From the NCBI GenBank assembly GCA_009839325.1, contig VXPW01000074.1, positions 26,933 to 69,696 on the forward strand: 42,764 nt of DNA, read 5' to 3'. Each line of letters begins with the position of its first letter. Within the stretch, counting starts at the first letter, position 1. The DNA is from Rhodospirillales bacterium (GTDB lineage Bacteria > Pseudomonadota > Alphaproteobacteria > TMED109). Under the pieces are notes generated by a model, which made no database searches, was not told where the DNA came from, and worked only from the letters and a program-made list of their open reading frames with translations. A program made the position numbers and the translations under genes. Shown here piece by piece: positions 1 through 42,764 of the stretch.

Positions 1-135
1 CTGTCCGGGCCCATGCTGGCGGTGGTCAGGGCGTGGCTGGCGGGCGAACAGGTGGACCGAGAGGCGAGCGGGCTCGGAATCCGGGAATGGCGCGAGCTGC
101 ACGCGCTGCTCGGCCGCGAGTTGCCGGACAAGTAG
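1..135 (+). CDS. C-terminal fragment of an unidentified protein
   Basis: The window opens inside a reading frame of 44 codons that ends at a TAG at 133-135. The visible tail is charged and helical in character (LAGEQVDREASGLGIREW, then ELHALLGRELPDK) and has no cysteine, transmembrane segment or motif that I recognise. It converges on the Mrp-like gene, with 9 nt between the two stops and no obvious hairpin between them. The rest of the gene lies outside the window. That this is coding is an inference from the open frame running to the edge and from the tight convergent spacing. Confidence 0.5.
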   Translation: MSGPMLAVVRAWLAGEQVDREASGLGIREWRELHALLGRELPDK

Positions 136-144
136 CCACCGCCC

Positions 145-1251
145 TCACTCGAAGCTGATCTCCGGCATCGGCGCGGTCTCGGTTCGCTTCAACTCCGCGC
201 CTAGCCGCGCAGCCACGGCGACGAACGCCTGCGCCTCGGCGCTCTCGGGCAACGTGGCCACGACCGGCAGGCCCTGGTCGGACGTTTCCCGGATGGAGAG
301 GTGCAGCGGAATGCCGCCCAGGAACGGGACCTGCATGGCTGCCGCCGCCTGCTCGGCGCCGCCGTGGGCGAAGATCTCGGTGCGTTCGCCGCATTTCGGA
401 CATGCGAACCAGCTCATGTTCTCGATGAAACCGAGAACCGGCACGTCGACGCGGCGGAACATGTTCAGCCCCTTGCGCGCATCGATGAGCGCGATGTCCT
501 GAGGCGTGGACACGATGACTGCGCCACGGAGCGGCACGCGTTGCGACATGGTGAGCTGCACGTCCCCGGTGCCGGGCGGCATGTCGACCAGCAGTACGTC
601 GAGTTCACCCCATTCCACGTCGCGGAGCAGCTGCTCCAGCGCGCCCTGGACCATGGGCCCGCGCCAGATCATCGGGCGCTCCTCGTCCACCATGAACCCG
701 ATGGACATGACCTTGATTCCGTAGCCGGCCATCGGTCGGATGCGTTTCCCGTCGATGGATTGCGGCCGGCCCGCGATCCCCATGAGGCGCGGCTGCGAGG
801 GGCCGTAGATGTCAGCGTCCAGGATGCCCACGCGGAGGCCCTGTCGGCTCAGGGCCAGGGCGAGGTTGGACGTGACCGTCGACTTGCCGACGCCGCCCTT
901 GCCGCTGGCGACGGCGATGATCGACTGGACGCCGGGGAGCGAGATCGCCCGCGCGTTCGGCGCCGGTCCCGGTGGCGCCTGCGGCGGGCGTTCGGCGGTC
1001 AGCACCGCGCTCACCGAGGCCACGCCGGGGAGCGAGAGCACGGCCTGCTCGCAGGCGCGGCGAACGATCTCGAGGGCCTTGGCCCGGGCCGGATCGGCCT
1101 CCAGGGCGAAGGCGACGTTGCCGTCCCGGATGGCGATTTCCTGCACCATCCCGAGACTGACGACGTCCTGGTTGCGGGCTGGATCCTTGACGCCGGCTAG
1201 GGCGGAGCGCACTTCGGCTTCGGTGATGGTTGACACGAGCACCTTCCGCAT
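145..1251 (-). CDS. apbC: Mrp/ApbC (NBP35-type) iron-sulfur cluster carrier ATPase
   Basis: This 368-residue P-loop protein belongs to the Mrp/NBP35 family, which holds and transfers Fe-S clusters to apoproteins in the cytosol. Residues 1 to about 90 form the MIP18-like N-terminal domain (TEAEVRSALAGVKDP). A deviant Walker A motif follows (ASGKGGVGKSTVTSNLALAL), then the LDADIYGPSQPRLMG segment, VDMPPGTGDVQLT and the CPKCGE cysteine pair that binds the bridging cluster. I chose the ATG at 1251 because it leads directly into the N-terminal domain. An open frame continues upstream to 1467, but its sequence is low-complexity and unlike the family. A GTG a few codons inside would also be possible. 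No clear Shine-Dalgarno sequence is visible. Confidence 0.95.
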   Translation of the reverse strand: MRKVLVSTITEAEVRSALAGVKDPARNQDVVSLGMVQEIAIRDGNVAFALEADPARAKALEIVRRACEQAVLSLPGVASVSAVLTAERPPQAPPGPAPNARAISLPGVQSIIAVASGKGGVGKSTVTSNLALALSRQGLRVGILDADIYGPSQPRLMGIAGRPQSIDGKRIRPMAGYGIKVMSIGFMVDEERPMIWRGPMVQGALEQLLRDVEWGELDVLLVDMPPGTGDVQLTMSQRVPLRGAVIVSTPQDIALIDARKGLNMFRRVDVPVLGFIENMSWFACPKCGERTEIFAHGGAEQAAAAMQVPFLGGIPLHLSIRETSDQGLPVVATLPESAEAQAFVAVAARLGAELKRTETAPMPEISFE

Positions 1252-1411
1252 GGCCGCAGGGGAAACGCTGTTCGGGCGGCTTGGTGACCCGGACGCTGCC
1301 TGTGGCAAGTCTAATATATGTCCGGCCGCCGGCGCGCCGCGCCGGTAAGCGGGACCTGACCCTGCGGCCCGGCGAGACCGGGCGTGGCCGTGCTCCGAAC
1401 GGGCCGATGCC

Positions 1412-2098
1412 TCAGGTGCCCGGGAACCCGGGATAGCAGGCGCTGTGATCGCCGTCGTGGTTGGCAAATCCCGGACGCGTAAGGATGCCCTTGGGCGCGA
1501 TGTAGCTGCGGATTTCGCGCCGGGGGTGCCGGCTCCGCCACGCCAGGTTGAAGGCCGCGTTCTTCGGAAAGAAGCACATCTCCGAATACGGCAGACGGTC
1601 GTGGATGAACCACGCCAGCGGACGCCAGTCGCGCGTCGCCCGGTACCGATCCGAGTCGATGAACCAGGGGATCACCACGCAGGCCGTGGCACCAACGCAG
1701 CCGTCCGAGTCGTGATGATCCCAGATGTGCTTCGCGTGGGTCTTGGGGTTGCGGGCGCAATTCAGCTTGTGCCGGTTGCCGTACCGGTTGACGGAGGCGT
1801 TGCGAAAGGCGGATCGAATGGTGACATGACCGAAGATGTCGCGCAGCGGCTCCAGAAGATGCTCGCAGAGCCCTCTGCCCGCTTCGATCGCGAGGTCGGG
1901 TTCGTTCGGGACATTGGGGATCCCGTGAACGGCCGAGATCTCGGAGTACAGGAAATCGCGCATGAAGAAGTGTTTCGACAGCCGGACGCGACCAAATTCC
2001 TCCAATACCCTGACGGCGCTGCTGTCGAGCGCCGGTGAATCGACTTCGGAGCGCCGGTCGGCGAAACGTTTCAGGGCACGGAAGCGGTTCCGCTTCAT
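1412..2098 (-). CDS. M15-like (D-Ala-D-Ala carboxypeptidase fold) hypothetical protein
   Basis: The protein has 228 residues. The opening block (LSKHFFMRDFLYSEISAVHG, then a helix ending HLLEPLRDIFGHVTIRSAFR and NASVN) follows the pattern of the M15_3 peptidase family, in which LSxHFxxxEF is followed by a helix and ITSGYRxxxVN. Histidines and aspartates at KHIWDHHDSDGCVGATA occupy the place where the family has its zinc ligands (SxHxxGxAxD), but the spacing is not canonical, so catalysis is uncertain. There is no signal peptide. The ATG at 2098 is preceded by a strong GGAGAGGAGAG ribosome binding site. The frame stays open upstream to 2188 without one. It stands alone between minus-strand neighbours and could be a cell-wall or phage-derived enzyme. 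Confidence 0.6.
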   Translation of the reverse strand: MKRNRFRALKRFADRRSEVDSPALDSSAVRVLEEFGRVRLSKHFFMRDFLYSEISAVHGIPNVPNEPDLAIEAGRGLCEHLLEPLRDIFGHVTIRSAFRNASVNRYGNRHKLNCARNPKTHAKHIWDHHDSDGCVGATACVVIPWFIDSDRYRATRDWRPLAWFIHDRLPYSEMCFFPKNAAFNLAWRSRHPRREIRSYIAPKGILTRPGFANHDGDHSACYPGFPGT

Positions 2099-2301
2099 CT
2101 CTCCTCTCCTCTCCGGGGCGTTGCCGTTCGGCCCCCGGACCATCGGGCGCATGGCGTCGTGCCCCGTGCTTGCCGAGATCACGGGCACAACGGGGGGCCG
2201 CGCCCGTCCCGGGGAGGGCGGGGACGCGGGCCCGGGGAACGCAGGCCGGGCGTACCGTCAATCCGGGCAGGCGATCGCCGGCATACCCGCACGTGACGGA
2301 A

Positions 2302-2829
2302 TCAAGGGTAGAGTTTGCGCCGTTTCTTCGCCGCCCGCGAGGCAACCGATTTCCGCCTGTCGGCCGACAGGCGCTCCAGGTGCGGCTTCAGCCATCGCAT
2401 CAGGCCCCGGTCTGCCATCGCCCAGTCCGACAGGGTCTCGATGGTTGCATTGAGCACGATCCAGTCGTCGTGTGACGACAGGTTCCGCTTCATGATCCTG
2501 AGGGCGCCCGCCCGCTGATCCTGGTCCATGTCGGCGGCCAGCCGTCCGAAGAGCTGGGCGAGGGTCCACTGCGCGGAAGCCTGGTCGAGGCTGCCGACCT
2601 CATTGATCAGCCGGCCGAGGTAAGGGACCAGGAGGTCCCGACGCTGTGCCTCGATGCGCTTGAGCGCGTTCGAGGTGCGGAGCCGGACCACCGGATCCTC
2701 GGAGACGTAGCAGTCGAAGAGCTCGCCGAAGCGATCGGCGTCGGCGAGGACGGTCTCCACGACTTCCAGGGTCCGGCCCAGCGAGTTTGGGTGGCCGCCC
2801 GCCAGCATGTCTTCAAGGCGTTCGGACAT
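2302..2829 (-). CDS. HEAT/ARM-repeat-like hypothetical protein
   Basis: This 175-residue, entirely helical protein has repeating helix pairs that resemble HEAT repeats. Examples are the segment around SEDPVVRLRTSNALKRIEAQ (residues about 43-62), the segment around ASAQWTLAQLFGRLAADM, and the segment SSHDDWIVLNATIETLSDWA. Such folds usually bind other proteins. The C-terminus is strongly basic (RRKSVASRAAKKRRKLYP), which could suggest nucleic-acid contact. There is no signal peptide, membrane segment or catalytic motif. It lies downstream of nrdA in the same direction with a 227-nt gap, so cotranscription is possible but not shown. The function is unknown. Confidence 0.7.
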   Translation of the reverse strand: MSERLEDMLAGGHPNSLGRTLEVVETVLADADRFGELFDCYVSEDPVVRLRTSNALKRIEAQRRDLLVPYLGRLINEVGSLDQASAQWTLAQLFGRLAADMDQDQRAGALRIMKRNLSSHDDWIVLNATIETLSDWAMADRGLMRWLKPHLERLSADRRKSVASRAAKKRRKLYP

Positions 2830-3056
2830 GGTGCGAGTCCGGTGCAGCAGCAGGAGAGAAAGTCGTCGCGAAGCCGCGCGGCCCCGTGCCGATACCGCTT
2901 GCGCCGACCGCGCGTGCCCGTCGGGATATCCGGACGACAGGTCCGGTGCGCACGCGGCGAAGCGGCACGACGCGGGTTCCGCCGGGCGGTCGCCCGGGGG
3001 CCCATGTCAACGACCGTTGAACGGAGGGTTTGCTTGCGGGCCGGGCGGCTCAAGGC

Positions 3057-4922
3057 CTACTGGCAGGCCAGACATTCCTCGTAGTCGACCGGTTCCTCCG
3101 GCGCTGCCGGCGCTTCGACGATGGCGTCCCGGTCGGAGCGCTGGAGCGACATGGACCGGAGGTAGTAGAGGCTCTTCACGCCGCGTTTCCAAGCCTGGAA
3201 GTGCAGGTGATGCAAGTCCCGCTTGTGGACGTTGGCGGGCAGAAACAGGTTCAGCGACTGGGACTGACAGATGTACGGCGCCCGGTCCGCGGCCAGTTCC
3301 ACCACCCAGCGCTGGTCGATCTCGAAGGCGGTGCGGAACACGGCCTTTTCGTCGTCGTCAAGGAAATCCAAGTGCTGGACGGAACCTTGGCGGGTAGTGA
3401 TCGACGACCACACCTCATCGGTGTCGTGGCCCTTCTTCTCCAGCAGTTTCTGGAGGTAGACATTCCGGACCGGAAAGGCGCCCGAGAGGGTCTTGTGAAG
3501 GAAGGCATTCGCCGCAAAGGGCTCGATCCCGGGCGAGGTGCCGCCGCAGATAATCGAGATCGACGCGGTAGGAGCAATCGCGAGCTTGTTCGAAAAACGT
3601 TCCATCGCGCCGGCATCTCTGGCGTCGGGGCAGGGGCCCTTTTCCATGGCGAGGACGCGCGAAGCGGCATCAGCCCGCTCGCGAAGATCCTTGAAAATCT
3701 TTCGGTTCCAGGCCTTGGCCGGGGCGGATTCGAGTGGCAGTCCGTGCGCCTGCAGGAACGAGTGGAACCCCATGACCCCGAGACCCACGCTGCGCTCCCG
3801 CTCCGATGCATACCGCGCGTTGGCCATGGATTCGGGCGCGTTCTGGATGAACCCTTCAAGCACGTTGTCGAGGAACCGCATGACATCCTCGATGAAGAGG
3901 GCGTCGTCTTTCCACTCGTCGTAGCGCTCGAGGTTGACGGACGAGAGACAGCAGGTCGCGGTTCGTTCGCGATCGAGGTGATCCGGACCGGTTGGCAGCG
4001 TGATTTCCGAGCAAAGGTTCGAGGTGCGGACATTGAGGCCCAGGAACCTGTGGTGTTCCGGGACGGACTGGTTCACGTGATCGATGAACAGCATGTACGG
4101 CTCACCCGTTTCCACGCGCGCGGTCAGGATCCGGATCCAGAGCGCACGCGCAGAGACGGACCGGCGTGACCTCTGGTTGCGCGGGCTGATCAGCTCCCAT
4201 TCTTCGTCCGTCTCGACGGCCCGCATAAAGGCGTCAGGAATCACGACACCGTGATGCAAATTGGGTGCCTTGCGGTGGGGGTCGCCGCCGGTGGGACGTC
4301 GGATCTCGATGAACTCCTCGATCTCCGGGTGACTGACGGGCAGGTAAACGGCAGCGCTGCCACGGCGCAGACTTCCCTGGCTGATCGCCAGGGTCAGGGA
4401 GTCCATGACGCGAATAAAGGGGATGATTCCGGACGTCTGTCCGTTCTGGCCGACCTGCTCGCCGATGGAACGCAAGTTCCCCCAGTAGCTGCCGATTCCG
4501 CCGCCGCGCGCGGCGAGCCAGACGTTTTCGTTCCAGAGATCAACGATTCCTTCAAGGCTGTCGCTCGCCTCGTTCAGGAAACAGGAGATCGGAAGTCCGC
4601 GCGACGTGCCTCCGTTGGACAGCACCGGCGTCGATGGCATGAACCAGAGATTGGAAATGTAGTCGTACAGGCGCTGCGCGTGCCCATCGTCATCCGCGAA
4701 CGTGCTGGCGACGCGGGCGAACATGGTCTGGATCGTTTCGTTGGGTAACGTGTAGCGATCCCGGAGAACGGATTTTCCGAACTCGGTGAGGTGGGCATCC
4801 CGGTCGTCGCACGGGGAGACGCGCCACCCTCCAGGGACCTGAATCGCATCCTGATCTCGACCGAAAAGCTTGTCGGGCAGCACTGCTGCAGGGGGCACTC
4901 GCTCTTCGATCATCCCATCCAT
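3057..4922 (-). CDS. nrdA: Ribonucleoside-diphosphate reductase, class I alpha subunit
   Basis: NrdA reduces ribonucleoside diphosphates to deoxy forms, using a radical supplied by the beta subunit NrdB. The catalytic signature NLCSEI, the paired cysteine sites PISCFLN and CCLSSVNL, the conserved IAPTASISIICGGTSPGIEP loop, the radical-relay tyrosines in LYYLRSMS and the C-terminal redox pair ECLACQ are all present. It has about 621 residues, shorter than the E. coli enzyme, and it lacks an N-terminal ATP-cone domain. It is therefore expected to lack that dATP overall-activity switch. No nrdB is found on either side. I used the ATG at 4922. An in-frame TTG at 4940 and an ATG at 4913 are alternatives, and none has a convincing ribosome binding site. 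Confidence 0.96.
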   Translation of the reverse strand: MDGMIEERVPPAAVLPDKLFGRDQDAIQVPGGWRVSPCDDRDAHLTEFGKSVLRDRYTLPNETIQTMFARVASTFADDDGHAQRLYDYISNLWFMPSTPVLSNGGTSRGLPISCFLNEASDSLEGIVDLWNENVWLAARGGGIGSYWGNLRSIGEQVGQNGQTSGIIPFIRVMDSLTLAISQGSLRRGSAAVYLPVSHPEIEEFIEIRRPTGGDPHRKAPNLHHGVVIPDAFMRAVETDEEWELISPRNQRSRRSVSARALWIRILTARVETGEPYMLFIDHVNQSVPEHHRFLGLNVRTSNLCSEITLPTGPDHLDRERTATCCLSSVNLERYDEWKDDALFIEDVMRFLDNVLEGFIQNAPESMANARYASERERSVGLGVMGFHSFLQAHGLPLESAPAKAWNRKIFKDLRERADAASRVLAMEKGPCPDARDAGAMERFSNKLAIAPTASISIICGGTSPGIEPFAANAFLHKTLSGAFPVRNVYLQKLLEKKGHDTDEVWSSITTRQGSVQHLDFLDDDEKAVFRTAFEIDQRWVVELAADRAPYICQSQSLNLFLPANVHKRDLHHLHFQAWKRGVKSLYYLRSMSLQRSDRDAIVEAPAAPEEPVDYEECLACQ

Positions 4923-5388
4923 GTTGCTGTTTTGCCCCAATAATTGCGGTTAAAAGGAGCAAACCCCGCACGACGAGGGGGAATCAAGATATGGACCCCC
5001 TATCGTAGTGGAGTGGAACATGCGGTGCCAGTGACTCTCCCGATCACGAAATTCTTGATGCGTAACCTGATCGGCCAGCGTCCATTCATCTGAACAAATG
5101 GCCACGGCACCGTACCATAAACCGGTGCCCCTTGGAAGGTCCGCAGGAACGGTCCCGCTGGCGAGCGGCAGCTGTCTCAGTTGGCGTCCGGCGAGCGCGC
5201 CCAACGGATGCCCGGGTGCAACTGCTGTCTCCGTTCGGACAGCGAACGCACCCGGTCCTTTTGGCGCTTTCTCCGTCGCCCGAACCGCGGATGACCTCGA
5301 GGCCGGCCACTGGGCGCGGCCGGCCCCGAAACGGGTTGCGCCGGATTCATCCGGCCGACAACGATGTCGGCGACCCACGCTCCCGCGT
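4923..5388. other. 466-nt intergenic region between nrdA and the toxin gene
   Basis: No gene is visible here. The left part must hold the nrdA promoter and includes a partial NrdR-box-like 16-mer at 4982-4997 (AATCAAGATATGGACC). The right part, just downstream of the toxin stop, has three close inverted repeats: GGCCGGCC at 5301-5308 and 5318-5325, GCCGGAT/ATCCGGC at 5340-5355, and GCCGACA/TGTCGGC at 5354-5371. None has a T-tract, so they are hairpin candidates rather than clear intrinsic terminators. Confidence 0.6.
5301..5371. repeat. Cluster of three inverted repeats downstream of the toxin gene
   Basis: Three potential hairpins follow the stop codon of the VapC-type gene, which is read leftward. 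They are an 8-bp stem with a 9-nt loop (5301-5325), a 7-bp stem with a very short loop (5340-5355) and a 7-bp stem with a 4-nt loop (5354-5371). The last two overlap and exclude each other. Their position suits transcript end formation for the toxin-antitoxin mRNA, but no run of T follows any of them. Confidence 0.4.
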
Positions 5389-5775
5389 TCAACACAGCCG
5401 GACCGGTCCCGGGTAACGGGCGACGGTCTTGTCCGCAGTGAGAAGCGTAATGGCCTCAACCTGTGCCTGCGCCACCAGGAGACGGTCGAAGGGGTCGCCA
5501 TGGATTGGCGGGAGCCCATCCACGGCAATGGCATGAGCTCCGGTGATTGCCAACTCGGTGTAACCGTTTTCCAACAGCCCCCGACGCAGCTGGCGGGGCT
5601 CGACAATGAAATCCGCCCGGCCAAGGCTTCGCTTGATGGTCACCTCCCACAGCGACGCGGCACTGACGACCAACTCATTCTCCGGCTGTTCGATCAGGGC
5701 GCAGGCGTCGCCTGGAAGTTGTTCCGGCACCCCCGCCGCCCACAGCAGCAGTTGGGTGTCGAGCAAAAGTCTCAC
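5389..5775 (-). CDS. vapC: PIN-domain toxin, VapC family
   Basis: This 128-residue PIN-domain ribonuclease toxin belongs to the type II class. The acidic metal-binding residues appear in order: [10 protein letters not shown] (D6), [11 protein letters not shown] (E near 44) and [13 protein letters not shown] (two aspartates near 93-97), followed by LLTAD. The GTG start at 5775 overlaps the antitoxin stop by 4 nt (GTGA), so the two are translationally coupled. PIN toxins of this subgroup (LLLDTxxLLW) are commonly paired with Phd/YefM antitoxins, as here. Their usual targets are tRNA or rRNA, but the target of this one cannot be read from sequence. The gene appears intact. Confidence 0.93.
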
Positions 5776-6017
5776 TTCGTGCCTTCGAACAGGGCTTGCA
5801 GCTCTCCGGCACCCATGCGGTCGAAGTCGTCCGGCACCGAGATCTGTCCCGACATGAACCCGATGCGCCGCTTGACGCCCGCCCTGGGCGCTTCCACGGC
5901 GGCCACCCTGACCACGGGCTTTCCGGCACGAGCAATGATGAAGGGCTCACCGTTGGCGGCGCCCTCGACAAGACGCGACAGGTTGGTCTTTGCCTCGTGC
6001 ATGTTCACGATGCGCAC
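5772..6017 (-). CDS. Antitoxin, Phd/YefM family
   Basis: This 81-residue antitoxin begins with the classical Phd/YefM N-terminus ([20 protein letters not shown], then [15 protein letters not shown]), which forms the dimeric DNA-binding domain. The C-terminal part ([20 protein letters not shown]) is the acidic tail expected to wrap around the toxin. I chose the GTG at 6017 because a GGAG sequence lies at suitable distance upstream and because it gives the usual family length. The ATG at 6002 would remove the first strand. The antitoxin-toxin complex would be expected to repress its own promoter through the repeats at 6031-6056. Confidence 0.93.
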
Positions 6018-6345
6018 ATCGAGTCACTCCAGACTTAGTCTACTAGACTTAGTCTATCCTGACCGAGGAATCAACGGCGACTGCCGGCAACCGGAGTCGA
6101 CGCTACGAGAGGCCCGCGCCGCTGCCGTCCAGGAACGTGTTGGTCACCTGACTGACCCGTCACGCCGTCTCTGCGATGGTCACTACACGTCTTCGGCACT
6201 ATTTCACCGAGTGTGGCCGCGAGGTTTCCACGAACGGGGTTCCGGTCGTGCCGGGAGCGCCACCCCTTTGCAAATCGGCAGGTCTCGGCTACAAACGAGC
6301 CCGGCCCACACGATCCGGCGTTGGCCTAGGACCCCTCTGCACCAC
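6018..6345. other. 328-nt divergent intergenic region, antitoxin / petA
   Basis: The region must carry promoters in both directions. The antitoxin side holds a duplicated 12-nt palindromic element (6031-6056), which is AT-rich against the GC-rich surroundings. The remainder up to petA has no open frame, repeat or RNA gene that I can support. Confidence 0.6.
6031..6056. promoter_or_regulatory. Tandem palindromic operator of the toxin-antitoxin operon
   Basis: Two identical copies of AGACTTAGTCTA (6031-6042 and 6045-6056) are separated by 2 nt. Each contains the odd-centred palindrome AGACT-T-AGTCT. The pair lies 14 nt upstream of the antitoxin start. Phd/YefM antitoxins bind paired palindromes at this position to autorepress. 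The assignment as operator is inferred from position and symmetry. Confidence 0.75.
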
Positions 6346-6873
6346 ATGTCGAATCCAGCTGCTCCAGCGGCGGCTTCAAGCCGCCGCGACTTCCTCAACG
6401 TTGCGTCCGGTGCGTTCGGCGCCGTAGCCGCAGGCTGCGCAACCTGGCCGCTAATCGATCAGATGAATCCGTCGGCCGACGTCCAGGCGATGGCCACGGT
6501 GGACATCGATCTGACCGGCCTCGAACCGGGCACCAGCCGCACCGTGTTGTGGCGCGGAGCCCCTGTGTTCGTGCGTTACCGGACACCTGAAGAAATAGAG
6601 CAGGCCGCTCAGGATGACTCCGCTGATCTGCCCGATCCGGCGACGGACGCCAGCCGGGCGCAGGATCCCCGTTTCCTGGTACTGGTCGGGGTGTGCACCC
6701 ATCTCGGATGCATTCCGATCGGCGACGGGCAAGGCGAATACCAGGGCTGGTTCTGCCCCTGCCACGGCTCGCACTACGACACGTCGGGCCGTATCCGGAA
6801 AGGCCCGGCTCCCAAGAATCTCGCCGTGCCGCCGTACCGTTTCGTAGACGACACGACGATCCGGGTGGGCTGA
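6346..6873 (+). CDS. petA: Ubiquinol-cytochrome c reductase Rieske iron-sulfur subunit
   Basis: This is the Rieske subunit of the cytochrome bc1 complex, which takes an electron from ubiquinol at the Qo site and passes it to cytochrome c1 on the periplasmic side. The 175-residue protein begins with a twin-arginine type N-terminus ([19 protein letters not shown]) that also serves as the membrane anchor. The 2Fe-2S ligands are in CTHLGCIP and [10 protein letters not shown] chose the ATG at 6346 because it sits just before the twin-arginine motif. The frame is open much further upstream, but only as a shadow of other sequence. It is the first gene of petABC, with petB starting 5 nt after its stop. 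Confidence 0.97.
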
Positions 6874-6878
6874 GCGCT

Positions 6879-8099
6879 ATGCAGACTACCGGTCTCGTAT
6901 CGCGGATTGTGCGCTGGATCGACTACCGCCTGCCGGTGTTCTCGGCTGCGCGGCATTCGCTGATCGAGTACCGCACGCCTCGCAACCTGAACGCATTCTG
7001 GAACTTCGGCTCCCTCGCCGGGTTCTTCCTCGTGGTGCAGATCATTACCGGCGTCGTGCTGGCCATGCACTACACGCCGCATGTCGACCACGCCTTCGAC
7101 AGCGTGCAGCACATCATGCGGGACGTGAACTACGGCTGGTTGATCAGGTCCGTACACGCCAACGGGGCCTCGTTCTTCTTCATTTGCGTCTACATCCACA
7201 TCTTCCGGGGGCTCTACTACGGCTCGTACAAGGAACCCCGGGAACTGCTGTGGTGGCTCGGCATCATCATCCTGATCGTGATGATGATGAGCGCGTTCCT
7301 GGGGTACGTGCTGCCGTGGGGCCAGATGAGCTTCTGGGGCGCCACGGTCATTACCAATCTCTTCTCGGCGATACCGGCCATCGGTCCGGCCATCGTCGAA
7401 TGGCTGTGGGGCGGATTCTCGGTCGACAATCCGACGCTGAACCGCTTCTTCTCGCTCCACTACCTCTTGCCGTTCGTCATCGTCGCGCTGGTGTTTCTCC
7501 ACATCGTCGCCCTGCACCGGCACGGTTCGAACAATCCTCTCGGCGTCAATCCCGGCGCGCCGCGGGACACGATTCCGTTCCACCCGTACTACACGGTGAA
7601 GGACCTGGTCGGTCTGGGCATGGCGCTCGTCTTCTTCGCCGGCGTGGTGTTCTACGCCCCGGACAGCCTTGGCCATCCCGACAACTACATCCCGGCCGAT
7701 CCGCTCCGGACGCCGCCGCACATCGTGCCCGAATGGTACTTCCTGCCGTTCTACGCCATTCTCCGAGCTGTCCCGCACAAGCTGGGCGGCGTCATCGCGA
7801 TGTTCGGTGCGGTCTTCGTCCTGTTTGCGCTGCCGTGGCTGGACAGTTCACGAGTCCGGAGCGCCGCGTTCCGGCCGGTCTACCGGTGGCTGTTCTGGCT
7901 GTTCGCGGGCAACACGGTGTTGCTCGGCTGGATCGGTGCGAATCCGCCGGAGGGCATCTACATCACGATCGGAAGGATCGCGACGATCTACTATTTCGCG
8001 CACTTCCTGGTGCTGATGCCGGTGATCGGCCGGATCGAACGTTCCCGACAGTTGCCCGAAAGCATCTATGGCCACAAGCACGGGAGCCAGGGCCCATGA
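6879..8099 (+). CDS. petB: Cytochrome b of the bc1 complex
   Basis: The integral-membrane subunit carries both b hemes and the Qo and Qi quinone sites. Two pairs of heme-ligand histidines, each separated by 13 residues, are visible (in [19 protein letters not shown] and in [20 protein letters not shown]). The Qo-site PEWY motif appears in [16 protein letters not shown], and [19 protein letters not shown] is present. At 406 residues it is a full-length, unsplit bacterial cytochrome b with about eight transmembrane helices. It ends in an ATGA overlap with petC, as is common for translationally coupled complex subunits. Confidence 0.98.
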
Positions 8100-8875
8100 C
8101 GCGCCCGGGGGTACTGTTTGCCGCGGCACTGCTGGCGGCCTTGCAGGTCGGGCAGGTCGCCCGGGCCGCGACCGACGGCCTCGCTCCGCCGGCCGTTGAG
8201 TTTTCGTTTGACGGGCCGTTCGGCCGGATCGACCGCGCCGCGGCGATCCGCGGCTTCGAGGTGTACCGGAACGTCTGCGCGACCTGCCACGGACTCCGGT
8301 TCATGGCGTGGCGCAACCTGGGTGACCTGGGCTTCACCGAGGACGACATACGTCGCATGGCATCGGAGACGCTGGTCACGGACGGGCCGGATGACTTGGG
8401 CGAGATGTTCGAGCGGCCCGGCCGTCCCTCCGACCCCCTGATCACCGAGCCGTTCGCGAACGCGAATGCCGCGGCGGCGGCCAACAACGGCGTCGCGCCG
8501 CCGGATCTCTCGCTCAAGGTGCTGGAACGCGGCGCGCCCTACGTCTATGCGATCCTCATCGGCTACGAGGATCCGCCGGACGGGGTCGACCCGGGGTCTT
8601 CGTACTACAACCCGTACTTTCCGGGATCCGTCATCGCGATGCCGAAGCCGCTCTGGGGCGAGGACGTCACGTACGCGGACGGCACCGAGGCGACCATCGA
8701 ACAGGAAGCTCACGACGTGACGACGTTCCTCGCCTGGGCGGCTGACCCGACTGCGGACGAGCGGAAGCGCATGGGTCTGCGGGTGCTGATCTTCCTGGTG
8801 GTCATGACGGGTGTGTTCTACGCGACCTACCGGCGCACCTGGGTGCCGGTCAAACGCGGCGATGATGACCTTTGA
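8096..8875 (+). CDS. petC: Cytochrome c1 of the bc1 complex
   Basis: This 259-residue c-type cytochrome accepts electrons from the Rieske protein and reduces soluble or membrane cytochrome c. It has a cleavable signal peptide (residues 1 to about 24, ending QVARAA), the heme-binding CATCH motif in [14 protein letters not shown], the methionine axial ligand in [11 protein letters not shown], and a single C-terminal transmembrane anchor ([16 protein letters not shown]) followed by positive residues. It overlaps the petB stop by 4 nt. The gene converges on mtnP with only 12 nt between the stops and no visible terminator. Confidence 0.97.
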
Positions 8876-8887
8876 TGGCGAGGCGGG

Positions 8888-9763
8888 CTAGGCTTCCAGC
8901 GCCCGTCCGGCCACTGCATCCAGTTTCTTCGCGAGTTCCGGGTCACGCGCCTCCGGCGGCGTGATGATCGCCGCGTCGAGCGCCCGGTAGGCAGGATCGG
9001 AATCATCCCAGTCGGTGGCCGCGGCGGTGTTCGCGAAAGCCTCGACCAGGGTCCTCGCGCGGGCGGCGTTGTCCAGCAGCACGCCGACGACCTGCTCGAC
9101 CGTCACGGCCTCGTGGTCCGGATGCCAGCAGTCGTAGTCGGTCATCATCGCCACGCTGGCGTAGGCGATTTCGGCCTCGCGCGCCAGCTTCGCCTCCGGC
9201 ATGTTGGTCATGCCGATCACGTCGCAGCCCCAGGACCGGTAGAGCTCGGATTCGGCTCGCGTTGAAAACTGCGGCCCTTCCATGGCCAGGTACGTACCCC
9301 CGCTCACCGCATCGATGCCAGCAGTGCTGGACGCTTCGGCCAGCAGCCGTCGTAGGCGATCCGAGGTGGGATGGGCCATGGAGACGTGGGCCACGAGACC
9401 GGGTCCGAAGAAGCTCTTGACCCGCGCAAAGGTGCGGTCGATGAACTGATCGACCAGGACGAATGTACCGGGCGGCAAGTCCTCCCTGAGGCTGCCCGCG
9501 GCGGAAAGCGAGATGATGTCGGTCACGCCGGTGCGCTTCAGCGCGTCGATGTTCGCCCGGAAGTTGAGGCTGCTGGGAGGAATGCGGTGGCCGCGGCCGT
9601 GCCGCGGCAGGAAACGAAACTCCAGCCCGTTCAGCCGGCCGTGAAGAATCGCGTCCGACGGCGCGCCAAAGGGGGAGCTTACGGTCATCCAGCTCGGCGA
9701 CTCCAGCGAGTCGAGCTCGTAGATGCCGCTCCCGCCCATCACCCCGAAGACCGGTTTCGTCAT
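8888..9763 (-). CDS. mtnP: S-methyl-5'-thioadenosine phosphorylase
   Basis: This cytosolic enzyme splits methylthioadenosine, the by-product of polyamine synthesis, into adenine and methylthioribose-1-phosphate for methionine and purine salvage. The 291-residue protein has the family's phosphate-binding start (VFGVMGGSGIYEL), the RHGRGHRIPPSSLNFRANI block, the substrate-binding AMEGPQFSTRAES motif and GMTNMPEAKLAREAEI, which distinguishes MTA phosphorylases from purine nucleoside phosphorylases. The ATG at 9763 is 2 nt after the FKBP stop, so the two are probably cotranscribed. The frame extends to 9925 only across the FKBP gene. No other methionine salvage genes lie nearby. Confidence 0.96.
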   Translation of the reverse strand: MTKPVFGVMGGSGIYELDSLESPSWMTVSSPFGAPSDAILHGRLNGLEFRFLPRHGRGHRIPPSSLNFRANIDALKRTGVTDIISLSAAGSLREDLPPGTFVLVDQFIDRTFARVKSFFGPGLVAHVSMAHPTSDRLRRLLAEASSTAGIDAVSGGTYLAMEGPQFSTRAESELYRSWGCDVIGMTNMPEAKLAREAEIAYASVAMMTDYDCWHPDHEAVTVEQVVGVLLDNAARARTLVEAFANTAAATDWDDSDPAYRALDAAIITPPEARDPELAKKLDAVAGRALEA

Positions 9764-9765
9764 GG

Positions 9766-10206
9766 CTAGAAATCGGCCACGGAGAGCACTTCCACTTCGA
9801 AGACGAGCGTCGCGTTCGGAGGAATCAGTCCTCGTGCGGCGCCGTGTTCTCCGTAGGCCATGTCCGGCGGGATGACCAGGCAGCGTTGTCCACCGACCTG
9901 CATCCCGACGACACCGATGTCCCAACCGGGAATGACGAAGCCCTCACCAAGCGGGAAATTGAACGGCCGTTGACGGTTCCGGGAACTGTCGAACTGCTTG
10001 CCCCGCGCAAGGCAGGGATCGTCGGTTGCTGCATCGGGATCGAACAGCCATCCCGTGTAGTGCACGCTCACGCCGCGGCCAGCCTCGGCAAGCCGGCCAT
10101 CGCCGGTCTGCAGATCGACCACGACGAGCTCGGCGGGCGGTTCGATGGCCAGCGCGGCCGATGGCGCCAGGAACGCCGCCAGGGCGACCGCGGCTGCCCG
10201 GTTCAC
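9766..10206 (-). CDS. FKBP-type peptidyl-prolyl cis-trans isomerase, exported
   Basis: This 146-residue protein has a signal peptide (MNRAAAVALAAFLAPSAALA) followed by one FKBP domain. The domain motifs VSVHYTGWLFD, KQFDSSRNRQRPFNFPLGEG, VIPGWDIGVVGMQVGGQR and LIPPNATLVFEVEVLSV are complete, so it should fold periplasmic proteins by isomerising prolyl bonds. It starts with GTG at 10206, overlapping the dienelactone hydrolase stop by 4 nt, and is followed 2 nt later by mtnP. A pair of cysteines (DPCLARG and QRCLVIPP) is somewhat unusual for the fold and could form a disulfide in the periplasm. Confidence 0.94.
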   Translation of the reverse strand: MNRAAAVALAAFLAPSAALAIEPPAELVVVDLQTGDGRLAEAGRGVSVHYTGWLFDPDAATDDPCLARGKQFDSSRNRQRPFNFPLGEGFVIPGWDIGVVGMQVGGQRCLVIPPDMAYGEHGAARGLIPPNATLVFEVEVLSVADF

Positions 10207-10886
10207 GAGGTTTCTTCCCTGGCCACGTGCCTGGCGAAGAATGCGAGGGTGCGTTCATTGGCAGCTTCCGCCGAGGCCGGGTGATGGCTGCCGCGCGCGT
10301 GGCAGGCGAACCCGTGTTCGCCTTCGTACACGTGAATGTCGGCGTCGGTCGCGAAGGCGCGGATCTTCTCGACGTCTTCCGGCGGGATGGACGCGTCGCG
10401 GTCTCCGAAATGCATCTGCACGGGCACGTTGGCCGGCTTGTCGAGCAAGGCTGCGATCTGTCCGCCGTAGTAACAGACGGCTGCCTCCATGCCGTAGCCG
10501 CGGCAGGCGCTGAGCCACGACAACGAACCTCCGTAGCAGAAGCCGACCACGCCGACCCTGTGGTCGATCAACAGGGTGGCGATACAGGTCTGCACATCCA
10601 TGACGGGCAGGTCCCAGCCCGTCTGCGACTTGAGTTCCAGGCCGCGCTGGACGTCGGCTGCCTCGTAGCCGAGTTCGATTCCGGGCTCAATCCGGTGGTA
10701 GAGGTCCGGCGCGTAACACACGTAACCGGCCTCGGCGAACTGGTCTGCCACGCCGCGGATGTACGGGTTGACGCCAAAGATTTCCTGGATGACCACCAGC
10801 GACCCACGGCGGATTCCCGTGGGCTCGGCGAGATAGACGGGCAAACTGGTGTCATCGGCGGCGCGCACCGCGATCATTGATCCCAT
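10203..10886 (-). CDS. Dienelactone hydrolase family alpha/beta hydrolase
   Basis: This 227-residue protein carries the dienelactone hydrolase triad: nucleophilic cysteine 117 in VGFCYGGS, aspartate near 164 in FGDRDASIP and histidine 191 in YEGEHGFACH. The conserved glutamate 35 in VIQEIFGVN positions the thiol. Family members open carboxymethylenebutenolide lactones in aromatic degradation, but many act on unknown esters, and no aromatic pathway genes are adjacent. It is first in a three-gene leftward operon with FKBP and mtnP. The start at 10886 is an ATG, and an ATG three codons inside is an alternative. Confidence 0.92.
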   Translation of the reverse strand: MGSMIAVRAADDTSLPVYLAEPTGIRRGSLVVIQEIFGVNPYIRGVADQFAEAGYVCYAPDLYHRIEPGIELGYEAADVQRGLELKSQTGWDLPVMDVQTCIATLLIDHRVGVVGFCYGGSLSWLSACRGYGMEAAVCYYGGQIAALLDKPANVPVQMHFGDRDASIPPEDVEKIRAFATDADIHVYEGEHGFACHARGSHHPASAEAANERTLAFFARHVAREETS

Positions 10887-11041
10887 GAGGGCTGAATCCG
10901 ATTCGGGCGAAGTGGGTTGCTGGGGATCCCGCCTGGGCGAGCAGCGCGCTTTGTAGCCCGGGCAGGCCCGGGTTTCCAGAGCGGGGACGAAAGCGGGCGG
11001 CGGCGTTGCGCCGGTCGGCGAAACATCGTCCCCGGTTGAGC

Positions 11042-11065
11042 ATATTGCCTAAGAACTAGGCATAT
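11042..11065. repeat. Inverted repeat in the urtA upstream region
   Basis: TTGCCTA at 11045-11051 is mirrored by TAGGCATAT at 11057-11065 around a short AGAAC spacer. The core GCCTA/TAGGC is perfect and its flanks are near-symmetric. It lies about 110 nt upstream of the sigma-54-type element, the distance at which enhancer proteins such as NtrC bind. It does not match the usual NtrC site (TGCACC-N4-GGTGCA), so the binding protein is unknown. Confidence 0.4.
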
Positions 11066-11160
11066 CATTCGCAGTGATGATCATTATACGTGCATGTATT
11101 TCAGATCAGTTGCCTGCGAAGTCGGTTTCCGCGCAAGCTGGAAGCGTTCAGCCGCAAAAG

Positions 11161-11176
11161 TGGCATGAACATTGCT
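11161..11176 (+). promoter_or_regulatory. Sigma-54 (RpoN) -24/-12 promoter for the urea locus
   Basis: TGGCATGAACATTGCT matches the sigma-54 consensus TGGCACG-N4-TTGCW at every position except the sixth. The invariant GG (11162-11163) and GC (11174-11175) have the required spacing. Transcription would start near 11187, leaving a leader of about 67 nt before urtA. Urea uptake genes are commonly under NtrC and RpoN, so nitrogen limitation is the likely signal. Confidence 0.75.
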
Positions 11177-11253
11177 TCAGTGAGGGCGTGGTGCAGTCCG
11201 CAAGGCGGCCCCGGACATCGGTGGGTGTGCACCAGACTTCACGGAGAAATTCT

Positions 11254-12543
11254 ATGTTTCGAAACCAGCGTCACCTGGTCTTCGCAGGCATCCTGGCCGC
11301 GTCGACCGCACTGAGTGGAGCGGCGCAGGCCGAGACCATCAAGGTCGGTGTCCTGCATTCACTTTCCGGCACGATGGCCATCAGCGAGACCACGTTGAAG
11401 GACACGATGCTGATGCTCATTGAGGAGCAGAACAGTAAGGGCGGCCTGCTCGGCAAGATGCTTGAGCCAGTCGTTGTTGATCCGGCATCGAACTGGCCCC
11501 TCTTTGCCGAAAAGGCTCGCGAGCTGATCGAGCAGCATGAAGTCGCCGTGATCTTCGGGAACTGGACGTCGGTGTCCCGCAAGTCGGTGCTGCCGGTGAT
11601 CGAGGAGCTCAACGGACTGCTGTTCTACCCCGTTCAGTACGAAGGCGAAGAGAGCTCCCGGAACGTGTTCTACACCGGCGCAGCTCCGAATCAGCAGGCC
11701 ATTCCCGCGGTTGACTATCTCCTCAGCGAGGACGGTGGTGGAGCCGAACGGATCGCGCTCCTGGGCACGGACTACGTGTACCCGCGTACTACCAACAAGA
11801 TCCTCCGCGCATACCTGAACGCGAAGGGAATCTCGGACGAGGACATCCTGGAGAACTACACGCCGTTCGGGCACGCCGACTGGCAGACGATCGTGGGGGA
11901 TGTCAAGAAGTTCGCTTCCGAAGGCAAGAAGACGGCCGTGGTCTCGACGATCAACGGTGACGCCAATGTCCCGTTCTACAAGGAGCTGGCCAACCAGGGC
12001 ATCATGGCCGAGGACATTCCCGTGGTTGCCTTCTCGGTCGGCGAAGAGGAACTGGCCGGGCTCGACACCGAACCCCTCGTAGGCCACCTCGCAGCGTGGA
12101 ACTACTTCATGAGCGTGGAGACTGACGAGAACGAGGCGTTCATCGAGAAATGGCACGCGTTCATCGAGGACGAGGACCGCGTGACGAACGACCCCATGGA
12201 AGCCCATTACATCGGCTTCAACATGTGGGTGCAGGCGGTGCAGCAGGCCGGCACGGTGGACGTCGATGCCGTACGGCAGGCCATGTACGGTCAGACCTTC
12301 AAGAACCTGACCGGCGGCACGGCCATGATGAACACCAACCATCACCTGTCGAAGCCGGTCCTCATCGGCGAGATCCAGGATGACGGGCAGTTCGAGACGG
12401 TCTGGGAAACCGACGGGGTGGTCAAGGGTGACGCCTGGTCGGACTTCATTCCCGAAAGCGCGAAGCTGACTGCCGACTGGACCTTCCCGTGGGTCTGCGG
12501 CAACTGCGAGGCCCCGAAGTTCGGCGCGACCGCCGACATGTAG
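11254..12543 (+). CDS. urtA: Urea ABC transporter, substrate-binding protein
   Basis: UrtA captures urea in the periplasm and delivers it to the UrtBC channel. The 429-residue protein has a signal peptide (residues 1 to about 27, ending GAAQA) and the UrtA-type mature start (ETIKVGVLHSLSGTMAISET). The Leu/Ile/Val-binding-protein fold is followed by YPVQYEGEESSRNVFYTGA and FGHADWQTIVGDVKKF, typical of the urea and short-amide subgroup. A cysteine pair (VCGNCEAPKFG) lies near the C-terminus. The ATG at 11254 is preceded by GGAG at 8-nt spacing. A strong hairpin follows the stop. Confidence 0.97.
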   Translation: MFRNQRHLVFAGILAASTALSGAAQAETIKVGVLHSLSGTMAISETTLKDTMLMLIEEQNSKGGLLGKMLEPVVVDPASNWPLFAEKARELIEQHEVAVIFGNWTSVSRKSVLPVIEELNGLLFYPVQYEGEESSRNVFYTGAAPNQQAIPAVDYLLSEDGGGAERIALLGTDYVYPRTTNKILRAYLNAKGISDEDILENYTPFGHADWQTIVGDVKKFASEGKKTAVVSTINGDANVPFYKELANQGIMAEDIPVVAFSVGEEELAGLDTEPLVGHLAAWNYFMSVETDENEAFIEKWHAFIEDEDRVTNDPMEAHYIGFNMWVQAVQQAGTVDVDAVRQAMYGQTFKNLTGGTAMMNTNHHLSKPVLIGEIQDDGQFETVWETDGVVKGDAWSDFIPESAKLTADWTFPWVCGNCEAPKFGATADM

Positions 12544-12550
12544 GCGGCGC

Positions 12551-12596
12551 ATCCGGTCAGGGGCAGCGGGACCGCTCCCGCCGCCCCTGACCGGAT
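12551..12596 (+). terminator. Large stem-loop between urtA and urtB (attenuator-like)
   Basis: A 14-bp perfect stem (12551-12564 pairs with 12583-12596), one A-C mismatch, then a further 5-bp GCGGG/CCCGC stem enclose a 6-nt loop. No T-tract follows directly, so it is unlikely to be a full terminator. Stem-loops at this place after binding-protein genes usually protect the upstream mRNA and reduce downstream expression, giving excess UrtA over the membrane subunits. Confidence 0.75.
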
Positions 12597-12663
12597 CGAG
12601 CGTCGTTTCTCTGCCGTTTTCCTCCGGCCTCTGGCCGGTTTTCCAACGTCCGGACCCGCTGCC

Positions 12664-14310
12664 ATGCCGACACGCGGATTCGCCCTGCCCTCCTTGGCCG
12701 CGGTGCTCGCATGCATCGCGTTCGCGGTGACGGTCACAGGCGGCGCTCCAGCCAGCCACGCAGCGACACTGGAAGAAGCGGTCCAGGGACTGTCCGCAAA
12801 GAGCTACAAGGACCGTGCGGTCGGAGTCGAGATCCTGGCGGCGACCGGGCACCCGAGGGCCATTCCGATCCTCGAGGCCATGGCGAAGGGTCAGCTGTTC
12901 GTGCGCAAGGCGGACGGGGTGACCGTGATCGGCCACAAGACCGGCAAAGTCTATTCGCTGACGAATGCCCTGGACGGCAGTGCGGTCGGCGACGCAAGGA
13001 AGAAGGAACTCAAGAAGGTCAAGGTCAACAATCGCCTGCGCGGCGTGATCAAGGCGGCGCTGGGCGGCCTGACCCTGCTGTCCGACGATCCCGACCGGCG
13101 CGAGGAAGCGGCGGCGGCGGTGTTCGCGGCGCGCGACGCCGGGGCGCTGGAGACCGTGGAACAGGCGATCGCGCGGGAGGAGGATCCGGGCCTCCTCGAC
13201 CAGCTCACGCTCGCCAAGGCAGCGATCCAGACCAATCCGGACTTCCCGCTCGATGTTCGCCTGGCTGCGGTGGAGCGCCTTTCCGAGTCAGCGCTTCCGG
13301 AAGTCCGCTCGCTGCTGGCCAGCCTCAGTCAGGAAGGCGAACCGGATGCGGAGGTCCGGGCGACCGCCGCGGAGGCGCTGGATGCCGTTGAGCGAGACCT
13401 CGCCTTCTGGAACCTTCTGGGCGCCATCTTTCAGGGTCTCAGCCTCGGTTCGGTGTTGCTTCTGGCGGCCGTGGGGCTGGCCATCACGTTCGGGGTCATG
13501 GGCGTCATCAACATGGCCCATGGTGAACTGGTGATGCTCGGCGCCTACACGACCTTCGTGGTCCAGCAGCTCTTCCGCGACTTTGCCCCGGGCGGCCTCG
13601 ACTATTCCCTGGCCGTGGCCGTGCCGGCGGCCTTTCTCGTCGCCGGAGCCGCCGGAGTCGCGATCGAGCGCAGCGTCATTCGCTGGCTCTACGGACGGCC
13701 GTTCGAGACCCTGCTGGCGACCTGGGGGCTCAGCCTCATCCTGCAGCAGCTGGTGCGGACGGTGTTCGGACCGACCAACCGCGAGGTGTCGAGCCCGTCA
13801 TGGCTGAGCGGGGCGTTCGAGACGGCGACGGGGCTGGTGCTTCCCTACAACCGGGTCGCCATCATCATCTTCAGCCTGCTGGTGGTCGCCGGCATCGCGC
13901 TGGTCCTTCGTCGGACCGCGCTGGGGCTGTACATGCGGGCGGTGACCCAGAACAGGTCCATGGCGTCATCCATGGGGATCCGCACCGGGTGGGTCGATGC
14001 GGCGACCTTCGGTCTGGGCGCTGGCATCGCGGGCGTGGCCGGGGTGGCCCTCAGCCAGATCGACAACGTGAGCCCCAATCTCGGGCAGGCCTACATCGTC
14101 GACAGCTTCATGGTCGTGGTGTTCGGCGGGGTCGGCAACCTTTGGGGGACCCTGGTCGGCGCCATGAGCCTCGGAGTCATCAACAAGTTCCTGGAGCCAT
14201 TTGCCGGCGCGGTTCTCGCGAAGATCCTCGTGCTGGTGGCCATCATCCTGTTCATCCAGAAGCGGCCGCGCGGCCTGTTCGCGCTCAAGGGCCGGGCGGC
14301 GGAAAGCTGA
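12664..14310 (+). CDS. urtB: Urea ABC transporter, permease subunit UrtB
   Basis: This 548-residue membrane subunit is of the branched-chain amino acid permease type (LivH family). It has the long N-terminal extension typical of UrtB: a signal sequence ending near ASHAA and then about 220 residues of helical, periplasmic sequence with HEAT-like repeats (SAKSYKDRAVGVEILAATGH, DVRLAAVERLSESALPEVRS). The membrane part starts near residue 250 (LLGAIFQGLSLGSVLLLAA) and contains the signature GVMGVINMAHGELVMLGAYT. It ends directly against urtC, with an adjacent start. Confidence 0.97.
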   Translation: MPTRGFALPSLAAVLACIAFAVTVTGGAPASHAATLEEAVQGLSAKSYKDRAVGVEILAATGHPRAIPILEAMAKGQLFVRKADGVTVIGHKTGKVYSLTNALDGSAVGDARKKELKKVKVNNRLRGVIKAALGGLTLLSDDPDRREEAAAAVFAARDAGALETVEQAIAREEDPGLLDQLTLAKAAIQTNPDFPLDVRLAAVERLSESALPEVRSLLASLSQEGEPDAEVRATAAEALDAVERDLAFWNLLGAIFQGLSLGSVLLLAAVGLAITFGVMGVINMAHGELVMLGAYTTFVVQQLFRDFAPGGLDYSLAVAVPAAFLVAGAAGVAIERSVIRWLYGRPFETLLATWGLSLILQQLVRTVFGPTNREVSSPSWLSGAFETATGLVLPYNRVAIIIFSLLVVAGIALVLRRTALGLYMRAVTQNRSMASSMGIRTGWVDAATFGLGAGIAGVAGVALSQIDNVSPNLGQAYIVDSFMVVVFGGVGNLWGTLVGAMSLGVINKFLEPFAGAVLAKILVLVAIILFIQKRPRGLFALKGRAAES

Positions 14311-14313
14311 GTG

Positions 14314-15465
14314 ATGGCGGTCCGGTCGGTGCTCGTCGATCTTCTCGCCGGCAATCGGGGCGGCCAGATCCTGCTGGCCGTGCTGCTGGCGGCCGTCGTG
14401 GTGGTGCCGATTTCGAACCTGTTGCTGCCAGCGGATTCGGTCCTGCACGTTCCCACCTACGTCGTCAGCCTGATGGGCAAGTACCTGACGTTCGCGTTGC
14501 TGGCCCTGAGCGTCGACCTGATCTGGGGGTACGCGGGCGTGCTCAGCCTTGGCCACGGCGCGTTCTTCGCGCTCGGCGGCTATGCCATGGGCATGTACAT
14601 GATGCGCCAGATCGGCGACCGAGGGGTCTACGGGCATCCCGAACTGCCGGACTTCATGGTCTTCCTCGACTGGAAGGAGCTGCCCTGGTACTGGCACGGA
14701 TTCGACTGGTTCCCGTTCGCGATGGTCATGGCGCTGGTCGTGCCGGGTGCGCTGGCGTTGGTCTTCGGCTGGTTCGCGTTCCGCTCCCGGGTGACCGGCG
14801 TCTATCTTTCGATCATCACCCAAGCCATGACGTTCGCGCTCATGCTCGCGTTCTTCCGCAACGACATGGGCTTCGGCGGTAACAACGGGCTGACCGATTT
14901 CAAGGAGCTGCTGGGGTTCAACCTGCAGGCCGACGGCACGCGCGTTGCCCTCTTCTGCGCAAGCGCGGCGGCCGTGGCCCTCGGCTACCTGCTCGGGCGC
15001 TTCATCGTCCGCAGCCGCGCCGGGAGGGTGCTGGTCGCGGTGCGAGACGCCGAGACTCGCGTCCGGTTCCTGGGTTACCGAGTGGAGCATTACAAGCTCT
15101 TCGTCTTTGTCCTGTCAGCCATGCTTGCCGGTCTCGCCGGCGCCCTGTACGTGCCGCAGGTCGGCATCATCAACCCGTCCGAGTTCGCGCCCGCAGCGTC
15201 CATCGAGATCGTGGTCTGGGTGGCGGTGGGCGGGCGGGGCTCCTTGTACGGCGCTGTGCTCGGGGCGATCCTCGTCAACTACGCGAAGACGGTGTTCACC
15301 GGGGCACTCCCCGACATGTGGCTGTTTGTCCTGGGGGCGCTGTTCATCGCCGTGACCCTGTTCCTTCCGAAGGGGATCGTCGGGACCGTGCCGGTCTTCA
15401 AGCGGGCGGGCGTGCGCTGGCGGCGCCGGCCCGGCCGGGCTCGGTCTCCGGATTCGGCGCCATGA
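14314..15465 (+). CDS. urtC: Urea ABC transporter, permease subunit UrtC
   Basis: This is the second channel subunit, of the LivM family, with 383 residues and about nine to ten transmembrane helices. The LivM signature appears as LIWGYAGVLSLGHGAFFALG, and SRVTGVYLSIITQAMTFALM, FGGNNGLTDF and SLYGAVLGAILVNYAKT are typical of UrtC. The start may be this ATG or the GTG immediately before it at 14311, which abuts the urtB stop. Its stop overlaps the urtD start by 4 nt. Confidence 0.97.
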   Translation: MAVRSVLVDLLAGNRGGQILLAVLLAAVVVVPISNLLLPADSVLHVPTYVVSLMGKYLTFALLALSVDLIWGYAGVLSLGHGAFFALGGYAMGMYMMRQIGDRGVYGHPELPDFMVFLDWKELPWYWHGFDWFPFAMVMALVVPGALALVFGWFAFRSRVTGVYLSIITQAMTFALMLAFFRNDMGFGGNNGLTDFKELLGFNLQADGTRVALFCASAAAVALGYLLGRFIVRSRAGRVLVAVRDAETRVRFLGYRVEHYKLFVFVLSAMLAGLAGALYVPQVGIINPSEFAPAASIEIVVWVAVGGRGSLYGAVLGAILVNYAKTVFTGALPDMWLFVLGALFIAVTLFLPKGIVGTVPVFKRAGVRWRRRPGRARSPDSAP

Positions 15466-16235
15466 GCGACGTCCCCGTCCAGGCGCGGCCGGAACTGCAC
15501 GACACCATCCTGTACCTCGACGGCGTATCGGTGTCGTTCGACGGCTTCAAGGCGCTGAACGATCTCAGCTTCTACGTCGAGGTGGGCGAACTTCGCGCCG
15601 TGATCGGACCCAACGGTGCCGGCAAGACGACGATGATGGACGTGGTCACGGGCAAGACCCGGCCGGATCGCGGCCAGGTCGAGTTCAACGGCGGCATCGA
15701 TCTCACGCAACTGGACGAAGCGGCAATTGCCAATCTGGGAATCGGCCGGAAGTTCCAGAAGCCCACCGTGTTCGAGGAACACACCGTCTTCGACAACCTG
15801 GAGCTGGCGCTCGCGGGCGCCCGCGGGGTGTTCGGCAGCCTGTTCGCCCGCCTCGGCGCCGCTTCTCGCGAGCGGATCGACGGGGTGCTCGAGACGACCG
15901 CCCTGATCTCCCATCGCGACCGGCGGGCGGGCGACCTGTCCCATGGCCAGAAACAATGGCTCGAGATCGGGATGCTGCTGATGCAGGATCCCGAACTCCT
16001 GCTGGTCGACGAGCCGGCCGCCGGCATGACCGACGAGGAAACCGAGCAGACGGCGGCGCTGCTCACCCGGATTGCCGGATCGCGTTCGGTCGTCGTGGTG
16101 GAGCACGACATGGCATTCGTGCGTGGCCTGGGTTGCCGGGTCACGGTGCTGCATGAAGGCGCGGTGCTGGCCGAAGGGACCCTCGATGCCGTGCAAAACG
16201 ACGCGCGGGTGGTCGAGGTGTACCTGGGACGCTAG
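15462..16235 (+). CDS. urtD: Urea ABC transporter, ATP-binding protein UrtD
   Basis: This is one of two ATPases that drive urea import, of the LivG type with 257 residues. Walker A is GPNGAGKTTMMDVVTGKTRP, the ABC signature is LSHGQKQWLEIG, Walker B is LLLVDEPAAGM and the switch histidine is in VVVVEHDMAFVRGL. The start ATG overlaps the urtC stop (ATGA). The frame is open further upstream only inside urtC. The next ATPase gene begins 2 nt after the stop. Confidence 0.97.
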   Translation: MSDVPVQARPELHDTILYLDGVSVSFDGFKALNDLSFYVEVGELRAVIGPNGAGKTTMMDVVTGKTRPDRGQVEFNGGIDLTQLDEAAIANLGIGRKFQKPTVFEEHTVFDNLELALAGARGVFGSLFARLGAASRERIDGVLETTALISHRDRRAGDLSHGQKQWLEIGMLLMQDPELLLVDEPAAGMTDEETEQTAALLTRIAGSRSVVVVEHDMAFVRGLGCRVTVLHEGAVLAEGTLDAVQNDARVVEVYLGR

Positions 16236-16237
16236 CC

Positions 16238-16933
16238 ATGCTGCAGGTCGAGGCCATCGATTTCCACTACGGGGCCAGCCAGGCGCTGCGGCAGGTCAGC
16301 CTGAGCGCGGAGCCCGGCCGCGTGACCTGCGTGATGGGGCGCAACGGCGTGGGGAAGACCACGCTGCTCCGGGCCATCGTCGGCCAGCAGATGATCAGCG
16401 CCGGTCGGATCCTGTGGGAGGGTGCCGACATCTCGGCGCTCGCCGCGTACCAGCGCGCCGCCCGGGGTATCGCCTACGTGCCCCAGGGGCGCGAGATCTT
16501 CCCGCTGCTCAGCGTCCGCGAGAACCTTTACACCGGCTATGCCTCCCTGCCCCGGCCGACCCGTACGCTGCCGGAGGAGATCTTCCACCTGTTCCCCGTC
16601 CTGCGCGACATGCTTGGTCGCCGCGGCGGCGATCTGTCAGGCGGTCAGCAACAGCAGCTGGCGATCGCCCGGGCACTGGTGATGCGGCCCCGGCTGCTGG
16701 TGCTCGACGAGCCGACGGAGGGCATCCAGCCGTCGATCATCAAGGACATCGAACGGGTAATCCGGACCTTGGCCGCCCGCGGGGACATGGCGATCCTGCT
16801 CGTGGAGCAATACTTCGAGTTCGCACGCGACCTCGCCGACGACTTCATCGTCATGGACCGTGGCGAAGTGGTGCTGTCGGGCAAGTCCGACGACATGGTT
16901 GAGGAAGATGTCCGCCGCCGCCTCACCGTCTGA
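16238..16933 (+). CDS. urtE: Urea ABC transporter, ATP-binding protein UrtE
   Basis: This is the second ATPase, of the LivF type with 231 residues. It shows MGRNGVGKTTLLRAIVG, the signature LSGGQQQQLAIARAL, Walker B LLVLDEPTEGIQPSI and the UrtE-typical opening that ends in IDFHYGASQALRQVSL. It pairs with UrtD as a heterodimer. Its last codons overlap the proposed ureD start, which joins the transporter and urease parts in one transcription unit. Confidence 0.97.
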   Translation: MLQVEAIDFHYGASQALRQVSLSAEPGRVTCVMGRNGVGKTTLLRAIVGQQMISAGRILWEGADISALAAYQRAARGIAYVPQGREIFPLLSVRENLYTGYASLPRPTRTLPEEIFHLFPVLRDMLGRRGGDLSGGQQQQLAIARALVMRPRLLVLDEPTEGIQPSIIKDIERVIRTLAARGDMAILLVEQYFEFARDLADDFIVMDRGEVVLSGKSDDMVEEDVRRRLTV

Positions 16934-17768
16934 AGCGCCGGTGTCCGGACGCGGCGTCCACGGCGTGGCCGAGGTCGGCTTTGCGGGCGTCGGCACGGCC
17001 TCGCTGCGCCACCTGTACCAGCGCGACCCGATGCGGGTCCTGTTTCCGGCCCAGCCCGCCGCCGAGCCACCGCTGGCGGCACTCGTGACGACGTCGGGTG
17101 GGCTCGTCGGCGGTGACCGGATCGACGTCACGGTGTCCGCTGCGGACGGGGCTTCCGCGATCGTGGCCGCGCAGGCGGCGGAAAAGGTGTACCGCTCGAC
17201 CGGTCCGGATTGCCTAATCGATGTCCGCTTGGAGGCCGCGGAAGGCACGTGGCTCGAGTGGCTGCCCCAGGAGACGATCCTGTTCGATCAGGCACGGCTG
17301 CGGCGCCGGGTCCGCATCGACCGGGCGCCCGGGGGGCGGGTCCTGGCCGGCGAGTTTCTGGTGCTCGGGCGGATTGCGTCCGGCGAGCGGATGACGCGGG
17401 GGCTGGTCCGCGAGGCGTGGGAAGTCCGCAGGAACGGCGACCTCGTCTGGGCCGACGCGCTCCATGTCGAGGACGACCTGTCGGCCGTGCTAGACCACCC
17501 GGCCGGCTTCGGCGGCGCGCGGGCAGTGGCCTGCGCGGTTTACGCCGCGGATGACGCGCCCGCACGGCAGCAGGAGGCCCGGCGCCTGCTTGACGATCTG
17601 CCGGCCGGCGTGCGCGCCGGGGCCACGGTCGTCAACGGCGTGCTGGTCGTCCGGTGGCTCGCGGAACGCGGGGACGACGTCCGCTGCGCGTTTGCGACCT
17701 TCTGGGCGGGGTTTCGCGCCACCGCGGCGGGTCTCGCCGCCGGCCTGCCTCGGCTCTGGCACGTCTGA
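16908..17768 (+). CDS. ureD: Urease accessory protein UreD
   Basis: UreD is the scaffold on which apo-urease meets the UreF-UreG GTPase complex for nickel loading. The roughly 286-residue protein has the family blocks LVTTSGGLVGGDRIDVTV, QAAEKVYRS, the segment WLEWLPQETILFDQA and EFLVLGRIASGE. I used the ATG at 16908, which has GAGG upstream and overlaps urtE by 26 nt. A GTG at 16941, just after the urtE stop, is an alternative that would remove 11 residues. It precedes ureABC, the usual alphaproteobacterial order. Confidence 0.95.
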   Translation: MSAAASPSEAPVSGRGVHGVAEVGFAGVGTASLRHLYQRDPMRVLFPAQPAAEPPLAALVTTSGGLVGGDRIDVTVSAADGASAIVAAQAAEKVYRSTGPDCLIDVRLEAAEGTWLEWLPQETILFDQARLRRRVRIDRAPGGRVLAGEFLVLGRIASGERMTRGLVREAWEVRRNGDLVWADALHVEDDLSAVLDHPAGFGGARAVACAVYAADDAPARQQEARRLLDDLPAGVRAGATVVNGVLVVRWLAERGDDVRCAFATFWAGFRATAAGLAAGLPRLWHV

Positions 17769-17783
17769 TTCGGGAGGACATGG

Positions 17784-18086
17784 ATGAATCTTTCGCCGCG
17801 GGAAAAGGACAAGCTGCTCGTTGCCATGGCCGCCATCGTCGCGCGCCGCCGGTTCGAGCGTGGCGTTCGGCTGAACTATCCCGAAGCGGTCGCCCTCATC
17901 ACCGACTACATCGTGGAGGGCGCGCGGGATGGAGCCTCCGTCGCGGACCTGATGCGCGACGGGACCGGCGTCTTGCGCCGCGATCAGGTCATGGAGGGCG
18001 TCGCCGACATGATCCCCGAGATCCAGGTCGAGGCCACGTTCCCCGACGGTACCAAGCTGGTCACCGTGCACCAGCCCATCCGTTGA
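17784..18086 (+). CDS. ureA: Urease gamma subunit
   Basis: This is the small structural subunit of urease, with 100 residues, the usual family length. It begins [20 protein letters not shown] and includes [20 protein letters not shown] and the C-terminal [15 protein letters not shown], all hallmark UreA segments. A clear GGAGG lies upstream of the ATG. It is separate from ureB, as in most proteobacteria, and is not fused as in Helicobacter. Confidence 0.98.
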
Positions 18087-18102
18087 AATTGGGAGATGAC
18101 CG

Positions 18103-18414
18103 ATGATTCCCGGTGAGATCATTACGACGCCCGGGTCGCTGCTCCTCAACGCAGAGGCCGACGCCATCACGATCACGGTGGCCAACACCGGCGACCGGCC
18201 GATCCAGGTCGGCTCGCACTACCATTTCTTCGAGGTCAACACGGCGCTCGAGTTCGACCGCGATGCGGCGCGGGGCCGCCGCCTCGACATTCCCGCCGGG
18301 ACCGCGATGCGGTTCGAGCCGGGCCAGCAGCGCGAGGCGCAGCTCATTCCCTACGCCGGTGCCCGGGTCGTCCGCGGGTTCAATGCCCTGGTTCAGGGTC
18401 CACTGGAGGACTAG
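18103..18414 (+). CDS. ureB: Urease beta subunit
   Basis: This 103-residue structural subunit packs against the catalytic UreC. The conserved opening ([16 protein letters not shown]), the [20 protein letters not shown] block and the segment [16 protein letters not shown] are present in full. A GGGAGATG-type ribosome binding site precedes the ATG. The stop lies 3 nt before the ureC start, which suggests coupled translation of the two subunits. Confidence 0.98.
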
Positions 18415-18417
18415 GCC

Positions 18418-20124
18418 GTGCCATTTTCCATCGAGCGGGCGGCCTACGCCGCCATGTACGGGCCGACGGTCGGCGACCGGGTGCGGCTGGCCGACACCGA
18501 CCTGTTCATAGAGGTGGAAGCCGATCGGACCGTGTACGGCGAGGAGGTCAAGTTCGGCGGCGGCAAGGTCATCCGCGACGGCATGGGCCAGGGATCCGCC
18601 GGCCGTGCGGACGGCGCGGTGGACACCGTGATCACGAACGCCCTGATCGTCGATCACTGGGGAGTGGTCAAGGCGGACGTGGGCCTTCGCGATGGACGGA
18701 TCGCCGCGATCGGCAAGGCCGGCAATCCGGATACGCAGCCGAACGTGGACATCGTCGTCGGGCCGGGCACCGAGGCAATCGCCGGCGAGGGCCGCATCCT
18801 GACCGCCGGCGGCATCGATGCGCACATTCACTGGATCTGCCCGCAGCAGGTCGACGATGCCCTCTACTCGGGCGTCACCACGATGCTGGGCGGCGGCACG
18901 GGTCCTGCTGAAGGGACGAATGCGACAACATGCACACCGGGGCCCTGGCACCTGGCACGCATGCTGGAAGCCGCGGAGGAGTTGCCTGTCAATCTCGGCT
19001 TCTACGGCAAGGGGAACGCCTCCGAGCCGACGGCGCTGGTCGAGCAGGTGCGCGCCGGAGCCTGCGGCCTGAAGCTGCACGAGGACTGGGGTACTACGCC
19101 CGCGGCCATCGACACGTGTCTGTCCGTCGCGGACGAGTGGGACGTCGGCGTCGCGATCCACACCGACACGCTGAACGAGTCGGGCTACCTCGAGACGACG
19201 ACGGCCGCGTTCCGGAACCGCACCATTCATGCGTTCCACACCGAAGGGGCCGGTGGCGGCCATGCGCCGGACATCATCAGGCTTTGTGGCGAGCCCAACG
19301 TGTTGCCGTCCAGCACCAATCCCACCCGTCCGTTCACCGTGAACACCGTCGACGAGCACCTCGACATGCTCATGGTGTGCCATCACCTGGATCCGAACAT
19401 TCCGGAGGACGTGGCTTTTGCGGAGAGCCGCATTCGGCGCGAGACCATCGCGGCGGAGGACATCCTGCACGATCTCGGAGCGTTTTCGATGATCGCCTCC
19501 GACAGTCAGGCCATGGGTCGGGTCGGGGAAGTCATCGTCCGGACCTGGCAGACCGCCGACAAGATGAAGCGGCAGCGCGGCCGTCTCCCGGAGGAGCGCG
19601 GCGACAACGACAACTTCAGGGTGCGGCGGTACATCGCGAAATACACGATCAATCCGGCCGTCACGCACGGGATCGACGGTGAGGTCGGCTCGGTCGAGGT
19701 GGGCAAGTTGGCCGACCTGGTGCTGTGGAAGCCGATGTTCTTCGGCGTCAAGCCCGATCTTGTGCTCAAGGGAGGAGCGATCGTCGCGGCGGCGATGGGG
19801 GACCCGAACGCGTCGATTCCCACGCCGCAGCCCGTGCACTACCGGCCGATGTTCGCGGCGCTGGGGCGGGCCCGGACTTCGACATCGGTGACGTTCGTCT
19901 CGCAGGCGGGCCTGGAGGACGGACTGGGCGAGCTCGGCCTCACGAAGCGGCTGGTGGCGGTGTCGGGTACCCGGGCGCTCGGCAAGAAGGACATGGTGCT
20001 GAACGATCTCTGCCCGGCGATCGACGTCGACCCGGAGACGTACGAGGTCCGCGCCGACGGAGCGCTGCTGACCTGTGAGCCGGCGACCCGATTGCCGATG
20101 GCCCAGCGCTACTTTCTGTTTTGA
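18418..20124 (+). CDS. ureC: Urease alpha (catalytic) subunit
   Basis: UreC hydrolyses urea to ammonia and carbamate at a dinuclear nickel site. At 568 residues it is full length. The nickel ligands and active-site residues are all in place: H136 and H138 in [12 protein letters not shown]219 (carbamylated) in [10 protein letters not shown]248, H274 in [15 protein letters not shown], the flap C321-H322 in MVCHHLD, and D362 in ASDSQAMGR. The start is a GTG at 18418. A tryptophan replaces the common phenylalanine after HIH, which is conservative. The enzyme should be active if nickel and the accessory proteins are present. Confidence 0.98.
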
Positions 20125-20138
20125 GTGCAACGACGGCG

Positions 20139-20606
20139 ATGCGACGCGCGATCGCAGTGCTGCGCCACGGCGCGTGGACACCGCCACCGGAGGGTCCGTC
20201 CGTGACGCTGACACACGATGATCGTCAGCGTCGCCGCGGGCGGCTGCGCGGCGATGACGGCGAACCGCTGCTCCTCGAACTGGAGACCGTGCCCCGACTG
20301 CGGGACGGTGACGGACTGACGCTCGCCGACGGCGGCGCCGTGCTGGTCCGGGCGGCTCCCGAACCGGTCGTCGACATCCGCTGCGAATCGGCAGCGCACG
20401 CGGCCAAGGTGGCATGGCACATCGGCAATCGCCACGCCCCGCTGCAGGTGCTGGCGGACGGGTGCCTCAGGATTCAGGACGACCACGTATTGGCCGGGAT
20501 GGCGGAGGGTCTGGGCGCTGCCACGCGACGGCGGCAAGCCCCATTCTCGCCGGAACCGGGCGCGTACGCGCACGCCGCCCCCGATCCCGGGAAAGACCGC
20601 GGGTAG
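20139..20606 (+). CDS. ureE: Urease accessory protein UreE
   Basis: UreE is the nickel metallochaperone. The roughly 155-residue protein shows the family blocks RRRGRLRGDDGEPLLLEL, the segment LRDGDGLTLADG, and the metal-site region KVAWHIGNRHAPLQVL with its conserved histidines. It lacks the histidine-rich C-terminal tail of some homologues, so nickel storage is probably limited. The start is uncertain: the ATG at 20139 is used here, but a TTG at 20121 overlaps the ureC stop and could be the coupled start. Confidence 0.9.
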   Translation: MRRAIAVLRHGAWTPPPEGPSVTLTHDDRQRRRGRLRGDDGEPLLLELETVPRLRDGDGLTLADGGAVLVRAAPEPVVDIRCESAAHAAKVAWHIGNRHAPLQVLADGCLRIQDDHVLAGMAEGLGAATRRRQAPFSPEPGAYAHAAPDPGKDRG

Positions 20607-20614
20607 GTCCGGGC

Positions 20615-21286
20615 GTGGAAGCCGATCGGCGCATCATCCGCCTGATGGCATGGCTCGGACCGTCGTTTCCGGTCGGCGCCTACGCGTACTCGCACGGCAT
20701 CGAGTATGCCGTCGAGGCCGGACTGGTCCACGACCAGGACACGCTGGCAACGTGGGTACGCGGCATCCTCCGGTTTGGCGCCGCCCGCGTCGATGCCGAT
20801 CTCTACCGCGAGACCTGGCACGCGACCCGGTGCGGCGACAGCGAGCGCCTGGCCGCGGTGGGAGCTCTGGGCCGGGCCATGCGCGGCACGTTCGAGATCG
20901 CGGCCGAGACCACCGCTCAGGGAACCGCCTTCGAGGATACGGTCGCGGCGGCCTGGAACGGTGACGGTTCGGCGGACGGGCACCCGCCGCCGGCATATCC
21001 GGTCAGCGTCGCCACCGCGGTCGCCCGGGAGGACATCCCGGTTCGGGAGGGGCTGGCCGCCTACCTTCACGCAGTGACGGCGAACCTGGTATCCGCCGGG
21101 ATTCGGCTCATCCCGCTCGGCCAGGTCGCCGGGCAGCGCATCCTGGCCGATCTCGAATCGGACGTCCTTCAGGCCACCGGCGAGGCGCTCGGCCGGTCGT
21201 TGGACGACATCGGCTCCGCGGCAGTCGTCGTGGACTGGGCATCCATCCGGCACGAAACCCAATACACGAGGTTATTCCGATCATGA
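20615..21286 (+). CDS. ureF: Urease accessory protein UreF
   Basis: UreF binds UreD and acts on the GTPase cycle of UreG during nickel insertion. The all-helical 223-residue protein has the signature [20 protein letters not shown] and the C-terminal [17 protein letters not shown] chose the GTG at 20615, 8 nt after the ureE stop, because UreF proteins carry a short helix before the signature. The ATG at 20645 would cut into it. The frame is open back to 20414, but that stretch only shadows ureE. It overlaps ureG by 4 nt. Confidence 0.94.
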
Positions 21287-21897
21287 CCACACCGTTCCGC
21301 GTGGGCATCGGCGGGCCCGTCGGCTCCGGCAAGACGGCCTTGCTGGACGGCCTGTGCAAGTCGATGCGCGACAGTTACGACATTGCGGCCATCACGAATG
21401 ACATCTACACCCGCGAGGACGCGGAGTTCCTGACCCGCTCCGGCGCGCTCACCCCGGAACGGATCCAGGGGGTCGAGACCGGCGGATGTCCCCACACCGC
21501 GATTCGGGAGGACGCCTCGATGAATTTGGCGGCGATCGCACAGCTGGAAGCCGCGTTCCCCGGGCTCGACGTGGTGTTCGTGGAGTCCGGCGGCGACAAT
21601 CTCGCGGCGACGTTTTCGCCGGAGCTCGCCGACTTGACCCTCTACGTGATCGATGTCTCGGCGGGTGACAAGATCCCGCGTAAGGGCGGACCCGGGATCA
21701 CCCGATCCGACTTGCTGATCATCAACAAGACGGATCTTGCGCCGCTGGTCGGCGCGGACCTTGAGGTGATGGACCGCGATACGAAGCGGATGCGCGGTTC
21801 ACGACCCTTCCTGTTCGCGCAGGTGAAGCACGGCAAGGGAGTCCGCGCGGTGGCGGAATTCATCGTGGAGTCCGGGGGGCTCGCGACGGGGCGTTAG
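21283..21897 (+). CDS. ureG: Urease accessory GTPase UreG
   Basis: UreG is the SIMIBI-class GTPase whose nucleotide cycle drives nickel delivery into urease. The 204-residue protein contains the P-loop [11 protein letters not shown] (residues 10-20), the metal-binding CPH motif in [32 protein letters not shown] and the G4 motif [11 protein letters not shown]. It is the last gene of the urea locus. It converges on the SDR gene with 11 nt between the stops, so any terminator must lie inside coding sequence. Confidence 0.97.
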
Positions 21898-21908
21898 GCG
21901 CCGCCTCG

Positions 21909-22583
21909 TCACCAGGGCAGCGAATCGCCCTTCCAGTCGAGGTAGGCGCCGTTCTGCGAGGGTTCGGCATTGGCGATCACCTGCGCGATGCCACGGGCAG
22001 ACGTTTCCTTGTCGATGCTCGCGGACGGACCACCCATGTCGGTCTGCACCCAGCCCGGATGCACGGCCAGCACTGTCACGTCCTGCGGGCCCAGTTCCGC
22101 CGCCAGCGTTCGGGTGATGCTGTTGAGGGCGGCCTTGCTGGCCCGGTAGATCGCCATACCGCCCGATGTGTTGGCCGCGTTCGACCCCATGATCGAAGAC
22201 ACGTTTACGACCAGGGCACCGGGGGCGAGCCGGTCCGCGAGGAGACGAGTCAGCAGGAGGGGGGCGACCGCGTTCACGCGGAACACGTCATCGGCCATCT
22301 GGAAGTCCGCTTCGGACAGGTTGTCCCGCAGCTTGCCGCCCGCGATCCCCGCGTTGTTGACGAGAATATCGATCGTGCCGTCGAGACTGGTCGCAAACGA
22401 ATGCATGGCGACCGGGCTGGCGACGTCGAGCCCCCGCACCGTGACGCCGTCGACATCGGCCAGCCCGGTGACTTCCACCGGTTTCCGGCAAAGGGCGAGG
22501 ACGTCGTGCCCGCGCCCGGCAAGCTCGATGGCAAGGGCGTGCCCGATGCCGCGGCTGGCGCCGGTGATCACTGTGCGGGGCAT
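21909..22583 (-). CDS. Short-chain dehydrogenase/reductase (SDR) family oxidoreductase
   Basis: This 224-residue classical SDR has the cofactor motif TGASRGIGHALA near residue 6, NNAG (DILVNNAGIAGG), the catalytic serine in VNVSSIMGS and the YxxxK motif in IYRASKAALNS. The substrate cannot be told from sequence. It resembles the C-factor-like or sepiapterin-reductase-like bacterial SDR group. The ATG at 22583 has a good AGGAGG upstream, while the frame is open to 22682 without one. It is transcribed divergently from yqgE across 117 nt and converges on ureG. Confidence 0.93.
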   Translation of the reverse strand: MPRTVITGASRGIGHALAIELAGRGHDVLALCRKPVEVTGLADVDGVTVRGLDVASPVAMHSFATSLDGTIDILVNNAGIAGGKLRDNLSEADFQMADDVFRVNAVAPLLLTRLLADRLAPGALVVNVSSIMGSNAANTSGGMAIYRASKAALNSITRTLAAELGPQDVTVLAVHPGWVQTDMGGPSASIDKETSARGIAQVIANAEPSQNGAYLDWKGDSLPW

Positions 22584-22700
22584 GCGCGAACCTCCTGACT
22601 TGGACCGCCGCGTCTCTGCCGGCGATCGCCGCCGGACCGGGTTCCCGCCTGCGGCGCTCGGTGCGTTGCGGAGCGGCCGCACAAAGAATAGCGTTGACCC

Positions 22701-23306
22701 ATGCCGCAGACACCGCCAGAGAAATCGGACCAGTCACACCTCGCCGGCCAGCTGTTGGTGGCCATGCCGTCGTTGACGGATATGTTTTTCGAGCGGGCCG
22801 TCGTGTATCTCTGTTCGCATGCAGCTGAAGGTGCCGTCGGATTGGTCGTCAACCGCCCGGCCGATTCGCCAAGGTTCGACAAGATCTTGAACGATTTGAA
22901 TATTGAAGGTACCGACGCGGCCGAAAAGGTGCAGATTCACATGGGCGGTCCGGTCGAGCTGAACCGCGGATACGTGCTGCACACTGATGACCTGAAGTAC
23001 GAGAACTCGCAGCGCGTCGGGAGTTCCATTCTGCTGACTTCAAGCGTGGACGTGCTCCGGGAAATCGCCAGCGGCGGCGGACCCCGGCGGGCTCTGGTCT
23101 TGTTCGGTTATGCGGGTTGGGGACCGGGTCAGCTCGATCACGAGATCATGCAGAACTCCTGGCTCAACGTGGCGGCCGACGAGGACCTGGTGTTTTCGGC
23201 GGATCATTCGGCAAAGTGGGAACGAGCGATCGGCGGCATCGGGGACACCTCGTCGGGTCAGCCGGTCGACCCGTATCGAATCTCGCCGACGGCCGGGAAC
23301 GCCTGA
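22701..23306 (+). CDS. yqgE: YqgE/AlgH family protein
   Basis: This 201-residue protein belongs to the YqgE/AlgH (UPF0301) family, which is widespread in proteobacteria and whose biochemical role is not settled. Hallmarks are GQLLVAMPSLTDMFFERAVV near the start, AVGLVVNRP, the segment IHMGGPVELNRGYVLHT and the strongly conserved FGYAGWGPGQLDHEI. It is a soluble protein. It stands alone, with a 259-nt gap to the NnrS gene in which I see no feature. Confidence 0.95.
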   Translation: MPQTPPEKSDQSHLAGQLLVAMPSLTDMFFERAVVYLCSHAAEGAVGLVVNRPADSPRFDKILNDLNIEGTDAAEKVQIHMGGPVELNRGYVLHTDDLKYENSQRVGSSILLTSSVDVLREIASGGGPRRALVLFGYAGWGPGQLDHEIMQNSWLNVAADEDLVFSADHSAKWERAIGGIGDTSSGQPVDPYRISPTAGNA

Positions 23307-23565
23307 GCGCGACGAGGAGCGCTGACCTCGCTCCGGCGGTCTCCTCGGCCTGCTTCCGGACATCAGTGCCCGACCAGCGTCACCGCGCCTCGCCAGGGCT
23401 CACATGTGCGACCCGCCCCTGCGGTGGCGCCGTTGGCGCCGGAAACGCGGCGTCCGGACGCGGCCCTCGTGCCCGGTCTCGAGGTCGCTCTCCATCCGTG
23501 ACGGCGCTTGAGGGAAGGCTGCGACGACCTCCCGGCCCGGTCGGCAGCGGCTGCCCCGCGTCATC

Positions 23566-24774
23566 GTGAAACCGCTCACCTCAGCCGGGCCGCAGGCCGG
23601 CGTCCGGCCCGGGTTGGCCCTCTTCAGCTTCGGTTTCCGGCCGTTCTTCCTGTTCGGGTCGCTGTACGCCGCGCTCCTGATGGGCCTTTGGCTGCTGTGG
23701 CTTCGGGGATTCCTGGACGTCCCGACGTCGGTTTCTCCCGTCGCGTGGCACGCGCACGAACTGTTGTTCGGCTACGTGGCGGCGGCCATCACCGGATTCC
23801 TGCTTACGGCCATTCCCGGCTGGACACGCCGCCCGCCCATATCGGGCTGGCTCCTCCTCGCCTTGTTCGGGTTGTGGGTTGCGGGGCGCCTTGCGGTGAA
23901 TCTTTCGTCGGTGACCGGGTATGCCCCTGCGGCAGGCCTGTCCACCGCGTTCCTCGTGGCCGTCACGGCCCTCGCCGGACGGGAGATTGTGGCTGGCGGC
24001 AACTGGCGAAACCTCAAGGTCGTGGGCCTCCTGGCCGCATTCGCTGCCTCGCACGCGGTCTATTCCTGGGCCATCTGGCATGGCGGCGATCCGGCGATCG
24101 GCGCTCGCATGGCCATCGCGGCAGTGCTCCTGCTGCTGACGCTGGTCGCAGGGCGGATCGTGCCCGCCTTTACGGCGAATTGGCTCAAGGCGCGCGGTGA
24201 GACGGTGATGCCGGAGCCGCACGCACGGTACGATTCCGTTGCGGTCGGGATCGGCGCGCTGGGACTCGCGCTCTGGGTCGTGGACGGCTGGATCGTCCCG
24301 GCCGGCATCGTCGGCACGATCCTGCTGGGGGCGGCCGGCCTGCACCTGGTCCGGCAGTTGCGGTGGCGGCCGCACCGGACCCTGGCCGACCCGTTGGTGG
24401 CGGTCCTGCACGGGGCGTATCTGTTCGTGCCCGTCGGTTTCGCGCTGGCCGGTCTCGCCCTGATCGCGGGGGCGGAGGACGTCCATCGAGCCGCGGTCCA
24501 CGCGTGGACGGTCGGCGCCTTCGGCACCATGACCCTGGCAATGATGACGCGGGCAAGCCTCGGGCACACCGGGCGACCCCTCCGGGCCTCGCCGGCCACG
24601 GTGATCATCTACCTGTCGGTCCTGTCGGCGGCCGCGACACGTATCGCCGCCTCCCTGTTTCCCGCATGGAGCCCGTTGCTGTCGTCGGCGGCGGCCGTCG
24701 CATGGATCGCCGCATTCGTCGGTTACGCCGTCGTGTACGGGCCGATGCTTCTCGCGCCGCGCCGGGCGGCGTAG
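23566..24774 (+). CDS. nnrS: NnrS family membrane protein
   Basis: This 402-residue protein has about twelve transmembrane helices. NnrS proteins are heme- and copper-containing membrane proteins linked to nitric oxide stress. The family opening LFSFGFRPFFLFGSLYAALL, the segment VSPVAWHAHELLFGYVAAAI with its histidines, and the late GTMTLAMMTRASLGHTGRPL are all recognisable. It starts with GTG at 23566. In other bacteria the gene lies beside NnrR or denitrification genes, but none is present here, so a role in tolerance of externally produced NO is only an inference. Confidence 0.94.
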   Translation: MKPLTSAGPQAGVRPGLALFSFGFRPFFLFGSLYAALLMGLWLLWLRGFLDVPTSVSPVAWHAHELLFGYVAAAITGFLLTAIPGWTRRPPISGWLLLALFGLWVAGRLAVNLSSVTGYAPAAGLSTAFLVAVTALAGREIVAGGNWRNLKVVGLLAAFAASHAVYSWAIWHGGDPAIGARMAIAAVLLLLTLVAGRIVPAFTANWLKARGETVMPEPHARYDSVAVGIGALGLALWVVDGWIVPAGIVGTILLGAAGLHLVRQLRWRPHRTLADPLVAVLHGAYLFVPVGFALAGLALIAGAEDVHRAAVHAWTVGAFGTMTLAMMTRASLGHTGRPLRASPATVIIYLSVLSAAATRIAASLFPAWSPLLSSAAAVAWIAAFVGYAVVYGPMLLAPRRAA

Positions 24775-24953
24775 CAAGTTTCCGGCCCCCCTAGTGGACC
24801 GACGTGCGGCCGCAGGAGCGTTCCGGGCGTCGGGAGCACGGTTGGGCCGCGTGCTGCCGGATCGGTCGCGTTCATGCGACCGATCGGTTCCTGCACCCCC
24901 TGTAGACTGGCCGTCCCTGCCGTTCTGGCCCCTTCATTCGGGAGTTCAGGCTA

Positions 24954-25994
24954 ATGCAAGCGAAGAACGCCGACTGGCTCGACCTGGTCCAGGAACAGGC
25001 ACTGGAGCCTGAACTTCCGATCTGTGATCCCCATCATCACTTCTGGGACCGTCGCGATGTGATGGTCCAGCCCCGTTATCTGCTGGATGAGATCCTGGCC
25101 GACCTTGGCGGCGGCCACCGGGTGGTCAGCACGGTCTACGTCGAGTGCGGGGCGATGTACCGGCGCGGGGCAACACCACACACGCGGGTCGTAGGGGAGA
25201 CGGAGTTTGTGAACGGCCTCGCGGCCATGGCGGCCTCCGGGCTCTACGGCGAGGCTCAGATTGCCGCCGCCATCGTCGGGACGGCCCCTCTCGACGAGGG
25301 CGACGGCGTAGCGGCCACGCTGGACGCGCAGCTTGCGGCCAGCCCGGCGCGCTTCCGCGGCATCCGCCACGTGGTCGCCTGGGACGAGAGCCCCGAACTT
25401 CCGGTCGCCCGTGCGGCGCCTCCGTCCGGCCTGATGGCGAGCGACGCCTTTCGCGCCGGCTTCCGGCACCTGGCGCCCCGGGGGCTGACATTTGATCTGT
25501 GGTGCTACCACCCGCAGTTGTCAGAGGCCGTCGACCTGGTCCGCGCGTTCCCCGATCAGACGGTCATTCTCGATCACTTCGGCGGGCCGCTCGGCGTGGG
25601 GCCGTACGCGAACCGTGCCGACGAGGTCTTCGACGACTGGCGGGAGCGAATGGCGGAGCTGGCCCAATGTCCGAACGTGGTGGCGAAGCTCGGAGGGATC
25701 AACATGGAGGTGAACGGCTTCGGCTGGCACAGTCGCGGCCGTCCGCCGTACAGCTGGGAGTTGATGGAGGCGACCCGACGGTACTACGAGACGATGATCG
25801 AGCTGTTCGGCGTCGACCGCTGCATGTTCGAATCGAACTTCCCGGTCGACAAGGTCAGCTGCAGCTACACGGTGCTGTGGAACTCGTTCAAACGGCTCGT
25901 CGCCGGCTCCTCGGAGGACGAAAAGCGGGCACTGTTCCACGACACGGCGACCAGGGTCTATCGGATCCAGCCGTCCGCCACCCCGTCGGATTGA
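24954..25994 (+). CDS. Amidohydrolase family protein (amidohydrolase_2 type)
   Basis: This 346-residue TIM-barrel metal-dependent hydrolase belongs to the PF04909 type, which includes lactonases and decarboxylases. The metal-binding HxH appears as ICDPHHHFWD near residue 25. The strand-end histidine in VILDHFGGPLG, the VVAKLGGINM block and the terminal aspartate region FESNFPVDKVSCSY follow. The substrate is not predictable. It is preceded by CAGG and GGGAG sequences before the ATG. A 7-bp hairpin directly follows the stop. Confidence 0.92.
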   Translation: MQAKNADWLDLVQEQALEPELPICDPHHHFWDRRDVMVQPRYLLDEILADLGGGHRVVSTVYVECGAMYRRGATPHTRVVGETEFVNGLAAMAASGLYGEAQIAAAIVGTAPLDEGDGVAATLDAQLAASPARFRGIRHVVAWDESPELPVARAAPPSGLMASDAFRAGFRHLAPRGLTFDLWCYHPQLSEAVDLVRAFPDQTVILDHFGGPLGVGPYANRADEVFDDWRERMAELAQCPNVVAKLGGINMEVNGFGWHSRGRPPYSWELMEATRRYYETMIELFGVDRCMFESNFPVDKVSCSYTVLWNSFKRLVAGSSEDEKRALFHDTATRVYRIQPSATPSD

Positions 25995-26015
25995 CGGTCA
26001 CCGGTGCCGTGACCG
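25995..26015. terminator. Hairpin after the amidohydrolase gene
   Basis: CGGTCAC (25995-26001) and GTGACCG (26009-26015) form a perfect 7-bp stem around a 7-nt loop, starting at the base after the TGA. There is no T-tract. It sits between two converging genes, where it could limit read-through from either side. Confidence 0.45.
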
Positions 26016-26115
26016 GACGTCGGCAACACGACAGGGTGGTCCGGGTGCGCGCCTAACGGGTCGCCGGCGCGCTCGGTGACGCCGGGGCAGCCCCAACCCG
26101 GTCGCGGCGCCGGAG

Positions 26116-27117
26116 TCAGCGCGGCTTGCGCGCCTTGTGGTAGTACATGGGCGTAAAGATCCCCAGGCGCCCGGCGGCCACGAGGCTGTCAGCCGCCACG
26201 TTGAGAAGGCGCTGTATCTCGAACGTACCTTGGGGCACGGCGCGCACGCCTTCCAGCACGCGCAGGGCCACCGAGGTGATCTTGCGGCCCAGGCGGGTTC
26301 TCGGCAGACCCCGCAGTGTCAGGCCGTTTCCCTCCAGCGGTCGATACCACGGTGTATGCGCGTCGGCGTCCGGGGCGCGGTCGCGCGCCTCGATCAGCTC
26401 GAAACCCGCGGCCTGCAGACCGTCGGTGACGACCGAGTACGAAGCAATCTCCGGAAGGGCATTGCTGTATTCGATCCGTTCCTTGAGTTCCCGGTGCTCC
26501 GGGTTGTCCCCGTCGTACAGCGGCGTCACGCACCAGTCGTAGCCGGCGAAAACCGCCCCCGGGCGCAACACGCGGAATACCTCGGCATAGGCGGCCGCCT
26601 TGTCCGGCGCGTGGGCAATGGCCTCGATATGGTAGGCCGCGTCAAAGGTCCCGGCTTCTGCAGGAATGGCCATGAAGTCGCCGTGCAGGGCGCTGCACAG
26701 GTGATCCAGCCCGGCCTCCCGGTTGTAGCGGTCGCACTTCTCGATCTGATATGCGCTGAGGTTGAGGCCCGTGACCGAGGACCCGAATTGTCTGGCAAGG
26801 GAGCGTTGCGGGCCGCCGACACCGCAGCCGACATCCAGCACCTTCATGCCGGGCTTCAGGCCAACGGCTTCACCCAGAAAATGTTGGTGGGCGACGAGGG
26901 ATGCCTCGAACGACTCACCGCCCTTCATTGGCGCGAAGTGAAAGGACTGACCCCAACCGTACTCGTAGAAGTCGGTAATGAGATCGTAAAAGGCCTTTAC
27001 CATCAGGGCGTAGTCTGCCTTGCCCTGCTCCTGACTGCGACGGTACTTCGACAGCGTCTCGGCCGTGTCTTCCGGACGAACAGCCTGGGAAATGGGATTG
27101 TGAAAGTTAGCCGCCAT
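26116..27117 (-). CDS. Sterol C-24 methyltransferase (SMT/Erg6-like)
   Basis: This 333-residue SAM-dependent methyltransferase follows plant and fungal sterol C-24 methyltransferases along its whole length. It has the sterol-binding signature YEYGWG at residues 51-56 within DFYEYGWGQSFHFAP, SAM motif I VLDVGCGVGGP (93-103), IEAIAHAPD (164-172, IEATCHAP in eukaryotes), NPEHRELKERIE (205-216) and PWYRPL (256-261). The C-terminal sterol-MT domain ends FTPMYYHKARKP. Known relatives methylate the side chain of zymosterol, cycloartenol or desmosterol at C-24. The start overlaps the upstream Rieske gene by 11 nt, so the two are coupled. The specificity, and whether it acts on host-derived or self-made sterols, are unknown. 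A broader cyclopropane/gamma-tocopherol methyltransferase role is less likely, because the C-terminal domain is complete. Confidence 0.88.
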   Translation of the reverse strand: MAANFHNPISQAVRPEDTAETLSKYRRSQEQGKADYALMVKAFYDLITDFYEYGWGQSFHFAPMKGGESFEASLVAHQHFLGEAVGLKPGMKVLDVGCGVGGPQRSLARQFGSSVTGLNLSAYQIEKCDRYNREAGLDHLCSALHGDFMAIPAEAGTFDAAYHIEAIAHAPDKAAAYAEVFRVLRPGAVFAGYDWCVTPLYDGDNPEHRELKERIEYSNALPEIASYSVVTDGLQAAGFELIEARDRAPDADAHTPWYRPLEGNGLTLRGLPRTRLGRKITSVALRVLEGVRAVPQGTFEIQRLLNVAADSLVAAGRLGIFTPMYYHKARKPR

Positions 27118-28159
27118 CGTTGCTTACCGGCAGGTTAGCGACGGGACCGTCAGGGTAGAACTGCCGGTACCACTGATGCATTTTGCGCCTGGGGTCCGCC
27201 TCTTCGGTTCCCGGAGGACATGGCCGGTAGATCTTTCTCTTCCAAATCGCCACGTCCCGTCGCCATTGCGAGATCCAGTTCCCGATCACATAGGACACCA
27301 GTATGCGTGGCACGCGACGGGCAGCGAACCAGCGGAAGCTCACCCGCTGCTTCAGCGGTTCCACGGGCGTGTGCGACTGGAACATGATGATTTCGCCGAT
27401 TCTCGGAATCTGGAATTGAAATCTCACGATGCTGCCCGGGCCAAGAAACGTGATCGACGCGCGTGCCCTTGTTCTCTCGAATACCCGGCCCCCGATTTCC
27501 AGCGTTGCCTCGTCTCCGAAATAGGACACGTGCCCAAGTTCGTCGTCCACCGACCAAGAAGGGCGGTGTCGGATTCTTATCCAGGGCAGTCCTATGCCGG
27601 TCCACGGGATACGCATGACACGGTGGATGTTCGAGAAGTGCTGAAAGTCAACGCTGTTTTCGGCAAATTCGATGATGTGCATGTCGACTTCACCGGCGTC
27701 GTGCTGGCCGCGATAGACCAGCTGCCGACTGTCGATGTTCGGTTGCGGCGGGAGCCGGTAGGGTGCTTCGGCGACGCGGCCGGATGACCGGTACATCATG
27801 ACCATTCCGTAGTAGTCGATGGCCTCCCAGCAGCGGTGAACGAGAGGTTGGTCTTCGGCGTGGGGATGGCTGCGGGCCCGTCCGTTGGCGTCCAGTTGCC
27901 AGCCGTGAAACGGGCATTGCAGACGGTCCCCCTTGACCTCGCCGTAGGCCAGGTTGGCGCCCTGATGCGGGCAGAAAGCGTCAACCGCCCCGATTCGGCC
28001 GTCCGTCTTGCTGCGGAACACGGCGATCTGTTCACCCAGGCACTGAACGTGCCGCACGTCGCCCGGCCTGATCTCGTCGGATGCCGCCAACCGGTACCAG
28101 CCGTCCGGGTAGGGCGGCGGGTAGGTGAGCTCCCTGTGACGTGTCGGGCTGACGGTCAT
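27107..28159 (-). CDS. Rieske non-heme iron oxygenase, steroid-type
   Basis: This 350-residue oxygenase has a Rieske 2Fe-2S domain, with C63-x-H65 in AFCPHQGANL and C82-x2-H85 in QCPFHGW. The mononuclear iron site reads N168-x2-D171-x2-H174-x4-H179 (ENSVDFQHFSNIH), with a likely third ligand at D302 in QWRRDVAIW. The opening PPPYPDGWYRLAASDEIRPG and the tail QWYRQFYP resemble the group that holds DAF-36/Neverland cholesterol 7-desaturase, KshA steroid 9-alpha-hydroxylase and the bacterial sterol C-4 demethylase SdmA. The first two act directly on steroid rings. It needs a separate reductase, and none is adjacent. It is coupled to the sterol methyltransferase by an 11-nt overlap. The exact reaction cannot be decided from sequence. 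Confidence 0.85.
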   Translation of the reverse strand: MTVSPTRHRELTYPPPYPDGWYRLAASDEIRPGDVRHVQCLGEQIAVFRSKTDGRIGAVDAFCPHQGANLAYGEVKGDRLQCPFHGWQLDANGRARSHPHAEDQPLVHRCWEAIDYYGMVMMYRSSGRVAEAPYRLPPQPNIDSRQLVYRGQHDAGEVDMHIIEFAENSVDFQHFSNIHRVMRIPWTGIGLPWIRIRHRPSWSVDDELGHVSYFGDEATLEIGGRVFERTRARASITFLGPGSIVRFQFQIPRIGEIIMFQSHTPVEPLKQRVSFRWFAARRVPRILVSYVIGNWISQWRRDVAIWKRKIYRPCPPGTEEADPRRKMHQWYRQFYPDGPVANLPVSNDGG

Positions 28160-28224
28160 GAAACACCGGCCTTTTCCGGCTCAACGGCGCTTGAATCGGG
28201 AGGCACGGCCTCGCCGGTCTCCGG

Positions 28225-29580
28225 CTAGGCGGGTTCGTTGGGTCTCCCGAAAGCGGCTTCCATCTCGCGGCGGGTTCGGACCGCCTCGTCCGTGTCCTGG
28301 ACGGCGGCGTCGGACCACCGGAGGAGCTCGCCCTCGGCGATGTCCCGGGTCAGCGGCACGCCGCTCGCCAGGCCAAGGGGCAGCCCGCCGAATTCCAGCG
28401 AATCGATCGCGGGGGACTGCCGGCCCCAGACCATGTAGCCGCCTTCTCCGTCCAGCATTTCGCCTTTCTTGAGCGGCCGCTTCGCACAAGCGATGACGTC
28501 GGAGCGGAAACCGGTCGGCGATCCGGTCGGCTCCCCTCGGAGCGCCGCCGAAGCCACCGAGATCCCGAGTTCGAGCCCGATCATGTGCGTGGGGCGGTAG
28601 AGCGCGGCGTAGTGGAACGTGCTGTCGGGGAGCATCCGATACTCCTCGAAGCAGTTCCGGACGTAGTCGCTGTCCCCTTCGATCACCACGTAGGTGCCCA
28701 CCATCAGGTCATCGCTGACCGGGGACATGTCCCGGTGGAGCGAGGACACCACTTCGGTGGTACCGACATGCTCGGCAAGTCCACCCGCGCTGGCGGGCTT
28801 CAGCATTTCGGCGAGGTCGTAGCGCGAGCAGGGCGGGAAGGTGAGGCCACCAGCCTGCGGCGTGAGCCCGGTGGCATTGCAGACCGCCGTCATTTCGATT
28901 CCCGACTTGGTCCCGTCGATGAAGGAATTGAACATCTTCGGATTCATGCCACCGCGTTCGGCCTCTTCCCGGCTCAGGTGAAAGTTGTCCCAGACGGTAT
29001 CGGGTGTCGAACGGTGAAAGTCCGGGTGGTAGCGCGTCCCCTTCCCGGCGCAAACCACGTTGAACCCGCAGGCCCGCGCCCAGTCGACATGCTCGGCGAT
29101 CAGCGCAGGTTGGTCACCCCAGGCCAGGCTGTACACCACGCCGGCTTCTTCGGCGCGCCGGGCGAGGAGCGGCCCCGCGAGGACGTCCGCCTCGACGTTG
29201 ACCATGACGACATGCTTGCCATGGTCGATCGCCGCCAGGCAGTGGCGAATCCCCACCTTGGGGTCACCGGTCGCCTCGATCAGGACGTCAAGGGCCGGAT
29301 GGGCAATCAGTGCCGGCGCATCGTCATCGATCCGCGTCGTCCCGGTCTTGACCGCCTGGTCAAGATCCACCGCCCCGGTCTGCTCTGCGCTCCAGCCGCC
29401 TCGCCGGCAGTTCGCGCGGGCCTTGGCGACATCCAGGTCGGCGATGCCGACCACGTGGAGGCCGCGCGTTCGACGGGCCTGTGCCAGGAACATGGTGCCG
29501 AACTTGCCGGCCCCGATGATGCCGACACGGACCGGACTTCCGGCTTCGGCGCGGGCTTCCAGAAGACGGGACAGATTCAT
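28225..29580 (-). CDS. NAD(P)-dependent oxidoreductase with C-terminal SAF domain
   Basis: This 451-residue protein has an N-terminal Rossmann domain (VGIIGAGKFGTMF, residues 19-31) like that of homoserine dehydrogenase and a C-terminal SAF domain (ACAKRPLKKGEMLDGEGG up to GVPLTRDIAEGELLRW). The combination is the COG4091 type, predicted to reduce or oxidise sugar acids or amino acid semialdehydes. It has no established sterol role. The ATG at 29580 overlaps the GNAT stop by 4 nt. A 65-nt gap separates it from the Rieske oxygenase, the only real break in this part of the run. Confidence 0.88.
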   Translation of the reverse strand: MNLSRLLEARAEAGSPVRVGIIGAGKFGTMFLAQARRTRGLHVVGIADLDVAKARANCRRGGWSAEQTGAVDLDQAVKTGTTRIDDDAPALIAHPALDVLIEATGDPKVGIRHCLAAIDHGKHVVMVNVEADVLAGPLLARRAEEAGVVYSLAWGDQPALIAEHVDWARACGFNVVCAGKGTRYHPDFHRSTPDTVWDNFHLSREEAERGGMNPKMFNSFIDGTKSGIEMTAVCNATGLTPQAGGLTFPPCSRYDLAEMLKPASAGGLAEHVGTTEVVSSLHRDMSPVSDDLMVGTYVVIEGDSDYVRNCFEEYRMLPDSTFHYAALYRPTHMIGLELGISVASAALRGEPTGSPTGFRSDVIACAKRPLKKGEMLDGEGGYMVWGRQSPAIDSLEFGGLPLGLASGVPLTRDIAEGELLRWSDAAVQDTDEAVRTRREMEAAFGRPNEPA

Positions 29581-30245
29581 GGTGTCGCTCCGGAGTACGA
29601 GTGCATGTGGGTGTCGTCGGGCGCAGGTGCCTGCCCGGTGGCCGCCGCCGTCGGCCCGGGGAGGGGGTCGGTCGCGAGCAGGGCGTACAGGGCATGGTCC
29701 CGCCAGCGTCCGTCAATTCTCAGGTAGTCGCGGGCCATGCCCTCGCAGCGAAACCCCAAATTCTCGAGCAAGAGCCGACTTGGCCAGTTGGAGGTGACCG
29801 CGGCGGCCTCCAGGCGGTGGAGTTTCATCTGTCGGAAGAGCATCGGAATCAGGACGGTGATGGCTTCGCGCATGTATCCCTGGCGAGCATAGGGAGCCCC
29901 GATCCAATAGCCGAGCGACGCGGAATGCGCGACTCCCCGCTGCACGTTCGCCACGGTCACCGCCCCCAGCAGCGCGTTGTCGGAGTTGCGGAAGATGTGA
30001 AAGGCATACCCCCGGTCTTCACGAGCCGCGAACACCTGGCCGCGGTACTGACGGAGATAGGACGACCGGGTGCAGTTCTCGGGCCGCCACGATGGCTCCC
30101 ACGACTTGAGGAACGCGTAGCTCTCCTTTCGCAGGGACACCCAGGCGTATGCGTCGGATCGCCTCGGAGGCCGCAGGTGCAGGTTCGGCCCCTCGATGCT
30201 GCGGGACGCGAACAGATCCCGAATGGCCAGGGGCAGCCGGATCAC
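29577..30245 (-). CDS. GNAT family N-acetyltransferase, RimJ-like
   Basis: This 222-residue acetyltransferase belongs to the RimJ/RimL group, which acetylates N-termini of ribosomal or other proteins. The group's features are visible: LHLRPPRRSDAYAWVSLRKE at the start, AFHIFRNSDNALLGAVTVAN, the segment ASLGYWIGAPYARQGYMREA with the acetyl-CoA loop, and LHRLEAAAVTSNWPSRLLLE followed by NLGF. The start is a GTG at 30245 that overlaps the M16 peptidase stop (GTGA). The C-terminal 25 residues are a proline- and alanine-rich tail. In other alphaproteobacteria the same gene lies next to thrC and the M16 peptidase. Confidence 0.92.
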   Translation of the reverse strand: MIRLPLAIRDLFASRSIEGPNLHLRPPRRSDAYAWVSLRKESYAFLKSWEPSWRPENCTRSSYLRQYRGQVFAAREDRGYAFHIFRNSDNALLGAVTVANVQRGVAHSASLGYWIGAPYARQGYMREAITVLIPMLFRQMKLHRLEAAAVTSNWPSRLLLENLGFRCEGMARDYLRIDGRWRDHALYALLATDPLPGPTAAATGQAPAPDDTHMHSYSGATP

Positions 30246-31540
30246 GCCTGGCCCGCGACCGGGGTCCCGAATAGCGACCGGAGCGTGGCGTTGGTGGGGA
30301 GCCCGCCGAGCGGACCGATCGCAGCGAGGGTCGGCTCGCTCGCGAGGACGCGCCGGGCAACGCGGCTCACGGCGGCGCGGTCGACGTCGCCAAGGCGCCG
30401 CAGGTGCTCGTCGACGGGGATGGGCCGACCGTGGATCCGAAGCTGGTGGGCCAGCGCCTCGGCTTGCCCGGCGCAGCTTTCCAGTCCCATGAGCAGGCCG
30501 CTTCGGGCCTGTGCCATCGCCCGGTCGAGCTCGTCCAGCCGGACCTTGCCGGCAACTCCGTGAATTTCTTCGGCGGTGCGGCGAATCACCTCGCCGGCAT
30601 CCTGTTCGGCGGTGCCCGCGTAGACACCGAAGATGCCGCTGTCGTGGAACGAGCTTCCGAAACTGTGAATGTCGTAGGCGAGGCCGCGCTTCTCGCGCAC
30701 TTCCTGGAACAGCCGGGACGACAGGCCGCCACCGAGGATCGCGGAGAACATGGTCATGGCATAGAAGTCGGGGTCGGCGTAGGCGACCCCCTCGAACCCG
30801 AGCACCAGGTGCGTCTGTTCCAGTTCTCGGGGTACCTCGCCCACCCCGCCGTGGTAGCGGGCCGGTGCCGGCGCGTCCGAGCGCGTGCTCCCGATGCCCT
30901 CGAACGCGGCAGCCCCGAGGTTCACCAGCGCCTCGTGATCGACTTCGCCCGCGGCCGCCAGGACCATCGCCTCGCCCCGGTAGTGCTGCCGCATGTAGGC
31001 GAGGAGGGTTTCCCGATCGATTCCCGAGACGATCTCCGGGGTCCCGAGAATGGGCCGGCCTAGCGGCTGGTCGGGAAATGCGCACGTCTGGAAGCGGTCG
31101 AAGACGACGTCCGCGGGATTGTCCCGCGCCTCGCCGATCTCCTGGATGATCACCGATCGCTCGCGCGCCAGTTCCTCGTCGGCTAAGGTCGGATTCAGCA
31201 GGATGTCCGACAGGACGTCGACGGCCAGGGGGAACGCTCCCGGCAGGATGCGGAGATGGTAGGCGGTCTCCTCGCGCCCGGTATAGGCGTTCATGTAGGC
31301 GCCGGCGGATTCCACCTCCTCGGCGATCTGCCGGGCCGTGCGCGTGGTCGTTCCCTTGAACGCCATGTGCTCCAGCAGATGGGAGATCCCGTTGCGGTCC
31401 TCCGGCTCATTGCGGGCGCCGGTGTGCACCCAGACCCCCACCGCAGCGGTGCGGGTGCCGGGGACGCTCTGGCTGGCGATCCGGAGACCGGACGGAAGCG
31501 TGGTGACTGCCGCTTCCGGCAAGGCGCCGTGGCTGTTCAT
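30242..31540 (-). CDS. M16 family zinc peptidase (processing-peptidase-like)
   Basis: This 432-residue M16B peptidase resembles the mitochondrial processing peptidase beta subunit. The inverted zinc motif HxxEH is H54-LLE-H58 in ISHLLEHMAFKG, with the downstream acidic ligand in ERSVIIQEI. The second, non-catalytic half carries LGGGLSSRLFQEVREKRGLA. There is no signal peptide, so it is probably cytosolic. The ATG at 31540 overlaps the thrC stop by 4 nt. The frame is open to 31933 only across thrC. Confidence 0.95.
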   Translation of the reverse strand: MNSHGALPEAAVTTLPSGLRIASQSVPGTRTAAVGVWVHTGARNEPEDRNGISHLLEHMAFKGTTTRTARQIAEEVESAGAYMNAYTGREETAYHLRILPGAFPLAVDVLSDILLNPTLADEELARERSVIIQEIGEARDNPADVVFDRFQTCAFPDQPLGRPILGTPEIVSGIDRETLLAYMRQHYRGEAMVLAAAGEVDHEALVNLGAAAFEGIGSTRSDAPAPARYHGGVGEVPRELEQTHLVLGFEGVAYADPDFYAMTMFSAILGGGLSSRLFQEVREKRGLAYDIHSFGSSFHDSGIFGVYAGTAEQDAGEVIRRTAEEIHGVAGKVRLDELDRAMAQARSGLLMGLESCAGQAEALAHQLRIHGRPIPVDEHLRRLGDVDRAAVSRVARRVLASEPTLAAIGPLGGLPTNATLRSLFGTPVAGQA

Positions 31541-32973
31541 GGTGCGGGTACCGCGGCGGCGGCGGCCCGACGCAGATGGTCCGCGAGCCGCGTGTAGTCG
31601 GCCGGAAGGGTGGTCACACGTTCCGGCGCCTCCATGCAACGCGCCAGGGGTTCGGGCGTCTCGGGCTCTTCGCTCAAGGCCTGCCGGACGGCGTCCGGGA
31701 ACTTTGCGGGGTGGGCGGTTGCCAGCGCGATCACGGGCGCGGCGGTGGCGCGGTAGTTCCGGTCGAGAGCGCCGGCCAGGCGGGCGGCCGCGATCCCGAC
31801 GGCGGTGTGCGGGTCGATCTGGACGCCGCAGAGGTCCCGGATGTCGCGCATCGTGTGAATGGTCTGGTCTTCCGTCACCATGCTTCCCTTGAAACGTTTC
31901 CCGGTTTCCGCACGTTCCCGGGCGGTCACGCAAATTGCCTGGCCGCGCGCAAGGCCTGCCATGTCGCGCTGCACCGCATCGGGCTCACGATCACGAATCT
32001 CGTACAGCAGCCGTTCGAAATTCGACGCGACCTGGATGTCCATTGCCGGCGAGAGGGTGCGGTGGACCGTGCCGGGATGGTAGCGCCCGGTCTCGAAGAA
32101 CCGGGCCAGGATGTCATTGCGGTTCGTGCCGACGATCAGGCCGGCCACGCCCAGCCCCATGCAGGCGGCCACGTGCCCGGCGTAGCAGTCGCCGAAGTTG
32201 CCCGACGGTACTGCAAACACCGGCGGCGGGCCACCGATTCGGTTGGCGGCGTGGACGTAGTAGGCCGCCTGCGCGGCGATCCTGCTCCAGTTGATCGAGT
32301 TCACGGCGAGAAGGCCGCATTCGCGGCGCAGCACCTCATCGGCGAACGCCTGCTTGACCAGCGACTGGCAGGAATCGAACGTACCTTCGATGGCAACGTT
32401 GAACACGGCCGGGTCGTCGACGGTGGTCATGAGGCGTCGCTGCAGCGGGGCGATCCGGGCCTCGGGATGCAAGACGACGATCGCCATGGCGCGACGACCG
32501 CGACAGGCCTCGATGGCGGCTGCGCCGGTGTCGCCCGAAGTCGCGCACAGGACCAGCGCCCGCCGGCCGTCGAGCTCCAGGAAGCGGTCGAAGAGACGGG
32601 CGAGGACCTGGAGCGCAAAGTCCTTGAAGGCGAGCGTGGGGCCATGGAAGAGCTCGAGCAGGTGGAGCCCGTCCCGAAGCCTGCGCACCGGCGCCACCTC
32701 CGGGTGCAAGAACGTCCGGTACGCATCGGCGGCAAGTTCGGAAGACGCGCCGATGGGGAGCGAATCGCCGCCCAGCCGGGTGAGGACATGCGCTGCAGTC
32801 TCGACGTACCCGGCGCCGGCCGTGCGCCGGAACAGCGGCTCCGACTCCGGCCAGCGGTCGGGCATGAAGAGTCCGCCGTCCGGGGCGAGGCCGGACAACG
32901 TCGCGGCACGGAAGTCCACCGGGCCCGACCCGCGGGTGCTGACATACCGGAGGGGAGAGTGGCCCTCAGTCAT
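31537..32973 (-). CDS. thrC: Threonine synthase
   Basis: This PLP enzyme converts O-phosphohomoserine to threonine, the last step of threonine synthesis. The 478-residue protein has the PLP lysine K117 in GPTLAFKDFALQVL, the phosphate-binding CATSGDTGAAAIEA, and the segment FAVPSGNFGDCYAGHVA. The N-terminal RYVSTRG opening is typical of the proteobacterial long form. It overlaps ctaA upstream and the M16 peptidase downstream by 4 nt each, which is the conserved order in many alphaproteobacteria. Confidence 0.97.
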   Translation of the reverse strand: MTEGHSPLRYVSTRGSGPVDFRAATLSGLAPDGGLFMPDRWPESEPLFRRTAGAGYVETAAHVLTRLGGDSLPIGASSELAADAYRTFLHPEVAPVRRLRDGLHLLELFHGPTLAFKDFALQVLARLFDRFLELDGRRALVLCATSGDTGAAAIEACRGRRAMAIVVLHPEARIAPLQRRLMTTVDDPAVFNVAIEGTFDSCQSLVKQAFADEVLRRECGLLAVNSINWSRIAAQAAYYVHAANRIGGPPPVFAVPSGNFGDCYAGHVAACMGLGVAGLIVGTNRNDILARFFETGRYHPGTVHRTLSPAMDIQVASNFERLLYEIRDREPDAVQRDMAGLARGQAICVTARERAETGKRFKGSMVTEDQTIHTMRDIRDLCGVQIDPHTAVGIAAARLAGALDRNYRATAAPVIALATAHPAKFPDAVRQALSEEPETPEPLARCMEAPERVTTLPADYTRLADHLRRAAAAAVPAP

Positions 32974-33857
32974 CGTTCACGGAACACGTACCAGCCGACC
33001 ATGGCGTAGGAGACGACCAGCAGCGCGCCGACCAGCTGGTGCGACAACGCGATCCAGAGCTCGGGCTCGCTCATCGCCGTCACCAGGCCCAGCAGCGCCT
33101 GCAGTACGAAGACCACCGGGGTGGCGGCTGCCCAGCTGAAGGCCACGGGAGCCTGACGTCGCGGCAGCCGGGCCAGCAGCACCAGGGCCGGTATGACGGT
33201 GGCAAGGGCGAGCAGCCGATGGACGATATGGAGCAGGACGTCCGGGTTCGCGTAGTGGGCCTGGTTCCATGGACTGCCGCAGAGCAGCCAGTCAGGGCAG
33301 GCATGCGCCGCCCCCGACTTGGCGAGAAACGCCCCGGCCCCGGCCGTGGCGATGGCCACGGCCGTTCCAAGCCAGGCGAGCTGCTTGCAGTCCGGAGGCA
33401 GGATCCGGGAATGCACCCGAGCTCTTCGGGGTCCGGTGGACGAGCCCACGAGCGCCACGAGCAGGATCAGAGCGATCACGAGATGGACGGTGACGGACCA
33501 CGGGCTGTTCCGGTCGAAGACGGTGAAGGCGCCCAGGAATGCCTCGGTCACGACCAGCACGACGGCGGCTCCGCCGAGGAGCCGGTGCTTCGGGGTCTGC
33601 GCGGTCAGCAGGACCAGGAGCACGAGTGGAGCGACGAAGACGGCCGCATTGACGCGATGGATCCACTCGAGCCAGACCTGCCAGTGCTCGTAGGCGAGAT
33701 CCGGAACGGTTTCGAGCGCCTGCACAGTCGGCAGCCAGAAACCGTGGCACAACGGCCAGTCCGGGCAGCTCAGGCCTGAGCCCGTCAGACGTACGGCGCC
33801 CCCCAGCACGATTTGCACCAGGACGAAGACGATGGCTAGGTAGCTGGCCAGCCTCAT
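32970..33857 (-). CDS. ctaA: Heme A synthase (CtaA/COX15 family)
   Basis: This 295-residue membrane protein oxidises the C-8 methyl of heme O to give heme A for cytochrome oxidase. About eight helices are visible. The conserved GGAVRLTGSGLSCPDWPLCH opening, EWIHRVNA, the second-half cysteine loop AHACPDWLLCG and LLHIVHRLLAL provide the heme-binding histidines and the cysteine pairs. The ATG at 33857 precedes the first helix. The open frame continues to 34034 without family similarity. It lies 91 nt after surf1. Confidence 0.95.
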   Translation of the reverse strand: MRLASYLAIVFVLVQIVLGGAVRLTGSGLSCPDWPLCHGFWLPTVQALETVPDLAYEHWQVWLEWIHRVNAAVFVAPLVLLVLLTAQTPKHRLLGGAAVVLVVTEAFLGAFTVFDRNSPWSVTVHLVIALILLVALVGSSTGPRRARVHSRILPPDCKQLAWLGTAVAIATAGAGAFLAKSGAAHACPDWLLCGSPWNQAHYANPDVLLHIVHRLLALATVIPALVLLARLPRRQAPVAFSWAAATPVVFVLQALLGLVTAMSEPELWIALSHQLVGALLVVSYAMVGWYVFRER

Positions 33858-33948
33858 GCGGGCGGATTCCTGCGCGCGCCCCGTGCCGCGCTTCGGCCGC
33901 CCGGCAACTGGCAACCGGCCCCGCAAGCGAGGGTCGTTGCAGCCTGCG

Positions 33949-34686
33949 TCACGTGACGTTGCCAGCGCGCCGCTGTCGGGATCCACCGGCGCGGCGGCCC
34001 AGCACGGAGACGCAAGCGGCGAGGACGCCCGCAAGGCCGTACCAGGTCAGCGCGTACTCGAGGTGGGTATTGCGGATGGACACGTTGGTCTGTCCGCCCT
34101 CCGGCCATCCCCCGGGATTGCGCGACGGACCGGCGTCCAGGACGTAGCCGGCCAGTTCCAGGCCGGTTGCCTCCCCCATGGCCGCGAGATCGATCGAATA
34201 CCAGCTGCCGCCGGCAGGATCATTGTCCGGGACGAACGGGCCCGGCGGGTGCTGCAGCCGGAGGAGGCCCTCCACCCGGACGGGGCCGGACGGGTTTCCA
34301 GCGCGCCGGGTGGCCGTAGGCTCAAATCCCACTGGCACGAATCCCCGGTTCACCAGAACTGCCGGAGCACCCGGACGCACGAGAGGCGTGAGAACGTGGG
34401 CGCCGGCGACGCCCGCCCGGGTCCGGGGAACGAGGAGGAGTTCAAGGTCGTGCCGGAACACGCCGTCCGCAAAGACGGGCGTGTACTCGGGAAGGTCGGA
34501 GGCGGTGTCCGGGGCAGGGACGGGCGTCGCTCCGGCCCGCGCGGTGATGTCGGCCAGCAGGGATTCCTTCCAGCGGAGCCGCTCCATTTGCCACGTGCCC
34601 AGGCCGAGCAGGATCAGGAAGGCCGATGCGATCGCGGTGCCCTGGAGAACCCGGTTGTCGCGCAGCCGCGCCGGCTCAGCCGACAT
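33949..34686 (-). CDS. SURF1 family cytochrome oxidase assembly protein
   Basis: SURF1 helps insert heme a into subunit I of cytochrome oxidase. The 245-residue protein has two transmembrane helices, one near the N-terminus (ASAFLILLGLGTWQMERLRW) and one near the C-terminus (LTWYGLAGVLAACVSVL). Between them lies the periplasmic domain with VNRGFVPV and the HLEYALTWYGLA signature. The start ATG at 34686 overlaps the DUF983 stop region by 11 nt. Confidence 0.95.
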   Translation of the reverse strand: MSAEPARLRDNRVLQGTAIASAFLILLGLGTWQMERLRWKESLLADITARAGATPVPAPDTASDLPEYTPVFADGVFRHDLELLLVPRTRAGVAGAHVLTPLVRPGAPAVLVNRGFVPVGFEPTATRRAGNPSGPVRVEGLLRLQHPPGPFVPDNDPAGGSWYSIDLAAMGEATGLELAGYVLDAGPSRNPGGWPEGGQTNVSIRNTHLEYALTWYGLAGVLAACVSVLGRRAGGSRQRRAGNVT

Positions 34687-35104
34687 CCGGCTTCCGATCG
34701 TCGTCCAGCAGACCGTGTCGGACGTGACTGGCAAGAAGCAGGGCCCGCACCGGACGCAGGAGGCCGATCGTTGCGCCGAGAATCACCGGGGTCCAGATCA
34801 AGGCATGGGCCCAGACCGGCGGGCGCAGCCACGCGTCAAGCGCAAAGGCGCCGCCGGTAGCGAGCGCGCCGACGACAAGCATGATGAACCAGGAGGCCCC
34901 GTCGCCGACGTCAGCGCTGCCCAGGCGGATGCCGCAGCTGGGACAGGCGTCGACAAACTCGGTCAACCCCCGGAAGCAGCGTCCCTTGCCGCAGGCCGGG
35001 CACCATCCCTTGAGCGCTCGGCCTGCCGCCGTGCCGGCCGCCGTCCTGGGGCGGTGGCTGGAACCTCCGGACGTTAGTGGGTAACTCCCCCGGAGCCGCC
35101 CCAC
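34676..35104 (-). CDS. DUF983 family protein
   Basis: This roughly 142-residue protein has an N-terminal zinc-ribbon-like pair (GWCPACGKGRCFRG and ACPSCGIRLG) and two transmembrane helices (WFIMLVVGALATGGAFAL and HALIWTPVILGATIGLL). DUF983 genes sit between coxC and surf1 in many alphaproteobacteria and are presumed to help oxidase assembly, but the function is not established. The start is uncertain. No ATG, GTG or TTG lies between the coxC stop and the first cysteine motif, so the nearest usable start is the GTG at 35104, which overlaps coxC by 31 nt. Confidence 0.85.
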   Translation of the reverse strand: MGRLRGSYPLTSGGSSHRPRTAAGTAAGRALKGWCPACGKGRCFRGLTEFVDACPSCGIRLGSADVGDGASWFIMLVVGALATGGAFALDAWLRPPVWAHALIWTPVILGATIGLLRPVRALLLASHVRHGLLDDDRKPDVG

Positions 35105-35907
35105 CAGTAAATGGCGAAGAAGAGGAACAGCCAGACGACGTCCACAAAGTGCCAGTACCAGGCGGCCGCCTCGAAGCCGAAGTGCTGCTCGGGCTTGAAA
35201 TGCCCGGCGATGGATCGGCCGAGGCACACGATCAGGAAGATGGACCCGATCAGGACGTGCGCCCCGTGGAAGCCCGTGGCCATGAAGAACGTGGAGCTGT
35301 AGATGCCGTCGGTGAAGGCGAACGGGGCATGCGCGTACTCGTAGGCCTGCACGGCGGTGAAGGCGATGCCCAGCGCGACGGTGACAGAGAGTCCCTGGAT
35401 GAGCCCCGACCGTTTCCCCTCGCGCAATGCATGGTGGGCCCAGGTCACGGTCGCGCCCGACGTCAGCAGGATGATCGTGTTGAGGAGCGGCAGGTGGAAC
35501 GGGTCGAAGACCTCGACGCCGGTCGGCGGCCAGGTGCCGCCGGTGAACGTGACCCGGGCGACCTGCTGGGCCTCGTCGGCAAACAGGCTGGCATCGAAGA
35601 ATGCCCAGAACCACGCGAGGAAGAACATCACTTCGGAGGCGATGAACAGGACCATTCCGTACCGCAGCCCGAGCTGGACCGTGGGCGTGTGATGGCCCTC
35701 GTGCTCCGCCTCGCGCACCACGTCCCGCCACCAGACGAACATCGTGAACGCCACTAGCAGCGTGCCGACCGCCAGCACGGCGCTCCCGTAAGCGAGCTCG
35801 TGCATGTACATGAGGCCGCCCACCGCGAGCGTGAGGGCGCCGAGCGCACCCACCACCGGCCACGGGCTGGGGGAGACAAGGTGATAGGGATGGGCGTGCT
35901 GGCTCAT
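35074..35907 (-). CDS. coxC: Cytochrome c oxidase subunit III
   Basis: This 277-residue seven-helix subunit of the aa3-type oxidase stabilises the proton uptake path. Recognisable blocks are HPYHLVSPSPWPVVGALGAL, the segment YGMVLFIASEVMFFLAWFWA, FYVxVGTGFHG-type sequence here as FMATGFHGAHVLIGSIFL, and the C-terminal AAWYWHFVDVVWLFLFFAIY. The start overlaps the ctaG stop by 4 nt. All seven helices are present and the gene is intact. Confidence 0.98.
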   Translation of the reverse strand: MSQHAHPYHLVSPSPWPVVGALGALTLAVGGLMYMHELAYGSAVLAVGTLLVAFTMFVWWRDVVREAEHEGHHTPTVQLGLRYGMVLFIASEVMFFLAWFWAFFDASLFADEAQQVARVTFTGGTWPPTGVEVFDPFHLPLLNTIILLTSGATVTWAHHALREGKRSGLIQGLSVTVALGIAFTAVQAYEYAHAPFAFTDGIYSSTFFMATGFHGAHVLIGSIFLIVCLGRSIAGHFKPEQHFGFEAAAWYWHFVDVVWLFLFFAIYWWGGSGGVTH

Positions 35908-36512
35908 GGATGGCTCCCGCGAAGTGATTCCTCAGGGCTGCTGGCGGCAGCCGCCGGCACCGGGGCTGCAAAGGCGATAGTTGCGTCCGGGTTCGCCTCG
36001 TCGGCGCCGAAAAACGTATAGGACAGGGTGACGGCCGTCACCTCCCGCGTGGCGCGGTCAGCGGCGATCGCCGGGTCGACGTAGAACGTGAGCGGCATAT
36101 CGACCGTCTGGCCGGGATCGAGTCGCTGCTCCTCGAAGCAGAAGCAGTCGATCTTCTGCACGTATTGACCGGCCTGCAGGGGGGTGACGTTGAACGTGGC
36201 GGCGCCCGTCACCGGTTCGGCGCCGTCGTTCGTGGCCCGGTAAAAGGCGAGCACCGAGGCGCCGGTCTCCACGGTCAATTGCCGCTCGACCGGTTCGAAT
36301 CGCCACGGCAGCCCGGGCGCCACGTCGGCGTTGAAGCGCACCGTGATCGCGTGGCCGGCCCCGCCCGGCGCGCTGGCCGCAATGCCGGGGGTCCCGGCGA
36401 AGCCCGTGACCCGGCAGAAGAGGTCGTACAAGGGGACGGCGGCGAAGCTGAGCCCGGCCATCACGACGACCGCCGCTACCACCGCCCCGCCGACGACGTG
36501 GTTGCGGTTCAT
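35904..36512 (-). CDS. ctaG: Cytochrome c oxidase assembly protein CtaG/Cox11
   Basis: CtaG delivers copper to the CuB centre of subunit I. The 202-residue protein has one N-terminal transmembrane helix (GGAVVAAVVVMAGLSFAAVP) followed by the conserved LYDLFCRVTGFAGTP and a periplasmic immunoglobulin-like domain. The copper-binding CFCF motif is in KIDCFCFEEQRLDPG. The start overlaps the 38-residue small gene by 4 nt and the stop overlaps coxC by 4 nt. Confidence 0.97.
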   Translation of the reverse strand: MNRNHVVGGAVVAAVVVMAGLSFAAVPLYDLFCRVTGFAGTPGIAASAPGGAGHAITVRFNADVAPGLPWRFEPVERQLTVETGASVLAFYRATNDGAEPVTGAATFNVTPLQAGQYVQKIDCFCFEEQRLDPGQTVDMPLTFYVDPAIAADRATREVTAVTLSYTFFGADEANPDATIAFAAPVPAAAASSPEESLRGSHP

Positions 36513-36625
36513 GTCCCGGCGCCCATGCGGATCAGCGAGACGGCGTAGAACACCACGATCAGCATCACGATGAGGCCGGCGAGCGCCAGGTTCTTGCGAC
36601 GCGTCTTGGGATCCGGTCGGGGCAC
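36509..36625 (-). CDS. 38-residue single-helix membrane protein between ctaB and ctaG
   Basis: A GTG at 36625, one base after the ctaB stop, opens a 38-codon frame that ends in an ATGA overlap with ctaG. The product begins with a charged segment (PRPDPKTRRKNLAL), then has one transmembrane helix (AGLIVMLIVVFYAVSLIRMG). Small proteins of this layout (RRKN followed by a helix ending in VRMG-like sequence) sit at the same place in many alphaproteobacterial cox operons and are often annotated as CoxF or as an assembly small protein. Coding is supported by both perfect junctions and by the membrane segment. The function is unknown, and oxidase assembly is inferred from position. Confidence 0.8.
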   Translation of the reverse strand: MPRPDPKTRRKNLALAGLIVMLIVVFYAVSLIRMGAGT

Positions 36626-36626
36626 G

Positions 36627-37514
36627 TCAAGGGCCCACCAGCAGGCGGTCGAGCGGCATCAGCAGGAACAGCAGGAACAGGTAGCCAATCGAATACCAGA
36701 ACATCCGCATTTCACTGCCCGCCCGCCGTCGGCAAATCGTCAAGGCGTGCCACAACAATCCCGCGCCCAGCAGGCCGGCGCCGATGCCGTAGACGGCGCC
36801 GAGTTCGCCCAGGACATACGGCAGCGTTGTGACCGCCGCAGTGGCCGCGCTGTAGACCAGGATGCCGCGCCGGGTTGCGGCGGCGCCCCGCGTTACCGGC
36901 AGCATCGGCACGCCGGCGCGCGCGTAGTCGTCGGTGCGAACGAGTGCCAGCGCCCAGAAATGGGCCGGCGTCCAGAGGAAGATGATGGCGAACAGGATCA
37001 CCGGCAGCGCTGCCAGCCCGCCGGTGGCGGCGACCCAGCCGATCGCCGGCGGCAGCGCGCCCGCGGCGCCGCCGATCACGATGTTCTGTGCGGTCGAGCG
37101 CTTGAGCCAGCAGGTGTAGACGAAGACGTAGAAGAGGCTGCTGGCCAGCAGCAACGCCGCGGCGGCCCAGTTGGCTGCGAGGCCCATCAGCAGGACCCCG
37201 AATATCGACAGCGTCACGCCGAAGGCCAGCGCCTCGGCGGCCGGGACCCGGCCCGCGGGGACCGGCCGCGTCTTCGTGCGCTCCATGACCGCGTCGATAT
37301 CGCGGTCGAACCACATGTTGATGGCGCCGGCCCCACCCGCCCCGAGTGCCAGGGCGAGCAGCGCCGCGACCGCCAGGACCGGGTGAGGCGTGGCGGGTGC
37401 CAGTGCCATCCCGACGATGCCGGTGAAGACCACCAGCGACATCACGCGCGGCTTGGCGAGCGCGAAGAAATCGCTGAGGTCGCCGCCCGCCCGGTAGGCG
37501 ACCGGGCGGGACAT
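36627..37514 (-). CDS. ctaB: Protoheme IX farnesyltransferase (heme O synthase)
   Basis: This 295-residue UbiA-family prenyltransferase adds a farnesyl group to heme B, giving heme O, the substrate of CtaA. It has about eight to nine helices. The prenyl-diphosphate binding motifs are NMWFDRDIDAVMERTKTRPV (first aspartate-rich motif) and the second-loop region WALALVRTDDYARAGVPMLP. The ATG at 37514 gives the normal length. A GTG three codons upstream is an alternative. The stop lies 1 nt before the small protein gene. Confidence 0.97.
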   Translation of the reverse strand: MSRPVAYRAGGDLSDFFALAKPRVMSLVVFTGIVGMALAPATPHPVLAVAALLALALGAGGAGAINMWFDRDIDAVMERTKTRPVPAGRVPAAEALAFGVTLSIFGVLLMGLAANWAAAALLLASSLFYVFVYTCWLKRSTAQNIVIGGAAGALPPAIGWVAATGGLAALPVILFAIIFLWTPAHFWALALVRTDDYARAGVPMLPVTRGAAATRRGILVYSAATAAVTTLPYVLGELGAVYGIGAGLLGAGLLWHALTICRRRAGSEMRMFWYSIGYLFLLFLLMPLDRLLVGP

Positions 37515-37534
37515 GTCCGACACCGGGCGGAGTC

Positions 37535-39151
<1,617 letters not shown>

Positions 39152-40000
39152 CTAGTGGGCGGTCTGCGTAAGCAGCACGGGTTCGCCCGGAGGCGAATCG
39201 TGTGCGAACTCGACTTGCGCCTCGGCAACCCAGGCATCGAATGCCTCCTGCGAGACGACATGGACCTCGATGGGCATCCGGCCGTGGAAGTCCCCGCACA
39301 GCTCCGAGCACTGGCCGTAGTAGATGCCTTCCCGCTCGGCGCGGAACCAGATCTCGTTGAGGCGGCCGGGTACGCCGTCCACTTTCACACCCAACGCAGG
39401 AACTGTCCATGCGTGCAGCACGTCGGCGGCGGTGACCAGAACGCGGACCGTCGTGTCGACCGGGACGACGACCGGGAGATCGGTGGACAGCAGCCGGGCA
39501 AAGGGCCGCGGCTCTTCGAACTCGTCGGCGCTGTCCACGACGAACGCATCGAAATAGAAGTCGCCGTGATCGGGATACTCGTACCCCCAGTACCACTGAT
39601 AACCGGTCGCCTTGATGGTCATGTCTGCCGGCGGAATCACGTCAACCGCATACAGGATCCGGAACGAGGGGACGGCGACGATGACCAGGATGATTGCCGG
39701 GATCGCCGTCCACAGGACTTCGAGCACCGTGTTGTGCGTCCGGGTTCCCGGCGTCGGGTTGGCCGACGCGTTGTAGCGGACCATCACCCAGACCAACAGG
39801 GCCAGCACGAACAGGGAAATCGCGAAAATCAGCCAGAGCAGCCAGTCGTGGAAGCTTCGCAGCTCGCTCATCATTTCCGAGCCGGCAGCCTGAAAATTGA
39901 GGCCCCAATCCACGGGTTGGCCTACGACCTCAGCTGCCATGGCGCCGGTCGCGACGCACGCGAGGGCGAGCACGGCTCCTGCTAGTTTGCCAATGTGCAT
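39152..40000 (-). CDS. coxB: Cytochrome c oxidase subunit II
   Basis: This 282-residue subunit receives electrons from cytochrome c at the dinuclear CuA centre. It has a signal peptide (MHIGKLAGAVLALACVATGA), two transmembrane helices (LLWLIFAISLFVLALLVWVM and VLWTAIPAIILVIVAVPSF), the aromatic relay YQWYWGYEYPD, and the CuA motif GQCSELCGDFHGRMPIEV with its two cysteines, histidine and methionine. I chose the ATG at 40000, which has AGGGGA upstream. A TTG at 40006 would add two residues. It is the first gene of the leftward respiratory run. Confidence 0.97.
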   Translation of the reverse strand: MHIGKLAGAVLALACVATGAMAAEVVGQPVDWGLNFQAAGSEMMSELRSFHDWLLWLIFAISLFVLALLVWVMVRYNASANPTPGTRTHNTVLEVLWTAIPAIILVIVAVPSFRILYAVDVIPPADMTIKATGYQWYWGYEYPDHGDFYFDAFVVDSADEFEEPRPFARLLSTDLPVVVPVDTTVRVLVTAADVLHAWTVPALGVKVDGVPGRLNEIWFRAEREGIYYGQCSELCGDFHGRMPIEVHVVSQEAFDAWVAEAQVEFAHDSPPGEPVLLTQTAH

Positions 40001-40182
40001 CCGCAATCCCCTTCGGCCTGCCGGCCTGTCCCAGCACGGGTTGAAGCGGGAAGTCTAGCCGTCGTTGAACACGGCGCAACGCATGCGGCGCGGGCCGTGC
40101 CGCGGGTCGCGGTACGGCGGCTTCGACCGGTGGGTCGGGTGGCCCGTCCGGCCCGGAATCAGCCTCGGCCAGGCGGGCCGCG

Positions 40183-41319
40183 TTACCGGCCGAGGCCCGG
40201 TCGGGCCGCCGCAAACGTGTCCGGGGCCAGTCCCTCGTCCGCCAGTTCCGTCGGCCAGGATGCGCCGGTGATCAGCGCTGCGCCAGCGGCCGCGGCGGCC
40301 GGCGACGTCATGATCCCGTACCCGCCCTGTCCGGCCAGCCAGTAGAACCCCGACTGCTCGGGGTCCTCGCCGATGACCAGCGTCCGGTCGGCCACGAAGC
40401 TCCGCAGTCCGGCCCATCGGTTCTGGATGCGGTCGACCGTCAACGTGGTGGCCAGCTTGATCCGTTCGGCCACGATCGCGACGTCGAGCTCCTCCGGCTG
40501 GGCATCACAGGGAGGCGAGTCCGTCTCGTCGGCCGGGCTCGCGAGGATCCGTCCGGCGTCGGGCCGAAAGTAGAACTGCTCTTCGACGTCCAGCGTCACC
40601 GGCCAGTCGCCGATTTCGACATCCGGCGGGGCGGCAAACACGATGGCGGTGCGCCGCTTGGGCACGAGACCGATCGGCCGGCACCCCGCCATGCGCCCGA
40701 TCACGTCGCACCAGGCGCCGGCCGCGTTGACCAGCACCGGCGCCCGGAATCGTCCCTGCGGGGTGTCGACCTGCCAGAGGCCGTCGTGCCGCTCGATCGC
40801 GCGGACCTCGGCATTGCAGATGGTTTCGCCGCCGTGGGCGCGCAGCGTCCGCAGCCAGCCCTGGTGAATGCGGTCCACGTCCATTTCGCGGCCCGCGGCC
40901 TCGAAATAGGCGTGCGCTACGTAGCCCGGCCGGAGGACCGGCACCCGCTCGGCCGCCTCGTCCGGGGTCACCTCGATGATCGACGGGTCGAGTGAACTGG
41001 CGGTCTGGAATTCCCGGTCGAAGGCTTCTTCCTGGTCCGCCCTGGCAATGAACAGCGCGCCGCCCGATCCGAACAGCAGCGGCGCCTCGAAATGCTCTTC
41101 GGGCTGTTCGAAGAAGGTCCGGCTGGCGCGTGTGAGCGCCCGGATTGACGGGTTGCCGTAGCTCTCGGTGAGGAACGCCGCGGACCGGCTGGTCGTGTGG
41201 TAGCCGGGCATCGGCTCGCGCTCCAGCACGACCACCCGGCCATGGGGGGCGAGCCGCGCGGCGACCGACGCGCCGGCGATGCCGGCCCCGATTACCAGTA
41301 CGTCCATCGACCGTGACAT
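40183..41319 (-). CDS. FAD-dependent oxidoreductase, DAO family
   Basis: This 378-residue flavoenzyme has the D-amino-acid-oxidase fold. The FAD-binding motif is VLVIGAGIAGASVAARLA near residue 6, followed by GYHTTSRSAAFLTESYG, which matches bacterial D-arginine dehydrogenase-like proteins. VNAAGAWCDVIGRMAG and the C-terminal WLAGQGGYGIMTSPAAA complete the FAD site. The substrate is probably a D-amino acid or a related amine, not proven. The ATG at 41319 has GGAG upstream. It is transcribed away from a TRAP binding protein, so the two may serve uptake and oxidation of one compound. Confidence 0.92.
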   Translation of the reverse strand: MSRSMDVLVIGAGIAGASVAARLAPHGRVVVLEREPMPGYHTTSRSAAFLTESYGNPSIRALTRASRTFFEQPEEHFEAPLLFGSGGALFIARADQEEAFDREFQTASSLDPSIIEVTPDEAAERVPVLRPGYVAHAYFEAAGREMDVDRIHQGWLRTLRAHGGETICNAEVRAIERHDGLWQVDTPQGRFRAPVLVNAAGAWCDVIGRMAGCRPIGLVPKRRTAIVFAAPPDVEIGDWPVTLDVEEQFYFRPDAGRILASPADETDSPPCDAQPEELDVAIVAERIKLATTLTVDRIQNRWAGLRSFVADRTLVIGEDPEQSGFYWLAGQGGYGIMTSPAAAAAGAALITGASWPTELADEGLAPDTFAAARPGLGR

Positions 41320-41525
41320 CCGATTTCTCCTGCCGTGCCTTGCCGCGGCGGCCAAACCGGTTTCCCGCGGCCGCGCGTACTCGATTTAGCGGCCAACGGC
41401 CTGTGACACCACCTGCAGATGGCAGCCATGCGGTTTGCGCACCCCTGCACCATGCGGCAGTATCCGGGGGGGGCGGTAAGCCGGGGAACGTCCACGGCAG
41501 GCCCGGTACCAGGGAAGCTCACGCC

Positions 41526-42656
41526 ATGAATAAGATTCTGCTCGTGGTCGTACTCGTAATCGGCTTGGTTGTCGGATATTTGGGCGCAGGCGTCATTTCG
41601 CAGGACGCCCCGCAGCAGGCCGGGGATGCGGCCACCACGGCGGCAACGGACGCCGGTGACGCGACGGACCCGGGAGCGACCGGCGGCACCACGGTGCGGT
41701 GGAAGATGCCCAGCACCTTCCCTGGCAACCTCGTCATCCTCGGGAGCGGCGGCAAGGAGTTCGTCGAGCGCATCGAGGAAGTGTCGGGCGGCACCATCAA
41801 CATCCAGTTCTTCGAGCCCGGTGCCCTCGTTCCGGCCCTCGAGATCTTCGACGCCGTGTCCACCGGCGCGGTGGATGCCGGCTGGTCCACGCCGGGTTAC
41901 TGGGCCGGCAAGATTCCGGCCCTGCAGTTCTTCACGGCAATTCCGTTCGGCCCGCTGCCGGGCGAGGTGATGGCCTGGCTGCGCTACGGCGGCGGCAACG
42001 AGTTGTTCATCGAGCTGTACGCCGGGCACAACATCCATCCCGTCCACTGCATGATGATCTCCCCCGAGGGATCCGGCTGGTTCCGGAACCCCATTGAAAG
42101 CGTGGACGATCTGCAGGGCCTGAAGATGCGCTTCTTCGGGCTGGGCGCCAAGGTGATGGAAAAGGTCGGCGTGTCGACCCAGCTGCTGGCCGGCGGCGAC
42201 ATCTATCCGGCGCTCGACCTCGGCACGATCGACGCCACCGAATTCGCGCAGCCGGTCATCGACTTCGACCTCGGGTTCTACCAGGTCGCCAAGCACTACT
42301 ACCTGCCCGGCTGGCACCAGCCGACGAGCTTCTCCGAGTTCATCGTCAACATGGACCAGTGGCAGACCCTGAGCGTGGCGCAGCAGGCGCAGGTCGAGAC
42401 GACCTGCGCGGAAAGCATCCTGAAGTCGTACGGACTGGCCGAGTCCCTGCAGCCGGATGCGCTGGTGCAGTTCGAGGAGCGCGGCGTGACCGTGCACCAG
42501 TGGGAGCCGGAGTTCCTCGCGGTCTTCGAGAACGCCTGGAACGAGGTGGTCGAGGAAGAGGCCGCCAAGGATGCGGACTTCGCCCGGGTATGGACCTCGC
42601 TCTCAGAGTTCCGCGAGAAGTACAAGACGTGGGGTGATCGGGGCTACCTGCCGTAG
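41526..42656 (+). CDS. TRAP transporter substrate-binding protein (DctP family)
   Basis: This 376-residue periplasmic binding protein of a tripartite ATP-independent transporter resembles the mannitol/chloroaromatic or 2-oxoacid (TakP-like) subgroup. Residues 1 to about 22 form a hydrophobic anchor (LLVVVLVIGLVVGYLGAG), and a 30-residue linker rich in alanine, threonine and aspartate follows before the domain starts at TTVRWKMPSTFPG. FFTAIPFGPLPGEVMAWL, the segment DLQGLKMRFFGLGAKVMEKV and FAQPVIDFDLGFYQVAKHYY are typical. The long linker suggests it stays tethered to the membrane. The ATG at 41526 is preceded by AGGGAAG. Confidence 0.94.
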   Translation: MNKILLVVVLVIGLVVGYLGAGVISQDAPQQAGDAATTAATDAGDATDPGATGGTTVRWKMPSTFPGNLVILGSGGKEFVERIEEVSGGTINIQFFEPGALVPALEIFDAVSTGAVDAGWSTPGYWAGKIPALQFFTAIPFGPLPGEVMAWLRYGGGNELFIELYAGHNIHPVHCMMISPEGSGWFRNPIESVDDLQGLKMRFFGLGAKVMEKVGVSTQLLAGGDIYPALDLGTIDATEFAQPVIDFDLGFYQVAKHYYLPGWHQPTSFSEFIVNMDQWQTLSVAQQAQVETTCAESILKSYGLAESLQPDALVQFEERGVTVHQWEPEFLAVFENAWNEVVEEEAAKDADFARVWTSLSEFREKYKTWGDRGYLP

Positions 42657-42677
42657 CCGCGCGACGTTCGGCCGGCG

Positions 42678-42764
42678 ATGAACCGCGCGCCGGGTCTGGG
42701 CCCGGCCACCGCGGACGTCGACCGGATATCGGAGCGCATCGAGGCCGGCCTTGACCAGATCGAG
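42678..42764 (+). CDS. Start of a probable TRAP transporter small membrane subunit (partial)
   Basis: A frame begins at the ATG at 42678, 21 nt after the binding-protein stop, and runs off the window after 29 codons. The visible part (MNRAPGLGPATADVDRISER, then IEAGLDQIE) is soluble and charged, as expected just before the first helix of a DctQ-type subunit. The identity is inferred from TRAP operon order (binding protein, small, large subunit), because no diagnostic motif is reached. Confidence 0.5.
   Translation, partial: MNRAPGLGPATADVDRISERIEAGLDQIE

Follow-up and report, generated by a model that had tools for sequence, protein, structure and literature searches.

Bacterial sterol methyltransferases (SMTs) and their activity are already known. 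In 2023, Brown et al. reported in vitro activity for 8 of 10 SMTs from sponge symbionts and for 12 of 14 SMTs from other metagenomes, and found activity also for the SMT of a Chlamydiae metagenome-assembled genome (MAG) without other sterol genes (PMC10070321). A year earlier, Kelly et al. described an enrichment of SMT in Ircinia MAGs, and in Ircinia symbionts the gene can flank a cluster of steroid genes (CSG; PMC9531527). Coxiella Stmp1 provides a further instance of bacterial sterol modification (PMC8787468). Here we analyzed a 42,764-nucleotide stretch of DNA (the window) from a Rhodospirillales bacterium, in which an SMT gene (SMT-A) overlaps the gene of a Rieske oxygenase (RieskeA) resembling 3-ketosteroid 9alpha-hydroxylase (KshA). 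This pairing is what is new: no published description of it was found in the literature searched (main texts), with the words Rieske and P450 absent from the main text of PMC10070321 and Rieske absent from that of PMC9531527. The preliminary description of this DNA had proposed that the bacterium may alkylate sterol side chains, with a bearing on unusual sponge sterols. A bacterial SMT as such is no longer novel in view of these two studies. The sponge link is plausible, because jk18x25bins.17, the closest named genome among the matches listed (92% SMT identity), has a bin name from the series that appears in the Ircinia study, whose text mentions two jk18 bins (PMC9531527). Our main reading, to which we give a probability of roughly 0.58, is that the two predicted enzymes form a sterol-editing pair in an alphaproteobacterium of symbiont type, which would combine C-24 alkylation with ring oxidation of sterols obtained from the sponge or from other symbionts, as opposed to sterols made de novo.

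The SMT-A open reading frame (ORF) occupies exactly positions 26116-27117 on the minus strand, starts with ATG and encodes 333 amino acids. All five motifs listed in the preliminary description were confirmed in the stated order, YEYGWG, DVGCGVGGP (the SAM motif), IEAIAHAPD, NPEHRE and PWYRPL, together with a complete C-terminal sterol-methyltransferase domain, in agreement between the ORF, Pfam and an alignment with Erg6 and plant SMT1. Sterol_MT_C (PF08498) matched residues 273-332 with an E-value of 2.3e-20 and 72.9 bits against a curated cut-off of 21.7, Methyltransf_11 matched at 6.2e-19, and class I methyltransferase domains were matched as well; NCBIfam listed no SMT model. Region I reads FYEYGWGQSFHF, the sterol-binding pattern of this region presumably being YEYGWG.SFHF. 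Region III, IEAIAHAPD, retains the glutamate and histidine of what we take to be the Erg6/SMT1 version, IEATCHAP, with IA in place of TC. Identity was 41% over 314 aligned positions with Erg6 and 44.5% over 339 with Arabidopsis SMT1, both approximate values, and the three proteins are co-linear end to end, through the C-terminus. Of two SMT-A alignments, with 13 and 57 rows, the larger yielded a structural model with a pLDDT of 88.2 and pTM of 0.88, superseding that from the 13-row set (pLDDT 45). By Foldseek, the model adopts a class I methyltransferase fold, with AtmM, MitM, RebM and a geranyl-PP methyltransferase within the top 50; such a predicted fold says nothing on substrate. Of 22 solved sequences that matched the SMT-A profile at 1e-10, not one extends past profile position 262, which leaves the sterol C-terminal domain without sequence coverage among them.

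Phylogenetic analysis used 69 rows, with Erg6 and SMT1 as the only eukaryotic sequences and no sponge SMT. SMT-A grouped with 57 other SMT rows, including Erg6 and SMT1 (90/92, below the starred level); outside this 58-row SMT side stood 8 small-molecule methyltransferase rows and 3 long divergent rows. Clustering with tocopherol or small-molecule methyltransferases, which the preliminary description had named as evidence against its proposal, did not occur, and we rejected such an assignment given the separation of SMT-A from these 8 rows. Judged by domain, motifs, full-length alignment and tree, SMT-A is a genuine SMT-family protein and not a tocopherol or small-molecule methyltransferase, which bears out the identity first proposed. 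The label 'eukaryote-like' does not extend to eukaryotic origin. SMT-A falls into an 11-row bacterial clade (100/100) comprising six genus copies, locus L057, two Dadabacteria and two Gammaproteobacteria MAGs; Erg6 and SMT1 form a separate pair within the same SMT clade, the branching among whose clades the tree does not resolve. Recent horizontal acquisition from a eukaryote such as the host sponge or an alga would account for the 41-44.5% identity to the eukaryotic SMTs, but appears extremely unlikely, as all nearest rows are bacterial in this tree without sponge SMTs, the ORF is intact within an overlapping gene pair, and its surroundings are shared in six genomes. According to Brown et al., 23 of 24 metagenomic SMTs stand apart from sponge SMTs (PMC10070321).

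The first gene of the pair, at 27107-28159 on the minus strand, encodes RieskeA, a 350-residue Rieske non-haem iron oxygenase with a KshA_C domain. Pfam matched the Rieske domain at 8.5e-23 and KshA_C at 1e-13, and both metal-site motifs are present, CPH...CPFH at residue 63 and NSVDFQHFSNIH at 168, corresponding to the Rieske CxH...CxxH and the D..H....H iron site. The best solved relative is the 3-ketosteroid 9alpha-hydroxylase 4qdf (E 1.1e-25, residues 14-337). By these features RieskeA belongs to the group of KshA/Neverland-type steroid Rieske oxygenases, with ring oxidation as the predicted reaction. Assignment as the bacterial 4beta-methylsterol monooxygenase SdmA was considered and rejected: the SdmA model matched only residues 20-180 (2.1e-14, 53.3 bits), and in a tree of Rieske proteins, which form three groups (RieskeA, 93/97; a second type, RieskeB, 96/95; SdmA, 100/100), RieskeA lies outside the SdmA clade. 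The 600-bit cut-off of the NCBIfam SdmA model was not deciding, since it is missed also by an SdmA-like protein (386.7 bits) from a genome of the same genus, G005; unlike RieskeA, that protein carries a VanA_C domain and reaches 8.8e-116 with the SdmA model.

Between the two genes, the 11-nt overlap ATGGCGGCTAA (27107-27117, minus strand) contains the stop codon of the Rieske gene and the start codon of the SMT gene, and suggests translational coupling of RieskeA and SMT-A. With the SMT-A start codon inside the 3' end of the Rieske gene, the term 'operon' used in the preliminary description fits the sequence. Outside the pair lie a DRL/SAF-type oxidoreductase gene (28225-29580, minus strand) and an Amidohydro_2 gene (24954-25994, plus strand). 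Two further ORFs of the window, at 18418-20124 and 21283-21897, look like a urease alpha subunit and a ureG-like GTPase, identities that we presume from their translations, and fit a bacterial contig. KshA, the best solved relative of RieskeA, is a catabolic enzyme, which raises the alternative that the pair serves steroid catabolism, with KshA-like ring opening and a methyltransferase acting on a breakdown product. We consider this very unlikely, given that no further steroid-catabolic family appeared among the 20 window ORFs (Pfam) and that SMTs need a sterol side-chain double bond.

Conservation was assessed across the seven genomes of the genus (G000-G006). The window belongs to G000, a 2.73 Mb assembly of 111 contigs estimated to be 92.4% complete, and lies on a 78.5 kb contig. 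A search of 61 genomes gave an SMT match at 1e-20 in nine; a full-length SMT occurs in 7/7 genus genomes and in none of 21 other family genomes, many of them small and incomplete, and G042 and G055 have partial matches only (32-34%). SMT-A is found in six genus genomes (absent from G003), as is a second enzyme, SMT-B (absent from G001). The five other copies of SMT-A are 93, 92, 78, 77 and 76% identical to that of the window and dN/dS is 0.14-0.30 (15 pairs, NG86), so the ORF does not owe its existence to chance. RieskeA gave 0.13-0.30 (10 pairs, NG86), and both genes are under purifying selection. The SMT-A/RieskeA pair is present in G000, G001, G002, G005 and G006 (5/7), with an identical overlap length in the latter four when counted to the SMT start that aligns with the ATG of the gene in the window. 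In G004, SMT-A is kept and only the 3' end of a Rieske gene is recognizable upstream. In G003, neither pair gene stands between the adjoining DRL and amidohydrolase genes, which are 275 bp apart; the DRL gene is present in all seven genomes, and its G000 protein is 98% identical to those of both G003 and G005. From this comparison of the G003 and G004 loci we infer that the pair is probably the ancestral state of the genus, that it was lost in G003, and that RieskeA was probably deleted in G004.

G000 encodes three SMTs in all: SMT-A, SMT-B (49% identical, contig C90) and SMT-C (43%, contig C68), the latter two placed in clades other than that of SMT-A. SMT-C may reflect a binning error, because its contig is short (16.4 kb) and it has no counterpart in other genus genomes; it adjoins a protein joining a GPP34 domain to a cytochrome P450. 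The neighbors of SMT-B are the same in G000 and G003. They include an MMPL/RND transporter and a LolA-like protein (L007 2-3393 in G000), which are candidates for lipid transport; the L007 transporter has a weak sterol-sensing-domain match, below cut-off. In G003 the neighborhood (L047 2776-4579 and 11142-14533) shows, beside the transporter and LolA-like protein, a Steroid_dh protein (5-alpha-reductase type) and a 3-beta-HSD/SdmB-like protein, so that sterol reduction and transport are possible roles.

Whether the bacterium makes its own sterols had been left open in the preliminary description. No match to a cyclase (SQHop_cyclase_C, PF13243) or squalene epoxidase (SE, PF08491) was detected genome-wide in G000, and the substrate would therefore probably come from outside. 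HpnC, HpnD and HpnE scored above cut-offs in G000 and SQS_PSY is present in 7/7 genus genomes, by which gene content G000 can make squalene. ERG4_ERG24 was not found in G000 and occurs in one of the seven genomes. With neither RieskeB nor an amine-oxidase-like gene (beside SMT-C in other loci, and within the genus in G003 and G004 only) found in G000, its sterol gene set is small or partly missing. Both cyclase and SE occur in G001, G005 and G006, and both are absent from the other four genomes. As SE and cyclase are in only 3/7 genomes, gene content suggests that some genus members probably make sterols and others only edit them.

An unlikely alternative is that G000 synthesizes alkylated sterols de novo, with SE and cyclase encoded in the 8% of the genome that the assembly does not contain. 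Its relatives G001, G005 and G006 carry these enzymes, G005 with consecutive SdmB-SdmA-ERG4/24 and fused SE/OSC genes; squalene formation by hpnCDE is in place; and because 11 of the 13 regions examined have SE and OSC fused in a single ORF (separate in L095, incomplete in L046, no match in L045), both could fall into a single gap. However, G002, G003 and G004, with estimated completeness of 93-97%, likewise lack SE and cyclase, and ERG4_ERG24 is kept in only one genome, yet SMT in all seven. Examples of the fused ORF are L043 4767-8213 and L044 7166-10576. We do not regard the fusion as new, since 'fused SMO/OSC homologs' already appear in the methods of PMC10070321.

The presence of hpnCDE without a detected cyclase, together with the altered region III of the SMT-A clade, also bears on a different substrate. 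The alga Botryococcus has SMT-like TMT enzymes that methylate squalene-type linear triterpenes, and SMT-A could in principle methylate squalene or a similar compound. This seems less likely still than de novo synthesis, because the partner RieskeA is a steroid-type oxygenase, other bacterial SMTs have OSC nearby in at least 10 of 40 named loci (from the best 80 of 245 relatives), and metagenomic SMTs are reported to be active on sterols (PMC10070321).

We thus return to the editing of imported sterols. Squalene can be made while SE and cyclase were not found, which points to sterol uptake by G000 from a sponge host or neighboring sterol-making symbionts. RieskeA, encoded first, would oxidize the steroid ring, our guess being either a desaturation at C7, of the kind attributed to Neverland/DAF-36, or a hydroxylation. 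SMT-A would methylate the side chain of desmosterol or a 24-methylene type sterol at its C24 double bond, with S-adenosylmethionine as methyl donor. Points against this reading are the deviation of region III from the common ATCHAP, the SE and cyclase of three relatives within the genus, and the occurrence of SMT-A without RieskeA in some genomes.

To compare related loci, we searched genome contigs and used the best 80 of 245 relatives, so that taxon counts are lower bounds, and retained 40 named loci that encode a full SMT (43 SMT proteins) on stretches cut at contig ends. Left out were L056 (same contig as in G002), L094 (partial), L096, L097, the second L071 methyltransferase and, from L100 onward, methyltransferases without the C-terminal part; L095, L098 and L099 were kept. 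RieskeA gave 18 matches of at least 60 bits, of which 14 were cross-matches to proteins of the RieskeB or SdmA type; the 4 that were counted place RieskeA-type proteins in at least four loci (L057, L071, L084 and, in two pieces, L087). RieskeB types occur in at least 6 and GPP34 domains in at least 7 of the 40. The Rieske gene precedes SMT in the genus, L057 and L084, and follows it in L071 and L087; with both orders seen, it is the pairing, not gene order, that is conserved. L071, from an uncultured bacterium not known to be a member of the genus, holds consecutively (5494-12622) SMT, a RieskeA-type oxygenase, a FAD_binding_4 protein (a domain that we take to be present in DHCR24), a second methyltransferase and a TPP enzyme. 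No RieskeA match was found in the stretches examined of the two Dadabacteria and two Gammaproteobacteria SMT-A loci (L060 ends 0.8 kb upstream), which, with the loss in G004, indicates that the enzymes are not mutually dependent. The occurrence of SMTs in different phyla points to gene transfer between sponge symbionts, with the proviso that MAG labels may hold binning errors; Kelly et al. inferred such transfer for steroid clusters (PMC9531527).

Several of these loci encode an N-terminal fusion of GPP34 (GOLPH3) to cytochrome P450, of which we met no mention in the literature searched. Both domains exceeded cut-offs in 10/10 proteins from several phyla (L008 4169-6208, which is the G000 protein next to SMT-C, L042, L048, L049, L059, L083, L085, L089, L090 and L093). 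A cluster of SMT-C, GPP34-P450 and RieskeB recurs in L083, L085, L089, L090 and L093 (partly in L058/L059), sometimes with SMT-B and in some cases with an amine-oxidase-like FAD protein; no OSC was found within the stretches examined. From its gene content, it looks like a second sterol-modifying kit common to several phyla. In G001 (L042 3019-4278), an APH/EcKL (ecdysteroid kinase-like) protein is encoded between hopene-cyclase-like and GPP34-P450 genes. L070 4425-8999, from the 'Candidatus Versatilivorator vitaminiformans' isolate m_rhlh7, is one stop-free 1524-residue ORF in which squalene epoxidase and the two cyclase domains are joined to an entire SMT, Sterol_MT_C included. Seen in one MAG only, it is possibly a three-step fusion leading from squalene to a side-chain-methylated sterol, and possibly the product of a sequencing error masking a stop; in other loci with both SE/OSC and SMT, the SMT is separate and on the opposite strand, except in L095. 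Tentatively, and with distinctly less confidence than for the pair itself, we propose that the genus has sterol-editor members that make no sterols themselves and use such kits (SMT with a KshA-type Rieske; SMT with the GOLPH3-domain-P450 fusion and a second Rieske) to turn host or neighbor sterols into C-24-alkylated, ring-oxidized products.

C28-C30 steranes are taken as traces of eukaryotes and 24-isopropylcholestane as a trace of sponges. Bacterial SMTs already weaken the reading of steranes as eukaryote biomarkers. If sterol editing holds true, OSC, a usual marker of bacterial sterol makers, overlooks a class of sterol-altering bacteria, and some unusual sponge sterols and fossil steranes would combine an animal ring skeleton with a bacterial side chain. 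The SMT-Rieske pair offers a small, expressible system for testing this.

Compared with known systems, SMT-A shares motifs, C-terminal domain and co-linearity with Erg6 and plant SMT1 but is less than half identical to them, has an altered region III, and is located in a bacterial gene pair. RieskeA shares its Rieske and KshA_C architecture with KshA by sequence comparison and presumably with Neverland/DAF-36; the similarity is full-length but weak, and RieskeA is paired with an SMT. SdmA is likewise a Rieske oxygenase, and acts on sterols. Unlike the Ircinia CSG as described by Kelly et al. (PMC9531527), G000 has no detected ERG24 or cyclase, and none stands beside the pair. The SMTs of sponge symbionts, Chlamydiae and Sandaracinus reported by Brown et al. 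(PMC10070321) match SMT-A in family and sponge-symbiont setting, and the Chlamydiae case resembles G000 in being without other sterol genes. Where the SMTs of that study are clustered, they sit with further sterol biosynthesis genes, sdmA and sdmB among them (PMC10070321), whereas SMT-A sits with a KshA-type Rieske oxygenase.
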